From Cytophagales bacterium (GTDB lineage Bacteria > Bacteroidota > Bacteroidia > Cytophagales > 172606-1), in contig JAUJMU010000001.1 in NCBI GenBank assembly GCA_030446715.1, positions 349,297-413,296 of the forward strand: a DNA stretch of 64,000 nt. The letters are read 5' to 3'. Of the stretch, positions 1 to 64,000 are shown piece after piece. The notes under the pieces were generated by a model. The model was not told the DNA's origin, made no database searches, and saw only the letters and a list, made by a program, of their open reading frames with translations. The position numbers were made by a program, and so were the translations under genes. How positions within the stretch are numbered: position 1 is the stretch's first letter; each line of letters opens with the position of its first letter.

Positions 1-1
1 C

Positions 2-190
2 GGTGCCGACCCGATGACATCTCTGCACATGCGCAACTGGCTGGAATGCGTACGGAGCCGCAAGGAGCCCAATGCACCGGCTAAAGTAGGTTACAACCAC
101 TCCGTTGCCAATATCATGGCCACCACCGCCATGCATACGGGCAAGCGGGTAACCTTCGACTCCAAGAAGCAGGATATTGCAATGGGCTGA
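2..190 (+). CDS. Gfo/Idh/MocA family oxidoreductase, C-terminal end (partial)
   Basis: Only the last 62 codons lie in the window; the gene begins upstream. The visible tail contains a stretch reading MRNWLECVRSRKEPNAP followed by GYNHSVANIMAT and ends KKQDIAMG. This matches the typical C-terminus of Gfo/Idh/MocA NAD(P)-dependent sugar oxidoreductases of Bacteroidota, where the segment about acting on cases 'in the current set of pages/rows' is replaced by the conserved H..NFL/NWLEC.RSRK.P helix and a closing S.A..IMA.. helix. Substrate cannot be told from this part. It is followed after 10 bases by a strong terminator, so it ends its transcription unit. The next gene, a secreted DUF6807 protein, is of a family often found beside such oxidoreductases in carbohydrate loci; that link is inference. 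Confidence 0.75.
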   Translation, partial: GADPMTSLHMRNWLECVRSRKEPNAPAKVGYNHSVANIMATTAMHTGKRVTFDSKKQDIAMG

Positions 191-199
191 TTGCCTCCC

Positions 200-239
200 A
201 AACCCGGAAGGCCTGCCCAAACCTTCCGGGTTTATTTTT
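200..239 (+). terminator. Rho-independent terminator after the oxidoreductase
   Basis: A perfect 12-bp stem (AAACCCGGAAGG with CCTTCCGGGTTT, 200-211 and 222-233) is followed by ATTTTT. It ends the oxidoreductase transcript and separates it from the next gene, whose start lies 17 bases beyond. Confidence 0.85.
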
Positions 240-256
240 CTCAATCCGATATTTTT

Positions 257-1309
257 ATGAAAAAAGTTCTTTTATCGCTGACGGCGCTGCTCGTAGCCCT
301 TACTATGAGCCAAGCTCAGGAGAAAGCTGCCACCGACCGCATTCAGCTCCGGCATGATGAAGCCGGCAAGCGGGTAGATGTTACCATCGACGGCAAACCA
401 TTCACCTCTTATATATACCCCGGCCCCGATGTAATCAAAAAGCCGGTGCTTAACCCGATCCGGACGGCACAGGGTACGGCTATTACCCGGGGTTATCCGC
501 TGGAGCCACGGGCCGGTGAACGCGTAGACCACCCGCACCACGTGGGCATGTGGCTGAACTACGGTGATGTAAACGGCCACGACTTCTGGAACAACTCCAA
601 CGACGTAGGCGACCATCCGGGGCCTTTCGGTACCATTGTACACCGCAGCATTAAAACCATGAAGGGCGGCAAAGACCGCGGTGAACTGACCATTACTGCT
701 GACTGGCTGGACAAGGATAACAAGCCTATGCTGCAGGAAACCACTACCTTTCATTTCAGCGGCAGCGGCAGCCAGCGGACCATTGACCGCATCACGACGC
801 TGAAAGCTTTGAATGAGGATGTGCATTTTAAAGACAATAAGGAGGGCATGGTGGCGATCCGGGTGCGCCGGGAGCTTGAGCACCCTGCCAGCAAACCCGA
901 AGTGTTTACCGACGCCAGCGGCAAGGCTACCGCCGTACCCACCATGAACAATGAAGGGGTAAGCGGACACTACCGCAGCAGCGAAGGCGTGGAAGGAGAA
1001 GACGTGTGGGGCAAGCGGGCCAAATGGATGAACCTCAGCGGAAAAGTCGGCGATGAAAAAATTTCGGTAGCTATTCTGGACCATCCGCAGAATGTGGGCT
1101 ATCCCACTTACTGGCACTCCAGAGGATACGGCCTGTATGCGGCCAATACGCTTGGCTGGAAAGCCATGAGCAACGGCAAGGAAGAACTGAACTACAAACT
1201 GCCTGCCGGTAAATCGGTCACCTTCCGTTACCGGGTGGTGGTTACGTCCGGTGAAGCCGCCGACAACCAACTGAATGCCGAAGCCGACAAGTTTGCTGCA
1301 GTGAAGTAG
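257..1309 (+). CDS. Secreted DUF6807 (PmoA-like) family protein
   Basis: A 350-residue protein. The start ATG at 257 is chosen because it begins a clear signal peptide (MKKVLLSLTALLVALTMSQA, cleavage probably after SQA); an upstream in-frame extension would run back through the terminator hairpin. The mature part has the marks of the DUF6807 family, annotated in databases as PmoA-related: a HPHHVGMWLNYGDVNG-type motif with a His-rich cluster (residues about 95-110), FWN, and a late GYPTYWHSRGYGLYAANTLG segment. The biochemical role of the family is not established; the histidines suggest a metal or sugar site. Members are common in Bacteroidota carbohydrate loci next to Gfo/Idh/MocA oxidoreductases, as here. 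Exported to the periplasm or beyond. Confidence 0.8.
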   Translation: MKKVLLSLTALLVALTMSQAQEKAATDRIQLRHDEAGKRVDVTIDGKPFTSYIYPGPDVIKKPVLNPIRTAQGTAITRGYPLEPRAGERVDHPHHVGMWLNYGDVNGHDFWNNSNDVGDHPGPFGTIVHRSIKTMKGGKDRGELTITADWLDKDNKPMLQETTTFHFSGSGSQRTIDRITTLKALNEDVHFKDNKEGMVAIRVRRELEHPASKPEVFTDASGKATAVPTMNNEGVSGHYRSSEGVEGEDVWGKRAKWMNLSGKVGDEKISVAILDHPQNVGYPTYWHSRGYGLYAANTLGWKAMSNGKEELNYKLPAGKSVTFRYRVVVTSGEAADNQLNAEADKFAAVK

Positions 1310-1396
1310 GGAGATGGGAGACGTAAGACAGGAGACTGCTGATACCACCTGTGCTCCGAAATGAAAAGATTCTTCCGGCTAAACCGGCTATAAAGA

Positions 1397-1426
1397 AAAA
1401 AACCTGCCCGAAAGGCAGGTTTTTTT
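1397..1426. terminator. Bidirectional terminator between convergent genes
   Basis: AACCTGCC (1401-1408), a 5-base loop and GGCAGGTT (1414-1421), flanked by A-run on the left and T-run on the right, so it can stop transcription from both the DUF6807 gene and the peroxiredoxin gene. On each side the first bases after each stop codon are similar purine-rich words (GGAGATGGGAGA type) in inverted orientation. Confidence 0.85.
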
Positions 1427-1461
1427 CTTTGATCTAAGTTCTTATATCTAACATCTCCCAT

Positions 1462-2088
1462 CTACTTCGACAGGTAAGCCGCTACTCCCTCGCGGGTAGC
1501 CGGCATGGCTTCCTTGCCTTCTTCCCAGTTGGCGGGGCAAACTTCGCCGTGCTTCTCCACGTACTGCAGGGAATCTACCATGCGGATGGCCTCGTCGATG
1601 TTGCGGCCCAGCGGCAGGTCGTTGATCACGTAGTGGCGGATCAGACCTTCCTTGTCAATCAGGAAAGTACCGCGGTAGGCAACCGGTACGCCTTCAAACA
1701 CCAGCTGACCATCTTCGTTGTAGCCGTATTTACCGGCCAGCACCCCGTAATTATAGGCAATTGTTTTGGCTACGTCGGCCACCAGCGGATACGTAACTCC
1801 TTCGATGCCGCCCCGGTCCTTAGGGGTACTCAGCCACGCCAGGTGCGTATTTTCGGTATCCGTAGAGCAACCCACCACGGCTACGCCGCGCTGCTCAAAC
1901 CGGGCAAGTTTCTCCTGAAAAGCCAGAATTTCGGTGGGGCAAACGAAAGTAAAATCTTTGGGATAGAAGAAGAACACTACGTGTTTCTTCCCGATGTACT
2001 GGTTCAAAGAAAAGTCTTCAACGATTTCTTCGCCATTGATTACGGCAGGAGCTACGAAAGAAGGAGCTTTTTTTCCAATTAAAGACAT
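1462..2088 (-). CDS. Typical 2-Cys peroxiredoxin (AhpC/TSA family)
   Basis: A 208-residue cytosolic thiol peroxidase that reduces H2O2 and organic hydroperoxides. The peroxidatic cysteine is Cys50 in the motif FYPKDFTFVCPTE and the resolving cysteine is Cys184 in GEVCPANW, the arrangement of typical 2-Cys peroxiredoxins; GGIEG (about 93-97) and the C-terminal YLSK tail correspond to features of sensitive eukaryote-like/AhpC members. Length is normal for the family. It lies 68 bases downstream of a Fur/PerR-type gene on the same strand, with no terminator between them, and two Fur-type boxes sit in front of that gene. The pair is therefore probably one peroxide-responsive operon. No dedicated AhpF reductase is nearby, so electrons probably come from thioredoxin. 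Confidence 0.93.
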   Translation of the reverse strand: MSLIGKKAPSFVAPAVINGEEIVEDFSLNQYIGKKHVVFFFYPKDFTFVCPTEILAFQEKLARFEQRGVAVVGCSTDTENTHLAWLSTPKDRGGIEGVTYPLVADVAKTIAYNYGVLAGKYGYNEDGQLVFEGVPVAYRGTFLIDKEGLIRHYVINDLPLGRNIDEAIRMVDSLQYVEKHGEVCPANWEEGKEAMPATREGVAAYLSK

Positions 2089-2156
2089 AATAAATAATAG
2101 TTGTTGAATGAATGATCAGGCTAAAAGCAAGGGGGACATCGTACGGGAAAGAAGCA

Positions 2157-2609
2157 CTACTCTACCACAATCCTTTCGGCAGGATTGATTTTTTCAGCGC
2201 TGATCTGCAGGCTGATTTCCCGGATTTTAAGGTTATGGATATTCTTGTGCCTGAAATAGTCTTCAATCCACTGGTGCAGCTCAGGATCGGAAAAGTCAAC
2301 GATCTCCTGCGTATTTACGCAGTAGATATGGCTGTGGGTATCCGTGCGGGCATCGTAACGCATCAGGCCGTCGGTGGTGAGTACCCGCCGGATCAGGTTG
2401 CCGTCCACGAAAGCTTCCAGTGTTTTGTAGATCGTGCCCAGGGAAATACTCGGATTACCGGGTTTTACCAGGGCGTATAACTCTTCGGCAGTCGGGTGGT
2501 GCCCGGAAGTGAGCAGGGCATTGTAAATTACAATCCGCTGGTGCGTAGATTTTAGGCCGGCAGTGGCAAGTTTGGCTTTGATGTAACTGAAATTCAGTGG
2601 TGCTTCCAA
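2157..2609 (-). CDS. Fur/PerR family transcriptional regulator
   Basis: A 150-residue winged-helix repressor of the Fur family: an N-terminal DNA-binding domain (LKSTHQRIVIYNAL, then HPTAEELY and the recognition-helix region SLGTIYKTLEAF) and a C-terminal dimer/metal domain. The regulatory metal region HSHIYCVNTQEIVDF keeps the HxH pattern of PerR/Fur but only one cysteine; the usual two CxxC pairs for structural zinc are absent. The only start in frame is TTG at 2609, as the frame upstream closes without ATG or GTG. Context with a peroxiredoxin downstream and tandem Fur-type boxes directly upstream points to an autoregulated peroxide sensor (PerR-like), rather than an iron-uptake Fur. That functional choice is inference from context. 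Confidence 0.85.
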   Translation of the reverse strand: MEAPLNFSYIKAKLATAGLKSTHQRIVIYNALLTSGHHPTAEELYALVKPGNPSISLGTIYKTLEAFVDGNLIRRVLTTDGLMRYDARTDTHSHIYCVNTQEIVDFSDPELHQWIEDYFRHKNIHNLKIREISLQISAEKINPAERIVVE

Positions 2610-2610
2610 G

Positions 2611-2642
2611 TAATAATCATTATCAGGTGATAAACATTATCA
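2611..2642 (-). promoter_or_regulatory. Two adjacent Fur/PerR-type 7-1-7 boxes
   Basis: TAATAATCATTATCA (2611-2625) and TGATAAACATTATCA (2628-2642) are separated by two bases. Each is a 7-1-7 inverted repeat with 6 of 7 paired positions. The first matches the Bacillus PerR consensus TTATAATnATTATAA at 12 of 14 defined positions. They abut the TTG start of the Fur-family gene, so binding would block its transcription or initiation: a classic autoregulatory arrangement covering the regulator and peroxiredoxin. Confidence 0.75.
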
Positions 2643-2916
2643 CGGCAAAACTACCCCATCACCGCCTGACCGACAAGAAATTTGCAGAAAATTAAGTTAC
2701 AAAATTGAAAGTACCTGATGGCAGACACTACAGAGCAAAAATTACCAATATTGTATATAACTTTTCCAATAAATAATTGAATATAATATTATTGAGTCCG
2801 CGCCATCAGCCGGTTTACCGACTTATTAACCCAAAGAGGATTGCACAGCGTGCCTGAAGCGCTTACTTTCGCTGCTTAGAATTAACCTACAACTTTCTTA
2901 CCGCATTTATCCTGTC

Positions 2917-4200
2917 ATGAGTTTATCTGTTTTACTGGTTGCCGTCTTTATCATCGGTTATCTGGCTATTGCCTTTGAGCATAATATCAAGATCAATAAA
3001 ACTGCCTCTGCCTTAATCACGGGTGTCCTTTGCTGGACGGTGTACGTGCTGTTTACCAGCAATGAAGCCGAACGGGTCGTGCATGAACTATCTGAACACC
3101 TTGGCGAAACTTCCGAAATCCTGTTTTTCCTGATGGGCGCCATGACAATTGTGGAACTGATCGATTCGCACCACGGATTCAAGGTTGTGACTGACAGTAT
3201 AAAAACCCGCGATAGCCGGTCCTTGCTCTGGATTCTCTCTATTTTTACCTTTTTCCTGTCAGCGCTGCTGGATAATCTCACTACTTCCATCGTAATGGTC
3301 TCCCTGCTTCGCAAGTTGGTCGGCAACCCGGAACAACGGCGCTTTTACGCCGGTATTGTGATCATCGCGGCCAATGCCGGTGGTGCCTGGTCGCCCCTGG
3401 GAGATGTAACCACTACCATGCTCTGGATCGGCGGACAGATTACGCCGGTCAACATCATTGCCGGGTTGATTCTTCCCAGTCTGGTTTGCATGATTGTGCC
3501 GCTGACGGTTGTATCATTGCGGGTAAAAGGTCAGGTGCAGCCTTCCGGCCTGAATACCGGAGAGGAGGCAACTATCCACGACGGCCGTAAAGTGATGCTG
3601 GCCGTGGGCATCGGTTGCCTTTTATTGGTGCCGGTGTTTAAGACCGTGACCCACCTGCCGCCTTACATGGGCATGCTGCTGAGCCTTGGCATCATCTGGA
3701 TTGTATCCGAATTGATCAACAGCAAGCTGGATGACGAAGAAAAGAAGCCGTACACCGCCGTACACGCACTTTCCAAAATTGATACTTCCAGCGTACTCTT
3801 CTTCCTTGGCATTCTGCTGGCAATCGGTGCGCTGCAAGCCACCAATATCCTCAATGCCCTTGCCGGATGGATGAGCCAGACAATCGGCAACCAGGATGTG
3901 ATCGTGATGGCCATCGGGCTGGCTTCGGCCGTCATTGACAACGTACCTCTGGTGGCTGCTACCATGGGCATGTACAGTCTGGACGTTTTCCCCACGGATG
4001 CGAAGCTGTGGGAATTTCTGGCTTACTGCGCCGGTACCGGCGGAAGTGTACTGATCATCGGGTCAGCAGCCGGGGTGGCGGTAATGGGTATGGAGCGGAT
4101 AGATTTCATGTGGTATCTGAAAAAGATCAGTCTGCTGGCACTGCTGGGTTATTTTGCGGGAGCATTTACCTATATCGCCATTTACAGCCTGACTCACTGA
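2917..4200 (+). CDS. nhaD: Na+/H+ antiporter, NhaD type
   Basis: A 427-residue inner-membrane protein with about twelve hydrophobic segments. It belongs to the IT superfamily NhaD antiporters, recognised by the motif region LLDNLTTSIVMVSLLRKLV and the following GGAWSPLGDVTTTMLWIGG, and by a second half that repeats the topology with SAVIDNVPLVAATMGMY and GTGGSVLIIGSAAGVAVMG. These paired Asp-Asn and SPxGDVTTT elements are the ion-binding core. It exchanges internal Na+ (or Li+) for H+ and helps in salt and alkaline tolerance. The ATG is the first Met of the first membrane helix. The gene stands alone: divergent from the fur-peroxiredoxin unit and closed by its own terminator. Confidence 0.9.
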   Translation: MSLSVLLVAVFIIGYLAIAFEHNIKINKTASALITGVLCWTVYVLFTSNEAERVVHELSEHLGETSEILFFLMGAMTIVELIDSHHGFKVVTDSIKTRDSRSLLWILSIFTFFLSALLDNLTTSIVMVSLLRKLVGNPEQRRFYAGIVIIAANAGGAWSPLGDVTTTMLWIGGQITPVNIIAGLILPSLVCMIVPLTVVSLRVKGQVQPSGLNTGEEATIHDGRKVMLAVGIGCLLLVPVFKTVTHLPPYMGMLLSLGIIWIVSELINSKLDDEEKKPYTAVHALSKIDTSSVLFFLGILLAIGALQATNILNALAGWMSQTIGNQDVIVMAIGLASAVIDNVPLVAATMGMYSLDVFPTDAKLWEFLAYCAGTGGSVLIIGSAAGVAVMGMERIDFMWYLKKISLLALLGYFAGAFTYIAIYSLTH

Positions 4201-4269
4201 GTTTTCAGGTACTGTCGTCAGTGTCCGGCTACGCATCAATTGCCGGGGGGCGCAGCAATGTTTTTCACT

Positions 4270-4303
4270 CCCGGTCGGATACAATTCTGGCCGGGATTTT
4301 TTT
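4270..4303 (+). terminator. Terminator of nhaD
   Basis: CCCGGTC (4270-4276) pairs with GGCCGGG (4289-4295) with one G-T pair, then a run of seven T (4297-4303), about 70 bases after the nhaD stop. Confidence 0.65.
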
Positions 4304-4357
4304 GGAAAGGATGATAAATAGGGAGTGGATAATTATTGGTTGGTAGTTATCCGGGTA

Positions 4358-4591
4358 TTACACTTTATCAGTCTGTGTCTCTTTTTTGTGAAATACCAGA
4401 GCACCTCCATCCGGCCATGTACCTAAATCGATGCAGGCATACTTCTCTGCCTGGTGCTGCTCCGGAATAAAAGGGAACAAATTTTCGTAAAAGGGCGGTG
4501 CCGTGCTGATACTCCGGTGTGCGTGTAAGGTAAAACACTCTTTACAATAAAATAATTGTCTTATACAAACTTTACTACGGTTACCAGCAGA
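4358..4591 (-). pseudogene. Remnant of an unrecognised protein-coding gene
   Basis: The minus strand is open for 77 codons and ends with TAA at 4358-4360, but contains no ATG, GTG or TTG in that stretch; a TGA (4592-4594) closes it upstream. The translation looks like real protein: ECFTLHAHRSISTAPPF, then FYENLFPFIPEQHQAEKYAC, then IDLGTWPDGGALVFHKK, with normal composition and third-position use. It is probably the C-terminal part of a gene whose beginning has been lost or shifted out of frame. In the neighbouring minus-strand frame an ATG-started 32-codon stretch ends at about 4562, which may be the displaced upstream part. I do not recognise the family. Confidence 0.35.
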
Positions 4592-4720
4592 TCAACAGAC
4601 GGGCAGCAGGCAGAGGCTGAAGTGCGGCGCATTGCACCTGAAGCAGCGTAAAGATTCATCTCTGAGCAGGTAAGGCTAAAACCGTTGCTGGTAAGGCCTT
4701 TCAGGGCAGAGGGCAAACAA

Positions 4721-4754
4721 AAAAACCTTCCGGTAAATGACCAGAAGGTTTTTT
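4721..4754. terminator. Bidirectional terminator-like hairpin
   Basis: AACCTTC (4724-4730) pairs with GAAGGTT (4744-4750), with an inner GGT/ACC extension, and is flanked by A-run and T-run. It lies about 100 bases beyond the stop of the minus-strand dehydrogenase gene and could serve that gene. The rest of 4201-4852 holds the nhaD terminator and the gene remnant, nothing else that I can see. Confidence 0.65.
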
Positions 4755-4852
4755 GAGAGAAAATGAGTGTTAAACAGGTGTATGAATAATATGTTATTCG
4801 CTATTCATACTACTTAGGTAAGAAAAGGTAACCAGTTTTTGTAATTATTTTT

Positions 4853-5941
4853 TCAAAGTTTTAAAAACTCTGCATCAATACCAAACTTGCCGGCCAATTC
4901 TCTCAGGTTTTCTACCACCGGGGGAAGTAAGGGAATCCCGGTTTTGCTACGTTCTTCCGCCAGTTGCCGTTCCGGATCACCCGGGATCAGCACCTGAGCG
5001 GCACCAGGTACGGGGGTTGCTTTCCGGAAAGTTCTGATCCAGTTGTCCATCTGCTCCCTGAATTCTTCGGCCGGGCGGAAGGCATCCACCCGCATGGCTC
5101 CCACAAAATGGCCGGTGCCGGCACCTACCAGTTGGGCCGCCGAAGCCATAAAGCCCGCCGTGGCAAAGGGTGGCACCCATGGACCGTAGTTGGCTCCAGA
5201 AAGCACCCCGGAAAAAATATCCACTACCGCACCAAGGCAATAGCCCTTATGGCTGCCGTGTTCGCGGTCACCACCAAGGGGCAGCAGGGCACCGCCTTTG
5301 CGTACGGCGTGGGCGTCGGTGTCGGGTTTGCCGGCTGCATCCTGCACCCAGCCGGTCGGGGCTGGTAATTCCTTTCGCTGCAGCAGTTCCAGTTTGCCGT
5401 AGGCGGCAGTAGTGGTGGCAAGGTCAGCCACAAAGGGCGGCTCCTGCCCGGCGGGCACGGCTACGGCAATGGGGTTGGTGCCCAGTAGTTTGTCTTTGGA
5501 AAAAGTAGGTGCTACCAGCGGACCGGCGTTGGTCATGCACAGGCCGATCATATCGTGCGGCAGGGCCAGCATGGCGTGGTAGCCGGCAATGCCGAAGTGA
5601 TTGGAGTTGCGGATGGCTACCCAGCCGGTGCCCACCTGCTTTGCTTTCTCAATGGCAATGCGCATGGCTGCCGGTGCCACCACCAGACCCAGCCCCGCGT
5701 CACCGTCCACTACGGCCGTACCGGGCGTTTCGTGTACCACCCGGACCGCCGGGACCGGATTTACGCGGTTCAGGCCGGCCAGCCGGACGTAGCCATTCAG
5801 GCGGGCAATGCCGTGCGAATCAACGCCCCGCAGATCGGCAGAAATGAGCACCTCTGATGCTAAAAGAGCATCAGCTTCCGGGCAACCCATGCGGAGAAAC
5901 ACCTGCCGGGCAAACTGCTGAAGGGATTCGGAGGAGTACAT
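4853..5941 (-). CDS. Malate/L-lactate dehydrogenase family (Ldh_2) oxidoreductase
   Basis: A 362-residue NAD(P)-dependent dehydrogenase of the MDH2/LDH2 family (relatives: YlbC, ureidoglycolate dehydrogenase, ComC), a fold unrelated to classical MDH/LDH. Signatures are LISADLRGVDSHGIARLNGYV with the catalytic-region D-S-H-G near the N-terminus, RNSNHFGIAGYHA (catalytic His) near residue 115, KLLGTNPIAVAVPA, and the HGSHKGYCLGAVVDIFSG motif. I start at the ATG at 5941 (MYSSESLQQFARQ) because the 13-residue extension before it is not family-like. Substrate is uncertain: these enzymes act on various 2-hydroxyacids. It is monocistronic here. Confidence 0.85.
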   Translation of the reverse strand: MYSSESLQQFARQVFLRMGCPEADALLASEVLISADLRGVDSHGIARLNGYVRLAGLNRVNPVPAVRVVHETPGTAVVDGDAGLGLVVAPAAMRIAIEKAKQVGTGWVAIRNSNHFGIAGYHAMLALPHDMIGLCMTNAGPLVAPTFSKDKLLGTNPIAVAVPAGQEPPFVADLATTTAAYGKLELLQRKELPAPTGWVQDAAGKPDTDAHAVRKGGALLPLGGDREHGSHKGYCLGAVVDIFSGVLSGANYGPWVPPFATAGFMASAAQLVGAGTGHFVGAMRVDAFRPAEEFREQMDNWIRTFRKATPVPGAAQVLIPGDPERQLAEERSKTGIPLLPPVVENLRELAGKFGIDAEFLKL

Positions 5942-6091
5942 GGGGGATTGGAGTAAGGAGTAGTGAGAATGAAAGGGCAACCAGGTGCAAATATGGGAAG
6001 GGATTTTGAATGAGGTGTGGTTTTACACAACGGCGGGCGGATAGGGCGTATTTCCGAACATAGCCTATCCGCTCGCTTGGCCGGCAAAAAC

Positions 6092-6121
6092 AAAAAAGCC
6101 CCCGGGTTGCCGGAGGCTTTT
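6092..6121 (-). terminator. Terminator of the lipoprotein gene
   Basis: AAAAGCC plus CCGG (6094-6105) pair with CCGG plus GGCTTTT (6110-6121) around a GTTG loop; on the minus strand the hairpin is followed by a T-run. It lies 20 bases after the lipoprotein stop codon. Confidence 0.8.
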
Positions 6122-6139
6122 GAAAAGAAGAAGGTAGAA

Positions 6140-7003
6140 TTATTTCTTATAATCAAATTGAATATAATCATTATTATAGCCGGCGCCTACCTTACTATCG
6201 TCAACGATCTGGGTTACTTTCACGGCTACATAATTATCACCGTTGCGCAGTTTAACAATGTATACGTCGTTTACTTTTACGTCAGAAACAGTAGCCACAC
6301 TGGTACTGGCAGCATAAGCAGCCATCATGGATGTCTTATTAGCAGCATTGTAGTCAAAAGAAGAAGTTGCTTTAACGAAAGTAGTGCCGTTTTCAGCTTT
6401 CCAGCCCTTTACGAAAGGATAACCACCGTTAGAGGCCACTGTAGTATTGATCATGTCTTTGTTGGCATCACCTTCAGAAGCAGCTACACCTTGATCACTC
6501 ACCAAGTCGTAGGCCCCGAAAGAGCCGGTAGGAGCAGCAGGATTGTACAAACGCTTTCCCGTGTAAGCAGCAGAGCCTTTCACAGTTACCACAAACTCCT
6601 TTTCAATGTCCAATGTAGAAGACTTGGTGTCAACTACAATAAACTTAATTTTGACAGTAGAGCCTGCCGGTGTATTGCCGGGAATGCTATAGGCAAAGTC
6701 AAAGTTGTCACTGGTGCTAGACAGGAAATCAGTAGTCTTGTCAGGGTACTCGTTCAAAGTTACATACGAAGAGGACCCGGGCAGTTGGAACCGAATCTGA
6801 ACCTTGTCTAGTTTTTCGGGTGAGGTAACGACAACTTTAAAATTGACGGATGAGCCGGGAGCCGTCTCTGCGGAAGCAGTGGACGGATCAAAGGTGATAC
6901 TTCCGGTAGGAGCCGTGGTATCGGTCTCATCGGTACAGCTAGACAAGAAGCCTACGCTTGCAAAGGCAAGCAGCGCAATTTTGTAAAAAGCACGTCTTTT
7001 CAT
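6140..7003 (-). CDS. Hypothetical secreted lipoprotein
   Basis: A 287-residue protein of unknown function. It has a lipoprotein signal: MKRRAF, a hydrophobic stretch, and a lipobox-like FLSSC with Cys about residue 23, followed by acidic residues as is common for surface-exposed lipoproteins of Bacteroidota. Residues about 30-140 look like an Ig-like/cadherin-like beta domain (SITFDPSTAS, GSSVNFKVVVTSPEKLDKVQIRF). The second half repeats beta-rich segments ending in VNDVYIVKLRNGDNYVAVKV, which resembles domains of proteins that carry a structural beta sandwich. No enzymatic motif is visible. It is followed by its own terminator and is not in an obvious operon. Confidence 0.75.
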   Translation of the reverse strand: MKRRAFYKIALLAFASVGFLSSCTDETDTTAPTGSITFDPSTASAETAPGSSVNFKVVVTSPEKLDKVQIRFQLPGSSSYVTLNEYPDKTTDFLSSTSDNFDFAYSIPGNTPAGSTVKIKFIVVDTKSSTLDIEKEFVVTVKGSAAYTGKRLYNPAAPTGSFGAYDLVSDQGVAASEGDANKDMINTTVASNGGYPFVKGWKAENGTTFVKATSSFDYNAANKTSMMAAYAASTSVATVSDVKVNDVYIVKLRNGDNYVAVKVTQIVDDSKVGAGYNNDYIQFDYKK

Positions 7004-7372
7004 AAGAATGATAAATAATTGGGGTTGGAAAAATAAACGGATTGACTGATGCCGTAAAAATAGCTTCCAGGGTCGTAATAATCAGGGAAGGTAAGGGGGC
7101 AGGCCCCATCGAAAGGCGGTTTGGGTGTCAAAAAAAGGCTTTTTTGCGTCGCGGCTACAGCCTAAACTGGTAAAAGGCAAAAAATATTACCCCGCAAGGA
7201 GGATGCCTTGCTTATACGGCAATCGCTTTGTGACAGAACAAAATCTGGGTTTTCCCGGCGGGAAGGAGGCTACGCAGGAGCCGGTGGGACTGCTGCCGCA
7301 AACAATATTTGTACGGAAACGCAACTATAGCACCGATCCGTAAGAATTCGGTTATTTCTTTACCTCGGCGGG

Positions 7373-7876
7373 TCAGTCCGGTTTTACGCGTTTCCAGGTG
7401 ACAAAGTCGAAGGAATAGGCGTGCTTCTCGTCGGCTGGGGTATGCTCCTTTTCCGCCACGTGCCATTCACTTTCCGGGAATTCGGGAAAGAAGGCGTCGC
7501 CATCCATTTCGGCATGGATGTGGGTCAGGTACATGGTATCGGCGACGGGAAGCGCCATGTGGTAAATTTCACTCCCGCCGGCAATAAAGATGGTATCAGA
7601 AGTGTATTTCTTTGCTTCCGCAATTGCGTCGTCTAAAGAAGAAACGACTATCGTGTCTTCCGCACGGTAATCCGGATTGCGGGTAATGATGATATTGGTA
7701 CGGCCCGGCAACGGTTTACCGAAAGACTCAAAGGTCTTACGGCCCATCACCACCGGATAGCCCATGGTTTTGGTCTTGAAGAAGCGCATATCCTTAGGCA
7801 GATGCCAGATCAGCTGGTTGTCTTTTCCCAAAACGCGGTTCCGGGTAAATGCGGCAATGAGGGTGATGGAGGGCAT
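7373..7876 (-). CDS. folA: Dihydrofolate reductase
   Basis: A 167-residue NADPH-dependent enzyme that makes tetrahydrofolate for thymidylate and one-carbon metabolism. Recognisable elements in order: SITLIAAFTRNRVLGKDNQL and IWHLPKDMRFFKTKTMG (the substrate-binding WHLPxD, Asp about residue 29), VVMGRKTFESFGKPLPGR (the NADPH site), and IFIAGGSEIYHMALP (the GGxxIY motif). The start at 7876 gives the usual N-terminus; an ATG ten codons upstream falls inside a degenerate repeat and is unlikely. thyA is not adjacent. The spacer between this gene and the kinase upstream of it is an inverted pair of word-like repeats. Confidence 0.95.
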   Translation of the reverse strand: MPSITLIAAFTRNRVLGKDNQLIWHLPKDMRFFKTKTMGYPVVMGRKTFESFGKPLPGRTNIIITRNPDYRAEDTIVVSSLDDAIAEAKKYTSDTIFIAGGSEIYHMALPVADTMYLTHIHAEMDGDAFFPEFPESEWHVAEKEHTPADEKHAYSFDFVTWKRVKPD

Positions 7877-8033
7877 GGTTATATGGCTGTATGGTTTGAT
7901 TGCCAAATTGTTGAATTGCCTGATTGTTGCATTGTTAAATTATTTGCTTCCGAAGGATCATGCCGGTCAGACAGCCATTTGACCATACAACCATTCAGCC
8001 ATATAACAATTCAGCGATTAAGCAATTTAACCA
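7877..8033. repeat. Spacer made of an inverted pair of degenerate word repeats
   Basis: The left arm carries words such as TTATATGGCTGTATGGTTTG and the right arm, read on the other strand, TTATATGGCTGAATGGTTG followed by TATGGTCAAATGGCTG. The two arms face each other around a unique centre near CCGAAGGATCATGCCGG. It fills the whole gap between the kinase stop codon and the folA start. Confidence 0.55.
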
Positions 8034-9368
8034 TCAAAACTTCAAAATAAAAGTTGTGCCTTCTCCAACCACCGAGTTGACTTTGAGGGTGCCGCCGTGC
8101 ATCTGCATGATTTGCCGGGAGAGACTCAGGCCGATGCCGGAACCGGTCTTTTTGGTGGTGTAGAAGGGAATGAAGATTTTTTCCAGCGCCTCGGGAATGA
8201 TGCCGGGCCCGTTGTCGTCTACTTCAATGGCCACCCGGCCCTGCGAATCGCGGTAGGCATGCAGCAGAATGCTGGCTCCTTCCCGTTCGGATACCGCTTC
8301 CATGGCGTTTTTGACGAGGTTGATCAGCACCATCCCGGTCAGTTCAGAGTCCGCATTAATCATCAGGTCACCGGGCTCCACGCGGTAGCCCAGCCGGATA
8401 CCCGCCGTGCGCAGATCGGGCTTCATCAGCTGCACCACCGGGTTGATCAGGTCTTTCACGGTCATTTCTGCCGGCCTGGGCTTGGGGATGTTGGTAAAAC
8501 TGCGGTAGCCGTTCACGAAGTTGATCAGGCCAATGCTGCGGCTCTCTATGGTTTTGAGGGCTTCCTTGATGTCGGCTATCGGTTCAGCATTTTCGTCCGT
8601 AACGGCGAGGTCGTGCTCCACAATGTCGTGCATGGTGGCAATCAGCGAGGCAATGGGGGTGATGGAATTCATGATTTCGTGGCGAAGCACCCGGGTGAGG
8701 TTCTGCCAGGCGTCCAGTTCTTTTTGCTGCAACTCCGACTGAATATTCTGCAATGAAATCAGCTTCACCATTTTGCCTCTCAGCCGGATGCCGGTCGCAT
8801 GCACGGCCAGTTGCTGATCATTGGAAGCAGTGTACAATACTTTTTCGCTCTGCTGTGGCCGCTGCACCATGAACATCAGTTCGGGATGATTCTGTTGAAG
8901 CTCAGAGATATGCCGCAGGCGATACACGCCCAGCAGGCGGCAGGCGGCAGCATTGATCAGGTCAACATTCCCGTCGGGATCAAATGCCAGCAGGCCCACG
9001 CTTACGTGCTGCACTACTGTGTTGAGGTACTGCAGATGTTCTTCCTTTTCTGAACGGGCCTGCCGGAAGGCATCCAGCACTTCGTTGAAGTTCTTGTTCA
9101 GCTCCCTGAAGCTTTCGCCCAGCTTGTTATCCGACGAGAAACCAATGGCAAAGTCAGAAAAACGCACCGCTTCCAGAAAGCGGATCAGCTTGCGGTTGGT
9201 GTTTTCTACGTAGTGAAAAAGGCCATACGTCTGAATGGCCACCGGAATGAACAGAAAAGTAGCCGCCACGTAGTTTTCCAGACGGACGGCTACGTACACG
9301 CAGAAAAACACCGACAGCGTCAGAAGAAACACCCGGATCCAGAGGCCGGTACCGAATCGCTTGAACAT
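8034..9368 (-). CDS. Two-component sensor histidine kinase (NtrY/AtoS-like)
   Basis: A 444-residue inner-membrane kinase. Two membrane helices (about 12-29 and 33-53) with almost no periplasmic loop, then a coiled linker, a PAS-like domain (about 105-210, VSVGLLAFDPDGNVDLINAA), the phospho-acceptor His230 in RVLRHEIMNSITP, the N box with Asn354 (LINLVKNAMEAV), the G1 box DDNGPGI (384-390) and the G2 box GSGIGLSL (409-416). All catalytic motifs are intact. With no sensing loop it probably responds to a membrane or cytoplasmic signal. The partner response regulator gene lies directly upstream on the same strand, separated by an inverted repeat spacer; the pair resembles NtrX/NtrY-like systems of Bacteroidota whose input is generally unknown. 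Confidence 0.9.
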   Translation of the reverse strand: MFKRFGTGLWIRVFLLTLSVFFCVYVAVRLENYVAATFLFIPVAIQTYGLFHYVENTNRKLIRFLEAVRFSDFAIGFSSDNKLGESFRELNKNFNEVLDAFRQARSEKEEHLQYLNTVVQHVSVGLLAFDPDGNVDLINAAACRLLGVYRLRHISELQQNHPELMFMVQRPQQSEKVLYTASNDQQLAVHATGIRLRGKMVKLISLQNIQSELQQKELDAWQNLTRVLRHEIMNSITPIASLIATMHDIVEHDLAVTDENAEPIADIKEALKTIESRSIGLINFVNGYRSFTNIPKPRPAEMTVKDLINPVVQLMKPDLRTAGIRLGYRVEPGDLMINADSELTGMVLINLVKNAMEAVSEREGASILLHAYRDSQGRVAIEVDDNGPGIIPEALEKIFIPFYTTKKTGSGIGLSLSRQIMQMHGGTLKVNSVVGEGTTFILKF

Positions 9369-9390
9369 TTAAGTAATAAATTAGAAGTCG

Positions 9391-9508
9391 TAAAGAGTCG
9401 TAAGTCCAGAGTCGTAAGTAGGTTTGGTGTATGTATCCATTGGCACCAGCCCCTGCTGGTTTATCGCTGTCTGTTCCTCACTTACGACTGGCGACTTACG
9501 ACTCTTTA
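9391..9508. repeat. Long imperfect palindrome between kinase and regulator genes
   Basis: The left arm (9391-9422) and the reverse complement of the right arm (9476-9508) both read TAAAGAGTCGTAAGTC, three variable bases, AGTCGTAAGT, then GG or AGG. The arms enclose about 53 unrelated bases. The right arm overlaps the TAA stop codon of the response regulator gene (9506-9508). Confidence 0.75.
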
Positions 9509-10897
9509 CAGCCCATACTTTTCAAGCCGGCGGTAAAGCGAGGAGCGGGTAAGGCCCAGCTCATCGGCAGCTTCGGTTATGTTGCCGTTGTATTTCTTCA
9601 GGGCCTTCCGGATGAGCATTTTCTCCACCTCATCAATGTGCATGGAGCCACTGGTCAGGTTTTCCTCTTCGGCGGGTTCGCGGCCGGGGCCGAAAAAGAA
9701 ATCTTCGGGCTGCAGTACCGGGCTCTGGGCCATGATCACGGCCCGTTCAATGGCGTGCTGCAGCTCGCGCACATTGCCCGGCCAGTTGTACTTCTGCATC
9801 CTCTTCACCAGGGCCGGGCTCAGCGAACTCACGTTGCGGTTGTACTTCTTGCGGTAGATCTGCAGGTAATGCTCCGCCAGCGGCACAATGTCGTCCAGCC
9901 GGTCACGTAGTGGGGGCAGGTGAAGTTCAATGGTGTTAAGCCGGTAAAGCAAATCCTGCCGGAACGTTTTGCTTTTCACCATCTCGTACAGCGGCATGTT
10001 GGTCGCGCTGATCAGCCGGACATCAATCTGCCTGGGCTTGTTGGAACCGACCCGCGTGACGGTGCGGCTCTGCAGTACGGTCAGCAGCTTGGCCTGCAGC
10101 GGCAGCGACAGGTTGCCGATTTCGTCCAGAAAGATGGTGCCGCCCGAAGCCACTTCAAAGCGGCCGGGGCGGTCTTCCTTGGCGTCAGTGAATGACCCTT
10201 TCATGTGGCCGAACAGTTCGCTTTCAAACAGCGTTTCGCTGATGGCGCCCAGGTCCACGCTGACGAAAATCTCCCCGGCCCGGCGCGACTTCCGGTGCAG
10301 TTCGCGGGCTATCAGTTCCTTACCCGTTCCGTTTTCCCCCAGAATCAGCACATTGGCGTCCGTTTCGGCAACCCGGTTCAGGGTTTCGTACACTTTGAGC
10401 ATGCTGGGGCTCTGGCCAATGATCTCCTGCGACGGACCACTCTGGGCCATGTTCATGCCTTTCTGCCGGGTCTTCAGGTTTTCGGTTTCGTTTCTGGACT
10501 CACGCAGGCGCATGGCCGAAAGCAGGGTAGCGAGCAGTTTTTCGTTCTCCCAGGGCTTGAGCACAAAGTCGGTGGCTCCTTCTTTGATCGCCCGGACAGC
10601 CACATCCACATCGCCGTACGCAGTGATCAGCACCACCACTGCCGAAGGGTCGATCTCCAGAATGCGGTCCAGCCAGTAGAACCCTTCCTTGCCGCTGGAC
10701 AAGTCCTTGGTGAAGTTCATGTCCAGCAGAATGACGTCGTAGTGTTCGTTGTTGACCAGGTAGGGGATATGGTTGGGGTCCCGTTCCACGTCCACGTGCA
10801 GAAAGTGGCGTTTCAGAAACAGACGGGCGGCACTAAGCACGTCCGTGTTGTCGTCAACAACGAGAATTTTTCCGGTTTTGTTTGAGGTGTTATCCAT
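9506..10897 (-). CDS. NtrC-family sigma-54-dependent response regulator
   Basis: A 463-residue regulator starting at the ATG at 10897 (MDNTSNKTGK). Receiver domain (10-125): acidic pocket Asp15/Asp16, phospho-acceptor Asp59, Lys114. AAA+ domain (about 155-390): Walker A GENGTGKE (187-194), the sigma-54 contact loop GSFTDA (234-239) where the classical form is GAFTGA, Walker B FLDEIG (256-261), and the arginine-finger region FRQDLLYRLN. C-terminal Fis-type helix-turn-helix (NGNITEAADELGLTRSSLYR). It should activate sigma-54 promoters when phosphorylated by the kinase encoded just downstream. A longer reading of the N-terminus has no receiver-like sequence and is rejected. A GTPase-like longer start is not supported. 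Confidence 0.92.
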   Translation of the reverse strand: MDNTSNKTGKILVVDDNTDVLSAARLFLKRHFLHVDVERDPNHIPYLVNNEHYDVILLDMNFTKDLSSGKEGFYWLDRILEIDPSAVVVLITAYGDVDVAVRAIKEGATDFVLKPWENEKLLATLLSAMRLRESRNETENLKTRQKGMNMAQSGPSQEIIGQSPSMLKVYETLNRVAETDANVLILGENGTGKELIARELHRKSRRAGEIFVSVDLGAISETLFESELFGHMKGSFTDAKEDRPGRFEVASGGTIFLDEIGNLSLPLQAKLLTVLQSRTVTRVGSNKPRQIDVRLISATNMPLYEMVKSKTFRQDLLYRLNTIELHLPPLRDRLDDIVPLAEHYLQIYRKKYNRNVSSLSPALVKRMQKYNWPGNVRELQHAIERAVIMAQSPVLQPEDFFFGPGREPAEEENLTSGSMHIDEVEKMLIRKALKKYNGNITEAADELGLTRSSLYRRLEKYGL

Positions 10898-11014
10898 ACA
10901 AAGGTTATGAGGCTCAGGGATCTTTTGCAAACACTGTACCTGGGTGTCGGTATCCGCAAAAAGTGCCAACAGAGGAAGCTCAGGCATGTTTTCCCCAGCT
11001 CAATATACAACAAA

Positions 11015-11050
11015 TGTCCGATTCCGGACAGTGCCGGCCGCAGACGGACA
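11015..11050 (-). promoter_or_regulatory. Operator-like palindrome TGTCCG-N4-CGGACA plus an extra half site
   Basis: TGTCCG (11015-11020) and CGGACA (11025-11030) form a perfect 6-4-6 inverted repeat; a further CGGACAG begins at 11045, twenty bases (two helical turns) from the previous one. It lies about 120 bases upstream of the response regulator start and could be its own enhancer site. Function is inference. Confidence 0.35.
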
Positions 11051-11240
11051 GAACATTCCTGCGAAAAAATTAACTGAACGCAGCTCCTCCACCGGCACAA
11101 GAAAGCAATACGGGGACAAAGCGGCATTTACGTCTGCCTCAGAAAAAGAAACGGGCAGGCAGAAGAGGAGAACAGCAGAGAGAACGAGGGCGGGCGACAA
11201 AGCAAAGGGGCCGGCGAGAAAAGCACACTGGCCAAAAACG

Positions 11241-11271
11241 AAAAAGGCAAGCCTGTTTCCAGGACTTGCCT
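11241..11271 (-). terminator. Terminator of the DUF4142 gene
   Basis: AGGCAAG-CCTG (11245-11255) pairs with CAGG-A-CTTGCCT (11260-11271). On the minus strand it is followed by TTTTTCGTTTTT. It lies about 30 bases after the gene's stop. Confidence 0.85.
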
Positions 11272-11302
11272 TACTCCGAACCCAACTAAACCATCCTGAA
11301 TA

Positions 11303-12397
11303 TTAGTTATTGGAGCCGCTGTTCTGCGAACTTCCGCTCCGCATGGTATTAGCCATATCAGAAGCCATCTGGCGGTGCTTCCGGATAGAAGGCAGCAGCG
11401 TTCTGGCGTATTCTTTCAGGCGGGCATCTTTGCCGCTCTTGATCTGATTCTCAAACAGAGTTGCTGTTTTCTCGTGGTCCTTGATCTGACCCATGATATA
11501 CTCCCGGTCAAAAGCAGCACCACTCAGTTTTTCGAGTTTTTCTTTGGCAGCCCGGTGTTCGGCTGAAAGCATGCTGGGATCATCAAAATCGACTGAACCC
11601 ATGCCGGAAGACTGACTATCCATAGTGCCGGACTGGCCCATGCGGCTGCCGTCCGTGGTACCTGAGGTGCTGCCAGTCTTTTCGGTACCCGTGTTGCCGG
11701 CCCCCGCAGAGCCGGTAGTACCGCTGCCCATGGTGGTGCCGGTGCCGCTGGTGCCGGTAGTTCCTGAGGTGCCTGTTCCGGTTGTACCAGTGCCACTGGT
11801 TCCCGTAGTTCCGCGGCCTACTGTGCCATTAGTGCCGGTTGTACCAGTACTGCCACTACCCATAGAGCCAGTGTTGCCCTGACCCATAGTACCCGTGTTG
11901 CCGGCCCCCGCAGAGCCGGTAGTACCGCTGCCCATGGTGGTGCCGGTAGTGCCGCTGGTTGCGCCCGAATGGTCCATGCCGCTGTGGGCATCGCTGCCCA
12001 TCGTACCGGTCCGCTCAGGCGCATTGCCCATGGCTACACCTGATACCATTGACTTCAACTGCTCATTGGCCTGGCTGTGCTCGTCAATCATCATCTGGGC
12101 ATATTCCTTTACTTTTTCCGAAGATCCTTTTTGCAGGGCAAGTTTGGCCATGGTGATTTCAGCCAGATTGGCCTCCATGGCTTTCTGGGCAAAGGTCTGG
12201 TCATCCATTTTGGTCATGGACTGATTGGCAGAAGCACTACGGTTGGTAGTGCCGGTAGTTCCTTTGGAGGAAGAACTGCCTGCGGAAGCACCGCTGCTGC
12301 GCGGAGTAGTTGTCTGTGCGTCGGCATTGATGGCCGTACAAGACAGACCGGCACAAATTGCAAGTGCGGTCAGAATATTAACAGAATTCTTTTTCAT
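11303..12397 (-). CDS. DUF4142 protein with a long Gly/Thr/Ser repeat insert
   Basis: A 364-residue exported protein. Signal peptide (MKKNSVNILTALAICAGLSC..., cleavage probably near NADAQ). Residues about 60-120 are the first part of a DUF4142 helical bundle (DQTFAQKAMEANLAEITMAK, KEYAQMMIDEHSQANEQLK) and residues about 285-350 the second part (LSAEHRAAKEKLEKLSG, FDREYIMGQIKDHEKTATLF). Between them lie some 160 residues of TGTTGTSGTGTT-type low-complexity sequence with short MGSGTTGSAGAGNTG modules. The DUF4142 fold is ferritin-like and periplasmic, function not known. The insert arose at least partly by tandem duplication: a 59-bp block is present twice without mismatch. The gene stands alone with its own terminator. 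Confidence 0.85.
   Translation of the reverse strand: MKKNSVNILTALAICAGLSCTAINADAQTTTPRSSGASAGSSSSKGTTGTTNRSASANQSMTKMDDQTFAQKAMEANLAEITMAKLALQKGSSEKVKEYAQMMIDEHSQANEQLKSMVSGVAMGNAPERTGTMGSDAHSGMDHSGATSGTTGTTMGSGTTGSAGAGNTGTMGQGNTGSMGSGSTGTTGTNGTVGRGTTGTSGTGTTGTGTSGTTGTSGTGTTMGSGTTGSAGAGNTGTEKTGSTSGTTDGSRMGQSGTMDSQSSGMGSVDFDDPSMLSAEHRAAKEKLEKLSGAAFDREYIMGQIKDHEKTATLFENQIKSGKDARLKEYARTLLPSIRKHRQMASDMANTMRSGSSQNSGSNN
11685..11947. repeat. Exact 59-bp direct repeat inside the DUF4142 gene
   Basis: The block at 11685-11743 recurs identically at 11889-11947, 204 bp apart (68 codons, so in frame). It encodes the TTMGSGTTGSAGAGNTGT module on the minus strand. Perfect identity in a repeat-rich gene points to recent duplication or gene conversion and makes the length of this gene likely to vary between strains. 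Confidence 0.9.
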
Positions 12398-12586
12398 AGC
12401 TGTATTTGAATAATTACTAGCTAGTATACTGACCCTGCCCTGACGAAGTTTCGCAATGAAGTAAATTTTTATTGGTTACTTCCTATCCGGCTCCCGGGGA
12501 AAGTATGCGCTGAAAAAAAAAGAACGTCTTAGTGTTTTTGTTACGGAAAACAAAAAACCACCCGGAACCTGCCGGAGACAAAAGTT

Positions 12587-12635
12587 CCCGCAGATTACCG
12601 CTGATGAAAGCCAGACATCAGCGTTAATCTGCGGG
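12587..12635. repeat. Near-perfect 20-bp inverted repeat (CGCAGATTA type)
   Basis: The left arm begins CCCGCAGATTA and the right arm ends TAATCTGCGGG; 19 of 20 positions pair around a 9-base loop. There is no T-run, so it is not a typical terminator. CGCAGATTAACGC-like words are a familiar dispersed intergenic repeat type in several bacterial phyla (from memory, not searched). It lies between the branching-enzyme stop and the DUF4142 promoter region. Confidence 0.75.
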
Positions 12636-12680
12636 AAATAAAACAAATACGGGAACTACCATAAACTTGTCCTGCACCCG

Positions 12681-14708
12681 TTAAGCATTATGCTCACCGG
12701 TCCATTTCAGGTATACGGTTGCCAGCGGGGGCAGTGTCAGCCTGATGGAAAAGTTGTGGCCCTGGGCGCGGACATACTCCGCCTGCAAGCCGCCATAATT
12801 CCCGACACCACTGCCCCCGTATTCGCGGGCATCAGAGTTTAGTATTTCTTTCCAGTACCCTTTTTTGGATACCCCCATGCGGTAGTCTTCCCGGGGAACG
12901 GGAGTGAAGTTACAAACCACCAGAATTACCTCATCCGGACTTTTGCCTTTCCGCAGGAAGCCGATTACGCTGTTTTCCCAGTCACTCAGGTCAGCCCACT
13001 CAAAGCCGGCATTGTCAAACTGAAGCTCGTAGAGGGCTGTTTCAGTCCGGTACAGCCGGTTAAGATCGCGGATGAACCGCTGCACGCCCTGGTGGTAATC
13101 GTACTGCAGCAGGTGCCAGTCGAGGCTGCTTTCGTGCGCCCATTCGGAGGTCTGGCCGAACTCGGCGCCCATAAAGAGCAGCTTGGTGCCCGGGTGACCG
13201 TACATGTAGCCGTACATCGTCCGCAGGTTGGCAAATTTCTGCCATTCATCACCGCTCATTTTGTAGATCAGCGGATGCTTGCCGTACACCACCTCATCGT
13301 GCGAGAGGGGCAGCATGAAGTTTTCGGAGAAGGCATAAATGATACTGAAGGTAATCTCGCCGTGGTGGTACTTGCGGTAGACGGGTTCTTGCGCAAAGTA
13401 GGAGAGGGTATCGTGCATCCAGCCCATCATCCATTTCATGCCAAAGCCAAGGCCGCCCAGATAGGTTGGCCGCGAAACACCGGTGTACGCCGTTGATTCT
13501 TCGGCAATCGTCTGCACGTCCGGAAACTGCTGGTACACCGTCTCATTAAATTCTCTCAGGAACGAAATGGCCTCCAGGTTTTCGCGGCCACCGTAGATGT
13601 TGGGTGTCCACTCGCCCTCCTTGCGCGAATAATCGAGGTACAGCATGGAGGCAACGGCATCTACCCGCAGGCCATCAATGTGGAAGTGTTCCAGCCAGAA
13701 GAGAGCGTTGCTGATCAGAAAAGCCCGTACTTCGCTGCGGCCGTAGTTGAAGATAAAACTCTGCCAGTCGGGGTGAAAGCCCTGCCGTGGGTCGGCGTGT
13801 TCGTAGAGGGCAGTGCCGTCGAAATTAATCAGGCCGTGAATGTCGCCGGGAAAGTGGCTCGGCACCCAGTCTAGGATCACGCCGATTCCCTCGCGGTGGA
13901 AGGCATCAATCAGGTACATAAAATCCTGTGGCGTACCGTACCGGCTGGAGGGCGCAAAGTAACCCGTAATCTGGTAGCCCCACGAGCCGTAAAAAGGATG
14001 CTCCATGATGGGCATAAACTCCACGTGGGTAAAACCCAGGTCTTTCACGTAGGCGGGCATTTCGCCGGCCATCTCGCGGTAGGTGAGGGAGCGGTTGCCG
14101 GCGTCGGGGTTGCGTTTCCAGGAGCCAAAGTGTACTTCGTAAACTGACCAGGGCTGCGGCTTGCCGGCTTTTCCGCTCCGCTCCTGCAGCCATTGCCGGT
14201 CGTTCCACTCGTAGCCGCCGATGTCCCAGATCACCGATGCCGTGAGGGGTGGTTCTTCCCAGCGGAAGGCAAAGGGATCACCTTTTTCAACCGCGTAGCC
14301 GTTCCACCTGGACTGGATAAAGTATTTGTACAGGTCACCGTGTGCGGCACCGGGCGCAAAAGCTTCCCAGATTCCTGATCCGTCGGGGCGCTGGTACAGG
14401 GGATGGCTCTGGCGGTTCCATCCGTTGAAGCTGCCGATTACCGATACTTTCCCGGCATTGAGTGCCCAAAGGGCAAAATAAGTTCCTTTTACGCCCTCGT
14501 GCTCAATCACGTGGGAGCCCAGTTTCTCGTATAACTTAAAATGCTTTCCCGATTTAAACAGATAAATATCCAGATCAGAAAGCAGGCTTACCTCCGGGTT
14601 GGTCATGACCTGAAGCCTTTGTTCTTCTGTATGCGTTTCTGCTCCGTCCTGGTCGTGAGCCGGGTTTTGCTGATCTGTCAGGGTAAGGTCATTTTGGTTG
14701 TTATCCAT
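12681..14708 (-). CDS. glgB: 1,4-alpha-glucan branching enzyme GlgB
   Basis: A 675-residue cytosolic GH13 enzyme that cuts alpha-1,4 chains and rejoins them as alpha-1,6 branches in glycogen-type glucan. Order: an N-terminal extension of about 40 residues, a CBM48 domain (GTYFALWALNAGKVSVIGSF), and the (beta/alpha)8 barrel with nucleophile Asp350 in HIDGLRVDAV, acid/base Glu403 in TIAEEST and Asp471 in LPLSHDEV (numbering from the chosen start), then an all-beta C-terminal domain. I start at ATG 14708 (MDNNQNDLTL); a further 18-residue upstream extension is also open. The TreS-maltokinase gene about 1.5 kb away on the same strand suggests that both serve alpha-glucan/trehalose metabolism, although an MDR reductase gene on the other strand lies between them. 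Confidence 0.95.
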   Translation of the reverse strand: MDNNQNDLTLTDQQNPAHDQDGAETHTEEQRLQVMTNPEVSLLSDLDIYLFKSGKHFKLYEKLGSHVIEHEGVKGTYFALWALNAGKVSVIGSFNGWNRQSHPLYQRPDGSGIWEAFAPGAAHGDLYKYFIQSRWNGYAVEKGDPFAFRWEEPPLTASVIWDIGGYEWNDRQWLQERSGKAGKPQPWSVYEVHFGSWKRNPDAGNRSLTYREMAGEMPAYVKDLGFTHVEFMPIMEHPFYGSWGYQITGYFAPSSRYGTPQDFMYLIDAFHREGIGVILDWVPSHFPGDIHGLINFDGTALYEHADPRQGFHPDWQSFIFNYGRSEVRAFLISNALFWLEHFHIDGLRVDAVASMLYLDYSRKEGEWTPNIYGGRENLEAISFLREFNETVYQQFPDVQTIAEESTAYTGVSRPTYLGGLGFGMKWMMGWMHDTLSYFAQEPVYRKYHHGEITFSIIYAFSENFMLPLSHDEVVYGKHPLIYKMSGDEWQKFANLRTMYGYMYGHPGTKLLFMGAEFGQTSEWAHESSLDWHLLQYDYHQGVQRFIRDLNRLYRTETALYELQFDNAGFEWADLSDWENSVIGFLRKGKSPDEVILVVCNFTPVPREDYRMGVSKKGYWKEILNSDAREYGGSGVGNYGGLQAEYVRAQGHNFSIRLTLPPLATVYLKWTGEHNA

Positions 14709-15072
14709 AGGAGGTGGTTTTTGGAATACGTGGTTTTGGTTGGATTGTCCGGAGCCGGACAAAATACCGCTGCAAGTTCGGGTCTGGCAAACCGCAGCAG
14801 GCGGTCTTTTCCGTTTTTACGGGTAAAGTAGGCGGTAAGGATGAAAAAATCCAAGCTTAAAAACGAAAAAAACTGCTGCACACTGCTGAGGTACACTTTG
14901 TACAACTTACTATATTTCAGGCCGGTAAACCTCATTTATCTCTTTATTCCGGGAAATAAACCGGCTGAATAAACACAACATTACCGGCGCATCAGGAGTA
15001 GTAAAGGAGAAAATTCCTCCGGAAAACGTCCGGATACCGGCATCCGGCCCGCTCAACCTCATCCCGACTTTC
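14709..15072. other. 364-bp divergent promoter region between glgB and the MDR gene
   Basis: No coding sequence is evident. It must hold both promoters. A small palindrome GGAG-AAAATT-CCTCC is present near 15008-15022, about 50 bases upstream of the plus-strand gene; no promoter boxes match clearly. Confidence 0.5.
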
Positions 15073-16086
15073 ATGAAAGCAAAAGTTATTTTACTCGAAC
15101 GCCGCCCTCAGGGTACGCCCACCGAATCCGATTTCCGGTTTACGGAAACCGAAATCGCCGCACCTGCCGAAGGCGAGATTCTGCTCAAGGCGCTGTATGT
15201 CTCCGTAGACCCGTACATGCGCGGCCGGATGAGCGAAGCCAAATCTTACGTGCCGCCTTACCAGCTGCACAAGCCCATCGAAGGGGGCGTGGTGGCGCAG
15301 GTAGTCGAGAGCCGGCACGAGAAGTTTCCGGAAGGCAGCGTGGTGGTGGGCAATCTGCCCTGGCAGGATTACTGCCTATCTAACGGCAATGGCCTCAGCA
15401 AGGCTGATCCCAATCTGGCTCCGCTGGGATATTACCTCGGGGTACTGGGGATGCCCGGCCTCACGGCCTACTTTGGCCTGCTGGACATCGGCAGACCCAA
15501 AGAAGGAGAAACGGTAGTGGTATCGGGGGCCGCCGGAGCCGTAGGCATGGTAGTGGGGCAGATTGCGAAACTAAAAGGTTGCCGCGTGGTGGGCATTGCC
15601 GGCACTGATGATAAGGTCCGGTACCTGAAAGATAAACTGGGCTTCGATGCCGCCATCAACTACAAGACCGCCGCCAGCATCCGCAAGGCGCTGGCCGAAG
15701 CCTGCCCCAACGGCGTGGATGTGTATTTCGATAACGTGGGCGGCCCCATTACGGATGCCGTGTACAGCCTGATCAATAATTTTGCCCGCATATCGGTGTG
15801 CGGCCAGATTGCCTACTACAATGCCACTGAGCTTCCGGTAGGCCCCCGCGTGGAATCAAGGCTGCTCATCCACCGGGCACTGCTGCAGGGATTTATCGTG
15901 ACTGACTACGCACCGCGGTTCGGAGAAGGCATCAAAGCGCTGGCGGGTTGGGTAAAAGAAGGTAAGATCAAATACGAGGATACGGTAACGGAAGGCTTCG
16001 AAAATATTCCCAGGGCTTTTCTTGGGCTCTTCAAGGGCGAGAATACGGGTAAGCAACTGGTGAAGGTGGCGGAGTATAAGGGGTAA
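15073..16086 (+). CDS. NADP-dependent oxidoreductase, zinc-free MDR family (CurA/PTGR-like)
   Basis: A 337-residue cytosolic medium-chain dehydrogenase/reductase of the leukotriene B4 dehydrogenase type. The N-terminal half has SVDPYMRGRMSEAKSY, a hallmark of this subgroup, and GGVVAQVVESRH; the Rossmann domain has VVVSGAAGAVGMVVGQIAKL (the AxxGxxG NADPH site, about residues 148-167) and later CPNGVDVYFDNVGG. No zinc ligands are present. Such enzymes reduce alpha,beta-unsaturated aldehydes and ketones; the physiological substrate is not predictable. It lies between glgB and treS on the opposite strand, without sharing their pathway as far as I can tell, and ends at a shared bidirectional terminator. 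Confidence 0.9.
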   Translation: MKAKVILLERRPQGTPTESDFRFTETEIAAPAEGEILLKALYVSVDPYMRGRMSEAKSYVPPYQLHKPIEGGVVAQVVESRHEKFPEGSVVVGNLPWQDYCLSNGNGLSKADPNLAPLGYYLGVLGMPGLTAYFGLLDIGRPKEGETVVVSGAAGAVGMVVGQIAKLKGCRVVGIAGTDDKVRYLKDKLGFDAAINYKTAASIRKALAEACPNGVDVYFDNVGGPITDAVYSLINNFARISVCGQIAYYNATELPVGPRVESRLLIHRALLQGFIVTDYAPRFGEGIKALAGWVKEGKIKYEDTVTEGFENIPRAFLGLFKGENTGKQLVKVAEYKG

Positions 16087-16111
16087 TGGGGTTGTTTTCT
16101 TGCAAGAAAGC

Positions 16112-16144
16112 AAAAAAGGCGCAGAAGAATTTTCCGCGCCTTTT
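16112..16144. terminator. Bidirectional terminator between the MDR gene and treS
   Basis: AAAAGGCGC (16114-16122) pairs with GCGCCTTTT (16136-16144) around a 13-base loop, with A-run before and T-run after, between two convergent genes. Confidence 0.85.
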
Positions 16145-16178
16145 CATACTCTCACGGGCAGAACCTGTTCCATCTCCG

Positions 16179-19100
16179 CTACACAACCGCAATATTCTCC
16201 CCGGTCTCGTTCAGGTACCGCTGCATGATGTACTTAATGCCGCGGATCGGAATCCGGACCCAATCGGGGCGGTTATTGAGTTCGTAGCCCAGTTCGTAAA
16301 CTGCTTTTTCGAGCAGGAACGTCTGCATGAGAATATCGAAATCTTCTTTGTTGGCAGGAATAAACGGACTGTCCCTGGTTTTCTCCAGATAAGCCTGCAG
16401 GAAGAAGCCACTGACGTAGTGGAACCACTGCTCCGCCCAGGTTTCGAGGTACGCAATGTCTTCGGGCCGCACGGCCGGATTCTGGATCAGTCCATAAAAA
16501 GCCGCGTAATGGAAAGACCGGATCATGCCGGCTACGTCGCGCAGGGGTGAACGTTTGAGCCGCCGTTCGCTGAAGGGACGCGCAGGCTCCCCCTCGAAAT
16601 CCAGGATCACAAAATCTTTACCCGTAAACAGCACCTGCCCCAGGTGATAGTCACCGTGGGTCCGGGTCTTGATGGTGTTGATCTTGTGGGAGTAGATGCG
16701 CTGCAGGGCTTTGAGTATATCAGGCCGCATGCTGAGCACTTCTTCCGATTCGGCCCGCACGTTGTCCGGCAACGCCTTGAGGCGCTTCTCCAGGGTCTGG
16801 TAAGTGCCGCGCACCAGTGACTGCAGTGAAGAGAACAAAGACCGCTGGTAGTGCAGCGAGTAGGGTTCAGGTTCAAAACCCTTTTCATCGGGACCGGAAG
16901 CCAGTGCGAGGTGCATCTCGGCAGTCCGCTGGCCCAGCAGCCGGATTCTCTCCACGTACGCACCGCCGATCAGTTCCTGCAGGGTTTGTGGCATCTCACC
17001 GAAGCCAACGGGCTCGTAAAGGCTGTCTATCATCGGCAGATGCAACTCTTCGTAACGGTGCTGCAACACCCGCTCAAAGTACCGCTGTACCACGTCGCCG
17101 ATGTACTCCCAGGCATCGCCCTGGTTGGGCACCAGCTCCTGCAGGATGCCCAGTGTGATGGCCGTTTTGTTGGCCTTGCGGAGTTCGATCGAACCGAGGA
17201 ATGAAGGAATGTATTCAAAACCAGCTTTTTCACTCAGAAAGCGGTTGATTTCCACGTCGGGGTTAACGATTGTATCTACCTTCCGGTACAGCTTCAGGAA
17301 CAGTTTACCATCAAAGACGATGGAAGTATTGCTCTGCTCCGCACTGAGCACTTTGGAAGACAGGGTTTCCTTCTGATCGCCTGTCAGCGTCTCGTAGGCC
17401 TGGCTGGTGTGGAAGTGCAGTTCGTCTTCCCCGCTCCGGACGCGTTTGCGGCGGGCAAACAGGCGGAACAATGCCTGCCGGAAAGGTTCGCCGTACACTG
17501 CATCGTACAGCACTCCCTGTTTGTTCTCTACGGTAACATTCGCCATTATACCCCGCGGAGAATTGGTTCGCAGGCCCTGCTCTTCTTCACCCGTAGCAAA
17601 TGCAACCGGCAGCACGTACAATTCGGGCAATCCTTCCGTGTAGCTTACCTCAATAATCATCAGGTAAGTGTGCTGCGGTACGGCATGAATGTCTATGGTT
17701 TCAACCACACGCATCTGTTGTAAGGTACGGGCTTTGCCACCAAACCACCGGCACTGCGGCATGTAGGCAGGCAGTATCTTCTTTTCCAGCACCCGGAGGT
17801 TTTTTGCGGCAGTGAGATGCTCCCACTGCGATATGTCCAGTACCGGGGCACCGTCTTCCAGACCAGATGGCATATTTACCGCCTCTTTCTGGAGCAGAAA
17901 CCAGTAGTACGCATGGGCACTCAGGGTAAACAGATAAGGATCTTCTTTGATCATCGGAAACTTATTCTGGCTGAATACTTCCACCGGTGCGTAATCTTTA
18001 AAGGCACTCAGGTCCAGTTCCGCCGCCTGCGAGTAGCGGGACAGGTTGACTACCACCAGTATGGTTTCGTCCTCGTAGGTACGCGTAAAGGCCAGCACTT
18101 TGGCATTGGCCGGTGACAGGAACCTGATGTCGCCGCGGCTGAAGGCTTTAAACCGTTTGCGCATGGCAATTACCCGCTTGGTCCACCACAGCAGCGAGGA
18201 GAGGTTCCGCTGCTGGTTCTCTACGTTCACCGATTCGTAGTGGTACTCCGGGTCAATGATGACGGGCAGGTACAGCTTCTGCGGATTGGCCCGCGAAAAG
18301 CCCGCATTCCGGTCGCCGTTCCACTGCATGGGCGTACGCACACCGTCACGGTCTTTGAGGTAATAATTATCGCCCATGCCGATCTCATCGCCGTAGTACA
18401 GCACGGGGGTGCCGGGCATGGAGAAGAGCAGGGTCTTCATCAGTTCGATCTTCTTGCGGTTGTTGTCGAGCAGCGGAGCCAGCCGGTGCCGGATGCCGAG
18501 GTTGATTTTGGCCTGCGGGTCTTTGGTGTAGATGCGGTACATGTAATCCCGCTCCTCGTCAGTCACCATTTCCAGCGTCAGTTCATCGTGGTTACGCAGG
18601 AAGATGGCCCACTGGCAATTCTCGGGGATCTTCGGCGTCTGGTCAATGATGTCAATGATCGGGTAGCGGTCTTCCATCTTCACCGACATAAACATGCGGG
18701 GCATGATCGGGAAGTGGTAGTTCATGTGGCACTCATCGCCGTTGCCGAAGTAAGACGCTGAGTCTTCGGGCCACATGTTGGCCTCGGCCAGAAACATCTT
18801 GCCGGGATGTTTCTTGTCCATGTAGGCCCGCATCTTTTTCAGGAATGCGTGGGTTTCGGGCAGGTTTTCGCCGTTGGTGCCCTCCCGTTCGTAGAGATAC
18901 GGCACGGCATCAATGCGGAAACCATCCACGCCGAAGCCCAGCCAGTAGTCGAGCACTTTGAATACTTCCTCCTGCACCCTGGGGTTATCGTAGTTGAGGT
19001 CGGGCTGGTGGTAGAAAAAGCGGTGCCAGTAGTACTGACCGGCCACCGGGTCCCAGGTCCAGTTGGAGGCTTCGGAGTCGGTGAAGATGATCCGGACGTC

Positions 19101-19538
19101 GCTGTACTTGTTAGGGTCGTCGGACCACACGTAGTAATCGCGGTACGGAGAGCCGGGTTTGGCCCGCCGGGCCCGCTGGAACCACGGGTGCTGATCGGAG
19201 GTGTGGTTCAGCACCAGCTCAGTAATTACCTGAAGGCCGCGGCGCTTGGCTTCCTTCATAAAGTTCTTGAAGTCTTGTACCGTGCCGTACGATGGATTTA
19301 TAGTGTAATAATCGGCAATATCGTAGCCGTCGTCGCGGAGGGGAGAAGGGTAGAAGGGGAGTAGCCAGATGGTGGTCACGCCGAGGTCTTCTATGTAGTC
19401 CAGCTTCTCGATCAGGCCTCTGATGTCCCCGATCCCGTCCCCGTTGCTGTCGTGAAAGGTCTTGATGTGTACTTCGTAAATAATGGCATCCTTATACCAG
19501 AGAAGATTATCATCCGTGGTTGGCTTTTTTGGCGGCAT
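16179..19538 (-). CDS. treS: Trehalose synthase (TreS) fused to maltokinase
   Basis: A 1119-residue two-enzyme fusion. Residues 1-550 are a GH13 maltose alpha-D-glucosyltransferase (trehalose to maltose, and back): [10 protein letters not shown], nucleophile Asp210 in [15 protein letters not shown], acid/base Glu252 in [12 protein letters not shown], and Asp318 in FLRNHDEL. Residues from about 575 on are a maltokinase (Pep2/Mak type) that phosphorylates maltose to maltose-1-phosphate: [20 protein letters not shown] at its start, the kinase core [20 protein letters not shown] and [20 protein letters not shown] (catalytic loop and DFEG), and a C-terminal [19 protein letters not shown]. The product feeds GlgE, which is not in the window; glgB is nearby. 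Length is normal for the fused form. The fusion channels trehalose into alpha-glucan synthesis. Confidence 0.95.
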
Positions 19539-19895
19539 AAGCAGTTGAGTTCTATTGTCGTTGTTGGGTCTTTGCAGTGGAAATTGCGTCCGCTATTTTA
19601 AGTAAATATATCCGTTGCATAAAGTACGCAAGGGCGGGTAATTCAGTTTATTATCCGGGAATCTTTCCGTCAGGAAGTTTTCTATTCCGCCATTACCCTA
19701 CATAGCCCCTCCGCAGCGCAGAACACAACCTTACGCACCAGCAGTCCGGCCGGCCGGCAAATGAAGCATACGGCAGGTTCTTTTCAGTAATTCTTTGCTG
19801 AAAAATCACGTACGAAGTTTTTTCAGCGCTTCCTCTTGTCGTACGCACCTTTTCGCTGTTACTTCGCGGCTCATTAATGCCCTTCCCTGATTTTT
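19539..19895. other. 357-bp divergent promoter region between treS and the OmpA gene
   Basis: No coding sequence is apparent. It contains the promoters for both genes; a repeated TTCAG/CTGAA stretch around 19785-19835 could form a hairpin in the leader of the OmpA-like gene. No operator stands out. Confidence 0.45.
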
Positions 19896-22301
19896 ATGCG
19901 CAAACTTATTTTTTCAGCCCTGCTGGCAGGCGGGCTGGCGGGTGGCCCGGCCCATGCCCAGCATCTGCTGGGTGTATCGAACAGCAATTACGCCGGTGTA
20001 AACGGAATCTATCTCAATCCGTCTTCCATTGCGGATTCCCGGTTCGGTTTCCACCTGAACTTTTTCACCATTGACGGCAACTTCACCAATAACCATTACC
20101 GCTACAAAGGTCCGTATTCGCTGCTGAGCATGGCGAAAAACGGCTTTGACGGCGAGTATGGCCTGAGTGAGAAAAATCTGATTGCCGACAACAGCGATAA
20201 GTCCAAGATGGGAATGCTGGGCGGCGACGTGCGGTTTTTCCCTTCGTTTATGCTCAAACTGAGCCCCAGGCACAGCATTGCCCTCTCCGGCCGGACGCGG
20301 TTCATGACCAATTTCAACAATATCTCGCAGGAACTGATCAATAACATTGAGAACGGCAGCCAGCAGAATTACCTCAACAAGCCTTTCAGCAATACGTACG
20401 GCAATCTGAACGTGAATGCATTCATGGAAACCGGCCTTACCTACGCCCGGATCATCATGGACAACGACCGGCATTTTCTCAAAGGCGGCCTTACCATAAA
20501 GCGGCTCTCCGGCCTGTACTCGGCGTACATGAACGTGAAAGACCTGGATTATGAGATCAAGGAAGACGCCGACGGGGAGACGTACCTGCGGGCCCGGAAG
20601 CTGGATGTGCAGTACGGCTATTCCCGGATGGAGTTTGACAGCTTCCAAAGCTCACAGATCCGGGATGCCCTTACCTTCAAGGCTCCCGGCAACGGCTGGG
20701 GATTTGATCTGGGCTTTACCTACGAATTCCGCCCGGATATTGACGACTTCCGCTACACCATGGATGGCAAGGAGCGGCTCGACAACCGGAAAAATAAATA
20801 CAAGTACCGGGTCGGTCTTTCGCTGATGGACATCGGTGGCATCCGTTACCAGCAGACGCAGTACGTACGGGCTTACGATATTGTGCGGAACAACTACGAT
20901 GTACGGATCGAAGAGTCTGATGGCCTCGAAGGCGACAAAATTGACCAGATCCTCAGCGTACAGCCCGGCGAACGCAGAACCGCCTTTACCTCGGGCCTGC
21001 CTACTGCCCTGCACCTGAACTTCGACTATCACCTGACCAGAAAGCTCTACCTGAACACCGCCATTATCCAGAACATGCGCGGCAAGAACGCAGTCGGAGC
21101 CCGTTACGGCTCATTGGTATCGGTTACCCCGCGGGTGGAGACCAGGTGGTTTGAGCTGTCGGCGCCGCTGACGATGTTCAACAACTACCAGAACTTTGCG
21201 CTGGGCAGCATGGTAAAACTCGGACCGCTGTTCGTGGGTTCGGATAACCTGATGGCCGTATTTCACGTGGGCCAGCCTTTCGGCGCAAATATTTATGCCG
21301 GCCTGACCATGCCAATCTACAAAGGCAGGAAAAAAGACAAGGACAAAGACGGGGTTTCCAACCGGAAAGACGTTTGCAAAACAGTGCCGGGTGTGTGGGA
21401 GTTCAAAGGTTGCCCGGATACGGATGCCGACGGCGTAGAAGACAAGGAAGACAAGTGTCCGCTGGAAGCCGGTAAGAAAGAACTCGGCGGCTGTCCCGAC
21501 AGGGACAATGACGGCATCACGGATACCGAAGACAAGTGCCCGGAAGTAGCCGGTCAGGCGAAATTCAATGGCTGCCCTGATACCGACAGTGACGGAATCA
21601 CCGACGCTGAAGACGCCTGCCCTGATGCCGCCGGTCCGATGGAGCTGAAAGGCTGCCCTGACCGCGATGGTGATGGCATCGTGGACAAAGATGACCGCTG
21701 CCCCGACGAAAAAGGGCTGGACCGCTTTGGTGGCTGCGCCGATAATGACAACGACGGCATTGCCAACCCCGACGATGCCTGTCCCGACCAGCCCGGCACT
21801 GCCAGCTTCAAGGGCTGCCCGGACCGCGACAACGATGGCGTAGCCGATAAGGACGATAAGTGCCCGGACGCATTTGGGCCCGTTTCCAACCAGGGCTGTC
21901 CGGTGGTGGTGCAGGCGCCTGTCAAAGTGGAAGAAGTAAAGCTTACGCAGGCTGAGGCCAAAGTGGTAAAAGAAGCTTTCAGCGACCTTGAATTTGAAAC
22001 GGGCAAAGCCGTAATCAAGGAGTCGTCGCTGAGCAGCCTCGACGAACTGGCCGACCTGCTGATCAACCGGCCGTACCGGCTGCTGCTTTCGGGCCATACC
22101 GATAACGCAGGCAACGGGGCTGCCAACCTGAAGCTGAGCAAGTCACGGGCCGAAGCCGTGAAGATTCACCTGGTGAAAACCGGCGTAGCCGCTGACAGGG
22201 TAATTACCGAAGGCTGGGGCTCCAAAAAGCCCGTTGCGCCCAACACAACACCGGCCGGCCGCCAGAAGAACCGCCGCGTGGAGTTTAAGATAATCAAGTA
22301 A
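19896..22301 (+). CDS. OmpA-family outer-membrane protein with DUF5723-like barrel and thrombospondin-3 repeats
   Basis: An 801-residue outer-membrane protein. Signal peptide (MRKLIFSALLAGGLAGGPAHAQ), then about 450 residues of beta-barrel-like sequence beginning GVSNSNYAGVNGIYLNPSSI, similar to the DUF5723 family of Bacteroidota. Seven calcium-binding thrombospondin type-3 repeats follow (about 475-665; D-x-D-x-DG-x5-D-x-C pattern, for example DRDNDGITDTEDKCP). The C-terminal OmpA domain (about 685-801; FETGKAVIKESSLSSLDELA, LSGHTDNAG, LSKSRAEAVK, NRRVEF) binds peptidoglycan. It should tether the outer membrane to the wall. The gene is monocistronic, with a terminator behind it. Confidence 0.88.
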   Translation: MRKLIFSALLAGGLAGGPAHAQHLLGVSNSNYAGVNGIYLNPSSIADSRFGFHLNFFTIDGNFTNNHYRYKGPYSLLSMAKNGFDGEYGLSEKNLIADNSDKSKMGMLGGDVRFFPSFMLKLSPRHSIALSGRTRFMTNFNNISQELINNIENGSQQNYLNKPFSNTYGNLNVNAFMETGLTYARIIMDNDRHFLKGGLTIKRLSGLYSAYMNVKDLDYEIKEDADGETYLRARKLDVQYGYSRMEFDSFQSSQIRDALTFKAPGNGWGFDLGFTYEFRPDIDDFRYTMDGKERLDNRKNKYKYRVGLSLMDIGGIRYQQTQYVRAYDIVRNNYDVRIEESDGLEGDKIDQILSVQPGERRTAFTSGLPTALHLNFDYHLTRKLYLNTAIIQNMRGKNAVGARYGSLVSVTPRVETRWFELSAPLTMFNNYQNFALGSMVKLGPLFVGSDNLMAVFHVGQPFGANIYAGLTMPIYKGRKKDKDKDGVSNRKDVCKTVPGVWEFKGCPDTDADGVEDKEDKCPLEAGKKELGGCPDRDNDGITDTEDKCPEVAGQAKFNGCPDTDSDGITDAEDACPDAAGPMELKGCPDRDGDGIVDKDDRCPDEKGLDRFGGCADNDNDGIANPDDACPDQPGTASFKGCPDRDNDGVADKDDKCPDAFGPVSNQGCPVVVQAPVKVEEVKLTQAEAKVVKEAFSDLEFETGKAVIKESSLSSLDELADLLINRPYRLLLSGHTDNAGNGAANLKLSKSRAEAVKIHLVKTGVAADRVITEGWGSKKPVAPNTTPAGRQKNRRVEFKIIK

Positions 22302-22324
22302 CGGAAGAGGAGCAGCAGGTGAGA

Positions 22325-22358
22325 AGCGGGAAGGTTATACACGACCTTTCCGCTTTTT
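22325..22358 (+). terminator. Terminator of the OmpA-like gene
   Basis: AGCGGGAAGGT (22325-22335) pairs with ACCTTTCCGCT (22344-22354) with one G-T pair, then a T-run. Confidence 0.85.
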
Positions 22359-22391
22359 ATTAAGTGAAGCCATCATGAATCAGCATCAAAA

Positions 22392-22892
22392 ATGAAAAGA
22401 CAGGCATTTGTTTTATTAATATTTACGCTCATCCTGCAAGTAGCAAGCTACGGTCAACGGAGTACGCCCAAAGACTATTTCAATGAAGAAGTGCGCGCTG
22501 GACAAAGTAGAACGGCCAGAAACTTAATGGCACTCTTGGAAAAGCAGCAGGTCAAAGAATCGCTGAAAGCAGTTGATCAGGCGTATCAATCAAAAAGTAA
22601 GGTGGCAGACTTACTCGGGAGGGCTGCATCAGAAATTCAGCGGGTGAAGGCCATAGCCAACTTAGATGTCGTCATTGTATATTTCGACAACCATAATGTG
22701 TACCGGTGCAGATATTTCAGGAAAAACAGCCAAACGGAAGACATATACCTGGTGGACCTCCATTTCAGGGAGGGTGATCCTCTCTCAAAAATTGTTTACG
22801 TGACCACCAAAGACCGTAAAGTATTGGCGGAGGAACGAAAAGAGCGGGAAGAGCGAATGAAGAGCGACCCACCGCCGCCCGTGGGTAAGTAA
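22392..22892 (+). CDS. Hypothetical exported protein
   Basis: A 166-residue protein of unknown function. A signal peptide is clear (MKRQAFVLLIFTLILQVASY, probably cut near SYGQ). The mature part is helical at first (NLMALLEKQQVKESLKAVDQ) and then has two strands around VVIVYFDNHNVYRCRYFRK, ending in a charged tail (ERKEREERMKSDPPPP) with a proline run. No cysteine pair, lipobox or known motif is seen. Base and codon use is somewhat more A/T-rich than the neighbours. A strong terminator follows at about 80 bases, and another precedes it, so it is a single-gene unit. Confidence 0.65.
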   Translation: MKRQAFVLLIFTLILQVASYGQRSTPKDYFNEEVRAGQSRTARNLMALLEKQQVKESLKAVDQAYQSKSKVADLLGRAASEIQRVKAIANLDVVIVYFDNHNVYRCRYFRKNSQTEDIYLVDLHFREGDPLSKIVYVTTKDRKVLAEERKEREERMKSDPPPPVGK

Positions 22893-22975
22893 CAAGTGAA
22901 CGGATGCCACCCACACCACCCGTGCCCGCTGTCAAGGCGTGGAGGAGTGAGATCGGCGGCAGTAGTTTCCAGCAT

Positions 22976-22999
22976 GCCCGGCCTTCAGGCCGGGCTTTT
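22976..22999 (+). terminator. Terminator after the hypothetical exported protein
   Basis: GCCCGGCCT (22976-22984), two-base loop, AGGCCGGGC (22987-22995), then TTTT: a very stable hairpin. Confidence 0.85.
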
Positions 23000-23100
23000 C
23001 GTTTTGGTGAGAATTTATAACTTAGAGGCTACGGAGGACAGGCATGTGCCGGAGTTCTTCTCACTCCCTGCTCCTGACTTCCCGCTTCTAAACCACACCC

Positions 23101-23637
23101 ATGAAAACGCTTGATCTGATCATCATCCTTCCTCTGCTGTGGGGCGCTTACATTGGCTACAAACAGGGCCTGCTGATGTCATTGGTGGGCGTACTGGCGT
23201 TTGTGCTGGCGGTGGTCCTCGGCTTCAAGCTGCTGGACTTCGGTCTGGACCTGCTCAAGCCTTACTTCTCCGGCAGCAACCGCTTTTTGCCGTACATCGC
23301 CTTTGCTGCCATCTTCTTCCCGATTATTCTGCTTGTCAACAAAGTCGGGCAGTTGCTCCGGAAGTCCATTCAGTACACCCTGATCGGATCGTTTGACAGC
23401 ATGGCCGGCGCACTGGTGGGCGTGTTTACGTGGGCTTTCGGAGTCAGTGTCTTTCTGTGGCTGGTGTTTGCAGTAGGCGTAAAGCTGCCCAAAACGACTA
23501 CGGAAGATACTTTTCTGTACCCGGTAGTGGCACCTATGGCACCCGTTACCATGAACAAAGTTTCCAACCTGGTGCCGCTGGGCAAAGATCTCCTGCAATC
23601 CATTCAGGGGGCAATCAAACAAATTGCCAACCGGTGA
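23101..23637 (+). CDS. CvpA family membrane protein
   Basis: A 178-residue inner-membrane protein with four hydrophobic segments. The N-terminus MKTLDLIIILPLLWGAYIGY with KQGLLMSLVGVLAF is the typical start of CvpA (colicin V production) proteins, and GSFDSMAGALVGVFTWAFG is the conserved central loop (R/SFDRLLGxxxG). The family has a role in envelope stress and, in enterobacteria, in colicin V export and purine-related phenotypes; mechanism is not settled. It lies just ahead of coaX, separated by a word-repeat spacer. Confidence 0.85.
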   Translation: MKTLDLIIILPLLWGAYIGYKQGLLMSLVGVLAFVLAVVLGFKLLDFGLDLLKPYFSGSNRFLPYIAFAAIFFPIILLVNKVGQLLRKSIQYTLIGSFDSMAGALVGVFTWAFGVSVFLWLVFAVGVKLPKTTTEDTFLYPVVAPMAPVTMNKVSNLVPLGKDLLQSIQGAIKQIANR

Positions 23638-23654
23638 GGAAAAAGTTCTGTTTC

Positions 23655-23731
23655 CAATGTTGAATGCTTATTGCCAGTAGCGTCTACCTTTCATCATTCA
23701 AAATTTAAAATTCAACATTTATAATTTCTTC
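23655..23731. repeat. A/T-rich word repeat pair ahead of coaX
   Basis: CCAATGTTGAATGCTTA on the left faces CATTCAAAATTTAAAATTC plus AACATTTATAATTTC on the right. The words AATGTTGAATTTTAAATTTTG and close variants recur, in inverted pairs, near 51.4, 53.6 and 63.8 kb. Confidence 0.5.
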
Positions 23732-23732
23732 C

Positions 23733-24512
23733 ATGCTACTGGCAATTGACATCGGAAACTCTGACGTGGTGCTGGGGCTGGCAGACGGCGAGGCATGGCC
23801 ACACATCTGGCGGACTAAAACCCTGCCGGATCAGCCGGCCCTGGCGTACGAACTGAAAGTCAGGCAATACTTTCTGGAAGCTGGCATGTCGCTGAGCAGC
23901 GTAGGGGAGGTGGTACTGAGCAGCGTGGTGCCGCCGCTGACGGATAAGCTGGTGGAAGTAGCGGTCAAATTGTTTGGCAAACCGCCCCTCGTCGTTGGTC
24001 CGGAGGTGTACCCGCTGCTGGACGTACAGATTGACCGGCCCCACGAAATCGGCTCGGACCTGGTGGCAAATGCCGTAGCAGCGCACACCAAATACCGGAA
24101 AAACTGCGTAGTGGTGGATTTCGGCACGGCCCTTACCTTTACCACGGTGCTGGCAAACGGCCATCTGCTGGGCGTGGCCATTGCTCCGGGTTTGCGTACG
24201 GCTATCCGGGCGTTGTCGCAAAATACCGCTAAACTGCCAGATGTGCCGCTGGAAATGCCCGGTTCGGCCATCGGCAAAAATACCATCCACGCCATGCAGG
24301 CCGGTGTGCTGCTCGGCTACGCGGGCTTGGTAGAGCACCTGATCGGCCACATCCGCACCGAACTCGGCGACCCGGATTGCATTGCCGTAGCCACCGGCGG
24401 CCTTTCGTCCATCCTGACTCCCCTGAAAAGCGTTTTTCATTCCATTGAGCCTACCCTTACGCTGGATGGATTGAGAATTATCGGCAATTTTGCCACGAAA
24501 CGCCAGCCCTGA
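23733..24512 (+). CDS. coaX: Type III pantothenate kinase
   Basis: A 259-residue cytosolic enzyme that phosphorylates pantothenate, the first step of coenzyme A synthesis. It is an ASKHA-fold kinase: phosphate-1 motif MLLAIDIGNSDVVLGL at the N-terminus, DRPHEIGSDLVANAVAAH (the GxDR-type substrate region), phosphate-2 VVVDFGTALTFTTV with the catalytic Asp, AIAPGLRTA, and adenosine motif VATGGLSS. Length and order are those of CoaX. The ATG follows immediately on an A/T-rich word repeat. A NUDIX gene follows 43 bases on, so the two may be cotranscribed. Confidence 0.93.
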   Translation: MLLAIDIGNSDVVLGLADGEAWPHIWRTKTLPDQPALAYELKVRQYFLEAGMSLSSVGEVVLSSVVPPLTDKLVEVAVKLFGKPPLVVGPEVYPLLDVQIDRPHEIGSDLVANAVAAHTKYRKNCVVVDFGTALTFTTVLANGHLLGVAIAPGLRTAIRALSQNTAKLPDVPLEMPGSAIGKNTIHAMQAGVLLGYAGLVEHLIGHIRTELGDPDCIAVATGGLSSILTPLKSVFHSIEPTLTLDGLRIIGNFATKRQP

Positions 24513-24555
24513 CTGGTACAGACGCCATGCGTGGCGTTTCTAACCAATACCCCCC

Positions 24556-25107
24556 ATGCCCGACCTGCAAAAGTGGAAGACGTTGCGCACCGAAATGGTG
24601 CTGGACCATCGCTGGTATAAAGTAAGACGCGAAGAAGTGCAACTGCCCGACGGCAGCATTCTGGATGATTATTTCGTCAGCGTACGGCCGGAAATTGCCC
24701 TGGTGTTTCCGGTTACGGCCGGCGGCGAAGTAATCATGGTGCGGCAGTACAAACACGGGGCGCGGGAAATTCTGCTCGAACTGCCCGGCGGCATCTGCGA
24801 CCCGGGCGAAGATCCCGAAAACTCGGCCCGGCGCGAACTGCTGGAAGAAACGGGCTACGAGGCGGGCAAGCTGACTTACCTCGCCACCATGCACGATGAC
24901 CCTACCAAAAACACCAACCGGTTTCACTTTTTCCTGGCTGAGAACGTGCGGCCCGTACGGGATCAGTCGCTGGACGTAACGGAGAACATTCAGGTGGAAC
25001 GGGTGCCGCTGAACCAACTGAAAAGCAAAGTACTCAACGGCGAGGTGCGGGTAGCCAATTCAGTGGCCATTACTTTTCTGGCGCTGGAGCGGCTGGGTAG
25101 CCGGTAA
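24556..25107 (+). CDS. NUDIX hydrolase, ADP-ribose pyrophosphatase-like
   Basis: A 183-residue NUDIX hydrolase. The NUDIX box is complete: G-x5-E-x7-REUxEExGU as GGICDPGEDPENSARRELL followed by EETGY (about residues 76-99), the Glu residues binding Mg2+. The upstream beta sheet with VMVRQYKHGAREILLELPGG is typical of ADP-ribose/nucleotide-sugar pyrophosphatases (NudF group). It probably hydrolyses ADP-ribose or a related nucleotide to salvage or detoxify it; the exact substrate cannot be set from sequence. It follows coaX closely on the same strand and is convergent with the nucleoside hydrolase gene. Confidence 0.88.
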   Translation: MPDLQKWKTLRTEMVLDHRWYKVRREEVQLPDGSILDDYFVSVRPEIALVFPVTAGGEVIMVRQYKHGAREILLELPGGICDPGEDPENSARRELLEETGYEAGKLTYLATMHDDPTKNTNRFHFFLAENVRPVRDQSLDVTENIQVERVPLNQLKSKVLNGEVRVANSVAITFLALERLGSR

Positions 25108-25142
25108 GTCATCAGCATTCCGTGCTCCGGAAAACTTCCCTC

Positions 25143-26186
25143 CTACTTCCTCCTCACCGGCTGGTGCATCATCAGCGTTTCGATTTCCTGCGCCACCCGT
25201 TCGGGCGGCATCTTCCGGATCAGGCGGGTATGCGGACCGGCCGGGTCTTCCTGCCAGCCGTTGGTGCCATCGGATTTGGTAATAAAGCGGCCTTTTTGCG
25301 TATCGTAGTACGGTGAGGTGCCCCGCACTGCCACCAGCAGGGCCGTCTGGTCCCAGCTCATGCGGCCGTTGGCATCGTCCTTCGACTTCGGAATGCTGAT
25401 CGCAAATACTTCCCGGACCGGGCTATCCGGATGCCCTTCCCTGATCAGTCTCAGGCCGGTTTTCACTTCCTTGCCGATTTCAAAGCCGCTGAAAAGAACC
25501 GGGGTGGGCCATCCGTCAATGGCAATCTGCGACGAAGCGGCGTCTTTTTCTATGTTGAACTCCTTTCCGTCCGGAAAAATACCGGCCATGGCTACCCACT
25601 GCTTCACTTTCTTTTTTACCAGGTCCCTGCCGTTCATCGGCGAAAAGGAATCCGGCCCCGACTCCAGAAGGTTGCGCAGATTGGTCAGGAAACCGACGGA
25701 AACAATCGTAACGCTTTTATCGGGCTGCGAAGCCAGAATGCGGCGGTAAACGGCCACGGCGTCGGGGGCATCAGAGGTCTTTTGCAACCGGTGCGGGTAT
25801 CTGGCAGCCAGCGTATCCAGCCACCTTTGTGAAGAGCCCATATTTACACCGGCTGTTTTGGGGGCACCAACCGGCAGATCGGCCCGGCCAAAATACGTAT
25901 TCATCACCTCAATGCCGGGTGCTACCAGCGGGTGCAGGTTTGAAGCAACCGTTGCAAGGATGCGGGCCTCTCCCTTGTCGGCAAAGGCGTGCAGCATTCC
26001 CATGGCGCCGGCGTCGTCGTAATCGGGGCCAAAGTCGGTATCAAAAATAATGGCTACCGGCGCAGGTTTGCCGGTTGGTTTCTTTTTCCGTTGTGCGGGA
26101 CAGGGGAAAACCAGAAGTAATAATAAGACGACAGGTACTGCCTTGAAGAGAAGTGACGCAGGGAATGAGTTTTTGCTTACAGACAT
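25143..26186 (-). CDS. Nucleoside hydrolase (IunH-like), exported
   Basis: A 347-residue protein from the ATG at 26186. It has a signal peptide (MSVSKNSFPASLLFKAVPVV, then a Leu-rich run and PCPAQ), so it is probably periplasmic. The mature protein starts with the nucleoside hydrolase metal-site motif FDTDFGPDYDDAGAMGML (D-x-D-x4-DD) and carries TIVSVGFLTNLRNLL and FNIEKDAASS (the NxxxD/NHE-like region). The family cleaves the N-glycosidic bond of ribonucleosides to base and ribose. Export suggests salvage of external nucleosides. An insertion sequence lies 52 bp upstream of the start, in what must be the promoter region. Confidence 0.88.
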   Translation of the reverse strand: MSVSKNSFPASLLFKAVPVVLLLLLVFPCPAQRKKKPTGKPAPVAIIFDTDFGPDYDDAGAMGMLHAFADKGEARILATVASNLHPLVAPGIEVMNTYFGRADLPVGAPKTAGVNMGSSQRWLDTLAARYPHRLQKTSDAPDAVAVYRRILASQPDKSVTIVSVGFLTNLRNLLESGPDSFSPMNGRDLVKKKVKQWVAMAGIFPDGKEFNIEKDAASSQIAIDGWPTPVLFSGFEIGKEVKTGLRLIREGHPDSPVREVFAISIPKSKDDANGRMSWDQTALLVAVRGTSPYYDTQKGRFITKSDGTNGWQEDPAGPHTRLIRKMPPERVAQEIETLMMHQPVRRK

Positions 26187-26230
26187 AAAACCAGAAACGG
26201 ATAAGGAAATGCACAAACCGGGATAAGATA

Positions 26231-26259
26231 GAAAAAATGGGTGTACGACAAAATGCAGA
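26231..26259 (+). repeat. IS left end: 8-bp target duplication and 21-bp inverted terminal repeat
   Basis: Target duplication GAAAAAAT (26231-26238), then the terminal repeat beginning GGGTGTACGACAAA (26239-26259). It matches the right end at 20 of 21 positions. Confidence 0.95.
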
Positions 26260-26290
26260 AAGGAGTAAATTAGGAAAAACTGAGTAGCAT

Positions 26291-26563
26291 ATGATTAATC
26301 GAGCAAGTTTACTAGAGAAAATAGCAAGTTTAGAGAAAGCCTTAGCGGAACAAAAAAACGGGTACGATTACGAGAAGACGTTTGATGAGCATTGGCAGGC
26401 AATCAGCCGAGAAGTATTTGAAGAAAGTTTAGGCCCGGTGAGTAAAGACCGTAATAAAAAAAGCCTGCAAAGTAAGTATGGCTGGATCACTGTAAGCAAA
26501 GATCACCGCTACTGCCATTGCCTAAAGGCTTTAGCCAAAGTGCATATCTGCAGGAAAGAGTAG
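26291..26563 (+). CDS. IS transposase, upstream frame (orfA)
   Basis: A 90-residue reading frame starting MINRASLLEKIASLEKALAE, with a heptad-like helix, then FDEHWQAISREVFEESLGP and a segment ending in RYCHC, the region that in ISKra4 transposases holds the conserved Cys/His motif. After RYCHC the frame goes on for about a dozen residues of unfamiliar sequence and stops. The rest of the transposase is in the -1 frame. Either a -1 frameshift joins the two during translation or this copy has a disabling deletion. Confidence 0.8.
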   Translation: MINRASLLEKIASLEKALAEQKNGYDYEKTFDEHWQAISREVFEESLGPVSKDRNKKSLQSKYGWITVSKDHRYCHCLKALAKVHICRKE

Positions 26564-27438
26564 TATTATTAGGGCAAGCCTGCGTGTTTGCCGAAGGAGA
26601 GCAGTTGCTCGAAAAGCTCTCAGGCATTCAAGTAAATGCCAAACAAATTGAAAGACTTACCCATACTTACGGACAGGTATGGCAAGAAACCCAGGCCCAG
26701 CAGGCGGATGCAGTTAAGCCCAAAGAAGGCCAGTTGCATTACGCAATGATGGATGGCGGTATGGTCTTAACCCGAAAAGAAGGCTGGAAAGAAATGAAAT
26801 TAGGGCGGGTGTTTGCGGCCAGTGCGCTTTTAGCGGCCAGTGCGCAGCGGAATTTTATCCACCAAAGCCAGTACGTAGCCCATTTAGGTGATCATCACAC
26901 TTTCCTTGAGAAGCTATCCCCGCAAGTAGATCACCTGACTAATTTGGTTTGGATTGCCGATGGTGCCCGCTGGATCTGGGATTGGATCGAACAGTATTAT
27001 CCCGACTCAGTGCAGATTTTAGATTATTATCACGTCAAAGAACGTTTATGCGATTTTGCCTTGGAAGCTTTCAGGGATCAAGCCCTGCGTAAAGAGTGGG
27101 TTGGGCAACAGGAAGAACTCTTACTAGAGGATCAGGCCGAAACCGTCCTAGCCTCGATTGCCCTGATGAGTTGTAGCGGTAAAGCCAAACAACTGCAAAA
27201 AAGTATTTGCACTTATTATCAGCATAATCTCAAACGAATGCGCTATAAAACCTTTCGCCAAAAAGAACTCTTGATCGGTTCAGGTCCAATGGAAGCGGCC
27301 CACCGCCATGTCATTCAGCACCGGCTCAAGCGTTCCGGACAGCGATGGACTACGCAAGGAGCGCAACAAGTAGCCAATCTGCGAGTAGCCCACAGCAGTG
27401 GACTCTGGCATACGGTCCGCCAACTTATTTCGACTTAA
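26518..27438 (+). CDS. IS transposase, catalytic frame (orfB)
   Basis: The DDE-type catalytic part, about 306 residues if counted from the TTG at 26518; the frame is open from 26476. Key elements: LHYAMMDGGMVLTRKEGWKE (first Asp), LVWIADGARWIWDWIEQYYP, VQILDYYHVKERL (second Asp) and GSGPMEAAHRHVIQHRLKRS (catalytic Glu region), ending just before the right inverted repeat. These are motifs of ISKra4-family transposases. The first residues (LPKGFSQSAYLQERV) continue the protein begun in the upstream frame, so natural expression requires a -1 step in the overlap 26476-26563. Confidence 0.85.
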   Translation: MPKGFSQSAYLQERVVLLGQACVFAEGEQLLEKLSGIQVNAKQIERLTHTYGQVWQETQAQQADAVKPKEGQLHYAMMDGGMVLTRKEGWKEMKLGRVFAASALLAASAQRNFIHQSQYVAHLGDHHTFLEKLSPQVDHLTNLVWIADGARWIWDWIEQYYPDSVQILDYYHVKERLCDFALEAFRDQALRKEWVGQQEELLLEDQAETVLASIALMSCSGKAKQLQKSICTYYQHNLKRMRYKTFRQKELLIGSGPMEAAHRHVIQHRLKRSGQRWTTQGAQQVANLRVAHSSGLWHTVRQLIST

Positions 27439-27467
27439 TCTGCAATTTGTCGTACACCCGAAAAAAT
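27439..27467 (-). repeat. IS right end: inverted terminal repeat and 8-bp target duplication
   Basis: The terminal repeat occupies 27439-27459 and ends CGTACACCC; GAAAAAAT (27460-27467) repeats the left target copy exactly. Confidence 0.95.
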
Positions 27468-27496
27468 CATTCTCCCGGTAATCCCGTTAAATGGAT

Positions 27497-27504
27497 TATT
27501 TTTG
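27497..27504 (+). promoter_or_regulatory. -7 motif of gldA
   Basis: TATTTTTG fits the Bacteroidota -7 consensus TAnnTTTG, 23 bases before the gldA ATG at 27527. It lies only 38 bp from the IS right end, so the IS may have replaced the original -33 region. An earlier ATG (27491) is ruled out by this position. Confidence 0.45.
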
Positions 27505-27526
27505 CATTTCGTCGTCCGCGTACTTC

Positions 27527-28468
27527 ATGTCCATCGTTGTTCATTCGCTCACCAAAATCTACGGCCGGCAAAAAGCCGTGGATCATGTCTCCTTTCAGGC
27601 GCAGCCGGGCCAGATCGTCGGCTTTCTGGGTCCGAACGGGGCGGGAAAATCCACTACGATGAAAATCCTGACCGGCTACCTGACGCCCACCCGCGGCAGC
27701 GCCAAAGTGTGCGGCTTCGACGTGGTGCACGAATCCATGGAAGTGCGGCGCAATATCGGTTACCTGCCCGAGCACAATCCGCTCTACCTGGACATGTACG
27801 TGAAGGAATACCTGCAATTTATCGGCTCCCTGCACGGCCTGAAGGGCAGCACCCTCCGCAGCCGCATGGCCGAAATGATCGAACGGGTGGGGCTTACCCG
27901 GGAGGAGGGCAAGAAGATCGGCTCCCTCTCCAAAGGCTACCGGCAGCGGGTAGGACTGGCGCAGGCCCTGATCCACGACCCGCCGGTGCTGATCCTCGAC
28001 GAACCCACCACTGGCCTTGACCCGAATCAGATCGTGGAAATTCGCCAGGTGATCAGGGAAGCCGGCCGCGACAAAACCGTCATCTTTTCTACCCACATCA
28101 TGCAGGAGGTGGAAGCCATCTGCGACCGGGTGGTAATCATCAATCTGGGTAAAATCGTAGCCGACAGTACGCTTGCCGAACTGCGGGCCCGGCAGGAAAA
28201 TGCCCGTGGCCTGCTCCTGGTTGAATTTGAGAAAGACGTAAACGTGCGGGCATTATCGGCTTTGCCCGGCGTGAAGGAAGTGCGGCCCCGCGGCAACGGC
28301 AAGTATCAGTTCGTGACCGACGGCCGGGCCGACGTCCGGATCGCCCTTTTCCAGTTAGCCGCCCAGCGGGAATGGACGCTGATCGGGCTGCGGCAGGAAG
28401 AAAGCACGCTGGAGAAGATTTTTCAGCAACTGACAAAGGACAATGCCGAAGTGCCCGGTCACGAGTAA
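27527..28468 (+). CDS. gldA: Gliding motility/T9SS ABC transporter ATPase GldA
   Basis: A 313-residue ABC ATPase starting at MSIVVHSLTKIYGRQKAVDH. Walker A GFLGPNGAGKST, ABC signature LSKGYRQRVGLAQAL, Walker B VLILDEPTTGLD, and the switch His in VIFSTHIMQEVEAIC are all intact. The sequence around YLPEHNPLYLDMYVKEYLQF is typical of GldA. With GldF (encoded 1 kb downstream) and GldG it forms an ABC transporter required for gliding in Flavobacterium; in non-gliding relatives its role is less clear. The start at 27527 is chosen because it matches GldA homologs and lies right after the -7 motif. An IS sits just upstream. Confidence 0.88.
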   Translation: MSIVVHSLTKIYGRQKAVDHVSFQAQPGQIVGFLGPNGAGKSTTMKILTGYLTPTRGSAKVCGFDVVHESMEVRRNIGYLPEHNPLYLDMYVKEYLQFIGSLHGLKGSTLRSRMAEMIERVGLTREEGKKIGSLSKGYRQRVGLAQALIHDPPVLILDEPTTGLDPNQIVEIRQVIREAGRDKTVIFSTHIMQEVEAICDRVVIINLGKIVADSTLAELRARQENARGLLLVEFEKDVNVRALSALPGVKEVRPRGNGKYQFVTDGRADVRIALFQLAAQREWTLIGLRQEESTLEKIFQQLTKDNAEVPGHE

Positions 28469-28496
28469 AGGTAGCGTTAACGAGCTTTAAACATAA

Positions 28497-28521
28497 AAAA
28501 GCCACCAGTCAGGTGGCTTTT
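28497..28521. terminator. Bidirectional terminator between gldA and the next gene
   Basis: AAAAGCCACC, five-base loop, GGTGGCTTTT: a 10-bp stem with A/T-runs on both sides. It lies between the convergent gldA and the hypothetical gene, ending 4 bases before the latter's stop. Confidence 0.9.
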
Positions 28522-28524
28522 CGC

Positions 28525-29259
28525 TTAGCTAGTACCGAGGGGTTTGTACCGCCAGGGCGTCTGGTTATCGTTTCTGCGACTGGTGTCTCTCCTTTCCGGC
28601 TGGTGGTACTGAGGGCTCTGGTCTTCCTGATCATATTCGTAATCTTCCTCACCCCGCCACTGCTGGTCCTGCCGGCGGTCATAATCGCGGTACTGGTCAT
28701 CATATTCCCGCGGTTGGCTTCGGCGGTAGTCAGGTTCAGACCGACGGTCGTAGTCATTGCGGCGGTCGTAACCTTCCTGCCGCTGATCATTGCGGCGGTC
28801 GTAGCGGTAGCCGTCTTCGTAGTAGTACTCATGGTCCGGGTGCCGCCAGCGGGGTGATGATCCGTAAGGAGCAGGCTCCGGAAACACATATACCGTATGG
28901 GGAGCGCAGTATCCCCTCGGATACCTTTGCCTGTGCACCCCAAACCCTTCGTACGGGTAAGGCCCGTTATACCGAAGCATTACTTTAGGGCCGGCATGCA
29001 GATTATAGGACCGGTACACGGGCGGCAGATGCCGGGTAGCAACCCAACGACCCCGGTTAAAGAAGATAAACTGTGCCGTGGGAACCTCGTAATACATCTG
29101 CAGATCGGGGAGGCAGTAATACCGCACCTGTGCATATCCGGCAGGTCCCCAAGAAGGAACTGGCCCGGGACCCGCATAAGCGTATACCTGCGCCTGACTA
29201 TTGGCCGGAGTGGTCAGGGCGGCAATCGTTATGGTAATGAGGAGCAGGAATCTTTTCAT
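28525..29259 (-). CDS. Hypothetical exported protein with a Tyr/Arg/Asp/Gln-rich tail
   Basis: A 244-residue protein. Signal peptide (MKRFLLLITITIAALTTPAN, cut near SQAQ). Residues about 25-130 are compact and aromatic-rich with two cysteines (YYCLPDLQMYYEVP, RGYCAPHTVYVF) and resemble small beta proteins found widely in Bacteroidota without known role. From about residue 140 the protein is disordered: repeated YDRRND/DYDRR/RRSEPDYRR units with Gln and Glu. The tail is a low-complexity, strongly charged region that could bind RNA, polysaccharide or other proteins, but nothing visible decides. It lies inside the gldA-gldF interval on the other strand. Confidence 0.65.
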   Translation of the reverse strand: MKRFLLLITITIAALTTPANSQAQVYAYAGPGPVPSWGPAGYAQVRYYCLPDLQMYYEVPTAQFIFFNRGRWVATRHLPPVYRSYNLHAGPKVMLRYNGPYPYEGFGVHRQRYPRGYCAPHTVYVFPEPAPYGSSPRWRHPDHEYYYEDGYRYDRRNDQRQEGYDRRNDYDRRSEPDYRRSQPREYDDQYRDYDRRQDQQWRGEEDYEYDQEDQSPQYHQPERRDTSRRNDNQTPWRYKPLGTS

Positions 29260-29530
29260 GGTACGGTGAGACCAGAAACAGGTTAAAAATTAAAAGCAAA
29301 AGAGACATTGCTGCGTCTGCTGGGAACATTGCAATTTCTGTTCCGGAAATCCATGGCAACACGTACCGGTGAAGCCAGACCGTTACGTATCCCGGCGGGT
29401 GCCTCAACCGGCAGACTTGCAGATTAAAAGTTTGGCTTAAAATGCGTAATTTCGGCCTGTGATTGTGTTTTCTTTCTGTTCCCGGCCTTCCGGTAAATAC
29501 CTTCAGCAGTTTCCCCATTTTAGTTAATCT

Positions 29531-30259
29531 ATGTTTCCCATCTTCCGCAAAGAGATCAGCAGCTTTCTCAATTCGCTGATTGCCTACATTATTATGGCCA
29601 TCTTCCTGACGGGCATGGGACTTTTCATCTGGGTTTTCCCCGAATACAATGTACTCGACTACGGCTATGCCGATCTGAACACCCTTTTCAGCATGGCACC
29701 TTACATTTTTTTGTTTCTGATTCCCGCCGTTACGATGCGGTCATTTGCCGAGGAAAAAAAGGGTGGCACGATGGAATTGCTGCTTACCCGGCCCCTTACC
29801 GACTGGGACATCATTCTGGGCAAATACTTCGCCTGTTTCCTGCTGATTCTGTTTACGCTGCTGCCGACGCTGATCTATTACTACAGCGTATATGTGCTGG
29901 GCAATCCGGTTGGCAACGTTGATTCGGCTGGCGTTGCCGGCTCCTACATCGGGCTGCTGCTGCTGGCGGCCGTCTTTACAGCCATCGGCATCTTTGCTTC
30001 CAGCATCTCTGAAAATCAGATTGTCTCCTTTGTCGTAGCGGCTTTTCTGTGCTTCCTCTGGTTTGCCGGCTTTTCGGCTCTTGCTTCACTTTCCTCCACC
30101 GGAGCATGGACGTACCTCGTCAGCCAACTGGGCCTCGACTATCACTACAGCGCCCTTAGCAAGGGTCTTGTCGATTCCCGCAATGTGATTTATTTCGTGA
30201 GCGTCATTTTCCTGATGCTGCTGGCTACGCGGCTGGTGCTGGAGAGCAGGAAATGGTGA
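29531..30259 (+). CDS. gldF: Gliding motility/T9SS ABC transporter permease GldF
   Basis: A 242-residue inner-membrane permease with six hydrophobic segments. The start MFPIFRKEISSFLNSLIAYI and the region FIWVFPEYNVLDYGYADL are characteristic of GldF, as is AVTMRSFAEEKKGGTMELLL with TRPLTDWDIILGKYFACF. It is the membrane partner of GldA. In most relatives gldF is directly followed by gldG (an auxiliary membrane protein); here the next plus-strand gene is an unrelated 112-residue protein and no gldG is in the window, so gldG either lies elsewhere or is missing. The ATG is at 29531. Confidence 0.9.
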   Translation: MFPIFRKEISSFLNSLIAYIIMAIFLTGMGLFIWVFPEYNVLDYGYADLNTLFSMAPYIFLFLIPAVTMRSFAEEKKGGTMELLLTRPLTDWDIILGKYFACFLLILFTLLPTLIYYYSVYVLGNPVGNVDSAGVAGSYIGLLLLAAVFTAIGIFASSISENQIVSFVVAAFLCFLWFAGFSALASLSSTGAWTYLVSQLGLDYHYSALSKGLVDSRNVIYFVSVIFLMLLATRLVLESRKW

Positions 30260-30265
30260 AAGGCA

Positions 30266-30300
30266 ATTGAAAATTGATAATTGAAAGTTGACAATTGCCA
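30266..30300. repeat. A/T word repeat after gldF
   Basis: CAATTGAAAATTGATAATTG, then AAAGTTGACAATTGCC: repeated AATTGA/TTGACAATT words directly after the gldF stop, of the same low-complexity style as the spacer repeats elsewhere in the window, though without a clear partner arm. Confidence 0.4.
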
Positions 30301-30426
30301 GTGGGCTTGGGTGGGTACTTACAAGTTAGCAGCAATAGAATAATTTCAAGTAAGCCAATCAAAATTGACTTGGTAAAATCACTTTAATAAAAAAAGCAAG
30401 AGGAGAAAATTGATTGTTTAACTAAG

Positions 30427-30765
30427 ATGGGTGGTTTTACAGCTTTAATTGTGTTTGCCATTGGCCTCCATACTTTGGGATTCTTCCTTTTCAACAAATA
30501 CCGGATAAGGAAAACAATATGGTTTTTGCAAAAAATGAGAGGCAAGGAATTAGAGGAAGACTATGAATTACTGATAAATAGGTATACAGGCTTTTTCAAC
30601 TACATAGAAACATTTCCCAGACAAGAAGGTTTTTCCAAACTCTATCAGAATGAAGAATTCTGCCGTTTTGTGGCAAACTCCAAAAGACTTCTCAAGTATT
30701 TCTTCATTATTCTACCTGCCCTATTTGTTTTGATGCTTTTGTCCGGTTTTGTTGACCAGTTATAA
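30427..30765 (+). CDS. Small hypothetical membrane protein
   Basis: A 112-residue protein of unknown function. A hydrophobic helix lies at the start (MGGFTALIVFAIGLHTLGFFLF) and another near the end (FFIILPALFVLMLLSGFVD), with a charged helical region between them (KKMRGKELEEDYELLINRYTG and FSKLYQNEEFCRFVANSK). Both ends face the same side of the membrane. It sits where gldG would be expected after gldF but has none of GldG's length or motifs. G+C is lower than in its neighbours. Separate transcription is probable: a 167-base gap with A/T repeats precedes it. Confidence 0.55.
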   Translation: MGGFTALIVFAIGLHTLGFFLFNKYRIRKTIWFLQKMRGKELEEDYELLINRYTGFFNYIETFPRQEGFSKLYQNEEFCRFVANSKRLLKYFFIILPALFVLMLLSGFVDQL

Positions 30766-30933
30766 GGAAGTAATCAAGGCTGATAATATTAGGCCCGAAC
30801 GACAACTGTGGCTCCCTCACCGCAGGACTGATGGTTGAAAACCCCAGCGCCGAGCCACAGTATATGGCAGCGTTTGGTGCTTTCTGTACTATCAGAAAAA
30901 CAAATGAACTTTGAAGTATTCTTTCACAGCTTC

Positions 30934-30970
30934 ACAAAAAAATAAGGCTACTCTGTCTGAGCGGCCTTAT
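30934..30970 (-). terminator. Terminator of the MFS gene
   Basis: ATAAGGC (30942-30948) pairs with GCCTTAT (30964-30970). On the minus strand it is followed by eight T. Confidence 0.75.
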
Positions 30971-30995
30971 CATCAGAAGCAGGTATTTGAATGAA

Positions 30996-32387
30996 TCAGG
31001 GCTTGATCTTCAGGTCTTTAGAAATGGTATCTCTGACAGCTTCCGTATACGCGGTGGTTCTGCCGTCATCATCCTTCACCACGGCCACCAGTGCCGCGGC
31101 AATGAACATGGAGACCCCACCCGCAATCAGCACATAAACGGCCTGGTCATTGAATACGTTTTTCACGAACCAGCCCAGTACGGCGGCGGCCGTAATCTGC
31201 GGGATTACAATAAAGAAATTGAAGATGCCCATGTAAATACCCATTTTCGCCGGGGGCAGCGAACCCGCCAGTATCGCGTAAGGCATGGAAAGAATACTTG
31301 CCCAAGCAAGTCCTACGCCCACCATTGATAAAAGAAGCAGGTCCGGATCCTGAATAAAGTACATAGAAGCAAGGCCAATTCCGCCGGCGATCAGACTGAT
31401 AGCGTGCACCGTCTTGCGGCTGGTGACTCTGGCCAGCGGCGGCAGCAGAAAAGCCAGAATGGCCGCAAACCCGTTGTAAGCCGCAAACAGGATGCCTACC
31501 CAGTCGGCGCCCTCATTGTAAAGTTTGGAAGTAGTGTCGGTAGTGCCGTAAATATGGTTGGTAACGGCAGCAGTGGTGTAGAGCCACATGGCAAACAGGG
31601 CCAGCCACGAAAAATACTGCACGAAAGCCAGTTGAATCATGGTTTTAGGCATCCGGGCAAAGTCGCCCATTATTTCGCGGAAGCCATCCATAAAACCAGC
31701 CTTAGATACTTGCTGGCCGTTATCGTGGATTGAATGGAACATTTCCGGCGGATATTCCTTTGTGCGCACTACCGTCCACACTACGGCAGTGATAAACGCA
31801 AATGCCCCCAGGTAAAAAGCCCATGTTACTGAAGGCGGTATCTCACCGGCCGGAGCAGTATTGCTGACTCCAAACCAGTTGTTGAGTACCCAGGGCAAGG
31901 CAGAGGCTACCACTACACCAGTGCCGATGAAGAAACTCTGCACCGCAAAGCCGGTTGTCCGCTGGGCGGGCGGCAGCATATCAGCTACCAGTGCCCGGAA
32001 AGGCTCCATTGAAATGTTGATAGAAGCATCGAGTATCCAGAGCAAACCAGCCGCAACCCAGAGTACTGATGCACTGGGCATTACAATCAGCGTCAGCGAG
32101 GCCAGAATTGCACCGACCAGAAAATAAGGCTTCCGCCGACCAAGGCGATTCCAGGTGCGGTCACTCATGTAGCCGATCACGGGCTGCACCAGCAAGCCAG
32201 TGGTGGGAGCAGCCAGCCACAGAATGGAAATTTCGTCCAGTTCAGCGCCAAGCGTCTGGAAGATGCGGCTCATGTTGGCGTTTTGCAGGGCAAAGCCAAA
32301 CTGAATTCCCAGGAATCCAAAACTCATGTTCCAGATTTGCCAGAAGTTCAGGCGGGGGCGGGTGAGGGTGGTCTGTTGCGCAACCAT
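30996..32387 (-). CDS. MFS transporter, SLC45/MalT-like sugar symporter
   Basis: A 463-residue inner-membrane transporter with twelve predicted helices. It starts MVAQQTTLTRPRLNFWQIWNMS; MSFGFLGIQFGFALQNANMS is the first helix and is typical of the SLC45/maltose-sucrose H+ symporter group, as is QPVIGYMSDRTWNRLGRRKPY (the MFS loop 2-3 motif) and WILDASINISMEPFRALVAD. Such proteins import maltose, maltodextrin, sucrose or related disaccharides with H+. The ATG at 32387 is preferred to one ten codons upstream. No sugar kinase or hydrolase adjoins it; TreS-maltokinase and GlgB are in the same window, so maltose or trehalose is a plausible substrate, by inference only. Confidence 0.82.
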   Translation of the reverse strand: MVAQQTTLTRPRLNFWQIWNMSFGFLGIQFGFALQNANMSRIFQTLGAELDEISILWLAAPTTGLLVQPVIGYMSDRTWNRLGRRKPYFLVGAILASLTLIVMPSASVLWVAAGLLWILDASINISMEPFRALVADMLPPAQRTTGFAVQSFFIGTGVVVASALPWVLNNWFGVSNTAPAGEIPPSVTWAFYLGAFAFITAVVWTVVRTKEYPPEMFHSIHDNGQQVSKAGFMDGFREIMGDFARMPKTMIQLAFVQYFSWLALFAMWLYTTAAVTNHIYGTTDTTSKLYNEGADWVGILFAAYNGFAAILAFLLPPLARVTSRKTVHAISLIAGGIGLASMYFIQDPDLLLLSMVGVGLAWASILSMPYAILAGSLPPAKMGIYMGIFNFFIVIPQITAAAVLGWFVKNVFNDQAVYVLIAGGVSMFIAAALVAVVKDDDGRTTAYTEAVRDTISKDLKIKP

Positions 32388-32500
32388 AATGCCGTAGGCG
32401 GGGCAGGTGATAAACAAATATAGTTAAGGACGAATTTACCTTTAATTTTTAATAATCAAACGTGGATTTGTCAAATTTCAGATGCAAGCCAACCCAAAGC

Positions 32501-32535
32501 AAAAGCCCCGGCAAACTGGAGGTCACGGGGCTTTT
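32501..32535. terminator. Terminator of the sugar-binding lipoprotein gene
   Basis: AAAAGCCCCG (32501-32510) pairs with CGGGGCTTTT (32526-32535); runs of A and T on both sides make it bidirectional. It follows the lipoprotein stop by 24 bases. Confidence 0.85.
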
Positions 32536-32559
32536 ATCTTTGTGGTACAACGGGTTAGC

Positions 32560-33573
32560 TTACTCCCCCAGCCATTTCTTCAGATCAGGGTTCAGCAGTT
32601 CTTTTACTTCGGCACTTTTTACGTTCTCCTGTGTCACCAGCGTAACCCCGGTGTCAACGCGTTTCTCGTAAGGCTGCTTTTTCAGGACAGCCATAGCGGT
32701 TCTTACGCCTTCGTAGCCCATCTTGAAGGGATTCTGCACGGCCAGTCCCTGTACTTCGCCCTTGTCCAGCGCGGCCAGCAGGGTCGGGTTGGAATCAAAG
32801 CCCACGAAGTTGACTTTTCCTGCCTTGCCCGCCGTTTGCAGGGCCCGCAGCATACCCTGCGTAGCCGATTCGTTGGAAGCAAAGATACCGTCTACCTGTC
32901 CGAAGCGGTTGAGCAGGTTCTGGGAGGCCTGAAAGGCCCGCTCCATGGTGGCTCCGGCGTATTGGTTGGTAGAAACCAGTTCTATGTTGGGGCCGTATTC
33001 CTTCATTCCTTCCAGAAAACCGGCTTCGCGGGCCAGCGTACTTGCCGAACCTTCGGCGTAGCGGAGCATGATCACCTTGCCTTTGCCGCCCAGCAGCGTA
33101 GAGAGGCGCTGGGCGCAGAGTTTGCCGCCCAGGTTGTTGTCTGTTGCCACGAACGAAGAAAAGTCCGCTGATTGCAGGTCGGAGTCAATGATCACCACCG
33201 GAATCTGCCTTTTTACGGCGGCACCTACCGGCTGGGCCAGGGCACGGTCGTCGAGCGGAGCCAGTACAATGGCATCTACACCACGGCTCACGAAATTCTG
33301 CACCACCTGAATCTGCATCTGGCGGTCATCTTCCTTCTGCGGCCCCTGCCAGATGATTTCGGCACCAGTTTCCTGGGCGGCTTTCTCGGCGCCGGCGTGG
33401 ATGCTTTTCCAGAAGGAATGGGTAGAGCCTTTGGGAATTACGGCAATTTTGGGTTTGGGGGCAGCGTTGCTGCCAGCATCAGCGGTTTCGTTTTGGTTAC
33501 CGCCGGAGTTGCAGGCAGTAAGCAGCAGGAAGGCGGTTGCCAGTAGGGGAGCTGTGAGGCGTATTCGTTTCAT
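32560..33573 (-). CDS. Periplasmic-binding-protein (RbsB-like) lipoprotein
   Basis: A 337-residue sugar-binding protein of the type I periplasmic fold (Peripla_BP_4). Lipobox LLTAC with Cys about residue 20, so it is anchored in a membrane. Mature motifs: KIAVIPKGSTHSFWKSIHAG, VSRGVDAIVLAPLDDRALAQ, IPVVIIDSDLQSADFSSFVA and NFVGFDSNPTLLAAL. These match ribose/galactose/inositol-binding proteins of ABC importers. No ABC permease or ATPase is next to it; instead the gene directly upstream on the same strand encodes an MFS sugar transporter. It might deliver sugar to that transporter or act as a sensor. The exact sugar is unknown. Confidence 0.88.
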   Translation of the reverse strand: MKRIRLTAPLLATAFLLLTACNSGGNQNETADAGSNAAPKPKIAVIPKGSTHSFWKSIHAGAEKAAQETGAEIIWQGPQKEDDRQMQIQVVQNFVSRGVDAIVLAPLDDRALAQPVGAAVKRQIPVVIIDSDLQSADFSSFVATDNNLGGKLCAQRLSTLLGGKGKVIMLRYAEGSASTLAREAGFLEGMKEYGPNIELVSTNQYAGATMERAFQASQNLLNRFGQVDGIFASNESATQGMLRALQTAGKAGKVNFVGFDSNPTLLAALDKGEVQGLAVQNPFKMGYEGVRTAMAVLKKQPYEKRVDTGVTLVTQENVKSAEVKELLNPDLKKWLGE

Positions 33574-33599
33574 GGTTTATGGGGAGGAAAATGAACATA

Positions 33600-33628
33600 A
33601 ATAAGGCAGGTTTATGGCCTGCCTTATT
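33600..33628 (-). terminator. Hairpin between the MFS and lipoprotein genes
   Basis: AATAAGGCAGG (33600-33610) pairs with CCTGCCTTATT (33618-33628). The T content after it is weak, so it may attenuate rather than end transcription between the transporter gene and the lipoprotein gene. Confidence 0.5.
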
Positions 33629-33681
33629 CGCAACTATAAAAGGTTATGCAGAATCGTTATCCGGCTTTCCTCCGGATGTTA

Positions 33682-34959
33682 TTACAGTGAACTGCCAGGC
33701 GCACCCAACTGGGTTCCATCGGTATGTGCAGGCTTACGGTTGCGCATCCAGAAGAACAGGATGGTAAAGGCAACGATCAGAATAATTGGGAATGTAGTCA
33801 TCTTGAGCAGGGTAGCTTGCCCCGCTGCTAATTCAAGGGCATCACCTGTCAGGCCGGCTGTGGCTTTCTCAGCCCGTTCAGCGTCAATCCACCGGCCGAT
33901 GATCGGCTGGAAAATGGACGTGGAAAACATACCGACCCCGCCGATGATTGACATTCCCAGCGCACCGCTCAGCGGAATACGTTCAGCTATGAATCCAACC
34001 ATGGTGGGCCAGAAGTAGCAGACACCAATGGCAAAGAATACGGCAGCCACGTAAGCCATTGCACCGGTCTGTGTACTGAACAGGTAGATACCAATGGTAG
34101 CGAATACAGCCGAACCCAGCAGTACACCGGTCTGGTCAAGTTTGTGAATAATCGGTCCGGCAAAATAACGTCCGACGGCCATCAAGCCCGTTACAAGCGC
34201 AAGGATCAGCATCGGACTGGCACCGCTGCTGCCCATAATCAGACCTACCCACTGCTGGGGACCAAATTCGCTGATCGCTGTCAGTGCCATGCAGGCAAAC
34301 ATAAACAGGTACAGGGGTGTCAGCATGGCCCCGAAATTTCTGGACAAGGACGTAGCACCTTCTACTTTGGATTGCGGGAACCTTTGTCCGAAGAACAGAA
34401 AAGCATAGATCACCGTCGGAATCATGATGACCCAGATCTGGGCCTGCCAGGGCAATCCGGCATCGGTCATGAACTTTGAAACCAGGCTACCGATTACAAT
34501 GCCGCCAGGGAACCACATGTGGAAGCGGTTCAGCATCTTATTCATTTGTACGCCCGAATACATATCGGCAATCATCGGGTTGCAGGCTGCTTCCGTGCAA
34601 CCGTTGCCAATGCCGATCAGCAGGGTTGAGATCAGCAGAGTTGAATATCCACCCGCTAAAATAGTCAGCAGAATGCCCAGCGTGTGGCACACAAACGCAA
34701 CAGTCATGATTATTTTCGGGCCTACGGAGTGGTACACCAACCCGCCGATGATCATGGAGATCGGGAAACCAACAAACCACATGGAGTTGATAAAGCCCAG
34801 TTGCTCAGCAGATAGCCCGAAGTCGTTGCCCAGTTGAGGCAGGATACCGGCCCGGATACTGAAAGAAAAGGCCGTGGTAATGAGTGCGAGACAACTCCCC
34901 AGAAATAACCGCTTCTGGTTTACGTTTGTTTGGTTTACGGTGACGGTTGATGCGACCAT
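33682..34959 (-). CDS. MFS sugar transporter
   Basis: A 425-residue inner-membrane transporter with about twelve helices. Residues 1-20 (MVASTVTVNQTNVNQKR) are cytosolic; the first helix follows. Features include FGLSAEQLGFINSMWFVGFP and a GNGCTEAACNPMIADMYSG segment, seen in FucP/NarK-like MFS proteins of Bacteroidota carbohydrate loci, and FNFFIVI-type helices near the end are absent. It is annotated in relatives only as sugar MFS transporter. Downstream on the same strand is the RbsB-like lipoprotein, and on the opposite strand, divergent, a PfkB sugar kinase. Together these suggest a module for uptake and phosphorylation of a monosaccharide or nucleoside, by inference. Confidence 0.8.
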   Translation of the reverse strand: MVASTVTVNQTNVNQKRLFLGSCLALITTAFSFSIRAGILPQLGNDFGLSAEQLGFINSMWFVGFPISMIIGGLVYHSVGPKIIMTVAFVCHTLGILLTILAGGYSTLLISTLLIGIGNGCTEAACNPMIADMYSGVQMNKMLNRFHMWFPGGIVIGSLVSKFMTDAGLPWQAQIWVIMIPTVIYAFLFFGQRFPQSKVEGATSLSRNFGAMLTPLYLFMFACMALTAISEFGPQQWVGLIMGSSGASPMLILALVTGLMAVGRYFAGPIIHKLDQTGVLLGSAVFATIGIYLFSTQTGAMAYVAAVFFAIGVCYFWPTMVGFIAERIPLSGALGMSIIGGVGMFSTSIFQPIIGRWIDAERAEKATAGLTGDALELAAGQATLLKMTTFPIILIVAFTILFFWMRNRKPAHTDGTQLGAPGSSL

Positions 34960-35255
34960 AATAAAAATGAGGTTAAAGGGTCTGGATGTTCTATGGATTG
35001 GAAGGCTGAAAATCTTTCCTCCAATAATAGTTTTTTTTAGTGATACAACATAGCATAATCTTATTATACCTATAAAAAATTATCTTTTTCTGTTGTCTGG
35101 CAGAGTTTTAATTGATCAAACCGAAAGGAGCTGCGGTCAGGGGCCAAAGGAAGGGCCAATTCGGCACCTGACTGGCCGGTCTGGCAGTTTTTGTCTAATT
35201 TCGGGCATCGGCTTGACAGATAACTTCAGCTATTTCCATTTAACCCTTTTTTCTC

Positions 35256-36179
35256 ATGAGTTTACTCGCAGTAGGTACGGTAGCCTTTGATGCCCTCGAA
35301 ACCCCGTTCGGCAAAACGGACAAGATCATCGGTGGCTCGGCTACCTACATTACCCTTTCGGCTTCCTACTTCACCAAAAAGATAAATCTGGTAGCCGTGG
35401 TCGGCGATGATTTCCGGAAGGAAGACATCCGGATGATGGAGGCACACGGCATCAGTACCAAAGGCTTGCAGGTGAAGGAAGGACAGAAATCTTTCTTCTG
35501 GGCCGGCCGCTACCACAACGACATGAACTCCCGCGATACGCTGGTGACCGAACTGAACGTGCTGGCCGACTTTGACCCGGTTATTCCCGAAGAATACCAG
35601 AACTGCGAATACCTGATGCTGGGTAACCTGACACCTTCCGTGCAGAAGACGGTGATCAGCCGGCTGCGCAACCGGCCGAAGCTGATCATGATGGACACCA
35701 TGAACTTCTGGATGAACGTGGCCCTGACCGAACTGCTGGAAGTGCTGACCATGGTGGACGTACTGTCTATCAATGACGAAGAGGCCCGGCAGTTGTCCGG
35801 TGAATATTCGCTCCGGAAGGCGGCCAAGAAGATCCTGACCATGGGACCTAAGGTGCTGATCATCAAGAAAGGGGAACACGGCGCGTACCTGTTTAAGGAA
35901 GATATGGTATTTTTTGCTCCGGCGCTGCCGCTGGAAGAGGTATTTGACCCGACCGGTGCCGGCGACACCTTTGCGGGTGGTTTTATCGGCTACCTGGCCA
36001 GCACCCGCGACATATCCTTTGAGAACATGAAGCGGGGCATTATCTACGGCTCAGCAATGGCGTCCTTCTGCGTGGAAAAGTTTGGTACTGAACGGCTCGT
36101 ACACATTTCCAAAGGCGAACTTGAAAGCCGCGTGCAGGAATTTGTGGATCTGGTGCAGTTTGAAATTTCAATGGTTTGA
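35256..36179 (+). CDS. PfkB family carbohydrate/nucleoside kinase
   Basis: A 307-residue cytosolic kinase of the ribokinase/PfkB family. It starts MSLLAVGTVAFDALETPFGK; GGSATYITLSASYF corresponds to the substrate-binding GG motif, NDEEARQLSGE to signature 1, and DPTGAGDTFAGGFIGYLA to signature 2 with the catalytic Asp and anion hole. Length is normal. Members phosphorylate ribose, fructose, adenosine and similar; the absence of a second GGN motif and the short N-terminal lid resemble the adenosine/ribokinase branch. It is divergent from the MFS gene and could phosphorylate what it brings in. Confidence 0.88.
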   Translation: MSLLAVGTVAFDALETPFGKTDKIIGGSATYITLSASYFTKKINLVAVVGDDFRKEDIRMMEAHGISTKGLQVKEGQKSFFWAGRYHNDMNSRDTLVTELNVLADFDPVIPEEYQNCEYLMLGNLTPSVQKTVISRLRNRPKLIMMDTMNFWMNVALTELLEVLTMVDVLSINDEEARQLSGEYSLRKAAKKILTMGPKVLIIKKGEHGAYLFKEDMVFFAPALPLEEVFDPTGAGDTFAGGFIGYLASTRDISFENMKRGIIYGSAMASFCVEKFGTERLVHISKGELESRVQEFVDLVQFEISMV

Positions 36180-36180
36180 A

Positions 36181-36305
36181 GAAAGCCGTAATCCGGCAGT
36201 CGTAAGTGGTCAGGAGGCATCAGGCAGTAGCAGTGGGCTGATCACTGTTTACCTCCGCCAGCAACCTGCGACTGCCGGTTTAGGACTTATTACTTACGGC
36301 TTTTT
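36181..36305. repeat. Imperfect palindromic spacer (GCCGTAA/CGGCAGTCG words)
   Basis: AAAGCCGTAATCCGGCAGTC (36182 on) on the left and, read on the other strand, AAAAAGCCGTAAGTAATAAG then CCGGCAGTCGCAGG on the right. GTCGTAAGT words are shared with the spacer at 9.4 kb. The right arm overlaps the last codons and stop of the DUF5872 gene. Confidence 0.55.
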
Positions 36306-36829
36306 ACTGCCTTCTCCAGTTCGTCTTTCTTCATCTTGCTCCGGCCTTTGATGTCAAGCTTTCTGGCCTGATCGTACAACTCCTGCCGGGTAGGCTTGCG
36401 GTCTTTGCTACTTCCCTTTACCTTGCGCATGGCCTGCTTCACGGCCGGTGGATACGCCACGTGCTGATCTCCCTTCTTCGAACCTTTGGTTTTGGCTTCT
36501 TCGGCCTCCTTTTTCTCTGCGGGGCTCAGCTGATCCCAGACTTCTTTAGGCAGATAACGACTGGTTTTGCCGTCCTTGCGGGCCTTGTCATCTCCTTCCT
36601 GCGTCTGCCAGTCCTGCTCCGTCCATTTTTCCAGTGATCTGGCTTTTTCATCCTTGCCGCCGGTGTAGCCGCCGCCCTGCTTTTCGTACTCTCTGGCCAG
36701 CATCTGACTCTTCCGCGCCGACCACTGACCTTTTTTCCCGCCCTTGTCTGACTCCATCAGTTGGTTCTTGATCTTCTCCCGGAGCTGCGGGTCGGTGTAC
36801 TTCTCTTCTTTTTTATCCTTTGCCATCAT
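36290..36829 (-). CDS. DUF5872 domain protein with SAP/Rho-N-like C-terminus
   Basis: A 179-residue highly charged cytosolic protein. It begins MMAKDKKEEKYTDPQLREKI (start at 36829 or one codon later). YTDPQLREKIKNQLMESDKG with KKGQWSARKSQMLAREYEKQ is the DUF5872 signature, followed by GGKDEKARSLEKWTEQDWQT. The C-terminus PTRQELYDQARKLDIKGRSK with MKKDELEKAV resembles the SAP/Rho N-terminal nucleic-acid-binding fold. Function is unknown; basic charge suggests DNA or RNA binding, possibly a stress protein. Convergent with the pfkB gene. Confidence 0.82.
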   Translation of the reverse strand: MMAKDKKEEKYTDPQLREKIKNQLMESDKGGKKGQWSARKSQMLAREYEKQGGGYTGGKDEKARSLEKWTEQDWQTQEGDDKARKDGKTSRYLPKEVWDQLSPAEKKEAEEAKTKGSKKGDQHVAYPPAVKQAMRKVKGSSKDRKPTRQELYDQARKLDIKGRSKMKKDELEKAVKSRK

Positions 36830-36878
36830 CCGATAGGGTTTGGTTCAGGTACCGTTACGGCAAGGGAAAGCCGAGGGT

Positions 36879-38330
36879 TCAGCCGCGCAGCCACTTTTGC
36901 AGACTGTTATTCTCTTCCGGCAGCTTGATTACCACCTGCACATTGCCCGTGTTATCGGGCAGTTCTACGATCTCCAGATCACAGCCCACGTGCCGGAGTG
37001 CTGCGGCCAGACTTTCCGGCAGGGGAGCCGTGCCTTCGATGCATTGCTCAAAATATCCGGTCAGCGGCACTCCGGCTACTTCTTCGGCAATGGCTACGTA
37101 ATCCTCGTGGTAATACCCGATCTCTTTCTGCCCGTGCCGCTCCCAGAGCAGCCGGACTACGTCGTCCAGCGATTTTTCGTCGCGGGTGAGCTGCCGGATT
37201 TCGAGGTCAAGCAGCAGGGCAGCCAGGCAGCCTTTGTGGTAGATGGAAACCTTGCGGCCCGGCACGCCGGCCGTGTAGCCATCCACCCACAGGTCAAACG
37301 ACGACTGCACCAGCGAAAGGGCCGCCGTGTTGCTGTTCATGAAGTGCCGGTTGAGGGTGCGGTTGAGTTCGGCCAGGTACTGCACCGGCGTAAAGAACCC
37401 GGCGCGGGCCAGCAGCAAGTCGCCGTAGTAGGTGGTGAGCCCTTCGGCCACGTAACCCGTCGGGAAGTAGTTTTCCCGCGAAAAATCGTAAGGCAGCAAT
37501 TCGGCTGGCCGGATGCGGATCACGTTCCAGACGTGAAAAAGCTCGTGCGAGGCCAGCCCGACCAGTTCAGGGTACAGGTCACTGCCGATTTTTTCGGCTG
37601 GTCCGAGGGTCATCACGGTTGAGTGCCAGTGTTCTACGCCGTGGTAGTGCTCCTTGTCGAGGGCGTGGAGCAGAAAATGATACTCCGGGCACGGAAAGCC
37701 GCCCATCATCCGCATCTGCGCCTCGGTAAAGCCACGAAAGTCTTGCAGCAGCCGCTCCGGGCTGAAATGTACCCCGCCCTGCACCCACACGTGAAAGCGG
37801 TGTCCGGATACCTTGTAAGCAAATTGTTGCATGCTGTCACTGGCAATCAGCGGGCTGTCCACCAGCCGGTAGTAGCTTTCGGCTTCCAGCAGTCCGGGCC
37901 AGGGTTGCGGCAGTCCGCAGGCAATCCGGTAATTATCCGGCAGGTGCAGGCGCACCTGACACGGCTCGTCCTGATAGCCTTCCGCGTACAGCAGGCAATT
38001 AATGAAGTTAATGTACACAAACTGCCCGTCTACCCACGAGTTGCCAGCATCCATCTGCTGGGCGTAATAGCTGTACCGAACCGTTACTTCAGCGGCTCCC
38101 TGCGGATGCACCAGCCAGCGGTCTTTGGTGATCTTCCGTACGGCCAGCGGTTCGCTGCGGTCGTTGACCGCCTCCACGGCCAGCATGTTCCGGGCGTAGT
38201 TTGCCAGTTCGTACCGCCCGGGCCGCCACGCCGGTAGCTGAAGTTCCAGCGTAGCCGTTTCGGTGGCCGGAATATTTAATTCAATGTGCAGTAAGTTTCT
38301 GACTGGCTCGGGGGTGATGGTGTATCGCAT
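36879..38330 (-). CDS. M61 family peptidase (glycyl aminopeptidase-like), without PDZ domain
   Basis: A 483-residue metallopeptidase from the ATG at 38330 (MRYTITPEPVRNLLHI). N-terminal beta sandwich (residues 1-170), then the gluzincin domain with zinc motif ASHELFHVWN (HExxH) and the downstream third ligand region YVAEGLTTYYGDLLLA. The order and PTGYVAEGLTTYYGD segment are as in M61. Most bacterial M61 proteins of Bacteroidota are about 580-600 residues and end in a PDZ domain; here the protein ends shortly after VVRLLWERHGQKEIGYYHED with only a short beta-rich tail, so the PDZ is missing or reduced. No signal peptide is seen, so it is probably cytosolic. M61 aminopeptidases remove N-terminal Gly/Ala. 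Confidence 0.82.
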   Translation of the reverse strand: MRYTITPEPVRNLLHIELNIPATETATLELQLPAWRPGRYELANYARNMLAVEAVNDRSEPLAVRKITKDRWLVHPQGAAEVTVRYSYYAQQMDAGNSWVDGQFVYINFINCLLYAEGYQDEPCQVRLHLPDNYRIACGLPQPWPGLLEAESYYRLVDSPLIASDSMQQFAYKVSGHRFHVWVQGGVHFSPERLLQDFRGFTEAQMRMMGGFPCPEYHFLLHALDKEHYHGVEHWHSTVMTLGPAEKIGSDLYPELVGLASHELFHVWNVIRIRPAELLPYDFSRENYFPTGYVAEGLTTYYGDLLLARAGFFTPVQYLAELNRTLNRHFMNSNTAALSLVQSSFDLWVDGYTAGVPGRKVSIYHKGCLAALLLDLEIRQLTRDEKSLDDVVRLLWERHGQKEIGYYHEDYVAIAEEVAGVPLTGYFEQCIEGTAPLPESLAAALRHVGCDLEIVELPDNTGNVQVVIKLPEENNSLQKWLRG

Positions 38331-38542
38331 GGCAGGAATGAATATTTTTGGTATGGTACGGACCAACCGGGAAAGAGGGTTGGTGTCAGAAGTATTTGGT
38401 AACGGCTGAGGGCGCCATCCGGACAAGCGCATGATAATTTTTTAAATAAACGCCGGTTCAGAAGCAGAACCTTACCTGCGGCATAAAGTATTCTCCGGTT
38501 CCGGTATTTGCAATCCGTAAATTTGAATGCAACCCTGCCCTC

Positions 38543-40879
38543 ATGAGATTTCCCGCCAGGTGGCTCAACCGGAAACGGACTCTTTACCCGCTGCTTGCCG
38601 GCGGGGCGGGCTTGTTGTTGTTCCTGCTGCTGGACGGCCTGTTTCCGCTCCGGGCCAATGTGCCTTACTCCCAGCTGCTCTACGCCCGGGACGGTTCGGT
38701 GCTGCACGGTTTTCTGAGCCGCGACGACAAGTGGCGCATGAAAACGGAGCTGGAAGAAATTATTCCGGAACTGCGGCAGGCCATTGTCCATAAGGAGGAT
38801 AAATATTTCTACTGGCACCCGGGCATCAATCCGGTCGCCATTGCGCGGGCTGCTTTCAATAATACGACTACCGGCCGCAAAACGTCGGGGGCCTCCACCA
38901 TCACCATGCAGGTGGCCCGGCTGCTGGAGCCGAAAAAGCGGACTTACGCCCACAAGCTCACGGAGGTGTTCCGGGCCCTGCAGCTGGAGTGGCACTTTTC
39001 CAAAGATGAAATCCTGCAGCTGTACCTTAACCTGGTGCCCTACGGCGGCAACGTGGAGGGCGTAAAATCGGCCTCGCTGCTGTACTTCGGCCGCTTGCCC
39101 GACGGACTCAGTCTGGCGCAGATTGTCACACTGGCCATTGTGCCCAACCGGCCTACTTCCCTGTACCTGGGTCGTAACAACCACCTTGTGCGGCAGGAAC
39201 GCGACAAGTGGCTGAGGCGGTTCGGCGCGGAGAGCGTATTTCCGCAGAAAGACATTGCCGATGCACTGGCCGAGCCGCTGGAGGCGCGGCGGACGGAAGT
39301 GCCCCGGCTGGCTCCGCACTTTGCCTGGCGGCTGAAGCGGGAGAATCCGGATGCAGTGAACCTGACCACCACCCTTCGTAAGCCGGTACAGGACAAGGTG
39401 CAGCAACTGGCGTACAATTACCACAAGCGGCTGGAGCGGTACAACATCCACAATCTTGCCGTGCTGGTGGTCAACAACCGTACTTCCGAAGTGGAGGCGT
39501 ACCTTGGGTCGCCGGATTTTGGCAACGTGGACCACGCCGGGCAGGTGGATGGCGTAAGGGCAGTCCGTTCACCCGGCAGTACGCTTAAGCCGCTGGTGTA
39601 CGCTTTGGGCATTGATGCCGGCAAGATCACGCCTAAAACCGTACTGGCCGACGTGCCGGGCAACTTCTCCGGCTACGCCCCCGAAAATTTCGACCGGCAG
39701 TTCAACGGCCCGGTCACCGTTGAGAAGGCATTGGTTTATTCCCTGAACATTCCGGCCGTGAAGGTGCTGCACGACATCGGCTTGCCGGTTTTGCTGGAAA
39801 AGCTGAAAAAGGCAGGCTTTGACCAGATTGCCCGGGATGAAGGCAAACTGGGCCTGTCCGTTACTTTGGGCGGTTGCGGTGTGCGGCTGGAAGAGCTGGC
39901 CGGACTTTACGCTTCCTTTGCCAATGGTGGTAAGTTTGCGCCCCTGCGGTACGTTTTGCCACATCAGAAAGAAGCAACCGATTCCGTAAGGCCGGTGCCC
40001 GTAGTGTCGGAAACCGCGGCGTTTATGGTCAGCAGCATCCTTTCGCAGGCGATCCGGCCCGATCTGCCCAATAACTACCAGAGCAGCTACCACGTGCCGC
40101 CGGTAGCATGGAAAACGGGCACCTCTTACGGCCGCCGCGATGCCTGGAGCATTGGCTACAACCGGCAGTACACCATTGCGGTGTGGGTGGGCAATGCCGA
40201 CGGCACCGGCGTACGTGAACTGACGGGGGCCGATATTGCCACGCCGCTGCTTTTTCACCTGTTCAACAGCATTCACTACAATGGGCAGGGCAGCCGCTTA
40301 CCGGCACCTCCCGGGCTGCAATTCCGCATGGTCTGCAATCAGTCCGGACTCCCTCCCGGACCGCAGTGTACGCACCAGGTGGCCGACACGTACATTCCCC
40401 TCGTTTCGCCGGTGCAAACGTGCGGTCACCTGAAGGAAGTAGCCGTATCAGTTGATGAGAAAATGTCCTACTGCAAATCTTGCCAGCCTGCCAGTGGCGT
40501 AAACCAGAAGTGGTATCCGGATCTGGCCCCGGAACTGGTGGCGTTCAACCAGTCGCACGGCATCGCCTACGCCGGGGTGCCGCCGCACAATCCGGCCTGC
40601 ACCCGCATCTTCGACGACGAAAGCCTGTGGATTGTGTCACCCTCCGATGGCAGGGAATACATTATCATGGACGAAGATGACGCCCCGGAGTTGCTGCTGA
40701 GCTGCCAGACCTGCAACGGAGTCCAAAGGGTGTACTGGTACGTGAATGATAAACTGTACCGCACCGCCGGGGCGGCCGAAAAGGTATTCTTCCGGCCTTC
40801 TCCGGGTACCGTCAAGATCTCCTGCAGCGACGACAAGGGCCGCAACACCGACGTCCGGATTGTGGTGCGGAAGGGGTAA
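38543..40879 (+). CDS. pbpC: Penicillin-binding protein 1C
   Basis: A 778-residue bifunctional peptidoglycan synthase anchored by one membrane helix (about 15-31). Glycosyltransferase domain: catalytic Glu85 in IVHKEDKYFYWHPG, then GASTITMQVARLL and KLTEVFRALQLEW. Transpeptidase domain: acylated Ser346 in RSPGSTLKPL (SxxK), SLN in VYSLNIPAVKVL, and KTGTSYGRRDAW. The C-terminal PBP1C domain (BiPBP_C) has the Cys-rich PGPQCTHQVAD and a closing beta domain. It polymerises lipid II and crosslinks. Enterobacterial PBP1C often accompanies an alpha-2-macroglobulin gene; none is seen here. Confidence 0.92.
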   Translation: MRFPARWLNRKRTLYPLLAGGAGLLLFLLLDGLFPLRANVPYSQLLYARDGSVLHGFLSRDDKWRMKTELEEIIPELRQAIVHKEDKYFYWHPGINPVAIARAAFNNTTTGRKTSGASTITMQVARLLEPKKRTYAHKLTEVFRALQLEWHFSKDEILQLYLNLVPYGGNVEGVKSASLLYFGRLPDGLSLAQIVTLAIVPNRPTSLYLGRNNHLVRQERDKWLRRFGAESVFPQKDIADALAEPLEARRTEVPRLAPHFAWRLKRENPDAVNLTTTLRKPVQDKVQQLAYNYHKRLERYNIHNLAVLVVNNRTSEVEAYLGSPDFGNVDHAGQVDGVRAVRSPGSTLKPLVYALGIDAGKITPKTVLADVPGNFSGYAPENFDRQFNGPVTVEKALVYSLNIPAVKVLHDIGLPVLLEKLKKAGFDQIARDEGKLGLSVTLGGCGVRLEELAGLYASFANGGKFAPLRYVLPHQKEATDSVRPVPVVSETAAFMVSSILSQAIRPDLPNNYQSSYHVPPVAWKTGTSYGRRDAWSIGYNRQYTIAVWVGNADGTGVRELTGADIATPLLFHLFNSIHYNGQGSRLPAPPGLQFRMVCNQSGLPPGPQCTHQVADTYIPLVSPVQTCGHLKEVAVSVDEKMSYCKSCQPASGVNQKWYPDLAPELVAFNQSHGIAYAGVPPHNPACTRIFDDESLWIVSPSDGREYIIMDEDDAPELLLSCQTCNGVQRVYWYVNDKLYRTAGAAEKVFFRPSPGTVKISCSDDKGRNTDVRIVVRKG

Positions 40880-40957
40880 AGGGTGGTCAGCGGGTGCGTT
40901 GAGCAAAAAATTAAGGCAACGGGACATGATTACGGGTTGGAAACGGTTCGATTGGCG

Positions 40958-40993
40958 AAACCTTCCGGGTTTCGGAAACCCGGAAGGTTTTCT
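40958..40993. terminator. Terminator after pbpC, bidirectional
   Basis: AACCTTCCGGGTTT (40959-40972) pairs with AAACCCGGAAGGTT (40976-40989) around a 3-base loop; T-run follows. The same AACCTTCCGGGTTT stem occurs in the terminator at 200-239. Confidence 0.85.
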
Positions 40994-41003
40994 CAAACCT
41001 GCA

Positions 41004-41609
41004 CTACTGCCGGCTGTTCGTGATTACCCGCGTGTGAAACTGCCCGTTGGTAAAGCGAACTGTGTCAGGAAAGGAAGTGACAACCTTCTCCCGCTTGACT
41101 ACATCATAAGCACCGCCATGCACGAAGGCAATCTGAAAATTGCCCCTGATCTCGCCCGTATTGGCGTTGTAGTCGGTTACCTCCACCCAGTTGTCTTCTG
41201 TTTCCAGCACCCGGTAAGAGTCCAGCAGCACATCGCCGTCAGCGCCCACTAGGGAGTAACCACTCCCAACCAGTTTATTTTCCTGACAGTTCTTAAATAT
41301 ATGAACGGGGTACGTACCAACGGCCGGGGGAATTTTCGTAATGGAAAGTACTTCCCGTCTGATTCCTTCAGATGTCGATTTTTCCATCACTATATGCAAG
41401 ATGCCGGGCTGGCAGGGCGGCAGGTCGGCAGGGGCACCCGTTGCACCAGATACCTGTAGTTTCCAGCCCCGTAATTCATTCCAGTTCTCCCCGTTGAACC
41501 AGGCGGAAGCAGTGCCCCAGTAGGGACTGGGTTCCTCGTTTTTTCTGCACGCAGGCAGCATCAGGCCTGCCAGCAGCACAATAACTAATATATTCAATGT
41601 ATGCTTCAT
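41004..41609 (-). CDS. Hypothetical lipoprotein
   Basis: A 201-residue protein with lipoprotein signal: MKHTLNILVIVLLAGLMLPAC, Cys about residue 21, then RKNEEPSPYWGT. The mature part is beta-rich; GTASAWFNGENWNELRGWKL at its start and YNANTGEIRGNFQIAFVHGG late resemble small Bacteroidota lipoproteins (DUF6252-like) of unknown role. It probably sits on the outer membrane. Single gene, convergent with pbpC; shares the terminator at 40958-40993. Confidence 0.7.
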   Translation of the reverse strand: MKHTLNILVIVLLAGLMLPACRKNEEPSPYWGTASAWFNGENWNELRGWKLQVSGATGAPADLPPCQPGILHIVMEKSTSEGIRREVLSITKIPPAVGTYPVHIFKNCQENKLVGSGYSLVGADGDVLLDSYRVLETEDNWVEVTDYNANTGEIRGNFQIAFVHGGAYDVVKREKVVTSFPDTVRFTNGQFHTRVITNSRQ

Positions 41610-41684
41610 AAGAATAAGGCAATAGGAAATAATAAATAGAAATACGAGTACGCTTTACCGGCGTACCCCGGCGAGGAAGAGACG

Positions 41685-43523
41685 CTAACGGGCAACAATC
41701 AACTTCTTTGTTTGGGAGAAGTTATATGTGGTGAGGCGGTAAAAATAAATACCGCTCCTCAGGGAAAGAGCGTCCACGGCTTTGGAATGCTGCCCGGCTT
41801 CGTAGAGGCCATCCGCCAGTACGTCTACTACGCGGCCCGTGGGGCTCAGTAATTCCAGCTTCACTGATTGCGCCTCCGGCAGGAAGAAGTCAATGCGGGC
41901 CGTTTGGTTCGCCGGGTTGGGATGGGCGTCGAACAGTGCCGTTTTTTCCGGATGTACGTCAAAGTCCGGCCGGTCGGCGGCAATGCGGTACGGGTCGCCG
42001 CAATTATCGGTGTAAGCAGTCGTAAACGAATTAGCCTCTTGCCCGTCCGACGAACGAACGGTAAGCTGAATGTAAAGCGTCTCGTTGCAGAAGTAGAATA
42101 TGTTGCCGGCCGTTTCCTCGGAGCCGGCGGAATAGTAATTGAAGCCGTCCCAACTGAACGACCACTCAAAACTGTACGGCCCGGCGCCGCAACTGTATAC
42201 GGCCTCCCAGGAGGCGGACTGGTACAGGGGCACGTAAGTGGGCCCTTCAATGTAGGCAGTCAACCCCGAAAAAGGCGCACGGAACGTGTTGATGTCGGCC
42301 TGACGTTCGTTGATGCGACGGACTACGTGGTTGGTGTGTTCATTGCCCGGCACCTCATCGTCGAACCGTATATGAGGTGTGGAGTACCGGAGAATGCGTG
42401 CGTAATTATCTAAATACGTGTGCATCAATGTGCGGTACCGGCGGACGGAGGGCCAGCGGCGGCGCTCGAAACGGTACCCGTGGGCGTAGGGCTGAATTTC
42501 TTCCCTGAAATCATCTTCGTGCGCCCCGCCGAACAGGTGCCCGATCTCGTGGGCGAAGGTATTGTTGCTGGTCGCGGCACCAATTTGCACGATGGCGTAC
42601 GCATCGGCGGGATTGGTTACGTCTATTGTCCGTGCTACACCGGCAATGCCAGGATAATTTCCATTGGTGAGCAGCACTACAAGATCCGCCTGGTGCTGGT
42701 TGCGTAACTGTTGTGCCTCCGGATTGTTGGCAAGGGTTCTAATGTCATCTTGAATGTTATCAGTTTCAAAAAAATCAATCACCGGCGTTTCCGGCGAGTT
42801 TACCAGCCGGGCGCCGGAAGAAGCCCGGCTTTCGGCAAGCGCGTAGTTGTACTGATCAATGCTGGCCGTGGCCGTTTGACCTATGTCAATGTTTGCGGCC
42901 GCTGCCGCCGGGGTGGCCAGTATCAGTACGCGGGTGGGGCTGTAACACGCTTGCAGGCGGCCGATCTTGCCGGTTTCCCTTGCCGGGCCGGGATTGTCAG
43001 GCGTCCCGGTGCTGCCCACCGGACTCTTTCCGGACAGGCAGTCGGTGGCGTTGGCGGCGTGGTTTATCTCAGTAAGCGTATGGATCGAACCGTCGAAGTG
43101 CCGGAGCTCGAAGCTGCGTTCGTCCACGGCAATGCTGCCGGTCATTTTGCCGTTTTCACAACTGATGACTACGTGGCCGGTTTCTTCGCCTGCTACCGTG
43201 CCGAACCACTTGTAGTTCTGCTCCGATTGAGCTTCCACCCGGATGGCTTTGGCTGTAATCTTTCTGACTACATCGGGTACGGTGAACGTAAGTACGCCTT
43301 TCTGCTGCATTTTAGCCAGGTTGCCCATCTGGACGTAGTGCACTTTTCTGGCGTGGGGCAGCTTTTCCAGCTTTTCCGCTTTTTCTTTCAATCCAGCCTG
43401 CATCATGTCTCTGGAAAGGGCAAGAGGCTTGATAAACTCTCCCGGACTTTGGGCATGAGCCAGGTGTAGGGTGCCGGTTACCAGCAGGCACAACAACCAA
43501 AAATGAGGGGGGGGGGAGGACAT
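41685..43523 (-). CDS. Secreted reprolysin-like zinc metalloprotease with T9SS sorting domain
   Basis: A 612-residue exported protease. The hydrophobic core of the signal peptide is HFWLLCLLVTGTLHLAHA, cut near AHAQ. A pro-region with KVHYVQMGNL follows. The catalytic metzincin domain holds HEIGHLFGGAHE (HExxHxxGxxH, zinc ligands His325, His329, His335, Glu326). A PKD/Ig-like region (about 430-515) leads to a type A T9SS sorting domain (about 530-612: FDAHPNPANQTARIDFFLPE and the closing SGIYFYRLTTYNFSQTKKLI). It is thus translocated by the type IX system. Position 43507-43516 is a run of ten G (C10 in the coding strand) in codons 3-6. A different-frame ATG lies 10 bp further upstream; see findings. 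Confidence 0.87.
   Translation of the reverse strand: MSSPPPHFWLLCLLVTGTLHLAHAQSPGEFIKPLALSRDMMQAGLKEKAEKLEKLPHARKVHYVQMGNLAKMQQKGVLTFTVPDVVRKITAKAIRVEAQSEQNYKWFGTVAGEETGHVVISCENGKMTGSIAVDERSFELRHFDGSIHTLTEINHAANATDCLSGKSPVGSTGTPDNPGPARETGKIGRLQACYSPTRVLILATPAAAAANIDIGQTATASIDQYNYALAESRASSGARLVNSPETPVIDFFETDNIQDDIRTLANNPEAQQLRNQHQADLVVLLTNGNYPGIAGVARTIDVTNPADAYAIVQIGAATSNNTFAHEIGHLFGGAHEDDFREEIQPYAHGYRFERRRWPSVRRYRTLMHTYLDNYARILRYSTPHIRFDDEVPGNEHTNHVVRRINERQADINTFRAPFSGLTAYIEGPTYVPLYQSASWEAVYSCGAGPYSFEWSFSWDGFNYYSAGSEETAGNIFYFCNETLYIQLTVRSSDGQEANSFTTAYTDNCGDPYRIAADRPDFDVHPEKTALFDAHPNPANQTARIDFFLPEAQSVKLELLSPTGRVVDVLADGLYEAGQHSKAVDALSLRSGIYFYRLTTYNFSQTKKLIVAR
43507..43516 (-). repeat. Homopolymer C10 (coding strand) at the 5' end of the protease gene
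   Basis: Ten consecutive G on the plus strand, directly after the start of the signal peptide coding region. Homopolymers of this length mutate by slippage. With 10 C the ATG at 43523 is in frame; with 9 or 12 C the ATG at 43533 would be. Confidence 0.85.
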
Positions 43524-43799
43524 GTCTGGTCATACGGGTGAAGTAGTTAGGGTAGTGATAATATTAGTATTAAAAATAATGTAAGTCAAGAGTGCTGCAA
43601 AAAATAAATAACATTTTATTAAATGCCCGGAATACGCTTTTGAAACCCATACTGTTTTCTCTGTTTTTCTCTGTAATCCTGCCCGTTTACTGTCATTCGG
43701 TATACAACCGTTCACTAAGTTTTAAGCCTGGTGGTGAGTTGGTTCTGCCCGCCGGATCAGCAACCAGCGATAAAGTCTTCTTTTGTGGAAGAAAATTTT

Positions 43800-43807
43800 T
43801 ACCTTTG
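43800..43807 (+). promoter_or_regulatory. -7 motif of rpsA
   Basis: TACCTTTG matches TAnnTTTG. It lies 95 bases before the first in-frame-start ATG of the S1 reading frame fragment; TTG at 43783-43785 could be a -33 element, though the spacing (14) is short. Confidence 0.45.
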
Positions 43808-43810
43808 CGT

Positions 43811-43873
43811 CCCGTTCGCGGTGAGCGGGCATTATATGTACAATCAAAGCCAGTCCGGCTGCCCACCGGCTGG
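43811..43873 (+). promoter_or_regulatory. Two hairpins in the rpsA 5' leader
   Basis: CCCGTTC (43811-43817) pairs with GAGCGGG (43823-43829); then CCAG-T-CCGG (43850-43858) pairs with CCGG-CTGG (43866-43873). They begin right at the likely transcript start and end 29 bases before the ATG at 43902. Autoregulation by S1 is known in other bacteria; here it is inference. Confidence 0.4.
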
Positions 43874-43901
43874 TGTAAAGGGGGCAACTTCAACATTTAT
43901 T

Positions 43902-43987
43902 ATGGCTAATGATCCACAAGATTTCAACTGGGACAACGTAGTCGCCAAAGGGTCGGCAGCGGTTACTCCAAGTCTGAGCGGGCGGAA
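43902..43987 (+). other. Displaced N-terminal coding fragment of rpsA (-1 reading frame)
   Basis: ATG at 43902 opens MANDPQDFNWDNVVAKG, typical for the S1 N-terminus of this phylum, but its frame is one step off the rest. From about 43953 the S1 frame reads GSGYSKSERAEMEEL. One extra T after GGG near 43952 would restore AKG-F-GSGYSKSE. So one base is missing, or a -1 shift is used. Confidence 0.8.
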
Positions 43988-45691
43988 ATGGAGGAGCTGT
44001 ACGGCAGCACCCTAACTGAAGTCAGCGAGAAAGAAGTAGTAAAAGGCACGGTAGTAGGCATTTCTGACCGTGATGTAATTCTAAACATCGGATTTAAGTC
44101 TGACGGTCTGGTGCCCCTGTCTGAATTCCGCGACATGCCCGACCTGAAAGTCGGCGATGAAGTGGAAGTCTACGTGGAAAATCAGGAAGACGCCGGCGGC
44201 CAGCTGATTCTTTCCCGTAAGAAGGCAAAGATCCTCACGGCCTGGAACAACATTCAGCGTGCGCTGGACGAAGATCTGGTGATCGAAGGCTACGTGAAGC
44301 GCCGTACCAAAGGTGGTCTGATTGTAGACATCTTCGGTGTAGAGGCCTTCCTGCCCGGTTCCCAGATTGATGTGAAGCCAATCCGTGACTTTGACATCTA
44401 CGTTGGCAAGAAGATGGAAGTGAAAGTGGTGAAGATCAACTACACCAACGACAACGTAGTGGTTTCGCATAAAGTACTCATCGAGAAGGATCTGGAGCAG
44501 CAGAAGCAGCAGATCCTGACCAACCTTGAGAAAGGTCAGGTACTCGAAGGCGTGATCAAGAACATGACCAACTTCGGGGTGTTCATCGATCTTGGTGGCG
44601 TAGACGGCCTGCTGCACATCACCGATATTTCGTGGGGCCGCATCAACCACCCCGACGAGGTGCTGAAGCTCGACCAGAAAGTAAACATTGTAGTACTGGA
44701 CTTCGACGAAGACAAAAAGCGTATTTCCCTCGGCATGAAGCAACTCACGCCGCACCCATGGGATTCGCTGCCGGCGGAGATTGCCCCCGGTTCCAAAGTA
44801 CATGGCCGCATCGTGAACGTAGCCGACTACGGCGCATTCCTCGAACTCATGCCCGGCGTAGAAGGCCTGATCCACGTATCCGAAATGTCATGGTCACAGC
44901 ACCTGCGCAATCCGCAGGACTTCATCAGGATCGGCGACGAAATTGATGCTGTGGTGTTGACCATTGACCGCGACGACCGGAAAATGTCCCTCGGCATCAA
45001 GCAACTCTCTGAAGATCCGTGGACCAAGTCTGATCTGCTCAGCAAATATGCACCCGGTACCCGCCACAAAGGTATTGTGCGTAACCTGACCAACTTCGGT
45101 TTGTTCCTCGAACTGGAAGAAGGCATTGATGGCCTTGTACACGTATCCGACCTTTCCTGGACCCGCAAAATCAAGCATCCGTCTGAGTTTACCAAGGTAG
45201 GCGAAGACCTGGAAGTAGTCGTACTGGAACTGGATCCCGACAGCCGCCGCCTGGCCCTTGGTCACAAGCAGCTCGAAGAAAATCCATGGGATACTTTCGA
45301 GACGATCTTTACGAACGGCTCTGTCCACCGCTGCACCGTGATCAGCAAGAACGACAAAGGCGCAACGCTGGAACTTCCTTACGGCCTGGAAGGCTTCAGC
45401 ACGCTGAAGAACCTGACCAAGGAAGACGGCTCAGTGGCCGAAATCGGCGAATCGCTTGATTTCAAGGTGACTGAATTCTCCAAAGACGAGAAGCGCATTG
45501 TTCTCTCTCACGTGAAGGTGTACAGCGACCCGGAAGAGAGCAGAACGAAGGAAAAGAAAGCGCAGCAGCTTGCCAAATCCGGCGACAAGGCTCCGGCCAA
45601 AGAGCAGGAGAGAGGCGCAACGCTTGGTGATCTGGACGCCCTTGCTGCCCTGAAAGAGCAGTTTGAGGAAAATACCAAGAAGAATAAGTAA
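43988..45691 (+). CDS. rpsA: 30S ribosomal protein S1
   Basis: A 567-residue protein from the first in-frame ATG; the natural N-terminus is about 29 residues longer and lies in another frame (see 43902-43987). It has six S1 (OB-fold) domains: VVKGTVVGISDRDVILNIGF; then LVIEGYVKRRTKGGLIVDIF; GQVLEGVIKNMTNFGVFIDL; VHGRIVNVADYGAFLELMPG; RHKGIVRNLTNFGLFLELEE; and a weaker sixth starting near HRCTVISKNDKGATLEL. S1 brings mRNA to the 30S subunit and is essential in most bacteria. The missing N-terminal end is short and lies before the first domain. tRNA-Cys follows about 130 bases after the stop, with a terminator between them. Confidence 0.9.
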   Translation: MEELYGSTLTEVSEKEVVKGTVVGISDRDVILNIGFKSDGLVPLSEFRDMPDLKVGDEVEVYVENQEDAGGQLILSRKKAKILTAWNNIQRALDEDLVIEGYVKRRTKGGLIVDIFGVEAFLPGSQIDVKPIRDFDIYVGKKMEVKVVKINYTNDNVVVSHKVLIEKDLEQQKQQILTNLEKGQVLEGVIKNMTNFGVFIDLGGVDGLLHITDISWGRINHPDEVLKLDQKVNIVVLDFDEDKKRISLGMKQLTPHPWDSLPAEIAPGSKVHGRIVNVADYGAFLELMPGVEGLIHVSEMSWSQHLRNPQDFIRIGDEIDAVVLTIDRDDRKMSLGIKQLSEDPWTKSDLLSKYAPGTRHKGIVRNLTNFGLFLELEEGIDGLVHVSDLSWTRKIKHPSEFTKVGEDLEVVVLELDPDSRRLALGHKQLEENPWDTFETIFTNGSVHRCTVISKNDKGATLELPYGLEGFSTLKNLTKEDGSVAEIGESLDFKVTEFSKDEKRIVLSHVKVYSDPEESRTKEKKAQQLAKSGDKAPAKEQERGATLGDLDALAALKEQFEENTKKNK

Positions 45692-45707
45692 TTCTATTCT
45701 TTCCTAA

Positions 45708-45750
45708 ATCAAGAAAGCCGTTCCTTCCGGGGCGGCTTTCTTGATGTTTT
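45708..45750 (+). terminator. Terminator of rpsA
   Basis: ATCAAGAAAGCCG (45708-45720) pairs with CGGCTTTCTTGAT (45733-45745) perfectly, then GTTTT. Confidence 0.85.
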
Positions 45751-45825
45751 GGGGTATTTCCGGCAGATACCCCCTTTCCTTTTTTGAAAGGCGGGGGAAA
45801 CTTACTAATATTGCGCCCTACGAAT

Positions 45826-45899
45826 GGTCACGTGGCCGAGAGGCTAGGCAGAGGTCTGCAAAACCTCGTACAGCGGTTCGAATCCGCTCGTGACCTCCA
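45826..45899 (+). tRNA. tRNA-Cys (anticodon GCA)
   Basis: Cloverleaf: acceptor GGTCACG/CGTGACC, D arm GGCCGAGAGGCTAGGC, anticodon arm GAGGT-CTGCAAA-ACCTC with anticodon GCA, T arm GCGGTTCGAATCCGC, discriminator T as usual for tRNA-Cys, and CCA encoded at 45897-45899. Confidence 0.96.
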
Positions 45900-45901
45900 A
45901 A

Positions 45902-45939
45902 AAATCCCTTGTGAACCAAAATTCGCAAGGGATTTGTTT
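45902..45939 (+). terminator. Terminator after tRNA-Cys
   Basis: AAATCCCTTG (45902-45911) pairs with CAAGGGATTT (45926-45935), with further inner pairing, then GTTTTG. Confidence 0.8.
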
Positions 45940-46079
45940 TGACTGGCAACTCAGGTTGAAATTGCAGACATGGCTGTCCGGATTACCGTCTACAAAAAAG
46001 ATTTGGAGCAGCATCAGGATGCAAGCCTTCAGCTGACGCAGTTATCCCGAGAGATATGCTAGGGTACATTCTTCTGGTA

Positions 46080-46129
46080 AACCTCACCCCCGGCCCCCTC
46101 TCCCCAGGAGAGGGGCCGGGGGTGAGGTT
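46080..46129. repeat. G/C-rich palindromic repeat (REP-like)
   Basis: Left arm AACCTCACCCCCGGCCCC plus CTCTCC (46080-46103) and right arm GGAGAGGGGCCGGGGGTGAG plus GTT (46107-46129) pair over 23 positions with one bulged C. Sequences of the type GAGGGGCCGGGGGTGAGG are dispersed repeats in many genomes (from memory). It is isolated in the 420-bp gene-free stretch after tRNA-Cys. Confidence 0.85.
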
Positions 46130-46319
46130 CGTGAAAACACAAAAACGGACAAATGTACCATGGTATATCCGAGAGATTAAAGAGTTTGAGTGGTTTTGCA
46201 GTTTTACGCTTAAGCTGGATTTCAGGTAGCTTACCCGATCATTGGAAAGCTACCGGATATCATACAGAATGCATATAGAAATGAAGCTTTTCCACTAAAA
46301 AGGAGCATCAGGAGAGCTG

Positions 46320-46355
46320 AAATAAAAAATGCACCAGTATGTACCGGTGCATTTT
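46320..46355 (-). terminator. Terminator of the tRNA-like RNA
   Basis: AAAATGCACC (46326-46335) pairs with GGTGCATTTT (46346-46355); on the minus strand it is followed by TTTTTTATTT. Confidence 0.85.
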
Positions 46356-46543
46356 AAATTCCTAAACCAATCTTAACACTAAGCTGTAGGAGAAGGGCTC
46401 GAACCTCCACGGGGCGGTTAGCCATAGCGCAAATTATGGTGGTCAACCCCTGCCTGTTAAAGAAACAGACCTTACGCTAGGTTTTTTCCGGACTCCCCAC
46501 CCCCGAGACAGGAGGGCATGGCTGCCAATTTCATCACCCTACA
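46321..46543 (-). ncRNA. Structured non-coding RNA with class II tRNA-like domain
   Basis: On the minus strand, 5' end near 46543. The tRNA-like part spans 46385-46543 (159 nt). Acceptor: TGTAGGG (46537-46543) pairs with TCCTACA (46385-46391), 7 bp with one G-T. D arm: ATG-loop AAATTGGCAGC-CAT, the loop form of class II (Leu/Ser) tRNAs. T arm: GGAGG-TTCGAGC-CCTTC (46092-type order, at 46392-46408), directly joined to the acceptor. An anticodon-like stem CCCTC/GGGGG holds a loop CTGTCTC whose middle reads GTC, but position 37 is T. In place of a normal variable arm there are about 80-90 nt with hairpins CTGTT-AACAG and CCATA-TATGG. No CCA. It ends in its own terminator at 46320-46355. I cannot match it to tmRNA, RNase P, SRP or 6S from memory. 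Confidence 0.55.
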
Positions 46544-46545
46544 TT

Positions 46546-46578
46546 GTATCGTCCAACCGATATGTAATTGAACGATAC
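46546..46578 (-). promoter_or_regulatory. Inverted repeat GTATCGT-N19-ACGATAC at the tRNA-like RNA start
   Basis: Seven-base arms match exactly; the element begins two bases upstream of the RNA 5' end and covers its likely promoter. Function is inferred. Confidence 0.35.
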
Positions 46579-46694
46579 AAAACTAACAAAAGATGCCTTT
46601 CCTTGCAAATTTTATATAGTTATGACAAAATTTTTACAATTTTTTTAAATAAACATTCCTTATATTAAAGGTAATTGAAAAGTGACGCTATTTT

Positions 46695-47159
46695 ATGCCT
46701 AAAAATTTTGATATTGACAATGTCGACCTGAAGATACTCTCCCTGCTGATCGAAGACGCAAATATGCCTTACACGGAAGTGGGCAAAAAAGTATTTGTGT
46801 CGGGTGGCACGGTTCACGTACGGATGCGGAAGATGGAGGAGATGGGAATTGTAAAAGGTGCGCAGCTGAACATTGATTACGCTAAAATCGGGTGGGACAT
46901 CACTGCTTTTCTGGGCATTTATCTGGATAAGAGTTCGCTTTACAGTGAGGTGGCCAAAGAACTGCTGAAAATTCCGGAGATCGTCAACATTCACTATACG
47001 ACTGGCAACTACAGCATTTTTGCCAAAATTATCTGCCGCGACACCCAGCACCTGCGCGAAGTACTGCACGACAAAATTCAGAAGGTGACCGGTATCCAGC
47101 GCACAGAAACATTTATCTCCCTGGAAGAAAGCATCAACCGGCCGCTGCCGTTTGAATGA
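46695..47159 (+). CDS. Lrp/AsnC family transcriptional regulator
   Basis: A 154-residue regulator. N-terminal winged helix-turn-helix (FDIDNVDLKILSLLIEDANM, then PYTEVGKKVFVSGGTVHVRM, with the recognition helix) and C-terminal RAM/ligand domain with GWDITAFLGIYLDKSS and VNIHYTTGNYSIFAKI. Length is normal. Such proteins bind amino acids and form octamers on DNA. It is divergent from the tRNA-like RNA and lies ahead of the suf operon by about 390 bases; no link between them is shown. Confidence 0.88.
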   Translation: MPKNFDIDNVDLKILSLLIEDANMPYTEVGKKVFVSGGTVHVRMRKMEEMGIVKGAQLNIDYAKIGWDITAFLGIYLDKSSLYSEVAKELLKIPEIVNIHYTTGNYSIFAKIICRDTQHLREVLHDKIQKVTGIQRTETFISLEESINRPLPFE

Positions 47160-47502
47160 TCTGGTTCTCATTTTGGCCGTTCCCTCCTCCGGAATCAGTT
47201 CTGACGGTGAATCCACCGCCCCAAAGCAAAATGCTGTAAACGATTGGGGTTCTCAAAACAAAGGAGTCGGCCACTTGTTATTTATATGCACCATCGATTG
47301 GTTGCACGAAATTAAATTCCATCAGCCTGAACGGTTAAATTTTTGATCAGTATCACCAAAGTAAAGAGTAAAGTCAGGGCCCCGCTGGCGCAACGACTTA
47401 TTACTATTCTCAGGTAAATAGCACCGCTTCTCTGCCTCTCAGGGGCAAATTCACGGAAAATTATTATTGCAAAGTGGAAGGTTTTTGTATCAATCTTTGT
47501 TA

Positions 47503-47510
47503 TAACTTTG
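47503..47510 (+). promoter_or_regulatory. -7 motif of the suf operon
   Basis: TAACTTTG fits TAnnTTTG, 43 bases before the sufB ATG. A TTG at 47485-47487 could be the -33 element, at a short spacing of 15. Confidence 0.45.
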
Positions 47511-47518
47511 TACAGTAA

Positions 47519-47533
47519 TTAGAATGATTCTAA
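47519..47533 (+). promoter_or_regulatory. Perfect 7-1-7 palindrome at the suf promoter (Fur-like box)
   Basis: TTAGAAT-G-ATTCTAA is a perfect 15-bp inverted repeat with the 7-1-7 geometry of Fur-family boxes. It covers the likely transcription start, 8 bases after the -7 motif, where a repressor would block initiation. Iron control of suf is known in other bacteria; the regulator here is not shown. Confidence 0.55.
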
Positions 47534-47553
47534 ACAGATAATGTTTCTTATCT

Positions 47554-48999
47554 ATGAGCAAGGATTCACAAATACTAGAAGATATTACCCGGTCGGAGTA
47601 TAAATATGGGTTTGAGACAATCATTGAATCCGAATCAGCTCCGAAGGGACTTAGTGAAGACACGGTCCGCTTCATTTCGGCTCGCAAGAATGAGCCGGAG
47701 TGGATGCTGGAATGGAGGCTGAAGGCGTATCGCCAGTGGCTTACCATGAAGGAGCCCACGTGGCCCAATGTCAGCTATCCCAAAATCGATTTTCAGAACA
47801 TCATCTATTATTCTGCTCCCAAACAGAAAATATCGCCAAACAGTCTCGACGAAATTGATCCCGAACTGCGGGCTACTTTTGAGAAGCTGGGCATTTCCCT
47901 TGACGAGCAAAAACGCCTTACCGGTGTAGCCGTAGACGCCGTGATTGACTCGGTTTCCATTGCCACTACTTTTAAAGGCAAGCTGGCCGAAATGGGCATC
48001 ATCTTCTGCTCCATGAGTGAAGCTGTCGAAAACCACCCTGAGCTGGTACGCCAGTACATCGGATCGGTAGTGCCCGTAAATGATAACTATTACGCTGCTC
48101 TCAACTCAGCGGTGTTCAGCGACGGTTCGTTTGTGTTTATTCCCAGGGGCGTACGGTGCCCGATGGAGCTTTCCACTTACTTCAGGATCAATGCCAAAGA
48201 AACGGGTCAGTTTGAGCGGACGCTGATTGTGGCTGAAGAAGGAAGCTAAGTAAGCTACCTCGAAGGCTGTACGGCCCCCATGCGCGATGAGCATCAGTTG
48301 CATGCCGCCGTGGTGGAACTGGTGGCCCATACCAAAGCCGAAATCAAATATTCCACCGTGCAGAACTGGTATCCGGGTGATAAGGAAGGCAAAGGCGGTA
48401 TTTACAACTTCGTAACCAAGCGCGGCATCTGCATGGGCGACAGTGCGAAGATCTCCTGGACGCAGGTGGAAACTGGTTCGGCAATTACCTGGAAATATCC
48501 TTCGGTGATCCTGAAAGGCGATAATTCCATTGGTGAGTTCTACTCAGTAGCCGTCACCAATAACCGCCAGCAGGCCGATACGGGTACTAAAATGATTCAC
48601 ATCGGCAAGAACACTAAGAGCCGGATTGTATCCAAGGGAATTTCGGCTGGGAAGAGCCAGAACTCCTACCGCGGTCTGGTAGAAGTACACCGCCGCGCCG
48701 AAAATGCCCGTAACTTCTCACAGTGCGATTCCCTGCTGATGGGCGACAAGTGCGGCGCACATACATTCCCGTACCTTGAAATCAAGAATTCCACGGCTCA
48801 GGTAGAGCACGAGGCAACTACTTCCAAAATCGGCGAAGACCAGATTTTCTACTGCAACCAGCGGGGCATTGACACCGAAGCTGCCGTTGCGCTGATCGTG
48901 AACGGATACGCGAAGGAAGTCCTGAAGCAGTTGCCGATGGAGTTTGCCGTAGAGGCGCAGAAGCTGCTGGCGATCAGCCTCGAAGGCAGCGTTGGCTGA
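47554..48999 (+). pseudogene. sufB: Fe-S cluster assembly protein SufB, interrupted by an in-frame stop
   Basis: The frame would give about 481 residues, the usual SufB length. It starts [20 protein letters not shown]. Codon 232 (48247-48249) is TAA: the sequence reads [11 protein letters not shown][15 protein letters not shown], where SufB proteins have a Tyr (GSYVSYLEGC). The rest is intact up to [11 protein letters not shown], including the conserved Cys of YLEGCTAP and the His-rich C-terminal part ([20 protein letters not shown]). SufB is the scaffold subunit of the SufBC2D complex that builds Fe-S clusters and should be essential. A single change from TAT or TAC to TAA explains it: a sequencing error or a real nonsense mutation. 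The gene heads an operon otherwise complete. Confidence 0.85.
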
Positions 49000-49150
49000 T
49001 TTCCCGTTGGGGAGAAGATTTCAGGATACTCCGTATTGCATAATAAGATTAAGTATGCAAGCCCTTGTCAGGCAGATATGTGTTTGCTGGTTTACCTGTC
49101 TGTTCAGGAAAACCCGACTATCAATTGTTTATTTTATTGCCATTTAATAT

Positions 49151-49903
49151 ATGCTCTCAATAAGAAATCTCCATGCTGCCATTGACGGCAAGGAAATCCT
49201 GAAAGGCCTCAATCTGGAAGTGAAAGCCGGTGAGATACACGCTATCATGGGGCCGAATGGTTCCGGTAAAAGTACGCTGGCCTCTGTACTGGCTGGCCGT
49301 GAAGAATATGAAGTGACGGATGGCGAAGTGATTTATAACGGAACCGACCTGCTGGAACTGTCGCCTGAGGACCGGGCACGGGAAGGAATCTTCCTGGCGT
49401 TCCAATACCCGGTAGAAATTCCCGGTGTCAGCACTACCAACTTCCTGAAAACTGCAGTCAACGAAGTACGGAAGTACCGCGGACAAGAACCACTTGATGC
49501 CGTGCAGTTTCTGACCCGGATGAAGGAAAAAATGAAGCTGGTCAACATTGACCAGGCTTTGCTAAGCCGCTCCCTGAATGAAGGCTTCTCCGGCGGCGAG
49601 AAGAAGCGGAACGAGATATTTCAGCTGGCAATGCTGGAGCCGAAGCTGGCCATTCTCGACGAAACCGACTCCGGTCTCGACATTGATGCCCTGCGGATTG
49701 TAGCCGAAGGCGTCAACAAACTGCGGACCAGGGACAACGCCGTAGTATTGGTAACGCACTACCAACGGCTGCTCGATTACATTGTGCCCGATTTTGTACA
49801 TGTGCTGTACAAAGGCCGCATTGTAAAATCCGGCACCAAAGAACTTGCATTGCAGCTCGAAGAAAAAGGCTACGACTGGATTAAAGAAGAAGTGTCTGCC
49901 TGA
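49151..49903 (+). CDS. sufC: Fe-S cluster assembly ATPase SufC
   Basis: A 250-residue ABC-type ATPase, soluble, that drives the SufBC2D scaffold. Walker A MGPNGSGKSTLASVLAG, signature FSGGEKKRNEIFQLAM (SGGEKKR is typical for SufC), Walker B LAILDETDSGLDIDAL, and switch His in VLVTHYQRLL. All are intact. It follows sufB by about 150 bases and precedes sufD by 102; the operon spacing is wider than in enterobacteria. Confidence 0.96.
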   Translation: MLSIRNLHAAIDGKEILKGLNLEVKAGEIHAIMGPNGSGKSTLASVLAGREEYEVTDGEVIYNGTDLLELSPEDRAREGIFLAFQYPVEIPGVSTTNFLKTAVNEVRKYRGQEPLDAVQFLTRMKEKMKLVNIDQALLSRSLNEGFSGGEKKRNEIFQLAMLEPKLAILDETDSGLDIDALRIVAEGVNKLRTRDNAVVLVTHYQRLLDYIVPDFVHVLYKGRIVKSGTKELALQLEEKGYDWIKEEVSA

Positions 49904-50005
49904 TTACGGCATTGCTTTCCTGACCCATATCATTCCCATTCCGTAGCCTTACCTTGCCCAGCCTCGGTAAGGCTACTTTATCTGTACCAAACCGTACAAT
50001 CTCCG

Positions 50006-51352
50006 ATGACTACCACATCAACCATGGATAAAGCAGATTTTAAGTCGAAGCTGCTGACACACTTCGATACGTTCCAGCGTGGAGCCGCCCAGGATAACAG
50101 CCCCCGGACGCTGTCAGCTCTCCAGCAGGATGCCTTCCAGCACTTCCGGACGCTGGACCTGCCTACCACCAGGCATGAGGAGTGGAAGTATACCAATCTG
50201 CGCAACCTGTTGCAAAATGATTTCAGCTTCGCTACCGCAAGGGAAGCCTCCGCGCTGAGTGCCGCTGAGCTTGCCCCGCATCTGATGGAGCACGGCGATG
50301 CCAATGTACTGGTATTTGTCAACGGCTTTTACCGCCGCGACCTGTCAAATCTGGTGAGCCCGGTGGAGGAACTGCACGTGGAGAACATCGGCCAGGCCCG
50401 CGAAAAGTATACAGAGGCCATTGACAAGTATTTTGCCCGGGTGGCCGATTACCAGAAGGATGTATTCACGGCCATGAACACGGCCATATCAGATAATGGA
50501 GCCTTTATTTTCGTGCCAGCCAATAAAGTACTTCAGAAGCCTGTGTACCTGTACTTCATCACAGACGCCACCAGGGGCAACGTGGTGTCGCAGCCCCGTA
50601 ATCTCTACGTGCTGGGTCGCAACAGTCAGGCCACCTTCGTGGAGTCGTTCCGGACGGCCGGCGAATACATCGGCTTTACCAACGTGGTAACCGAAGTAGT
50701 GACGCAGGAAAACGCAGTGGCTGAGTATTACAAGATTCAGAACGAAACTGCCAATGCCCACCACATTGGTACTACCCAGGCGTTGCAGGGCCGCGACAGT
50801 AAATTTTCGTCTACGACCATCTCGCTAAGCGGCTCGCTGATCCGCAACAACCTCAATATCGTGATTGATGCCGAGAACTGCGAGTCGAATCTTTACGGCC
50901 TGTACGTACTGAACGGCAAAACGCACGTGGACAATCATACGCTGGTGGATCACGCCAGGCCCCATTCGTACAGCAATGAATTGTACAAAGGAATCTTGGA
51001 CGGCAAGTCAACGGGAGTTTTCAACGGCAAGATCATGGTCCGTCCCGATGCCCAGAAGACAAACGCTTTTCAGACGAACCGCAACATTGTGCTGTCGCCG
51101 GAAGCCGCGATGAATACCAAGCCTCAGCTGGAGATTTTTGCGGACGACGTAAAGTGTTCGCACGGTGCCACCACTGGTCAGCTGGACGAAGAAATGCTGT
51201 TCTACCTGCGGTCCAGAGGCATCGGACAGAAAGCTGCCAAAGCCCTTCTGATGCAGGCTTTTGCCGGTGATGTGCTGAACCATATCCGCCTGGAACCGGT
51301 TAGAAATTATGTGGAGAATGTGATTCAAAACCGTTTTCACACCAACGCCTGA
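50006..51352 (+). CDS. sufD: Fe-S cluster assembly protein SufD
   Basis: A 448-residue beta-helix protein, partner of SufB in SufBC2D. It starts MTTTSTMDKADFKSKLLTHF. Signature regions are RHEEWKYTNLRNLLQNDFSF near the N-terminus, FVESFRTAGEYIGFTNVVTE in the middle, and FADDVKCSHGATTGQLDEEM (the conserved Cys-Ser-His-Gly-Ala-Thr) with LFYLRSRGIGQKAAKALLMQ near the end. These features separate it from SufB. Between sufD and sufS is a 103-base spacer made of word repeats. Confidence 0.94.
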   Translation: MTTTSTMDKADFKSKLLTHFDTFQRGAAQDNSPRTLSALQQDAFQHFRTLDLPTTRHEEWKYTNLRNLLQNDFSFATAREASALSAAELAPHLMEHGDANVLVFVNGFYRRDLSNLVSPVEELHVENIGQAREKYTEAIDKYFARVADYQKDVFTAMNTAISDNGAFIFVPANKVLQKPVYLYFITDATRGNVVSQPRNLYVLGRNSQATFVESFRTAGEYIGFTNVVTEVVTQENAVAEYYKIQNETANAHHIGTTQALQGRDSKFSSTTISLSGSLIRNNLNIVIDAENCESNLYGLYVLNGKTHVDNHTLVDHARPHSYSNELYKGILDGKSTGVFNGKIMVRPDAQKTNAFQTNRNIVLSPEAAMNTKPQLEIFADDVKCSHGATTGQLDEEMLFYLRSRGIGQKAAKALLMQAFAGDVLNHIRLEPVRNYVENVIQNRFHTNA

Positions 51353-51371
51353 TAACTAATTGTGACTTTTG

Positions 51372-51448
51372 GATGCTGAATTTTAAATGAGGTTGAGTCA
51401 CCGGATGCCCATTTTCATTCAGCATTTGAAATTCAAAATTTAACACTT
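51372..51448. repeat. Inverted word-repeat spacer between sufD and sufS
   Basis: GATGCTGAATTTTAAATGAG on the left faces TCATTCAGCATTTGAAATTC plus AAAATTTAACAC on the right. The words match those ahead of coaX and of the ABC-F gene end (63.8 kb). Confidence 0.55.
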
Positions 51449-51455
51449 CCCTATC

Positions 51456-52688
51456 ATGGAACTAGTCACTGCTTATAATGTAACGGATATCCGGAAGGAT
51501 TTTCCGATCCTGAACCAGACCGTTCACGGCAAGCCGCTGGTGTATTTTGACAACGCTGCTACTACCCAGAAACCGCTGCCGGTGATTCAGGCGCTGACGG
51601 AGTATTATCAGGGCTACAACGCCAATATTCACCGGGGCATCCATACCCTGGCGGAGAAGGCAACGGCAGAGTATGAAGGTACCCGCGAAGCGGCCCGGCA
51701 GTTTATCAATGCCGCGCAGCGGGAAGAAATCATTTTCACCCGTGGCACTACGGAAGGCATCAATCTGGTGGCGGCGTCTTTTGGCCGGGCATTCATCAAG
51801 GCGGGAGATGAAATCATTATCTCCACCATGGAGCACCACTCCAACATTGTGCCGTGGCAGATGCTCTGCGAGGAAACAGGCGCTAAGCTGAGCGTAATTC
51901 CGATTACGGATGAAGGCGATATAATTCTGGAAGAATACGAGAAGCTGCTTTCGGAGAAAACCAAAATGGTTGCCCTTGTGTACGTTTCAAACAGCCTTGG
52001 CACAATTAATCCGGTGAAGCAGGTAATTGATCTGGCGCACGGGTACGGTGCAAGGGTGCTGGTGGATGGTGCCCAGGCTACGGCGCACCTGGATATCGAT
52101 GTGCAGGCGCTGGACTGCGACTTTTACGTGTTCTCTTCTCATAAAATGTATGGCCCCACCGGCGTAGGCGTGCTGTACGGCAAGAAAGCGCTTCTGGAAG
52201 CCATGCCTCCCTACCAGGGCGGCGGCGAAATGATCAAAGACGTTTCCTTTGAGCGGACTACTTATAATGAACTGCCCTATAAGTTTGAGGCCGGTACGCC
52301 CAACATTGCCGATACGGTTGCTTTCAAAGCGGCGCTGCAGTACGTAAACAACATTGGCAAGGCGGCAATCGGGGAATACGAACAGGAGCTGCTGGCTTAC
52401 GGAACGGAAGCCCTGAGCGGGATTCCCGGATTGCGGATCATCGGGCAGGCCCGGGAAAAGATAAGCGTGATCTCTTTCCGGGTTGAGGGGATTCATCACC
52501 AGGACATCGGCATTATTCTCGATACGCAGGGCATTGCAGTGCGAACCGGCCACCACTGCACACAGCCTCTGATGCAGCGGTTTGGCATTCCGGGAACTTC
52601 CCGGGCCTCGTTTGCGATGTATAATACGAAAGAGGAGATTGACCGCCTCGTGCAGGGTCTGCACAAGGTGAGAAAGATGTTTGCCTGA
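51456..52688 (+). CDS. sufS: Cysteine desulfurase SufS
   Basis: A 410-residue PLP enzyme (class V aminotransferase fold) that takes sulfur from cysteine for cluster assembly. Key parts: YFDNAATTQKPLPV, IHRGIHTLAEKAT, MEHHSNIVPWQML (His stacking on PLP), the PLP lysine in FSSHKMYGPTGVGVLYGKK, and the active-site Cys in RTGHHCTQPLM; this short loop is typical for SufS (group II). It works with SufE, whose gene starts 12 bases later. Confidence 0.96.
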   Translation: MELVTAYNVTDIRKDFPILNQTVHGKPLVYFDNAATTQKPLPVIQALTEYYQGYNANIHRGIHTLAEKATAEYEGTREAARQFINAAQREEIIFTRGTTEGINLVAASFGRAFIKAGDEIIISTMEHHSNIVPWQMLCEETGAKLSVIPITDEGDIILEEYEKLLSEKTKMVALVYVSNSLGTINPVKQVIDLAHGYGARVLVDGAQATAHLDIDVQALDCDFYVFSSHKMYGPTGVGVLYGKKALLEAMPPYQGGGEMIKDVSFERTTYNELPYKFEAGTPNIADTVAFKAALQYVNNIGKAAIGEYEQELLAYGTEALSGIPGLRIIGQAREKISVISFRVEGIHHQDIGIILDTQGIAVRTGHHCTQPLMQRFGIPGTSRASFAMYNTKEEIDRLVQGLHKVRKMFA

Positions 52689-52700
52689 ACCAGATAATAA

Positions 52701-53135
52701 ATGAAGATCAACGAGATACAGGACGAGATTGTGAATGAGTTCGCCATGTTCGACGACTGGTCGGACAAATACGAATACATCATTGATATCGGGAAGAAAT
52801 TACCGCCGCTGCCCGCGGAATACAAAACAGAGGAGAACAAGATCAAAGGCTGCCAGTCGCAGGTGTGGCTGCATTCACAACTGACCAACGATGGCAAGGT
52901 GTTCTTTGAAGGAGACAGTGATGCCATTATTGTGCGGGGGCTGGCAGGCTTACTGATCCGGATCTTATCCGGCCAGAAGCCGGAGGAGGTGGCTAAAGCC
53001 GATTTATATTTTATCGACAAGGTAGGCATGAGCGGACACCTGGCCCAGACCCGTTCCAACGGCCTCGCTTCTATGGTAAAACAAATGAAACTGGACAGCC
53101 TCGCTTACCAGGCGAAGCTGGGGCAGAAGATTTAG
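52701..53135 (+). CDS. sufE: Sulfur acceptor protein SufE
   Basis: A 144-residue partner that takes persulfide sulfur from SufS and passes it to SufB. The conserved Cys lies in IKGCQSQVWLHSQLTN (GCQSxVW), and later there are LAGLLIRILSGQKPEEVAKA and the closing helices MVKQMKLDSLAY. It starts MKINEIQDEIVNEFAMF 12 bases after sufS. Length is normal. Confidence 0.94.
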   Translation: MKINEIQDEIVNEFAMFDDWSDKYEYIIDIGKKLPPLPAEYKTEENKIKGCQSQVWLHSQLTNDGKVFFEGDSDAIIVRGLAGLLIRILSGQKPEEVAKADLYFIDKVGMSGHLAQTRSNGLASMVKQMKLDSLAYQAKLGQKI

Positions 53136-53195
53136 CCTCAGCAGTTATTTACTACTTGATACCTGATACTCAATACCAACACTCAATACCCTACC

Positions 53196-53507
53196 ATGGA
53201 CGAAGCCGAACTCAAGGAAAAGATCATACAGGCAATCAAAATGGTGTATGACCCGGAAATTCCGGTGGATGTGTACGAACTCGGGTTGATCTATGACATC
53301 AAGATTTTCCCGATCAATAATGTGTACATTCAGATGACGCTTACTTCTCCGGCCTGCCCGTCCGCGGGCACCATTCCGGGAGAGGTGGAGCAGGAAGTCC
53401 GGAAGATTGAAGGCGTCAATGATGTGCAGGTCGAGCTCACCTTTGATCCGCCTTATTCGCAGGACATGATGTCGGAAGTAGCCAAGCTGGAGCTTGGCTT
53501 CATGTAG
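53196..53507 (+). CDS. DUF59/SufT-like iron-sulfur cluster assembly protein
   Basis: A 103-residue small protein of the MIP18/DUF59 family. Motifs are YDPEIPVDVYELGLIYDIKI and MTLTSPACPSAGTIPGEVEQ (Cys in TSPACP). Related proteins (SufT, PaaD) assist cluster transfer to target enzymes. As part of the suf cluster it is probably a maturation factor. It starts 60 bases after sufE, following a short CTCAATACC-type word-repeat spacer. Confidence 0.9.
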   Translation: MDEAELKEKIIQAIKMVYDPEIPVDVYELGLIYDIKIFPINNVYIQMTLTSPACPSAGTIPGEVEQEVRKIEGVNDVQVELTFDPPYSQDMMSEVAKLELGFM

Positions 53508-53539
53508 CTGTCGGGATCAGGATTAGTTAAGTAAGAAAA

Positions 53540-53640
53540 CAATTTTAAATTATGAATTCTAAATTTTGAATGAACATGATCACACACTGTATGCGAGAGG
53601 TCTTGATTTAAAATTTAAAATCTATAATTTAATTCTGATC
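53540..53640. repeat. Inverted A/T word-repeat spacer in the suf cluster
   Basis: ACAATTTTAAATTATGAATT plus CTAAATTTTGAATGA on the left faces ATTTAAAATTTAAAATC plus TATAATTTAATTC on the right; a third arm with ATTCAAAATCTAAAATTC plus AAAATTTATT lies at 53720-53750, ahead of the next gene. Confidence 0.55.
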
Positions 53641-53750
53641 GGGTACTTATCCGTGCAAAAGCAATCCGGTATGTGTCTTTTTATCGAACAACCAATAACT
53701 ACTCAATAACTACCCTTTGTCAATTCAAAATCTAAAATTCAAAATTTATT

Positions 53751-54179
53751 ATGTATCCTGAACCATTAGTAGCTCCCATGCGGCAAGACTTAGTCGTGGC
53801 GGGCTTTCAAGAATTGAAATCTGCTGACCAGGTAAAAGAGGTGCTGGAAAATCCCTCCGGCACTACGCTGGTGGTTGTAAACTCCGTGTGCGGCTGTGCG
53901 GCTGGTGCGGCCCGTCCGGGCGTAAAGCTTGCCCTGCAACGCAGTCCTTATAAGCCTGACCGTCTGGTAACGGTGTTTGCTGGCGTGGATCAGGAAGCAG
54001 TGGCTACGGCCCGTGATTACTTCCTGCCTTATCCGCCTTCTTCACCCGCTATGGCGCTGTTCAAAGACGGTGAGTTGGTTCATTTCATCGAGCGCCACCA
54101 CATTGAGGGCCGTAATGCCGAAATGATTGCCAACCACCTGACTATGGCTTTTGAAGAATTCTGCACTGCCACGGCGTAG
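53751..54179 (+). CDS. BrxA/BrxB family bacilliredoxin (YphP-like)
   Basis: A 142-residue thioredoxin-like protein. It begins [20 protein letters not shown] and contains [16 protein letters not shown], the CxC motif of YphP/BrxA proteins, which remove bacillithiol from proteins. [20 protein letters not shown] is the closing beta sheet and matches the family. It is the last gene of the suf-side cluster on the plus strand, about 240 bases after the DUF59 gene. Linking bacillithiol redox to Fe-S assembly is plausible but not shown here. Confidence 0.9.
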
Positions 54180-54250
54180 TGAAGGAAAAGACAGGAGAAG
54201 TAAGACTGTTAGATAATAGACTTACTGCATATTGCTGATTTTGGGACCAA

Positions 54251-54286
54251 AACTAAAAAGCCTCCGCAACCGGAGGCTTTTTAGTT
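54251..54286. terminator. Bidirectional terminator between the bacilliredoxin and hslU genes
   Basis: AACTAAAAAGCCTCCG (54251-54266) pairs with CGGAGGCTTTTTAGTT (54271-54286), a perfect 16-bp stem with a 4-base loop, and T/A-runs in both directions. Confidence 0.92.
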
Positions 54287-54322
54287 TGTCTGTTGTCTCA
54301 CCTCTACTGCCTTACGTCTGTC

Positions 54323-55726
54323 CTACAGGATGTACTGACTCAGATCGCGGTTCTTTACAAGGCCGGATAATCTCTCCTCCACCATTTCAGCGGTAATGCT
54401 GATTTTAGCATTGGGTCCGATTATCTCGGGCACGTCAAACAGAAACTCATTGAGCAGATGACTCATGACTGTATTCAGACGCCGGGCACCAATGTTTTCT
54501 ACTTCCGAGTTGATCTGGAAGGCAATTTCGGCCATTTTCCGCAAGGCACTGTCCTGAAAGGTAAGTTCTACTTCCTCCGCTCTCAGCAGCGCCTCATACT
54601 GCTTGGTCAGGGCATTTTTGGGTTCCTTCAGGATCTGGTAGAAATCATCCTGGGTGAGGCTCTGCAACTCCACCCGGATCGGGAAACGTCCCTGCAATTC
54701 CGGAATCAGGTCCGAAGGTTTGGATACGTGAAAAGCGCCGGCGGCAACAAAAAGCACGTGATCGGTATTGATTACGCCGTACTTGGTGGTTACGGTACTC
54801 CCTTCCACGATGGGCAGCAAGTCGCGCTGCACACCTTCCCGGCTCACGTCGGGTCCGCCACCCCCACCGCCGCTGCGGGGAGAAGCAATCTTGTCAATTT
54901 CATCAATGAAAATAATCCCCAGATTCTCTGCCTTCCGGATCGCCTCTTCCTTTACTTCATCCATGTCGATGAGCTTGGAAGATTCTTCTTCCAGCAAAAT
55001 GCGTCTTGCTTCGGCAATGGACACGCGGCGCTTTTTGGTTTTCTTGGGAAGCATGCCGCCAATCATTTCCTGAATATTCATCATGGTCATTTCATCCATG
55101 CCGGGGCCCGCTACACCAACCCCCGAATTGGCGCTTTGCTGAAAGCTGATTTCAATCTTCCGCTCTTCCATCTCGCCATTCCGCAGCTTTTCGCGGAAAC
55201 GTTCGCGGGTCCGTTCGTTCAGTTCCTGGTCGGTATCAGGCATATCGTTGCTGCCCGACGACTGCGGGAAGAATCCCGTAGCCGGTGTATTTTTTTTCAT
55301 GGGTGGAATGAGGGCATCCAGAATGATATCCTCCACGATCTGAGTTGCCCGGGCTTCTACTTCGGTCTTTTTGGCCGCTTTGACCATGTGTACCGACTGC
55401 TCCACCAGGTCGCGGACCATACTTTCAACGTCGCGGCCCACGTAGCCCACTTCAGTGAATTTACTTGCCTCTACTTTGGTGAAGGGGGCGTCGGCAATCT
55501 TGGCCAGCCGCCGGGCTATTTCGGTTTTACCTACCCCGGTAGCGCCGATCATGAGAATGTTATTGGGAACAATGTCCTGCTGCATATCAGCGGGAGCCTG
55601 CATGCGCCGCCAGCGGTTGCGCAGGGCAATGGCCACATTCCGCTTGGCATCGTGTTGCCCGACTATGTATTTGTCCAGCTCCAGCACAATCTGCCTGGGA
55701 GTGAGGTAACTGATTTCGTCTTTCAT
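54323..55726 (-). CDS. hslU: ATP-dependent protease ATPase subunit HslU (ClpY)
   Basis: A 467-residue AAA+ unfoldase, hexameric, of the HslUV protease. It starts MKDEISYLTPRQIVLELDKY. Walker A MIGATGVGKTEIARRLA; the pore-motif region FTKVEASKFTEVGYVGRDVE; the I domain (about 130-250, variable and charged); Walker B IIFIDEIDKIA; and the C-terminal sensor II region GARRLNTVMSHLLNEFLFD. The length matches HslU. No hslV is next to it in this window. Confidence 0.95.
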   Translation of the reverse strand: MKDEISYLTPRQIVLELDKYIVGQHDAKRNVAIALRNRWRRMQAPADMQQDIVPNNILMIGATGVGKTEIARRLAKIADAPFTKVEASKFTEVGYVGRDVESMVRDLVEQSVHMVKAAKKTEVEARATQIVEDIILDALIPPMKKNTPATGFFPQSSGSNDMPDTDQELNERTRERFREKLRNGEMEERKIEISFQQSANSGVGVAGPGMDEMTMMNIQEMIGGMLPKKTKKRRVSIAEARRILLEEESSKLIDMDEVKEEAIRKAENLGIIFIDEIDKIASPRSGGGGGGPDVSREGVQRDLLPIVEGSTVTTKYGVINTDHVLFVAAGAFHVSKPSDLIPELQGRFPIRVELQSLTQDDFYQILKEPKNALTKQYEALLRAEEVELTFQDSALRKMAEIAFQINSEVENIGARRLNTVMSHLLNEFLFDVPEIIGPNAKISITAEMVEERLSGLVKNRDLSQYIL

Positions 55727-55815
55727 CTCTTGCTTATACGTGTAGGTATTTATTGAACTAACGTGAAAACGCCTTATTATTTTCAGGTGTCAGGATCTGA
55801 AAAGGAAATAAAGAT

Positions 55816-56913
55816 TTACTGAAGCTTTTTACTCCCCAATTCTTTCAGGCTACCAGTCAGCGTGAGGTAACTGACACCACCGGCAGAATGCTGGTAAAAC
55901 CGGCTGTAAGCAAGGCTGAATGCTTTGATCTGCAATAAAGCCCCGAAAGAAAATCCCGCCGCGGCCGGACTATTTTGCAGCCGCAGTTCCTGACGTACCA
56001 GGTGATTATTCCCACCCATCAGCTTTAAGGCTTTACCCAGCGACAATTCTGTTCCAAAGGCTATATGGCGTGACAATTTGTCCACAAAAGATATTTTGCT
56101 TACTACTTCATTGCCGTTCTGGTCAATGGTGGTCCGCAGCGCCGGGTCGTTGTACGTGATGTCAAACCGGTGCAGATGGTGGGCGGTAAACGTAAAACGC
56201 AATGGCATGAACTTAGGTTTGAAAGTAGTGCCTAGCTGCACATCAAATGGCAGGTCCGTACGGGTGTCAGCAGTGTATGACTTAAAGGCAAAACCGGCAT
56301 TCCGGATGGCCAACCCGATTGTAAAGTCCTGCGCCGGGTGCTTGAATACACCGCCGACGTCAAACAGGGCAGCGTATGAACTATATTCTGCAAGGTGCGA
56401 ACCGGCCAGTTTCACGTTTACGCCGATTGTGTAGGGACTGAGCGTATGGGCATATCCGACCACCGCTGCGTAGTCACGCGCCGAAAAATTACCCAGAACG
56501 GCTCCCGTAGCGTCCGTTTCTTCCATGGTGCCGTAGTCCAGGTATTGAATAGCCGCCCCCCAATGGCCATTTTCCCGGTGCTTGTTGCCGTAGGCTGCTG
56601 ATGAATGACTGATGCCCGCGTAGTACGGCGAGTAGTTGACAGAAATATTACCATCCGTTTCCGGATTGAGCTGGGCGGGGTTGGCAAGAAACAGGTTTAC
56701 GTTGCGGTCACGCCCGGAGATATTAACGCCGCCCTGGGCAGCCAGCGGAGCATTGGAGGGCAGTCTCAGAAAGGCAAAGCTGTAACGGCCACCGAGGTGC
56801 TGGGCCTGTAGCAGGTAGCCATGCAGCAGACAAGCCACAATAAGCAGATTCCGGCCCGTCAATCCGAATATAGTCCTTATCAGCCTTACCTTTGATGAGT
56901 AACAATTGTACAA
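55816..56913 (-). CDS. porQ: Type IX secretion system protein PorQ
   Basis: A 365-residue outer-membrane beta-barrel protein. Signal peptide (after a short charged lead, LLIVACLLHGYLLQAQ). Key family regions: GGRYSFAFLRLPSNAPLAA, FLANPAQLNPETDGNISVNY, and SPYYAGISHSSAAYG; these match PorQ, a component with PorU/PorV/PorZ in the attachment complex of the type IX system. The gene directly upstream, 13 bases off, encodes a DUF58 protein, probably cotranscribed. Together with gldA, gldF, the plug protein and the T9SS-exported protease it shows that this organism uses T9SS. Confidence 0.82.
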   Translation of the reverse strand: MYNCYSSKVRLIRTIFGLTGRNLLIVACLLHGYLLQAQHLGGRYSFAFLRLPSNAPLAAQGGVNISGRDRNVNLFLANPAQLNPETDGNISVNYSPYYAGISHSSAAYGNKHRENGHWGAAIQYLDYGTMEETDATGAVLGNFSARDYAAVVGYAHTLSPYTIGVNVKLAGSHLAEYSSYAALFDVGGVFKHPAQDFTIGLAIRNAGFAFKSYTADTRTDLPFDVQLGTTFKPKFMPLRFTFTAHHLHRFDITYNDPALRTTIDQNGNEVVSKISFVDKLSRHIAFGTELSLGKALKLMGGNNHLVRQELRLQNSPAAAGFSFGALLQIKAFSLAYSRFYQHSAGGVSYLTLTGSLKELGSKKLQ

Positions 56914-56926
56914 GCGCCGGTGCGGT

Positions 56927-57841
56927 TTAGTGCATTTTTGATCTCTTCACCAGATACGAGTACAGGATCTGGTCAATCCCCTGACCGATGTCGGCCTCAA
57001 TGAAGTCTATTTTGTACTGTCCGCACTTCAGTTTGAGCGCTGAATTGAATTCCTGAATATACTTCCGGTAGTAATCTTTTACCTGCGACGCCTGTACCTT
57101 CACTTTATCGCCGCTTTCCAGATCAATAAACTCATAGGGACGGTCTTCAAAGTCAAAATCAGTCTCTGTTTTCTTATCAACCACGTGAAACAGCAATACC
57201 TCGTGCTGGTTGTGCTTCAGGTGCTGAAGCGCTGAGAATAAATGATCCGCCTGAGAAATGTTTTCAAACATATCACTGAACACAATCACCAGAGACCGTT
57301 TGCCGATCTTGTCCGCTAACTGGTGAATCACCTCAGCCACCGCTGTTTTCTGCGTGGGCCGGGGGGCGTTGAGTAGGCTTTCCAGCAGCAGAAAGAGTTT
57401 GTGAATGTGCGTAGGCGTAGACCGGGTCGGGGTGTGCGTTTCGATCTGGTCGGCAAAGGTGCAGATGCTGATGGCATCCTTCTGCTTTTGCAGCAGATAA
57501 GTCAGGCAAGCCGAGGCCATGATGCTGAAGGTGATCTTGCCGCGCGAATCGGCGGGATAATACATGGACGGGGATACGTCCAGCAGAATCTGACAGCGCA
57601 GGTTGGTTTCTTCTTCGTACCGCTTGGTGTACAAGCGGTCTGTTTTGGCAAATACCTTCCAGTCGATGTGGCGGGTGGTGTCGCCGGTATTGTACAGCCG
57701 GTGTTCGGCGAACTCAACCGAAAAGCCGTGGAACGGGGATTTGTGCAGCCCCGTAATGAAGCCTTCCACCATTTGGCGGGCCAGAAATTCGATATTACCG
57801 AATTCCCGTACCTGTTTCAGATTCAGTGCAGGAGTAGCCAC
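56927..57841 (-). CDS. DUF58 domain (von Willebrand A-like) protein
   Basis: A 304-residue protein with HRLYNTGDTTRHIDWKVFAK (the DUF58 signature: YxxGDxxRxIDWK) and a metal-ion-dependent adhesion-like site in LLDVSPSMYYP. It has no membrane anchor. DUF58 proteins are often in operons with MoxR AAA+ ATPases; none is adjacent here. It is read together with porQ, 13 bases downstream. Function is not established. Confidence 0.88.
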   Translation of the reverse strand: MATPALNLKQVREFGNIEFLARQMVEGFITGLHKSPFHGFSVEFAEHRLYNTGDTTRHIDWKVFAKTDRLYTKRYEEETNLRCQILLDVSPSMYYPADSRGKITFSIMASACLTYLLQKQKDAISICTFADQIETHTPTRSTPTHIHKLFLLLESLLNAPRPTQKTAVAEVIHQLADKIGKRSLVIVFSDMFENISQADHLFSALQHLKHNQHEVLLFHVVDKKTETDFDFEDRPYEFIDLESGDKVKVQASQVKDYYRKYIQEFNSALKLKCGQYKIDFIEADIGQGIDQILYSYLVKRSKMH

Positions 57842-57917
57842 AATCGGTTTATTCGTTGTCGGTGATATGCTATATAACGAATAAACCCCGGTTTAACGCG
57901 CATGGGGCCAAATAAAC

Positions 57918-57955
57918 AAAATAACCGGGCCAGAAGGATTTCCGGGCCCGGTTAT
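57918..57955. terminator. Terminator of the RlpA gene
   Basis: ATAACCGGGCC (57921-57931) pairs with GGCCCGGTTAT (57945-57955), just after the RlpA stop on the minus strand; moderate T content follows. Confidence 0.7.
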
Positions 57956-57976
57956 GAGGTTCGGTAAAGTCTGATC

Positions 57977-58483
57977 TCAGAGCTTTCCCCGGCCGGGCAA
58001 TGCGGCAATCCGCTGATTCAGTACTATGGGCCGGGGAGTGAGCGTGCGGGCCTGAAGAGGTTTATCCGCGTCAGTGGCAGATCCGGCTACCGGCAGATCG
58101 GCAACCATGTCGTCCATACCTACGACTTCGACGATAACTGAAGCAACGCCGGCCTGAACGATTCCCAGCCGTTCGGCAGCGGCAAGGGAGAGATCCAACA
58201 TTTTATTGGGACTGAACGGGCCCCGGTCATTTACCCTTACCAATACTTCTTTTCCGTTGGCAGGATTGGTAACTTTCAACAAGGTGTTGAAGGGCAGCGT
58301 GCGGTGCGCCGCGGTGAGTTTTTTGTTGCTGAATTTTTCGCCGCTGGCAGTGGGGCGTCCATTGAATTTTGAAGCGTAATACGAAGCCCGGCCTTTTTGC
58401 TGATATCCGATTAAACTTTGCGCGTGGAGCGACAGAACCTGAAAAAACGTCAGCAGTAAGCCGCCTAACAATACTTTTCTCAT
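57977..58483 (-). CDS. Septal ring lytic transglycosylase RlpA-like protein
   Basis: A 168-residue exported protein: signal peptide (MRKVLLGGLLLTFFQVLSLH, cut near HAQ), then a double-psi beta-barrel domain with GRASYYASKFNGRPTASGEK, LTAAHRTLPFNTLLKVTNP and VRVNDRGPF (the RVNDRGP motif of RlpA/expansin-like folds), and a linker with PVAGSATDADKPL. RlpA cleaves naked glycan strands of peptidoglycan. No SPOR domain is present. Single gene. Confidence 0.9.
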   Translation of the reverse strand: MRKVLLGGLLLTFFQVLSLHAQSLIGYQQKGRASYYASKFNGRPTASGEKFSNKKLTAAHRTLPFNTLLKVTNPANGKEVLVRVNDRGPFSPNKMLDLSLAAAERLGIVQAGVASVIVEVVGMDDMVADLPVAGSATDADKPLQARTLTPRPIVLNQRIAALPGRGKL

Positions 58484-59569
58484 AAAAACGGGTTTAATGA
58501 AACATTGATTTTAACTCCGGGTCTTCCCTCCATAACTCTGTCTCTCCGGTCTTTATAGCGACCCCCCGGTCTTAAGTAAGTAGCTCCTCCTTTCCTGTGG
58601 GTTTTTGGTTGTATGATTTGTTTAAATAATTGCAAATAATGGTTAACGACTTGTTCCGTATGGGCTGATTTCAGTCTCCCCGGGTCAATCCCGCGGAAAA
58701 CCGAAAATGTCGCCCAGCCATTACAAAGGCACCTTTAAGCGGCTGATCCTGTAGTCTGTAAGGAAAATCTTACCCATAATTTTCCAAAAGAACCGATGTC
58801 AGATCTGTTCCCGGAAAATTCCGGAGAAGCAGACACAGACTTTATCAGCCATATCCCTTTCCCGTCCGGGAGGCAGATTACCTGCGCAAAATGACCACTT
58901 TTTCCCATCCGGATGACCCCTTCCATTCTGTTCTCTGCCCCCGTCAGGAGCCCGGTCAGGCCCGGTCCGGGGTTTAATTTTTCGGGACAACAGTGTAAAT
59001 TAAATCAAAAGAACTACACAGTCAAGCAGTTGCAGAAAAGGGGGGTGTACGAAAAAGCGTACAAAGCAAATTTCAGGCAAGGGACTGTACCCTCCGTAAA
59101 TGGCTGCGAGCGGCCATAAAGTGTGATTTTCAGATTGATTGATGATGCAATTTTTTCACCGGAAAAGGATGCTTTTTTATCCTGGGCAGGTGGCGGCGAA
59201 TCCTCTTTGTACCGGAAAAAACGATTCTCATGGCGGCGAGAAAGTACGACCGCAGCCCCGTATAAATTGACCGCTTGTCCCTTGCACCTGAATGAATTTT
59301 CTGACTGACAGACAATAGGGCAATTGAATAAAAATTAAATACCCGCCTGTCAGGTAACAGGGAAATATTTATATTTGCTATGAGGATACGGCCGTTTTGT
59401 TGCTTCTGTAACGAGTGAAAGAGTAAATTGTCGTACCCGTTTTGTTTTCATGCACAGCAAATTACCTATCCGGAGTGGCTCTGTCTATGATGGACAACTT
59501 GTGCACCCTATTTGTCAGAATGCCTTTCAAGTTATAATTTTACCCCCGATAAATTAAAATTCTAGGCTT
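58484..59569. other. 1.1-kb stretch without a convincing gene
   Basis: No frame on either strand looks protein-like. It contains TATATTTG (59370-59377), a -7-like motif 190 bases ahead of the DUF3276 gene. Two short matches to the IS ends (GGGTGTACGA at 59043 and TTGTCGTAC at 59428) are noted and not accepted as an element. Confidence 0.5.
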
Positions 59570-59905
59570 GTGGAAGAGAACAAAGAAAACGAAAAAGTTG
59601 AGATTTACTCCAAGCGTGTACGAGCAGGAAAAAGAACGTACTTTTTTGATGTAAAGGCGACGCGTTCCAACGACTACTACCTGACCATTACTGAGAGCAA
59701 GCGCCGTTTTAAGGATGATGGTTTCGTGTACGAAAAGCACAAGATTTTCCTTTATAAGGAAGACTTCGATAAATTTATCGAGGCGCTGAAGGAAAGCGTG
59801 GATCACGTCAAGACTGAGTTGATGCCTGACTTTGACTTTTCTCAGTTTGAGAATCAGGGCGGCACCCCCGAAGAAGGCGAGGACCGTAGCCTGCGGTGGG
59901 ATTAA
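59570..59905 (+). CDS. DUF3276 PUR-family DNA/RNA-binding protein
   Basis: A 111-residue protein starting with GTG at 59570 (MEENKENEKVEIYSKRV). The PUR-alpha-like core is visible: RAGKRTYFFDVKATRSNDYY, LTITESKRRFKDDGFVYEKH and KIFLYKEDFDKFIEALKESV. Homologs are conserved in Bacteroidota and related to the Borrelia nucleic-acid-binding protein BpuR. Single-strand nucleic acid binding and gene regulation are probable. A terminator follows about 25 bases after the stop. Confidence 0.9.
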   Translation: MEENKENEKVEIYSKRVRAGKRTYFFDVKATRSNDYYLTITESKRRFKDDGFVYEKHKIFLYKEDFDKFIEALKESVDHVKTELMPDFDFSQFENQGGTPEEGEDRSLRWD

Positions 59906-59929
59906 TTCTTTTCTGACTTTTGGTTATTC

Positions 59930-59959
59930 AGCTCTTGGTTGCTTTCCAGGGGCTTTTTT
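59930..59959 (+). terminator. Terminator of the DUF3276 gene
   Basis: AGCTCTTGG (59930-59938) pairs with CCAGGGGCT (59946-59954) with G-T pairs, then a T-run. Confidence 0.6.
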
Positions 59960-59986
59960 ATTTTACAAAGTACCTGCTTCCGGAGG

Positions 59987-60006
59987 CGTTTCAGGGTCCT
60001 GAAACG
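59987..60006 (+). promoter_or_regulatory. Perfect 20-bp palindrome upstream of ychF
   Basis: CGTTTCAGG-GT-CCTGAAACG: two 9-base arms match exactly around 2 bases. It sits 17 bases before the -7 motif of ychF, over the -33 region, so it could be a repressor site. The regulator is not known. Confidence 0.55.
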
Positions 60007-60022
60007 GCTTAACTTTTGTTTC

Positions 60023-60030
60023 TATATTTG
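60023..60030 (+). promoter_or_regulatory. -7 motif of ychF
   Basis: TATATTTG is an exact TAnnTTTG match, 90 bases before the ATG. Confidence 0.5.
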
Positions 60031-60119
60031 CACAAGGGTTTCCGGATACAATAAGCCCGGTTTTTGCATCCGGTGCATCAGCCACTTATAACGTTTTTTA
60101 ATTTAAGCTATAAATCAAA

Positions 60120-61217
60120 ATGAGTCTTCAATGTGGCATAGTGGGTTTGCCAAACGTAGGTAAATCTACTCTGTTCAATGCATTATCAAATGCCAAAGCC
60201 GAAGCGGCTAATTATCCTTTCTGCACAATTGAGCCCAACGTGGGTGTCATTACCGTACCCGACGAACGGCTCGGTGTGCTGGAATCCATTGTGAAGCCAC
60301 AGCGGGTGATACCGACCATCATCGAGTTTGTGGACATTGCAGGTCTGGTGAAGGGTGCCAGTAAGGGCGAAGGGCTGGGCAATAAGTTTCTGGCCAATAT
60401 CCGGGAGGTAGATGCGATTATCCACGTGGTACGCTGCTTTGAGGATGAGAATATCGTACACGTAGCCGGCGGTGTTGATCCGGTCTTCGACAAAGAAGTG
60501 ATTGATACGGAGCTGCAACTGAAAGATCTGGAATCAATTGATAAAAAAGTTGCCAAGGCAGAACGTACTGCCAAATCAGGGGACGCAAAAGCCAAAAAGG
60601 AGCTGGCAATCCTGCAACAATTTAAGTCGTCGCTGGAAAGCGGCCTGAATGCCCGCAGTCTGGAAGTAACCAAAGAGGATCTGGAAGCAGTAGCTGACCT
60701 TCAGCTGCTGACCATCAAACCGGTGATCTATGTTGCCAACGTGGATGAAGCCTCTCTGCATACCGGCAATAAATTTGTGGATGCGCTGCGCAGCGCCGTA
60801 AAGGCTGAAAATGCACAGGTGATTCTCATATCGGCGGCCATTGAATCGCAGATTGCGGAAATATCTGATCCTGATGAGCGACAGTTGTTTTTGGAAGAAT
60901 ATGGTTTGACCGAATCAGGCCTGAGCAAGCTGATCAAAGCTTCTTACGCCCTGCTTGATCTGATTACGTACTTCACCGCCGGGGAAAAAGAAGTCAGGGC
61001 ATGGACCATCCGCAAGGGATGGAAGGCACCGCAGGCCGCTGGTGTGATCCACACTGACTTTGAGAGAGGGTTTATTAAAGCGGAAGTGATTAAACTGCCT
61101 GACTATGAGCGGCTCCGGTCGGAGGCCGCCTGCCGGGAGGCGGGAAAAACAGCTATTGAAGGAAAAGAATACGTGGTGCAGGATGGCGATATCATGCATT
61201 TCAGATTTAATGTGTAG
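60120..61217 (+). CDS. ychF: Redox-regulated ATPase YchF (Obg-like)
   Basis: A 365-residue P-loop NTPase of the Obg/OLA1 group that hydrolyses ATP. G1 GLPNVGKSTLFNALSNAKAE, G3 region VDIAGLVKGASKGEGLGNKF, and the altered G4 VIYVANVDEASLHTGN (NVDE in place of NKxD, the mark of ATP specificity). A coiled-coil insert (about 125-200) and a C-terminal TGS domain (GKTAIEGKEYVVQDGDIMHF) complete it. It starts at the ATG at 60120. Normal length, all motifs intact. The orphan cas6 gene follows after 118 bases on the same strand. Confidence 0.95.
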   Translation: MSLQCGIVGLPNVGKSTLFNALSNAKAEAANYPFCTIEPNVGVITVPDERLGVLESIVKPQRVIPTIIEFVDIAGLVKGASKGEGLGNKFLANIREVDAIIHVVRCFEDENIVHVAGGVDPVFDKEVIDTELQLKDLESIDKKVAKAERTAKSGDAKAKKELAILQQFKSSLESGLNARSLEVTKEDLEAVADLQLLTIKPVIYVANVDEASLHTGNKFVDALRSAVKAENAQVILISAAIESQIAEISDPDERQLFLEEYGLTESGLSKLIKASYALLDLITYFTAGEKEVRAWTIRKGWKAPQAAGVIHTDFERGFIKAEVIKLPDYERLRSEAACREAGKTAIEGKEYVVQDGDIMHFRFNV

Positions 61218-61335
61218 AAGTTCTGTGTTTTATTTTTATTTTTTTAAAAACAATTTGCCGGTATGTCTGGTTGTCCAGAATAGAACTTTCAAATAACCCT
61301 TAATCTGTCGTAAACTTTTTCAAACCGCATTAGCT

Positions 61336-62154
61336 GTGAGGGTCAGAATCATATTTTTACTGAAGAACAAAGGTGGCTACGTTCCCTTCTACCACCAGTT
61401 TCTGCTTGCCCGGCTGGCTGGAGAATTGTTGGCAGATACCCAATTTGCCGGCCGTGAAGACTTTCATTTTTCCGGATTGAAAGGACAGACAAAAATCAGC
61501 AAGAGCGGTCTGCATTTTTATTCCAGCCGCATTACGCTGGTGCTGGCCAGCTCTGATGTGGAACTGGCAGACTGTCTCCTGCAGAGGCTTTTTGAGCAGA
61601 GGAATACAGAAATCGGAATGCTACAGCTGGAACCCGAAGCCGTTGAGCGGGAATGGCTGCCAGAGTTTAAAGACGAAAGCGTCAAATGCATCTGTATCTC
61701 GCCCATCGTCCTTATGGAGCCAACGAGCAACGAACAGCTGGCCAAGAAATTTATATCACCCGAAACGGATGCTTTCTCTGATATGCTCTATGAATCCACG
61801 ATGAGCCGGATGGAAAAGTCGGGGGCTTACTCTGCGGAGCAAATTGCCTCTTTTTTCCGGTTTCAGGTGGTGCCTGACAAAACGTACCTGCAGCGGATAC
61901 GGGAAGGGGAGAAGAAGTTTGCCCGGATTTATCCGATTTACAACCAGGATGCTAAAAGTGAAGTGCGGGGCTATACATTCCCATTCACACTTTACTGCGC
62001 CCCCGAGGTACAGGAGTTTTTATTCACCAGCGGCATCGGGTATTTTACCCACAAGGGATTCGGAATGCTGGACATCAGCAATGCCGACCTGACCCGGAAA
62101 ACCGAAATTTATCACTTTACCGAAAGCCGTCAGATGAGCCAGGCATCCCGGTAA
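61336..62154 (+). CDS. cas6: Orphan Cas6-type CRISPR-associated endoribonuclease
   Basis: A 272-residue RAMP-fold protein starting with GTG (MRVRIIFLLKNKGGYVPFYH). Key family parts: the first ferredoxin-like strand with VPFYHQFLLARLAGELL, DFHFSGLKGQTKISKSGLHF (His44, Lys49 and Lys53 are candidates for the active site, as Cas6 enzymes use a His with a nearby Lys or Tyr), ISPIVLMEP in the middle, FRFQVVPDKTYL, EVRGYTFPFTLYCAPEVQEF, and the C-terminal glycine-rich loop GIGYFTHKGFG (233-243) that marks Cas6. Cas6 cuts CRISPR precursor RNA within its repeats. No CRISPR array or other cas gene is seen in this window, so it either serves an array elsewhere or has another RNA target. Confidence 0.85.
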   Translation: MRVRIIFLLKNKGGYVPFYHQFLLARLAGELLADTQFAGREDFHFSGLKGQTKISKSGLHFYSSRITLVLASSDVELADCLLQRLFEQRNTEIGMLQLEPEAVEREWLPEFKDESVKCICISPIVLMEPTSNEQLAKKFISPETDAFSDMLYESTMSRMEKSGAYSAEQIASFFRFQVVPDKTYLQRIREGEKKFARIYPIYNQDAKSEVRGYTFPFTLYCAPEVQEFLFTSGIGYFTHKGFGMLDISNADLTRKTEIYHFTESRQMSQASR

Positions 62155-62206
62155 CCAGGCCGTTAAGCCGCGGGGACTGAAGAAAATCCGTATGTATTTG
62201 CACCGG

Positions 62207-62241
62207 CCCGCCTTGTCTTTTCAGATGATGCGGGTCTTTTT
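62207..62241 (+). terminator. Weak terminator after cas6
   Basis: CCCGC (62207-62211) pairs with GCGGG (62230-62234), then TCTTTTTG. Confidence 0.5.
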
Positions 62242-62395
62242 GTTTCTAGGAAGAAATCTGACCGGCATCCTTAAAAACCTTGGCAGAAGTAACAGGTATT
62301 TTCAAATTGTTTTATGGGGCGTAACTTTTTAATAATCAACTGCCCTGGCCCTCATTCAAAATTCAAAATTTACCATTTAAAATTTGTCCGCCTGC

Positions 62396-63730
62396 TTAGT
62401 TGCGGTTGTTATGCCTCAGCAGGGCATACCCAATGATCATATCTCCCCTTGCCCCGGGCGGACGGTAATAGGCAATCACCTCGTAGTGGTTTTCGGTCTG
62501 GAAGTGATTTCCCTCAAAATGCCCGATATTGAGCTTGCCGTCCGGCTCCTCGAGTACATACTGATAATTGTAATACCCCTGCTTGAGCAGCAGATGGCCG
62601 GTATACGCCTGCTGGTCAGCCCGGTACTGCATCTGCGTCTGATCACTTACCTTCCAGTCAGTGAGAGCTCCCCATACGTGAACTTTGCCGGCGGATTGCT
62701 GCGGGGCCACGAGGGTAAAATACACATGGGCGTAATCCGCTTCAACGGCGCCGGTGCCCATTTCGTAATTAGCCACTATGTAGCGGCCATTGAAATCAAT
62801 GAACTGGGCGTATGCCTCCCGGTTGCGGGGCTTGTCGGGCAGCAGAAACACCTGATTGCTGTCCGCAGTAATGTTGATGTGCCGGACGTTCTGCCCAAGA
62901 AAACGGATGCTACGGATGTCGAAAAAGCGGAACTCATTGCCACCGGAAAAATTATTCTGAAGGCCAAAATGCTGGTATTCAATCAGCTGCCGGTCTTCCC
63001 AAACTGCCGTAGGCTTCAGGCCTGTAATGGCGGTTTCCCAAAGGTAGTTCTGCCGCAGGGCAACGTGGACGCTTTCCCGCGGGTTAATCAGGTTAAGACC
63101 CGGGTACCCAATGGCAAACTCAATCTGCTGATGCGTGTTCCTTTGATTGACACTGCTGGAAGGCGTGATCCGGGGCATCACGTTGACCCGGTTTTCGTAC
63201 ACCATAAAGCGCTGCGTAAGCAGTATATCCTTTACGTTACCTTCCCGGTACACCATTACCACATAATTGCCGGACACCTTCACCCGCGGTACCTCAAACG
63301 TGTAATGCACGTAAGGCACTCTGGTGTTCAGGGAAAGGTTTGGCTGGTTGAGCAGGAATTCGTTGAATGTCATCAGGAAATCCATGTCATTCAGTTGGGA
63401 CAGCGACCAGTCGGCGTTGCAGTGGTATATTTTGGCCCGGTAATTATTGAAAGCGCTGCCAAACTGGTCAAACTCCAGCAACAGAGGCACTGACTGGTCA
63501 AGGGGAAGTACCGGCGGGGCCAGCACGGCCGCAACCGGGTCCTGCCCTTCACCCGGCCGGGGATACAACAGTACGGTGTGCACGTTATTTTCGTACACGA
63601 AGTTATCTGTCCGGAAACGCTTGTCTACGTAATAGGCGCCCGTGCCGGAGGATGTGCTGCCTTGCTGCTGGCTGATAGGAACACACGAAACGGTCAGTAA
63701 AAAAATGGCCAGCCAAAGGTAACGGTTCAT
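62396..63730 (-). CDS. Type IX secretion system plug protein (DUF5103)
   Basis: A 444-residue exported protein: signal peptide MNRYLWLAIFLLTVSC with a lipobox-like VSC, Cys about residue 16. DUF5103 regions: LPLDQSVPLLLEFDQFGSAF, NYRAKIYHCNADWSLSQLND, and PYVHYTFEVPRVKVSGNYVV. Homologs are known as the plug protein that seals the periplasm-facing or lateral part of the SprA translocon in Flavobacterium. The C-terminal half (GKVHVWGALTDWKVSDQTQM) resembles a carbohydrate-binding-like fold. It lies with the ABC-F gene on the minus strand, with a repeat-filled spacer between. Confidence 0.85.
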   Translation of the reverse strand: MNRYLWLAIFLLTVSCVPISQQQGSTSSGTGAYYVDKRFRTDNFVYENNVHTVLLYPRPGEGQDPVAAVLAPPVLPLDQSVPLLLEFDQFGSAFNNYRAKIYHCNADWSLSQLNDMDFLMTFNEFLLNQPNLSLNTRVPYVHYTFEVPRVKVSGNYVVMVYREGNVKDILLTQRFMVYENRVNVMPRITPSSSVNQRNTHQQIEFAIGYPGLNLINPRESVHVALRQNYLWETAITGLKPTAVWEDRQLIEYQHFGLQNNFSGGNEFRFFDIRSIRFLGQNVRHINITADSNQVFLLPDKPRNREAYAQFIDFNGRYIVANYEMGTGAVEADYAHVYFTLVAPQQSAGKVHVWGALTDWKVSDQTQMQYRADQQAYTGHLLLKQGYYNYQYVLEEPDGKLNIGHFEGNHFQTENHYEVIAYYRPPGARGDMIIGYALLRHNNRN

Positions 63731-63739
63731 AGCTCTTGA

Positions 63740-63850
63740 GAATGCTGAATTTTATATGCTCAATGTTAAATGAAAGATAAAAAATGATCTGTTGTAAATG
63801 GATAAACTCAAATTCACTGAGCATTCAGCATTCAACATCTACCATTTACC
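63740..63850. repeat. Inverted word-repeat spacer ahead of the plug protein gene
   Basis: GAATGCTGAATTTTATATGC plus TCAATGTTAAATG on the left faces TGAGCATTCAGCATTCAAC plus ATCTACCATTTACC on the right, read on the other strand as GGTAAATGGTAGATGTTG plus AATGCTGAATGCTC. Confidence 0.55.
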
Positions 63851-63856
63851 GAAGCT

Positions 63857-64000
63857 TCAGCCCATTTTCTTCTCCAGCTCCTCCACCTCCAGCATGGCAG
63901 TTTCCCAATCCTGCTGGGCCGTCTGGAGCAACTGTTCAATCTGCCGGTATTCGGTGTTGGCCTGCTGGAGTTTAGGGGCGTTGTTATAGGTATCCGGGTC
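63857..64000 (-). CDS. ABC-F family ATPase, C-terminal end (partial)
   Basis: Only the last 47 residues and the stop are in the window; the gene continues beyond the right edge. The visible sequence, DPDTYNNAPKLQQANTEYRQ, then IEQLLQTAQQDWETAMLEVE and ELEKKMG, is a coiled-coil tail typical of ABC-F proteins (Uup/EttA group), in which DPxxY....K leads into a helical E..L....W..A.E.LE motif. These soluble ABC proteins act on ribosomes. The subgroup cannot be fixed from so little. Confidence 0.7.
   Translation of the reverse strand, partial: DPDTYNNAPKLQQANTEYRQIEQLLQTAQQDWETAMLEVEELEKKMG

Follow-up and report, generated by a model that had tools for sequence, protein, structure and literature searches.

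tRNA-dependent asparagine synthesis, in which AspRS and GatCAB act on tRNA-Asn, is described for Deinococcus, Thermus and Bdellovibrio in PMC4206432, where the U1-A72 pair of tRNA-Asn is also given as read by bacterial GatCAB. The review PMC9976931 states that amidotransferases depend on U1-A72 for Glu-tRNA-Gln, lists G73, G10, G34, U35, C36 and C38 as the bacterial Asp determinants with G2-C71 as a minor one, and assigns to true tRNA-Asp a G1-C72 pair which is said to help position the 3' end on AspRS. According to PMC4482635 and PMC8707732, the E. coli regulator AsnC switches on asnA, an effect that is lost in the presence of asparagine.

Here we describe a tRNA-like RNA with the anticodon loop letters of tRNA-Asp, the acceptor pair U1-A72 and an AsnC-type gene as its divergent neighbour. 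We take it for a non-decoding tRNA devoted to asparagine metabolism, with a probability of roughly 0.55.

A class II tRNA fold with a giant variable arm

The RNA lies on the minus strand of the window, by which we mean the whole 64,000-nucleotide stretch of DNA that was analysed. The features of the locus are listed below.

46383..46543, minus strand: tRNA-like RNA of 161 nt, from U1 (46543) to C74 (46383), from the sequence and a match to covariance model R1
46537..46543, minus strand: acceptor stem, 5' strand UGUAGGG (U1, G2)
46518..46534, minus strand: D arm, class II loop with GG, from sequence and covariation
46500..46516, minus strand: anticodon arm CCCTC-CTGTCTC-GGGGG, loop at 46511-46505
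46411..46498, minus strand: giant variable arm of ~80 nt, base helix GGGG/CCCC pairing 46498-46495 with 46414-46411
46392..46408, minus strand: T arm GGAGG-TTCGAGC-CCTTC, from sequence and covariation
46383..46391, minus strand: acceptor stem, 3' strand TCCTACA, followed by G73 and C74
46578..46608, minus strand: predicted promoter TTG-N20-TAGTTTTG
46321..46355, minus strand: predicted intrinsic terminator, hairpin and T-run, from sequence and family-wide enrichment
46695..47159, plus strand: divergent AsnC-type regulator (Lrp/AsnC family), 154 aa, from NCBIfam and PDB comparison

The initial annotation of this stretch had proposed class II tRNA geometry with a large insert in the variable region, and the minus-strand sequence bears this out with every element where it had been placed, namely an acceptor of 7 bp (TGTAGGG/TCCTACA, including one G-U), a D arm reading ATG-AAATTGGCAGC-CAT, a T arm that abuts the acceptor directly and a variable region of ~80 nt. 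The terminator reported downstream is likewise present as a hairpin and T-run at 46355-46321. The RNA has what a canonical tRNA cloverleaf requires, which is four arms, a TTC loop and a D-loop GG. Inside the variable arm are an internal loop conserved across the family and inner hairpins including GGTTGACCACC. The tRNA-Asp identity of the anticodon loop, the AsnC partner, the phage copies and the tandem copies are absent from that annotation.

Absence of covariation in the stems had been named as an outcome that would refute an RNA gene, and this is not the case as the cloverleaf covaries. In the 26 copies from which covariance model R1 was made, the 24 cloverleaf pairs, including the base helix of the variable arm, were paired in 99.5% of 624 cells as against at most 63.3% in slid-pairing controls, and there were 30 double changes versus 7.5 +/- 2.1 in shuffles. 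With 110 distinct copies 98.6% were paired and double changes numbered 214 (54.8 +/- 5.6 in shuffles), although the covariation figures from this larger alignment call for caution since it was fitted to the structure model. The base helix of the variable arm changes from GGGG/CCCC to GGTG/CACC, GAGG/CCTC and GGAG/CTCC, and the anticodon stem shows the compensated variants CCCGC/GCGGG, CCGCC/GGCGG and CCACC/GGTGG; a further form, CCTCC/GGTGG, leaves a mismatch that was seen at one pair in 27 of the 110 copies. The single-sequence folding energy of the window RNA is unremarkable (z = -0.55). We had also considered a kissing contact between the anticodon GUC and a GAC in a variable-arm hairpin, which was dropped because many copies are without the hairpin yet retain GUC.

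Predicted transcription signals recur in the family. A promoter of the Bacteroidota type (TTG-N17-23-TAnnTTTG) precedes 63 of 159 copies as compared with 0-2 in mononucleotide shuffles, and a terminator-like hairpin follows 97 of 161 copies as compared with 11-18 in shuffles. The motif TTTGCAA, a possible AsnC or -33 site, occurs upstream of 46 of 159 copies (1-6 in shuffles). In the window an inverted repeat, TTGTATCGT...ACGATACAA (46544-46580), separates the predicted promoter from the first nucleotide of the RNA.

Two other observations concern the surrounding DNA. A GC-rich, long and near-perfect inverted repeat beginning CCTCACCCCCGGCCCC (window 46082-46127) separates the RNA from tRNA-Cys and resembles a REP-type element. 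The SufB gene (window 47554-48999) is present as two adjacent ORFs of 231 and 239 aa compared with a single 481-aa ORF in related genomes, and is either a disrupted gene or a sequence error.

Distribution of the RNA family

A gathering-score search of the window against 4227 Rfam families returned no match for the RNA, which excludes membership of a known Rfam family and with it another outcome that had been named as refuting. A search around the RNA up to E = 10 gave nothing relevant, with YrlA/Y RNA and tmRNA (RF00023) included and unmatched. A Y RNA is ruled out by the lack of an Rfam match, and a substitute for tmRNA by the ordinary tmRNA that the host has elsewhere in its genome; the same lack of a match agrees with the initial annotation, which had found no fit to tmRNA, SRP RNA, RNase P RNA or 6S RNA. 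ARAGORN made no tRNA or tmRNA call on the window copy, and among 52 R1-matched copies outside the window it called only one short variant. Searches of listings of open-licence papers turned up no description of this RNA.

Searching 59 relatives with the window copy using blastn (E up to 1) gave matches in 49, the strong ones falling across many families of the order and often in tandem. R1 finds the window copy, one of those that it was built from, at 46381-46548 with 162.2 bits. Members of the family score at least 68.8 bits whereas tRNAs in the fetched loci score at most 30.5 bits; R1 matches of ~90 nt elsewhere, taken as true tRNAs, reach ~61 bits, and for this reason a limit of 68 bits was applied. 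At this limit the RNA is present in 51 of 295 sampled genomes of the class, spread over 20 families, a lower bound given the strictness of the filters, and in a phylum sample of 198 genomes none outside the class reached 68 bits. A DNA pattern run on genome contigs gave at least 120 stretches, and R1 confirmed family membership in 120 of 120. Among the matches listed (80 titles) were Spirosoma, Dyadobacter (including Dyadobacter fermentans), Hymenobacter, Chitinophaga (including Chitinophaga pinensis), Pedobacter, Mucilaginibacter, Algoriphagus, Cyclobacterium and other Bacteroidota, with one exception named only 'bacterium'. Two or more copies were present in 34 of the 121 host loci examined. 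With the window copy as query, blastn found nothing in the phage collection and a single 30-base, chance-like match in plasmids. An RNA that recurs in 20 families and covaries is more than chance.

Two variant forms were seen. The short variant called by ARAGORN (L070:9336-9419, in genome G018) is 84 nt long, has no variable arm and is assigned as tRNA-Asp(atc); its genome has asnA. The second (L357:2967-3087, in genome G183) is a diverged relative scoring 30 bits that adjoins AsnC and keeps the acceptor and T arm, with D and anticodon arms that look different.

Conserved letters resemble those of tRNA-Asp

Letters were counted in 221 parsed distinct copies, in which a few loops are mis-parsed. 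G73, C74 and G2-C71 are found in 221/221, U1-A72 in 219 and U3-A70 in 215, and acceptor pairs 4-7 vary with compensation. The sequence A72-G73-C74 is present in 162/162 host and 61/62 viral copies, the lone exception being cut by a contig end. It had been remarked that no CCA is encoded, and the gene does end at G73-C74, but this is not unusual in the host since 31 of 47 distinct tRNAs from loci of this genome end in N73-C74 without CA (CCA in 9, CC in 6, other in 1). The host tRNA set includes odd, partly duplicate genes that are perhaps phage-derived, and clusters of tRNA genes lie in the host genome (G000) at contig 14:45490-47049 and contig 10:303563-304330.

The anticodon-like loop CTGTCTC had been described as poor. 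It is instead the loop CTGTCAC of the true tRNA-Asp in the host and in the same phages with position 37 altered, and in the window copy the determinants G34, U35, C36 and C38 are all present alongside U37. Across the family G34 occurs in 202 of 221 copies and A34 in 12 (part of the remainder being mis-parsed loops), U35 and C36 in 214 each and C38 in 212. The anticodon is accordingly GUC or less often AUC, and not the GUU of tRNA-Asn. Position 37 is T in 195, C in 18, G in 8 and A in none, so that the purine (A) which a canonical tRNA has at this position is missing. Taken together the Asp loop letters and the altered position 37 make the anticodon side that of a tRNA-Asp with position 37 changed, and the lack of A37 makes decoding unlikely. 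U33 is kept in 62/62 viral and 135/162 host copies; as it is mostly kept, the case for a non-decoding RNA rests mainly on position 37 and the variable arm.

The family carries the Asp identity set of G73, G34, U35, C36, C38 and G2-C71. The only Asp determinant that it does not retain is G10, with A10 in 145 and G10 in 56 of 221. The family also has the U1-A72 pair of GatCAB substrates. This pair cannot be read as exclusive to GatCAB substrates, as 6 of the 47 host tRNAs also have U1 with A72.

Association with an AsnC-type regulator and asparagine genes

The divergent regulator has as its best NCBIfam match AsnC (NF008384, 158 bits, below the cut-off of 227), the next model scoring 77, and as its best PDB match E. 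coli AsnC (2cg4, E 7e-32). In 30 of 41 loci from 40 genomes an AsnC-type gene stands divergently beside the RNA, across a gap of 116-277 bp. The same arrangement is seen in 55 of 80 named loci, or 51 of 70 when only loci long enough to show it are counted, and some contigs belong to both sets. Genome-wide, an AsnC-type gene of at least 160 bits is found in 50 of 51 RNA-bearing genomes versus 19 of 244 others (Fisher 2e-39), and gatB (E <= 0.001), by which alone without gatA and gatC the presence of GatCAB was judged, in 51 of 51 versus 176 of 244 (6e-7). Neither value is corrected for phylogeny.

In the 19 genomes that have the regulator without a detected RNA we looked at what occupies the RNA's slot, and in five there is a divergent gene of at least 300 aa within 200 bp. 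All five are asparagine synthetases above curated cut-offs, situated 138-160 bp from the AsnC gene: AsnB in G155, G331 and G307 (941, 658 and 662 bits, cut-off 499) and an AsnA-type asparagine synthetase in G273 and G227 (326 and 332 bits, cut-off 309), with domain and structure checks for some. The slot holds no asparagine synthetase in the remaining 14; one of these, G183, has the diverged relative of the RNA, and the other 13 show a gene on the same strand, a divergent gene of another kind or no clear occupant. A tblastn search with the slot synthetases found none in the 121 RNA loci, and in RNA-bearing genomes with AsnC elsewhere a synthetase was the nearest upstream gene in 0 of 14 readable loci, as judged by first residues. 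It is mainly the AsnC partner and the synthetases in the slot that tie the RNA to asparagine. In bacteria the RNA mostly has an AsnC neighbour and occupies a slot that some relatives fill with an Asn-making enzyme, so its function probably lies in making asparagine or sensing it.

Hosts do not as a rule lack other routes. Asparagine-synthase-like genes occur in 48 of 51 RNA-bearing genomes and 268 of 295 overall, with three matches in the window's own genome, and only G034, G059 and G214 lack both TIGR01536 (E 1e-60) and TIGR00669, the AsnA-type family NF005054 lying outside the genome-wide search. An AsnRS scoring above cut-off is found in 278 of 295 genomes. Two candidate settings, a host without AsnRS (asnS is over cut-off in G000) and hosts generally without any asparagine synthetase, are thereby ruled out, and for the same reason it is conceivable that the RNA supplies no Asn. 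An asnA gene exceeds the cut-off in 10 of 242 genomes. These include G097 and G173, which have AsnC and no RNA, G018 with the 84-nt RNA and G035 with a good RNA, and they do no more than suggest that asnA and the RNA exclude each other.

These data leave room for an RNA that is no carrier for synthesis and instead senses or regulates asparagine or aspartate status, the charged or uncharged form of which acts on AsnC, AspRS, GatCAB or an mRNA. Such an RNA would share the AsnC pairing and the Asn-gene slot, asnB-like genes stand alongside the RNA in most of its genomes, and the size of the variable arm and the conservation within it hint at an interaction partner other than AspRS and GatCAB. The near-invariant U1-A72, G2-C71, G73 and C74, however, fit turnover as a charged tRNA, and phage copies are without AsnC; we regard a sensor as unlikely.

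Copies in phages

The pattern found 95 stretches in IMG/VR and the RNA is present in 95/95, of which 94 are complete and one is cut. When eight neighbour proteins were scanned against PHROGs the names returned were terminase, portal, PhoH, thymidylate synthase and exonuclease, and a terminase cluster was near the RNA in 38 of 80 viral loci. The Asp letters of the loop are kept in 62/62 viral copies and the stems drift. No AsnC gene was found within 5 kb of the viral copies (80 of 95 loci examined). With one viral copy as query blastn returned a 76.5% identical stretch in an uncultured huge-phage record (LR756504) and one weak match; with another the 175 records returned matched nothing more than the D-arm end of genes such as phage tRNA-Leu. 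Several viral loci, including L219, L238, L248 and L271, carry tRNAs for the full set of 20 amino acids or close to it (the full set in L219 and L238), and several of these have tmRNA as well.

Three further explanations were weighed. In 7 of 37 viral loci scanned the RNA directly follows tRNA-Ser. SerRS leaves the anticodon unread and favours a long variable arm, G73 and G2-C71 (determinants in PMC9976931), and the RNA has all three of these features. A tRNA mimic charged with serine would nevertheless leave the near-invariant U35, C36 and C38 unexplained and has A72 where C72 would be expected, while the AsnC gene and the asparagine synthetases of the genomic context point away from serine, so that we find it quite improbable.

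A decoy for anticodon nucleases or other tRNA-targeting defence, in phages and hosts, has much the same standing and is in our view very improbable: an anticodon decoy needs no invariant acceptor letters, and most host copies are paired with AsnC, although every viral stretch found by the pattern carries the RNA and the 37 loci scanned include tRNA genes in 26 and tmRNA in 9. An unusual decoding tRNA-Asp or a recoding tRNA, to which the GUC anticodon of most copies, the retention of U33 and the ARAGORN call on the short variant might point, is scarcely credible given that A37 is never found, that an ordinary tRNA-Asp is present in host and phages and that an amidated form would place Asn at Asp codons.

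Proposed role in asparagine metabolism

For the preferred reading, a non-decoding tRNA devoted to asparagine metabolism, we propose the following course. The RNA would have a promoter of its own and undergo tRNA-type maturation, with U1 at the 5' end and CA added to the G73-C74 at the 3' end. AspRS would charge it with Asp by way of G34-U35-C36, C38, G73 and G2-C71, and GatCAB, recognising U1-A72, would amidate Asp to Asn on the RNA. The product may then be kept out of decoding, and Asn released or sensed without being inserted at Asp codons; this is suggested because position 37 is never A, U33 is partly lost in hosts and the variable arm is huge. The divergent AsnC-type regulator may tune the RNA by asparagine supply as E. 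coli AsnC does asnA. Charging and amidation, like the release of Asn, the exclusion from decoding and the regulation by AsnC, are inferences, and there are no charging, amidation or expression data. What we observe is an RNA family with its fold and conserved letters, its AsnC partner and, in five RNA-less genomes, asparagine synthetases in its slot.

The reading we favour on this basis is of an RNA, charged with Asp that is probably amidated to Asn, which stands in for an asparagine synthetase under AsnC control, the enzymatic steps and the regulation being inferred. The fuller statement, that it is an RNA-based asparagine synthetase on which AspRS and GatCAB make Asn for the cell, regulated by AsnC, evolutionarily interchangeable with asnA and asnB and borne by phages, some of which also have near-complete tRNA sets and tmRNA, is tentative and in our estimation falls a little short of even odds. 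Several facts stand against the proposed role, in that G10 is not kept, A34 is found in 12 copies, true tRNA-Asp has G1-C72, U1-A72 is not specific to GatCAB, asparagine-synthase-like genes and AsnRS are present in most RNA-bearing genomes, 14 of the 19 RNA-less slots hold no asparagine synthetase and phage copies are without AsnC within 5 kb. Nor does the role account for the hairpin and the conserved internal loop in the variable arm.

If the proposal is true, the tRNA fold would gain a new role, with a separate tRNA maintained only as a support on which an amino acid is made or sensed. It would also be a present-day instance of the notion that amino acids were once synthesised on RNA. The RNA might also help explain the occurrence of GatCAB beside AsnRS in many Bacteroidota, and it is one that phages bring along.

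Comparison with known systems

To our knowledge tRNA-dependent asparagine synthesis is known only on decoding tRNA-Asn. The fold and the enzymes are already known, and the novelty would lie in a non-decoding tRNA set apart for asparagine. With a decoding tRNA-Asp the RNA shares the anticodon loop bar position 37, G73, G2-C71, the D/T elbow and the N73-C74 gene end. It differs in having U1-A72, a variable arm of ~80 nt, no A37 and the loss of U33 in some host copies, and in going undetected by the Rfam tRNA model (RF00005) or ARAGORN. tmRNA also combines a tRNA-like domain with an insertion, and some phages carry both, but here the insert is in the variable region, the anticodon arm is intact, RF00023 is unmatched and the host tmRNA is separate. 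The E. coli AsnC/asnA pair is similar in tying an AsnC-type regulator to an Asn-making gene, with the difference that the RNA occupies the place of the enzyme gene. The likeness to tRNA-dependent asparagine synthesis lies in the proposed chemistry and the U1-A72 recognition pair, whereas the RNA is separate from the decoding tRNA-Asn, has an Asp anticodon and is partnered by an AsnC-type regulator.
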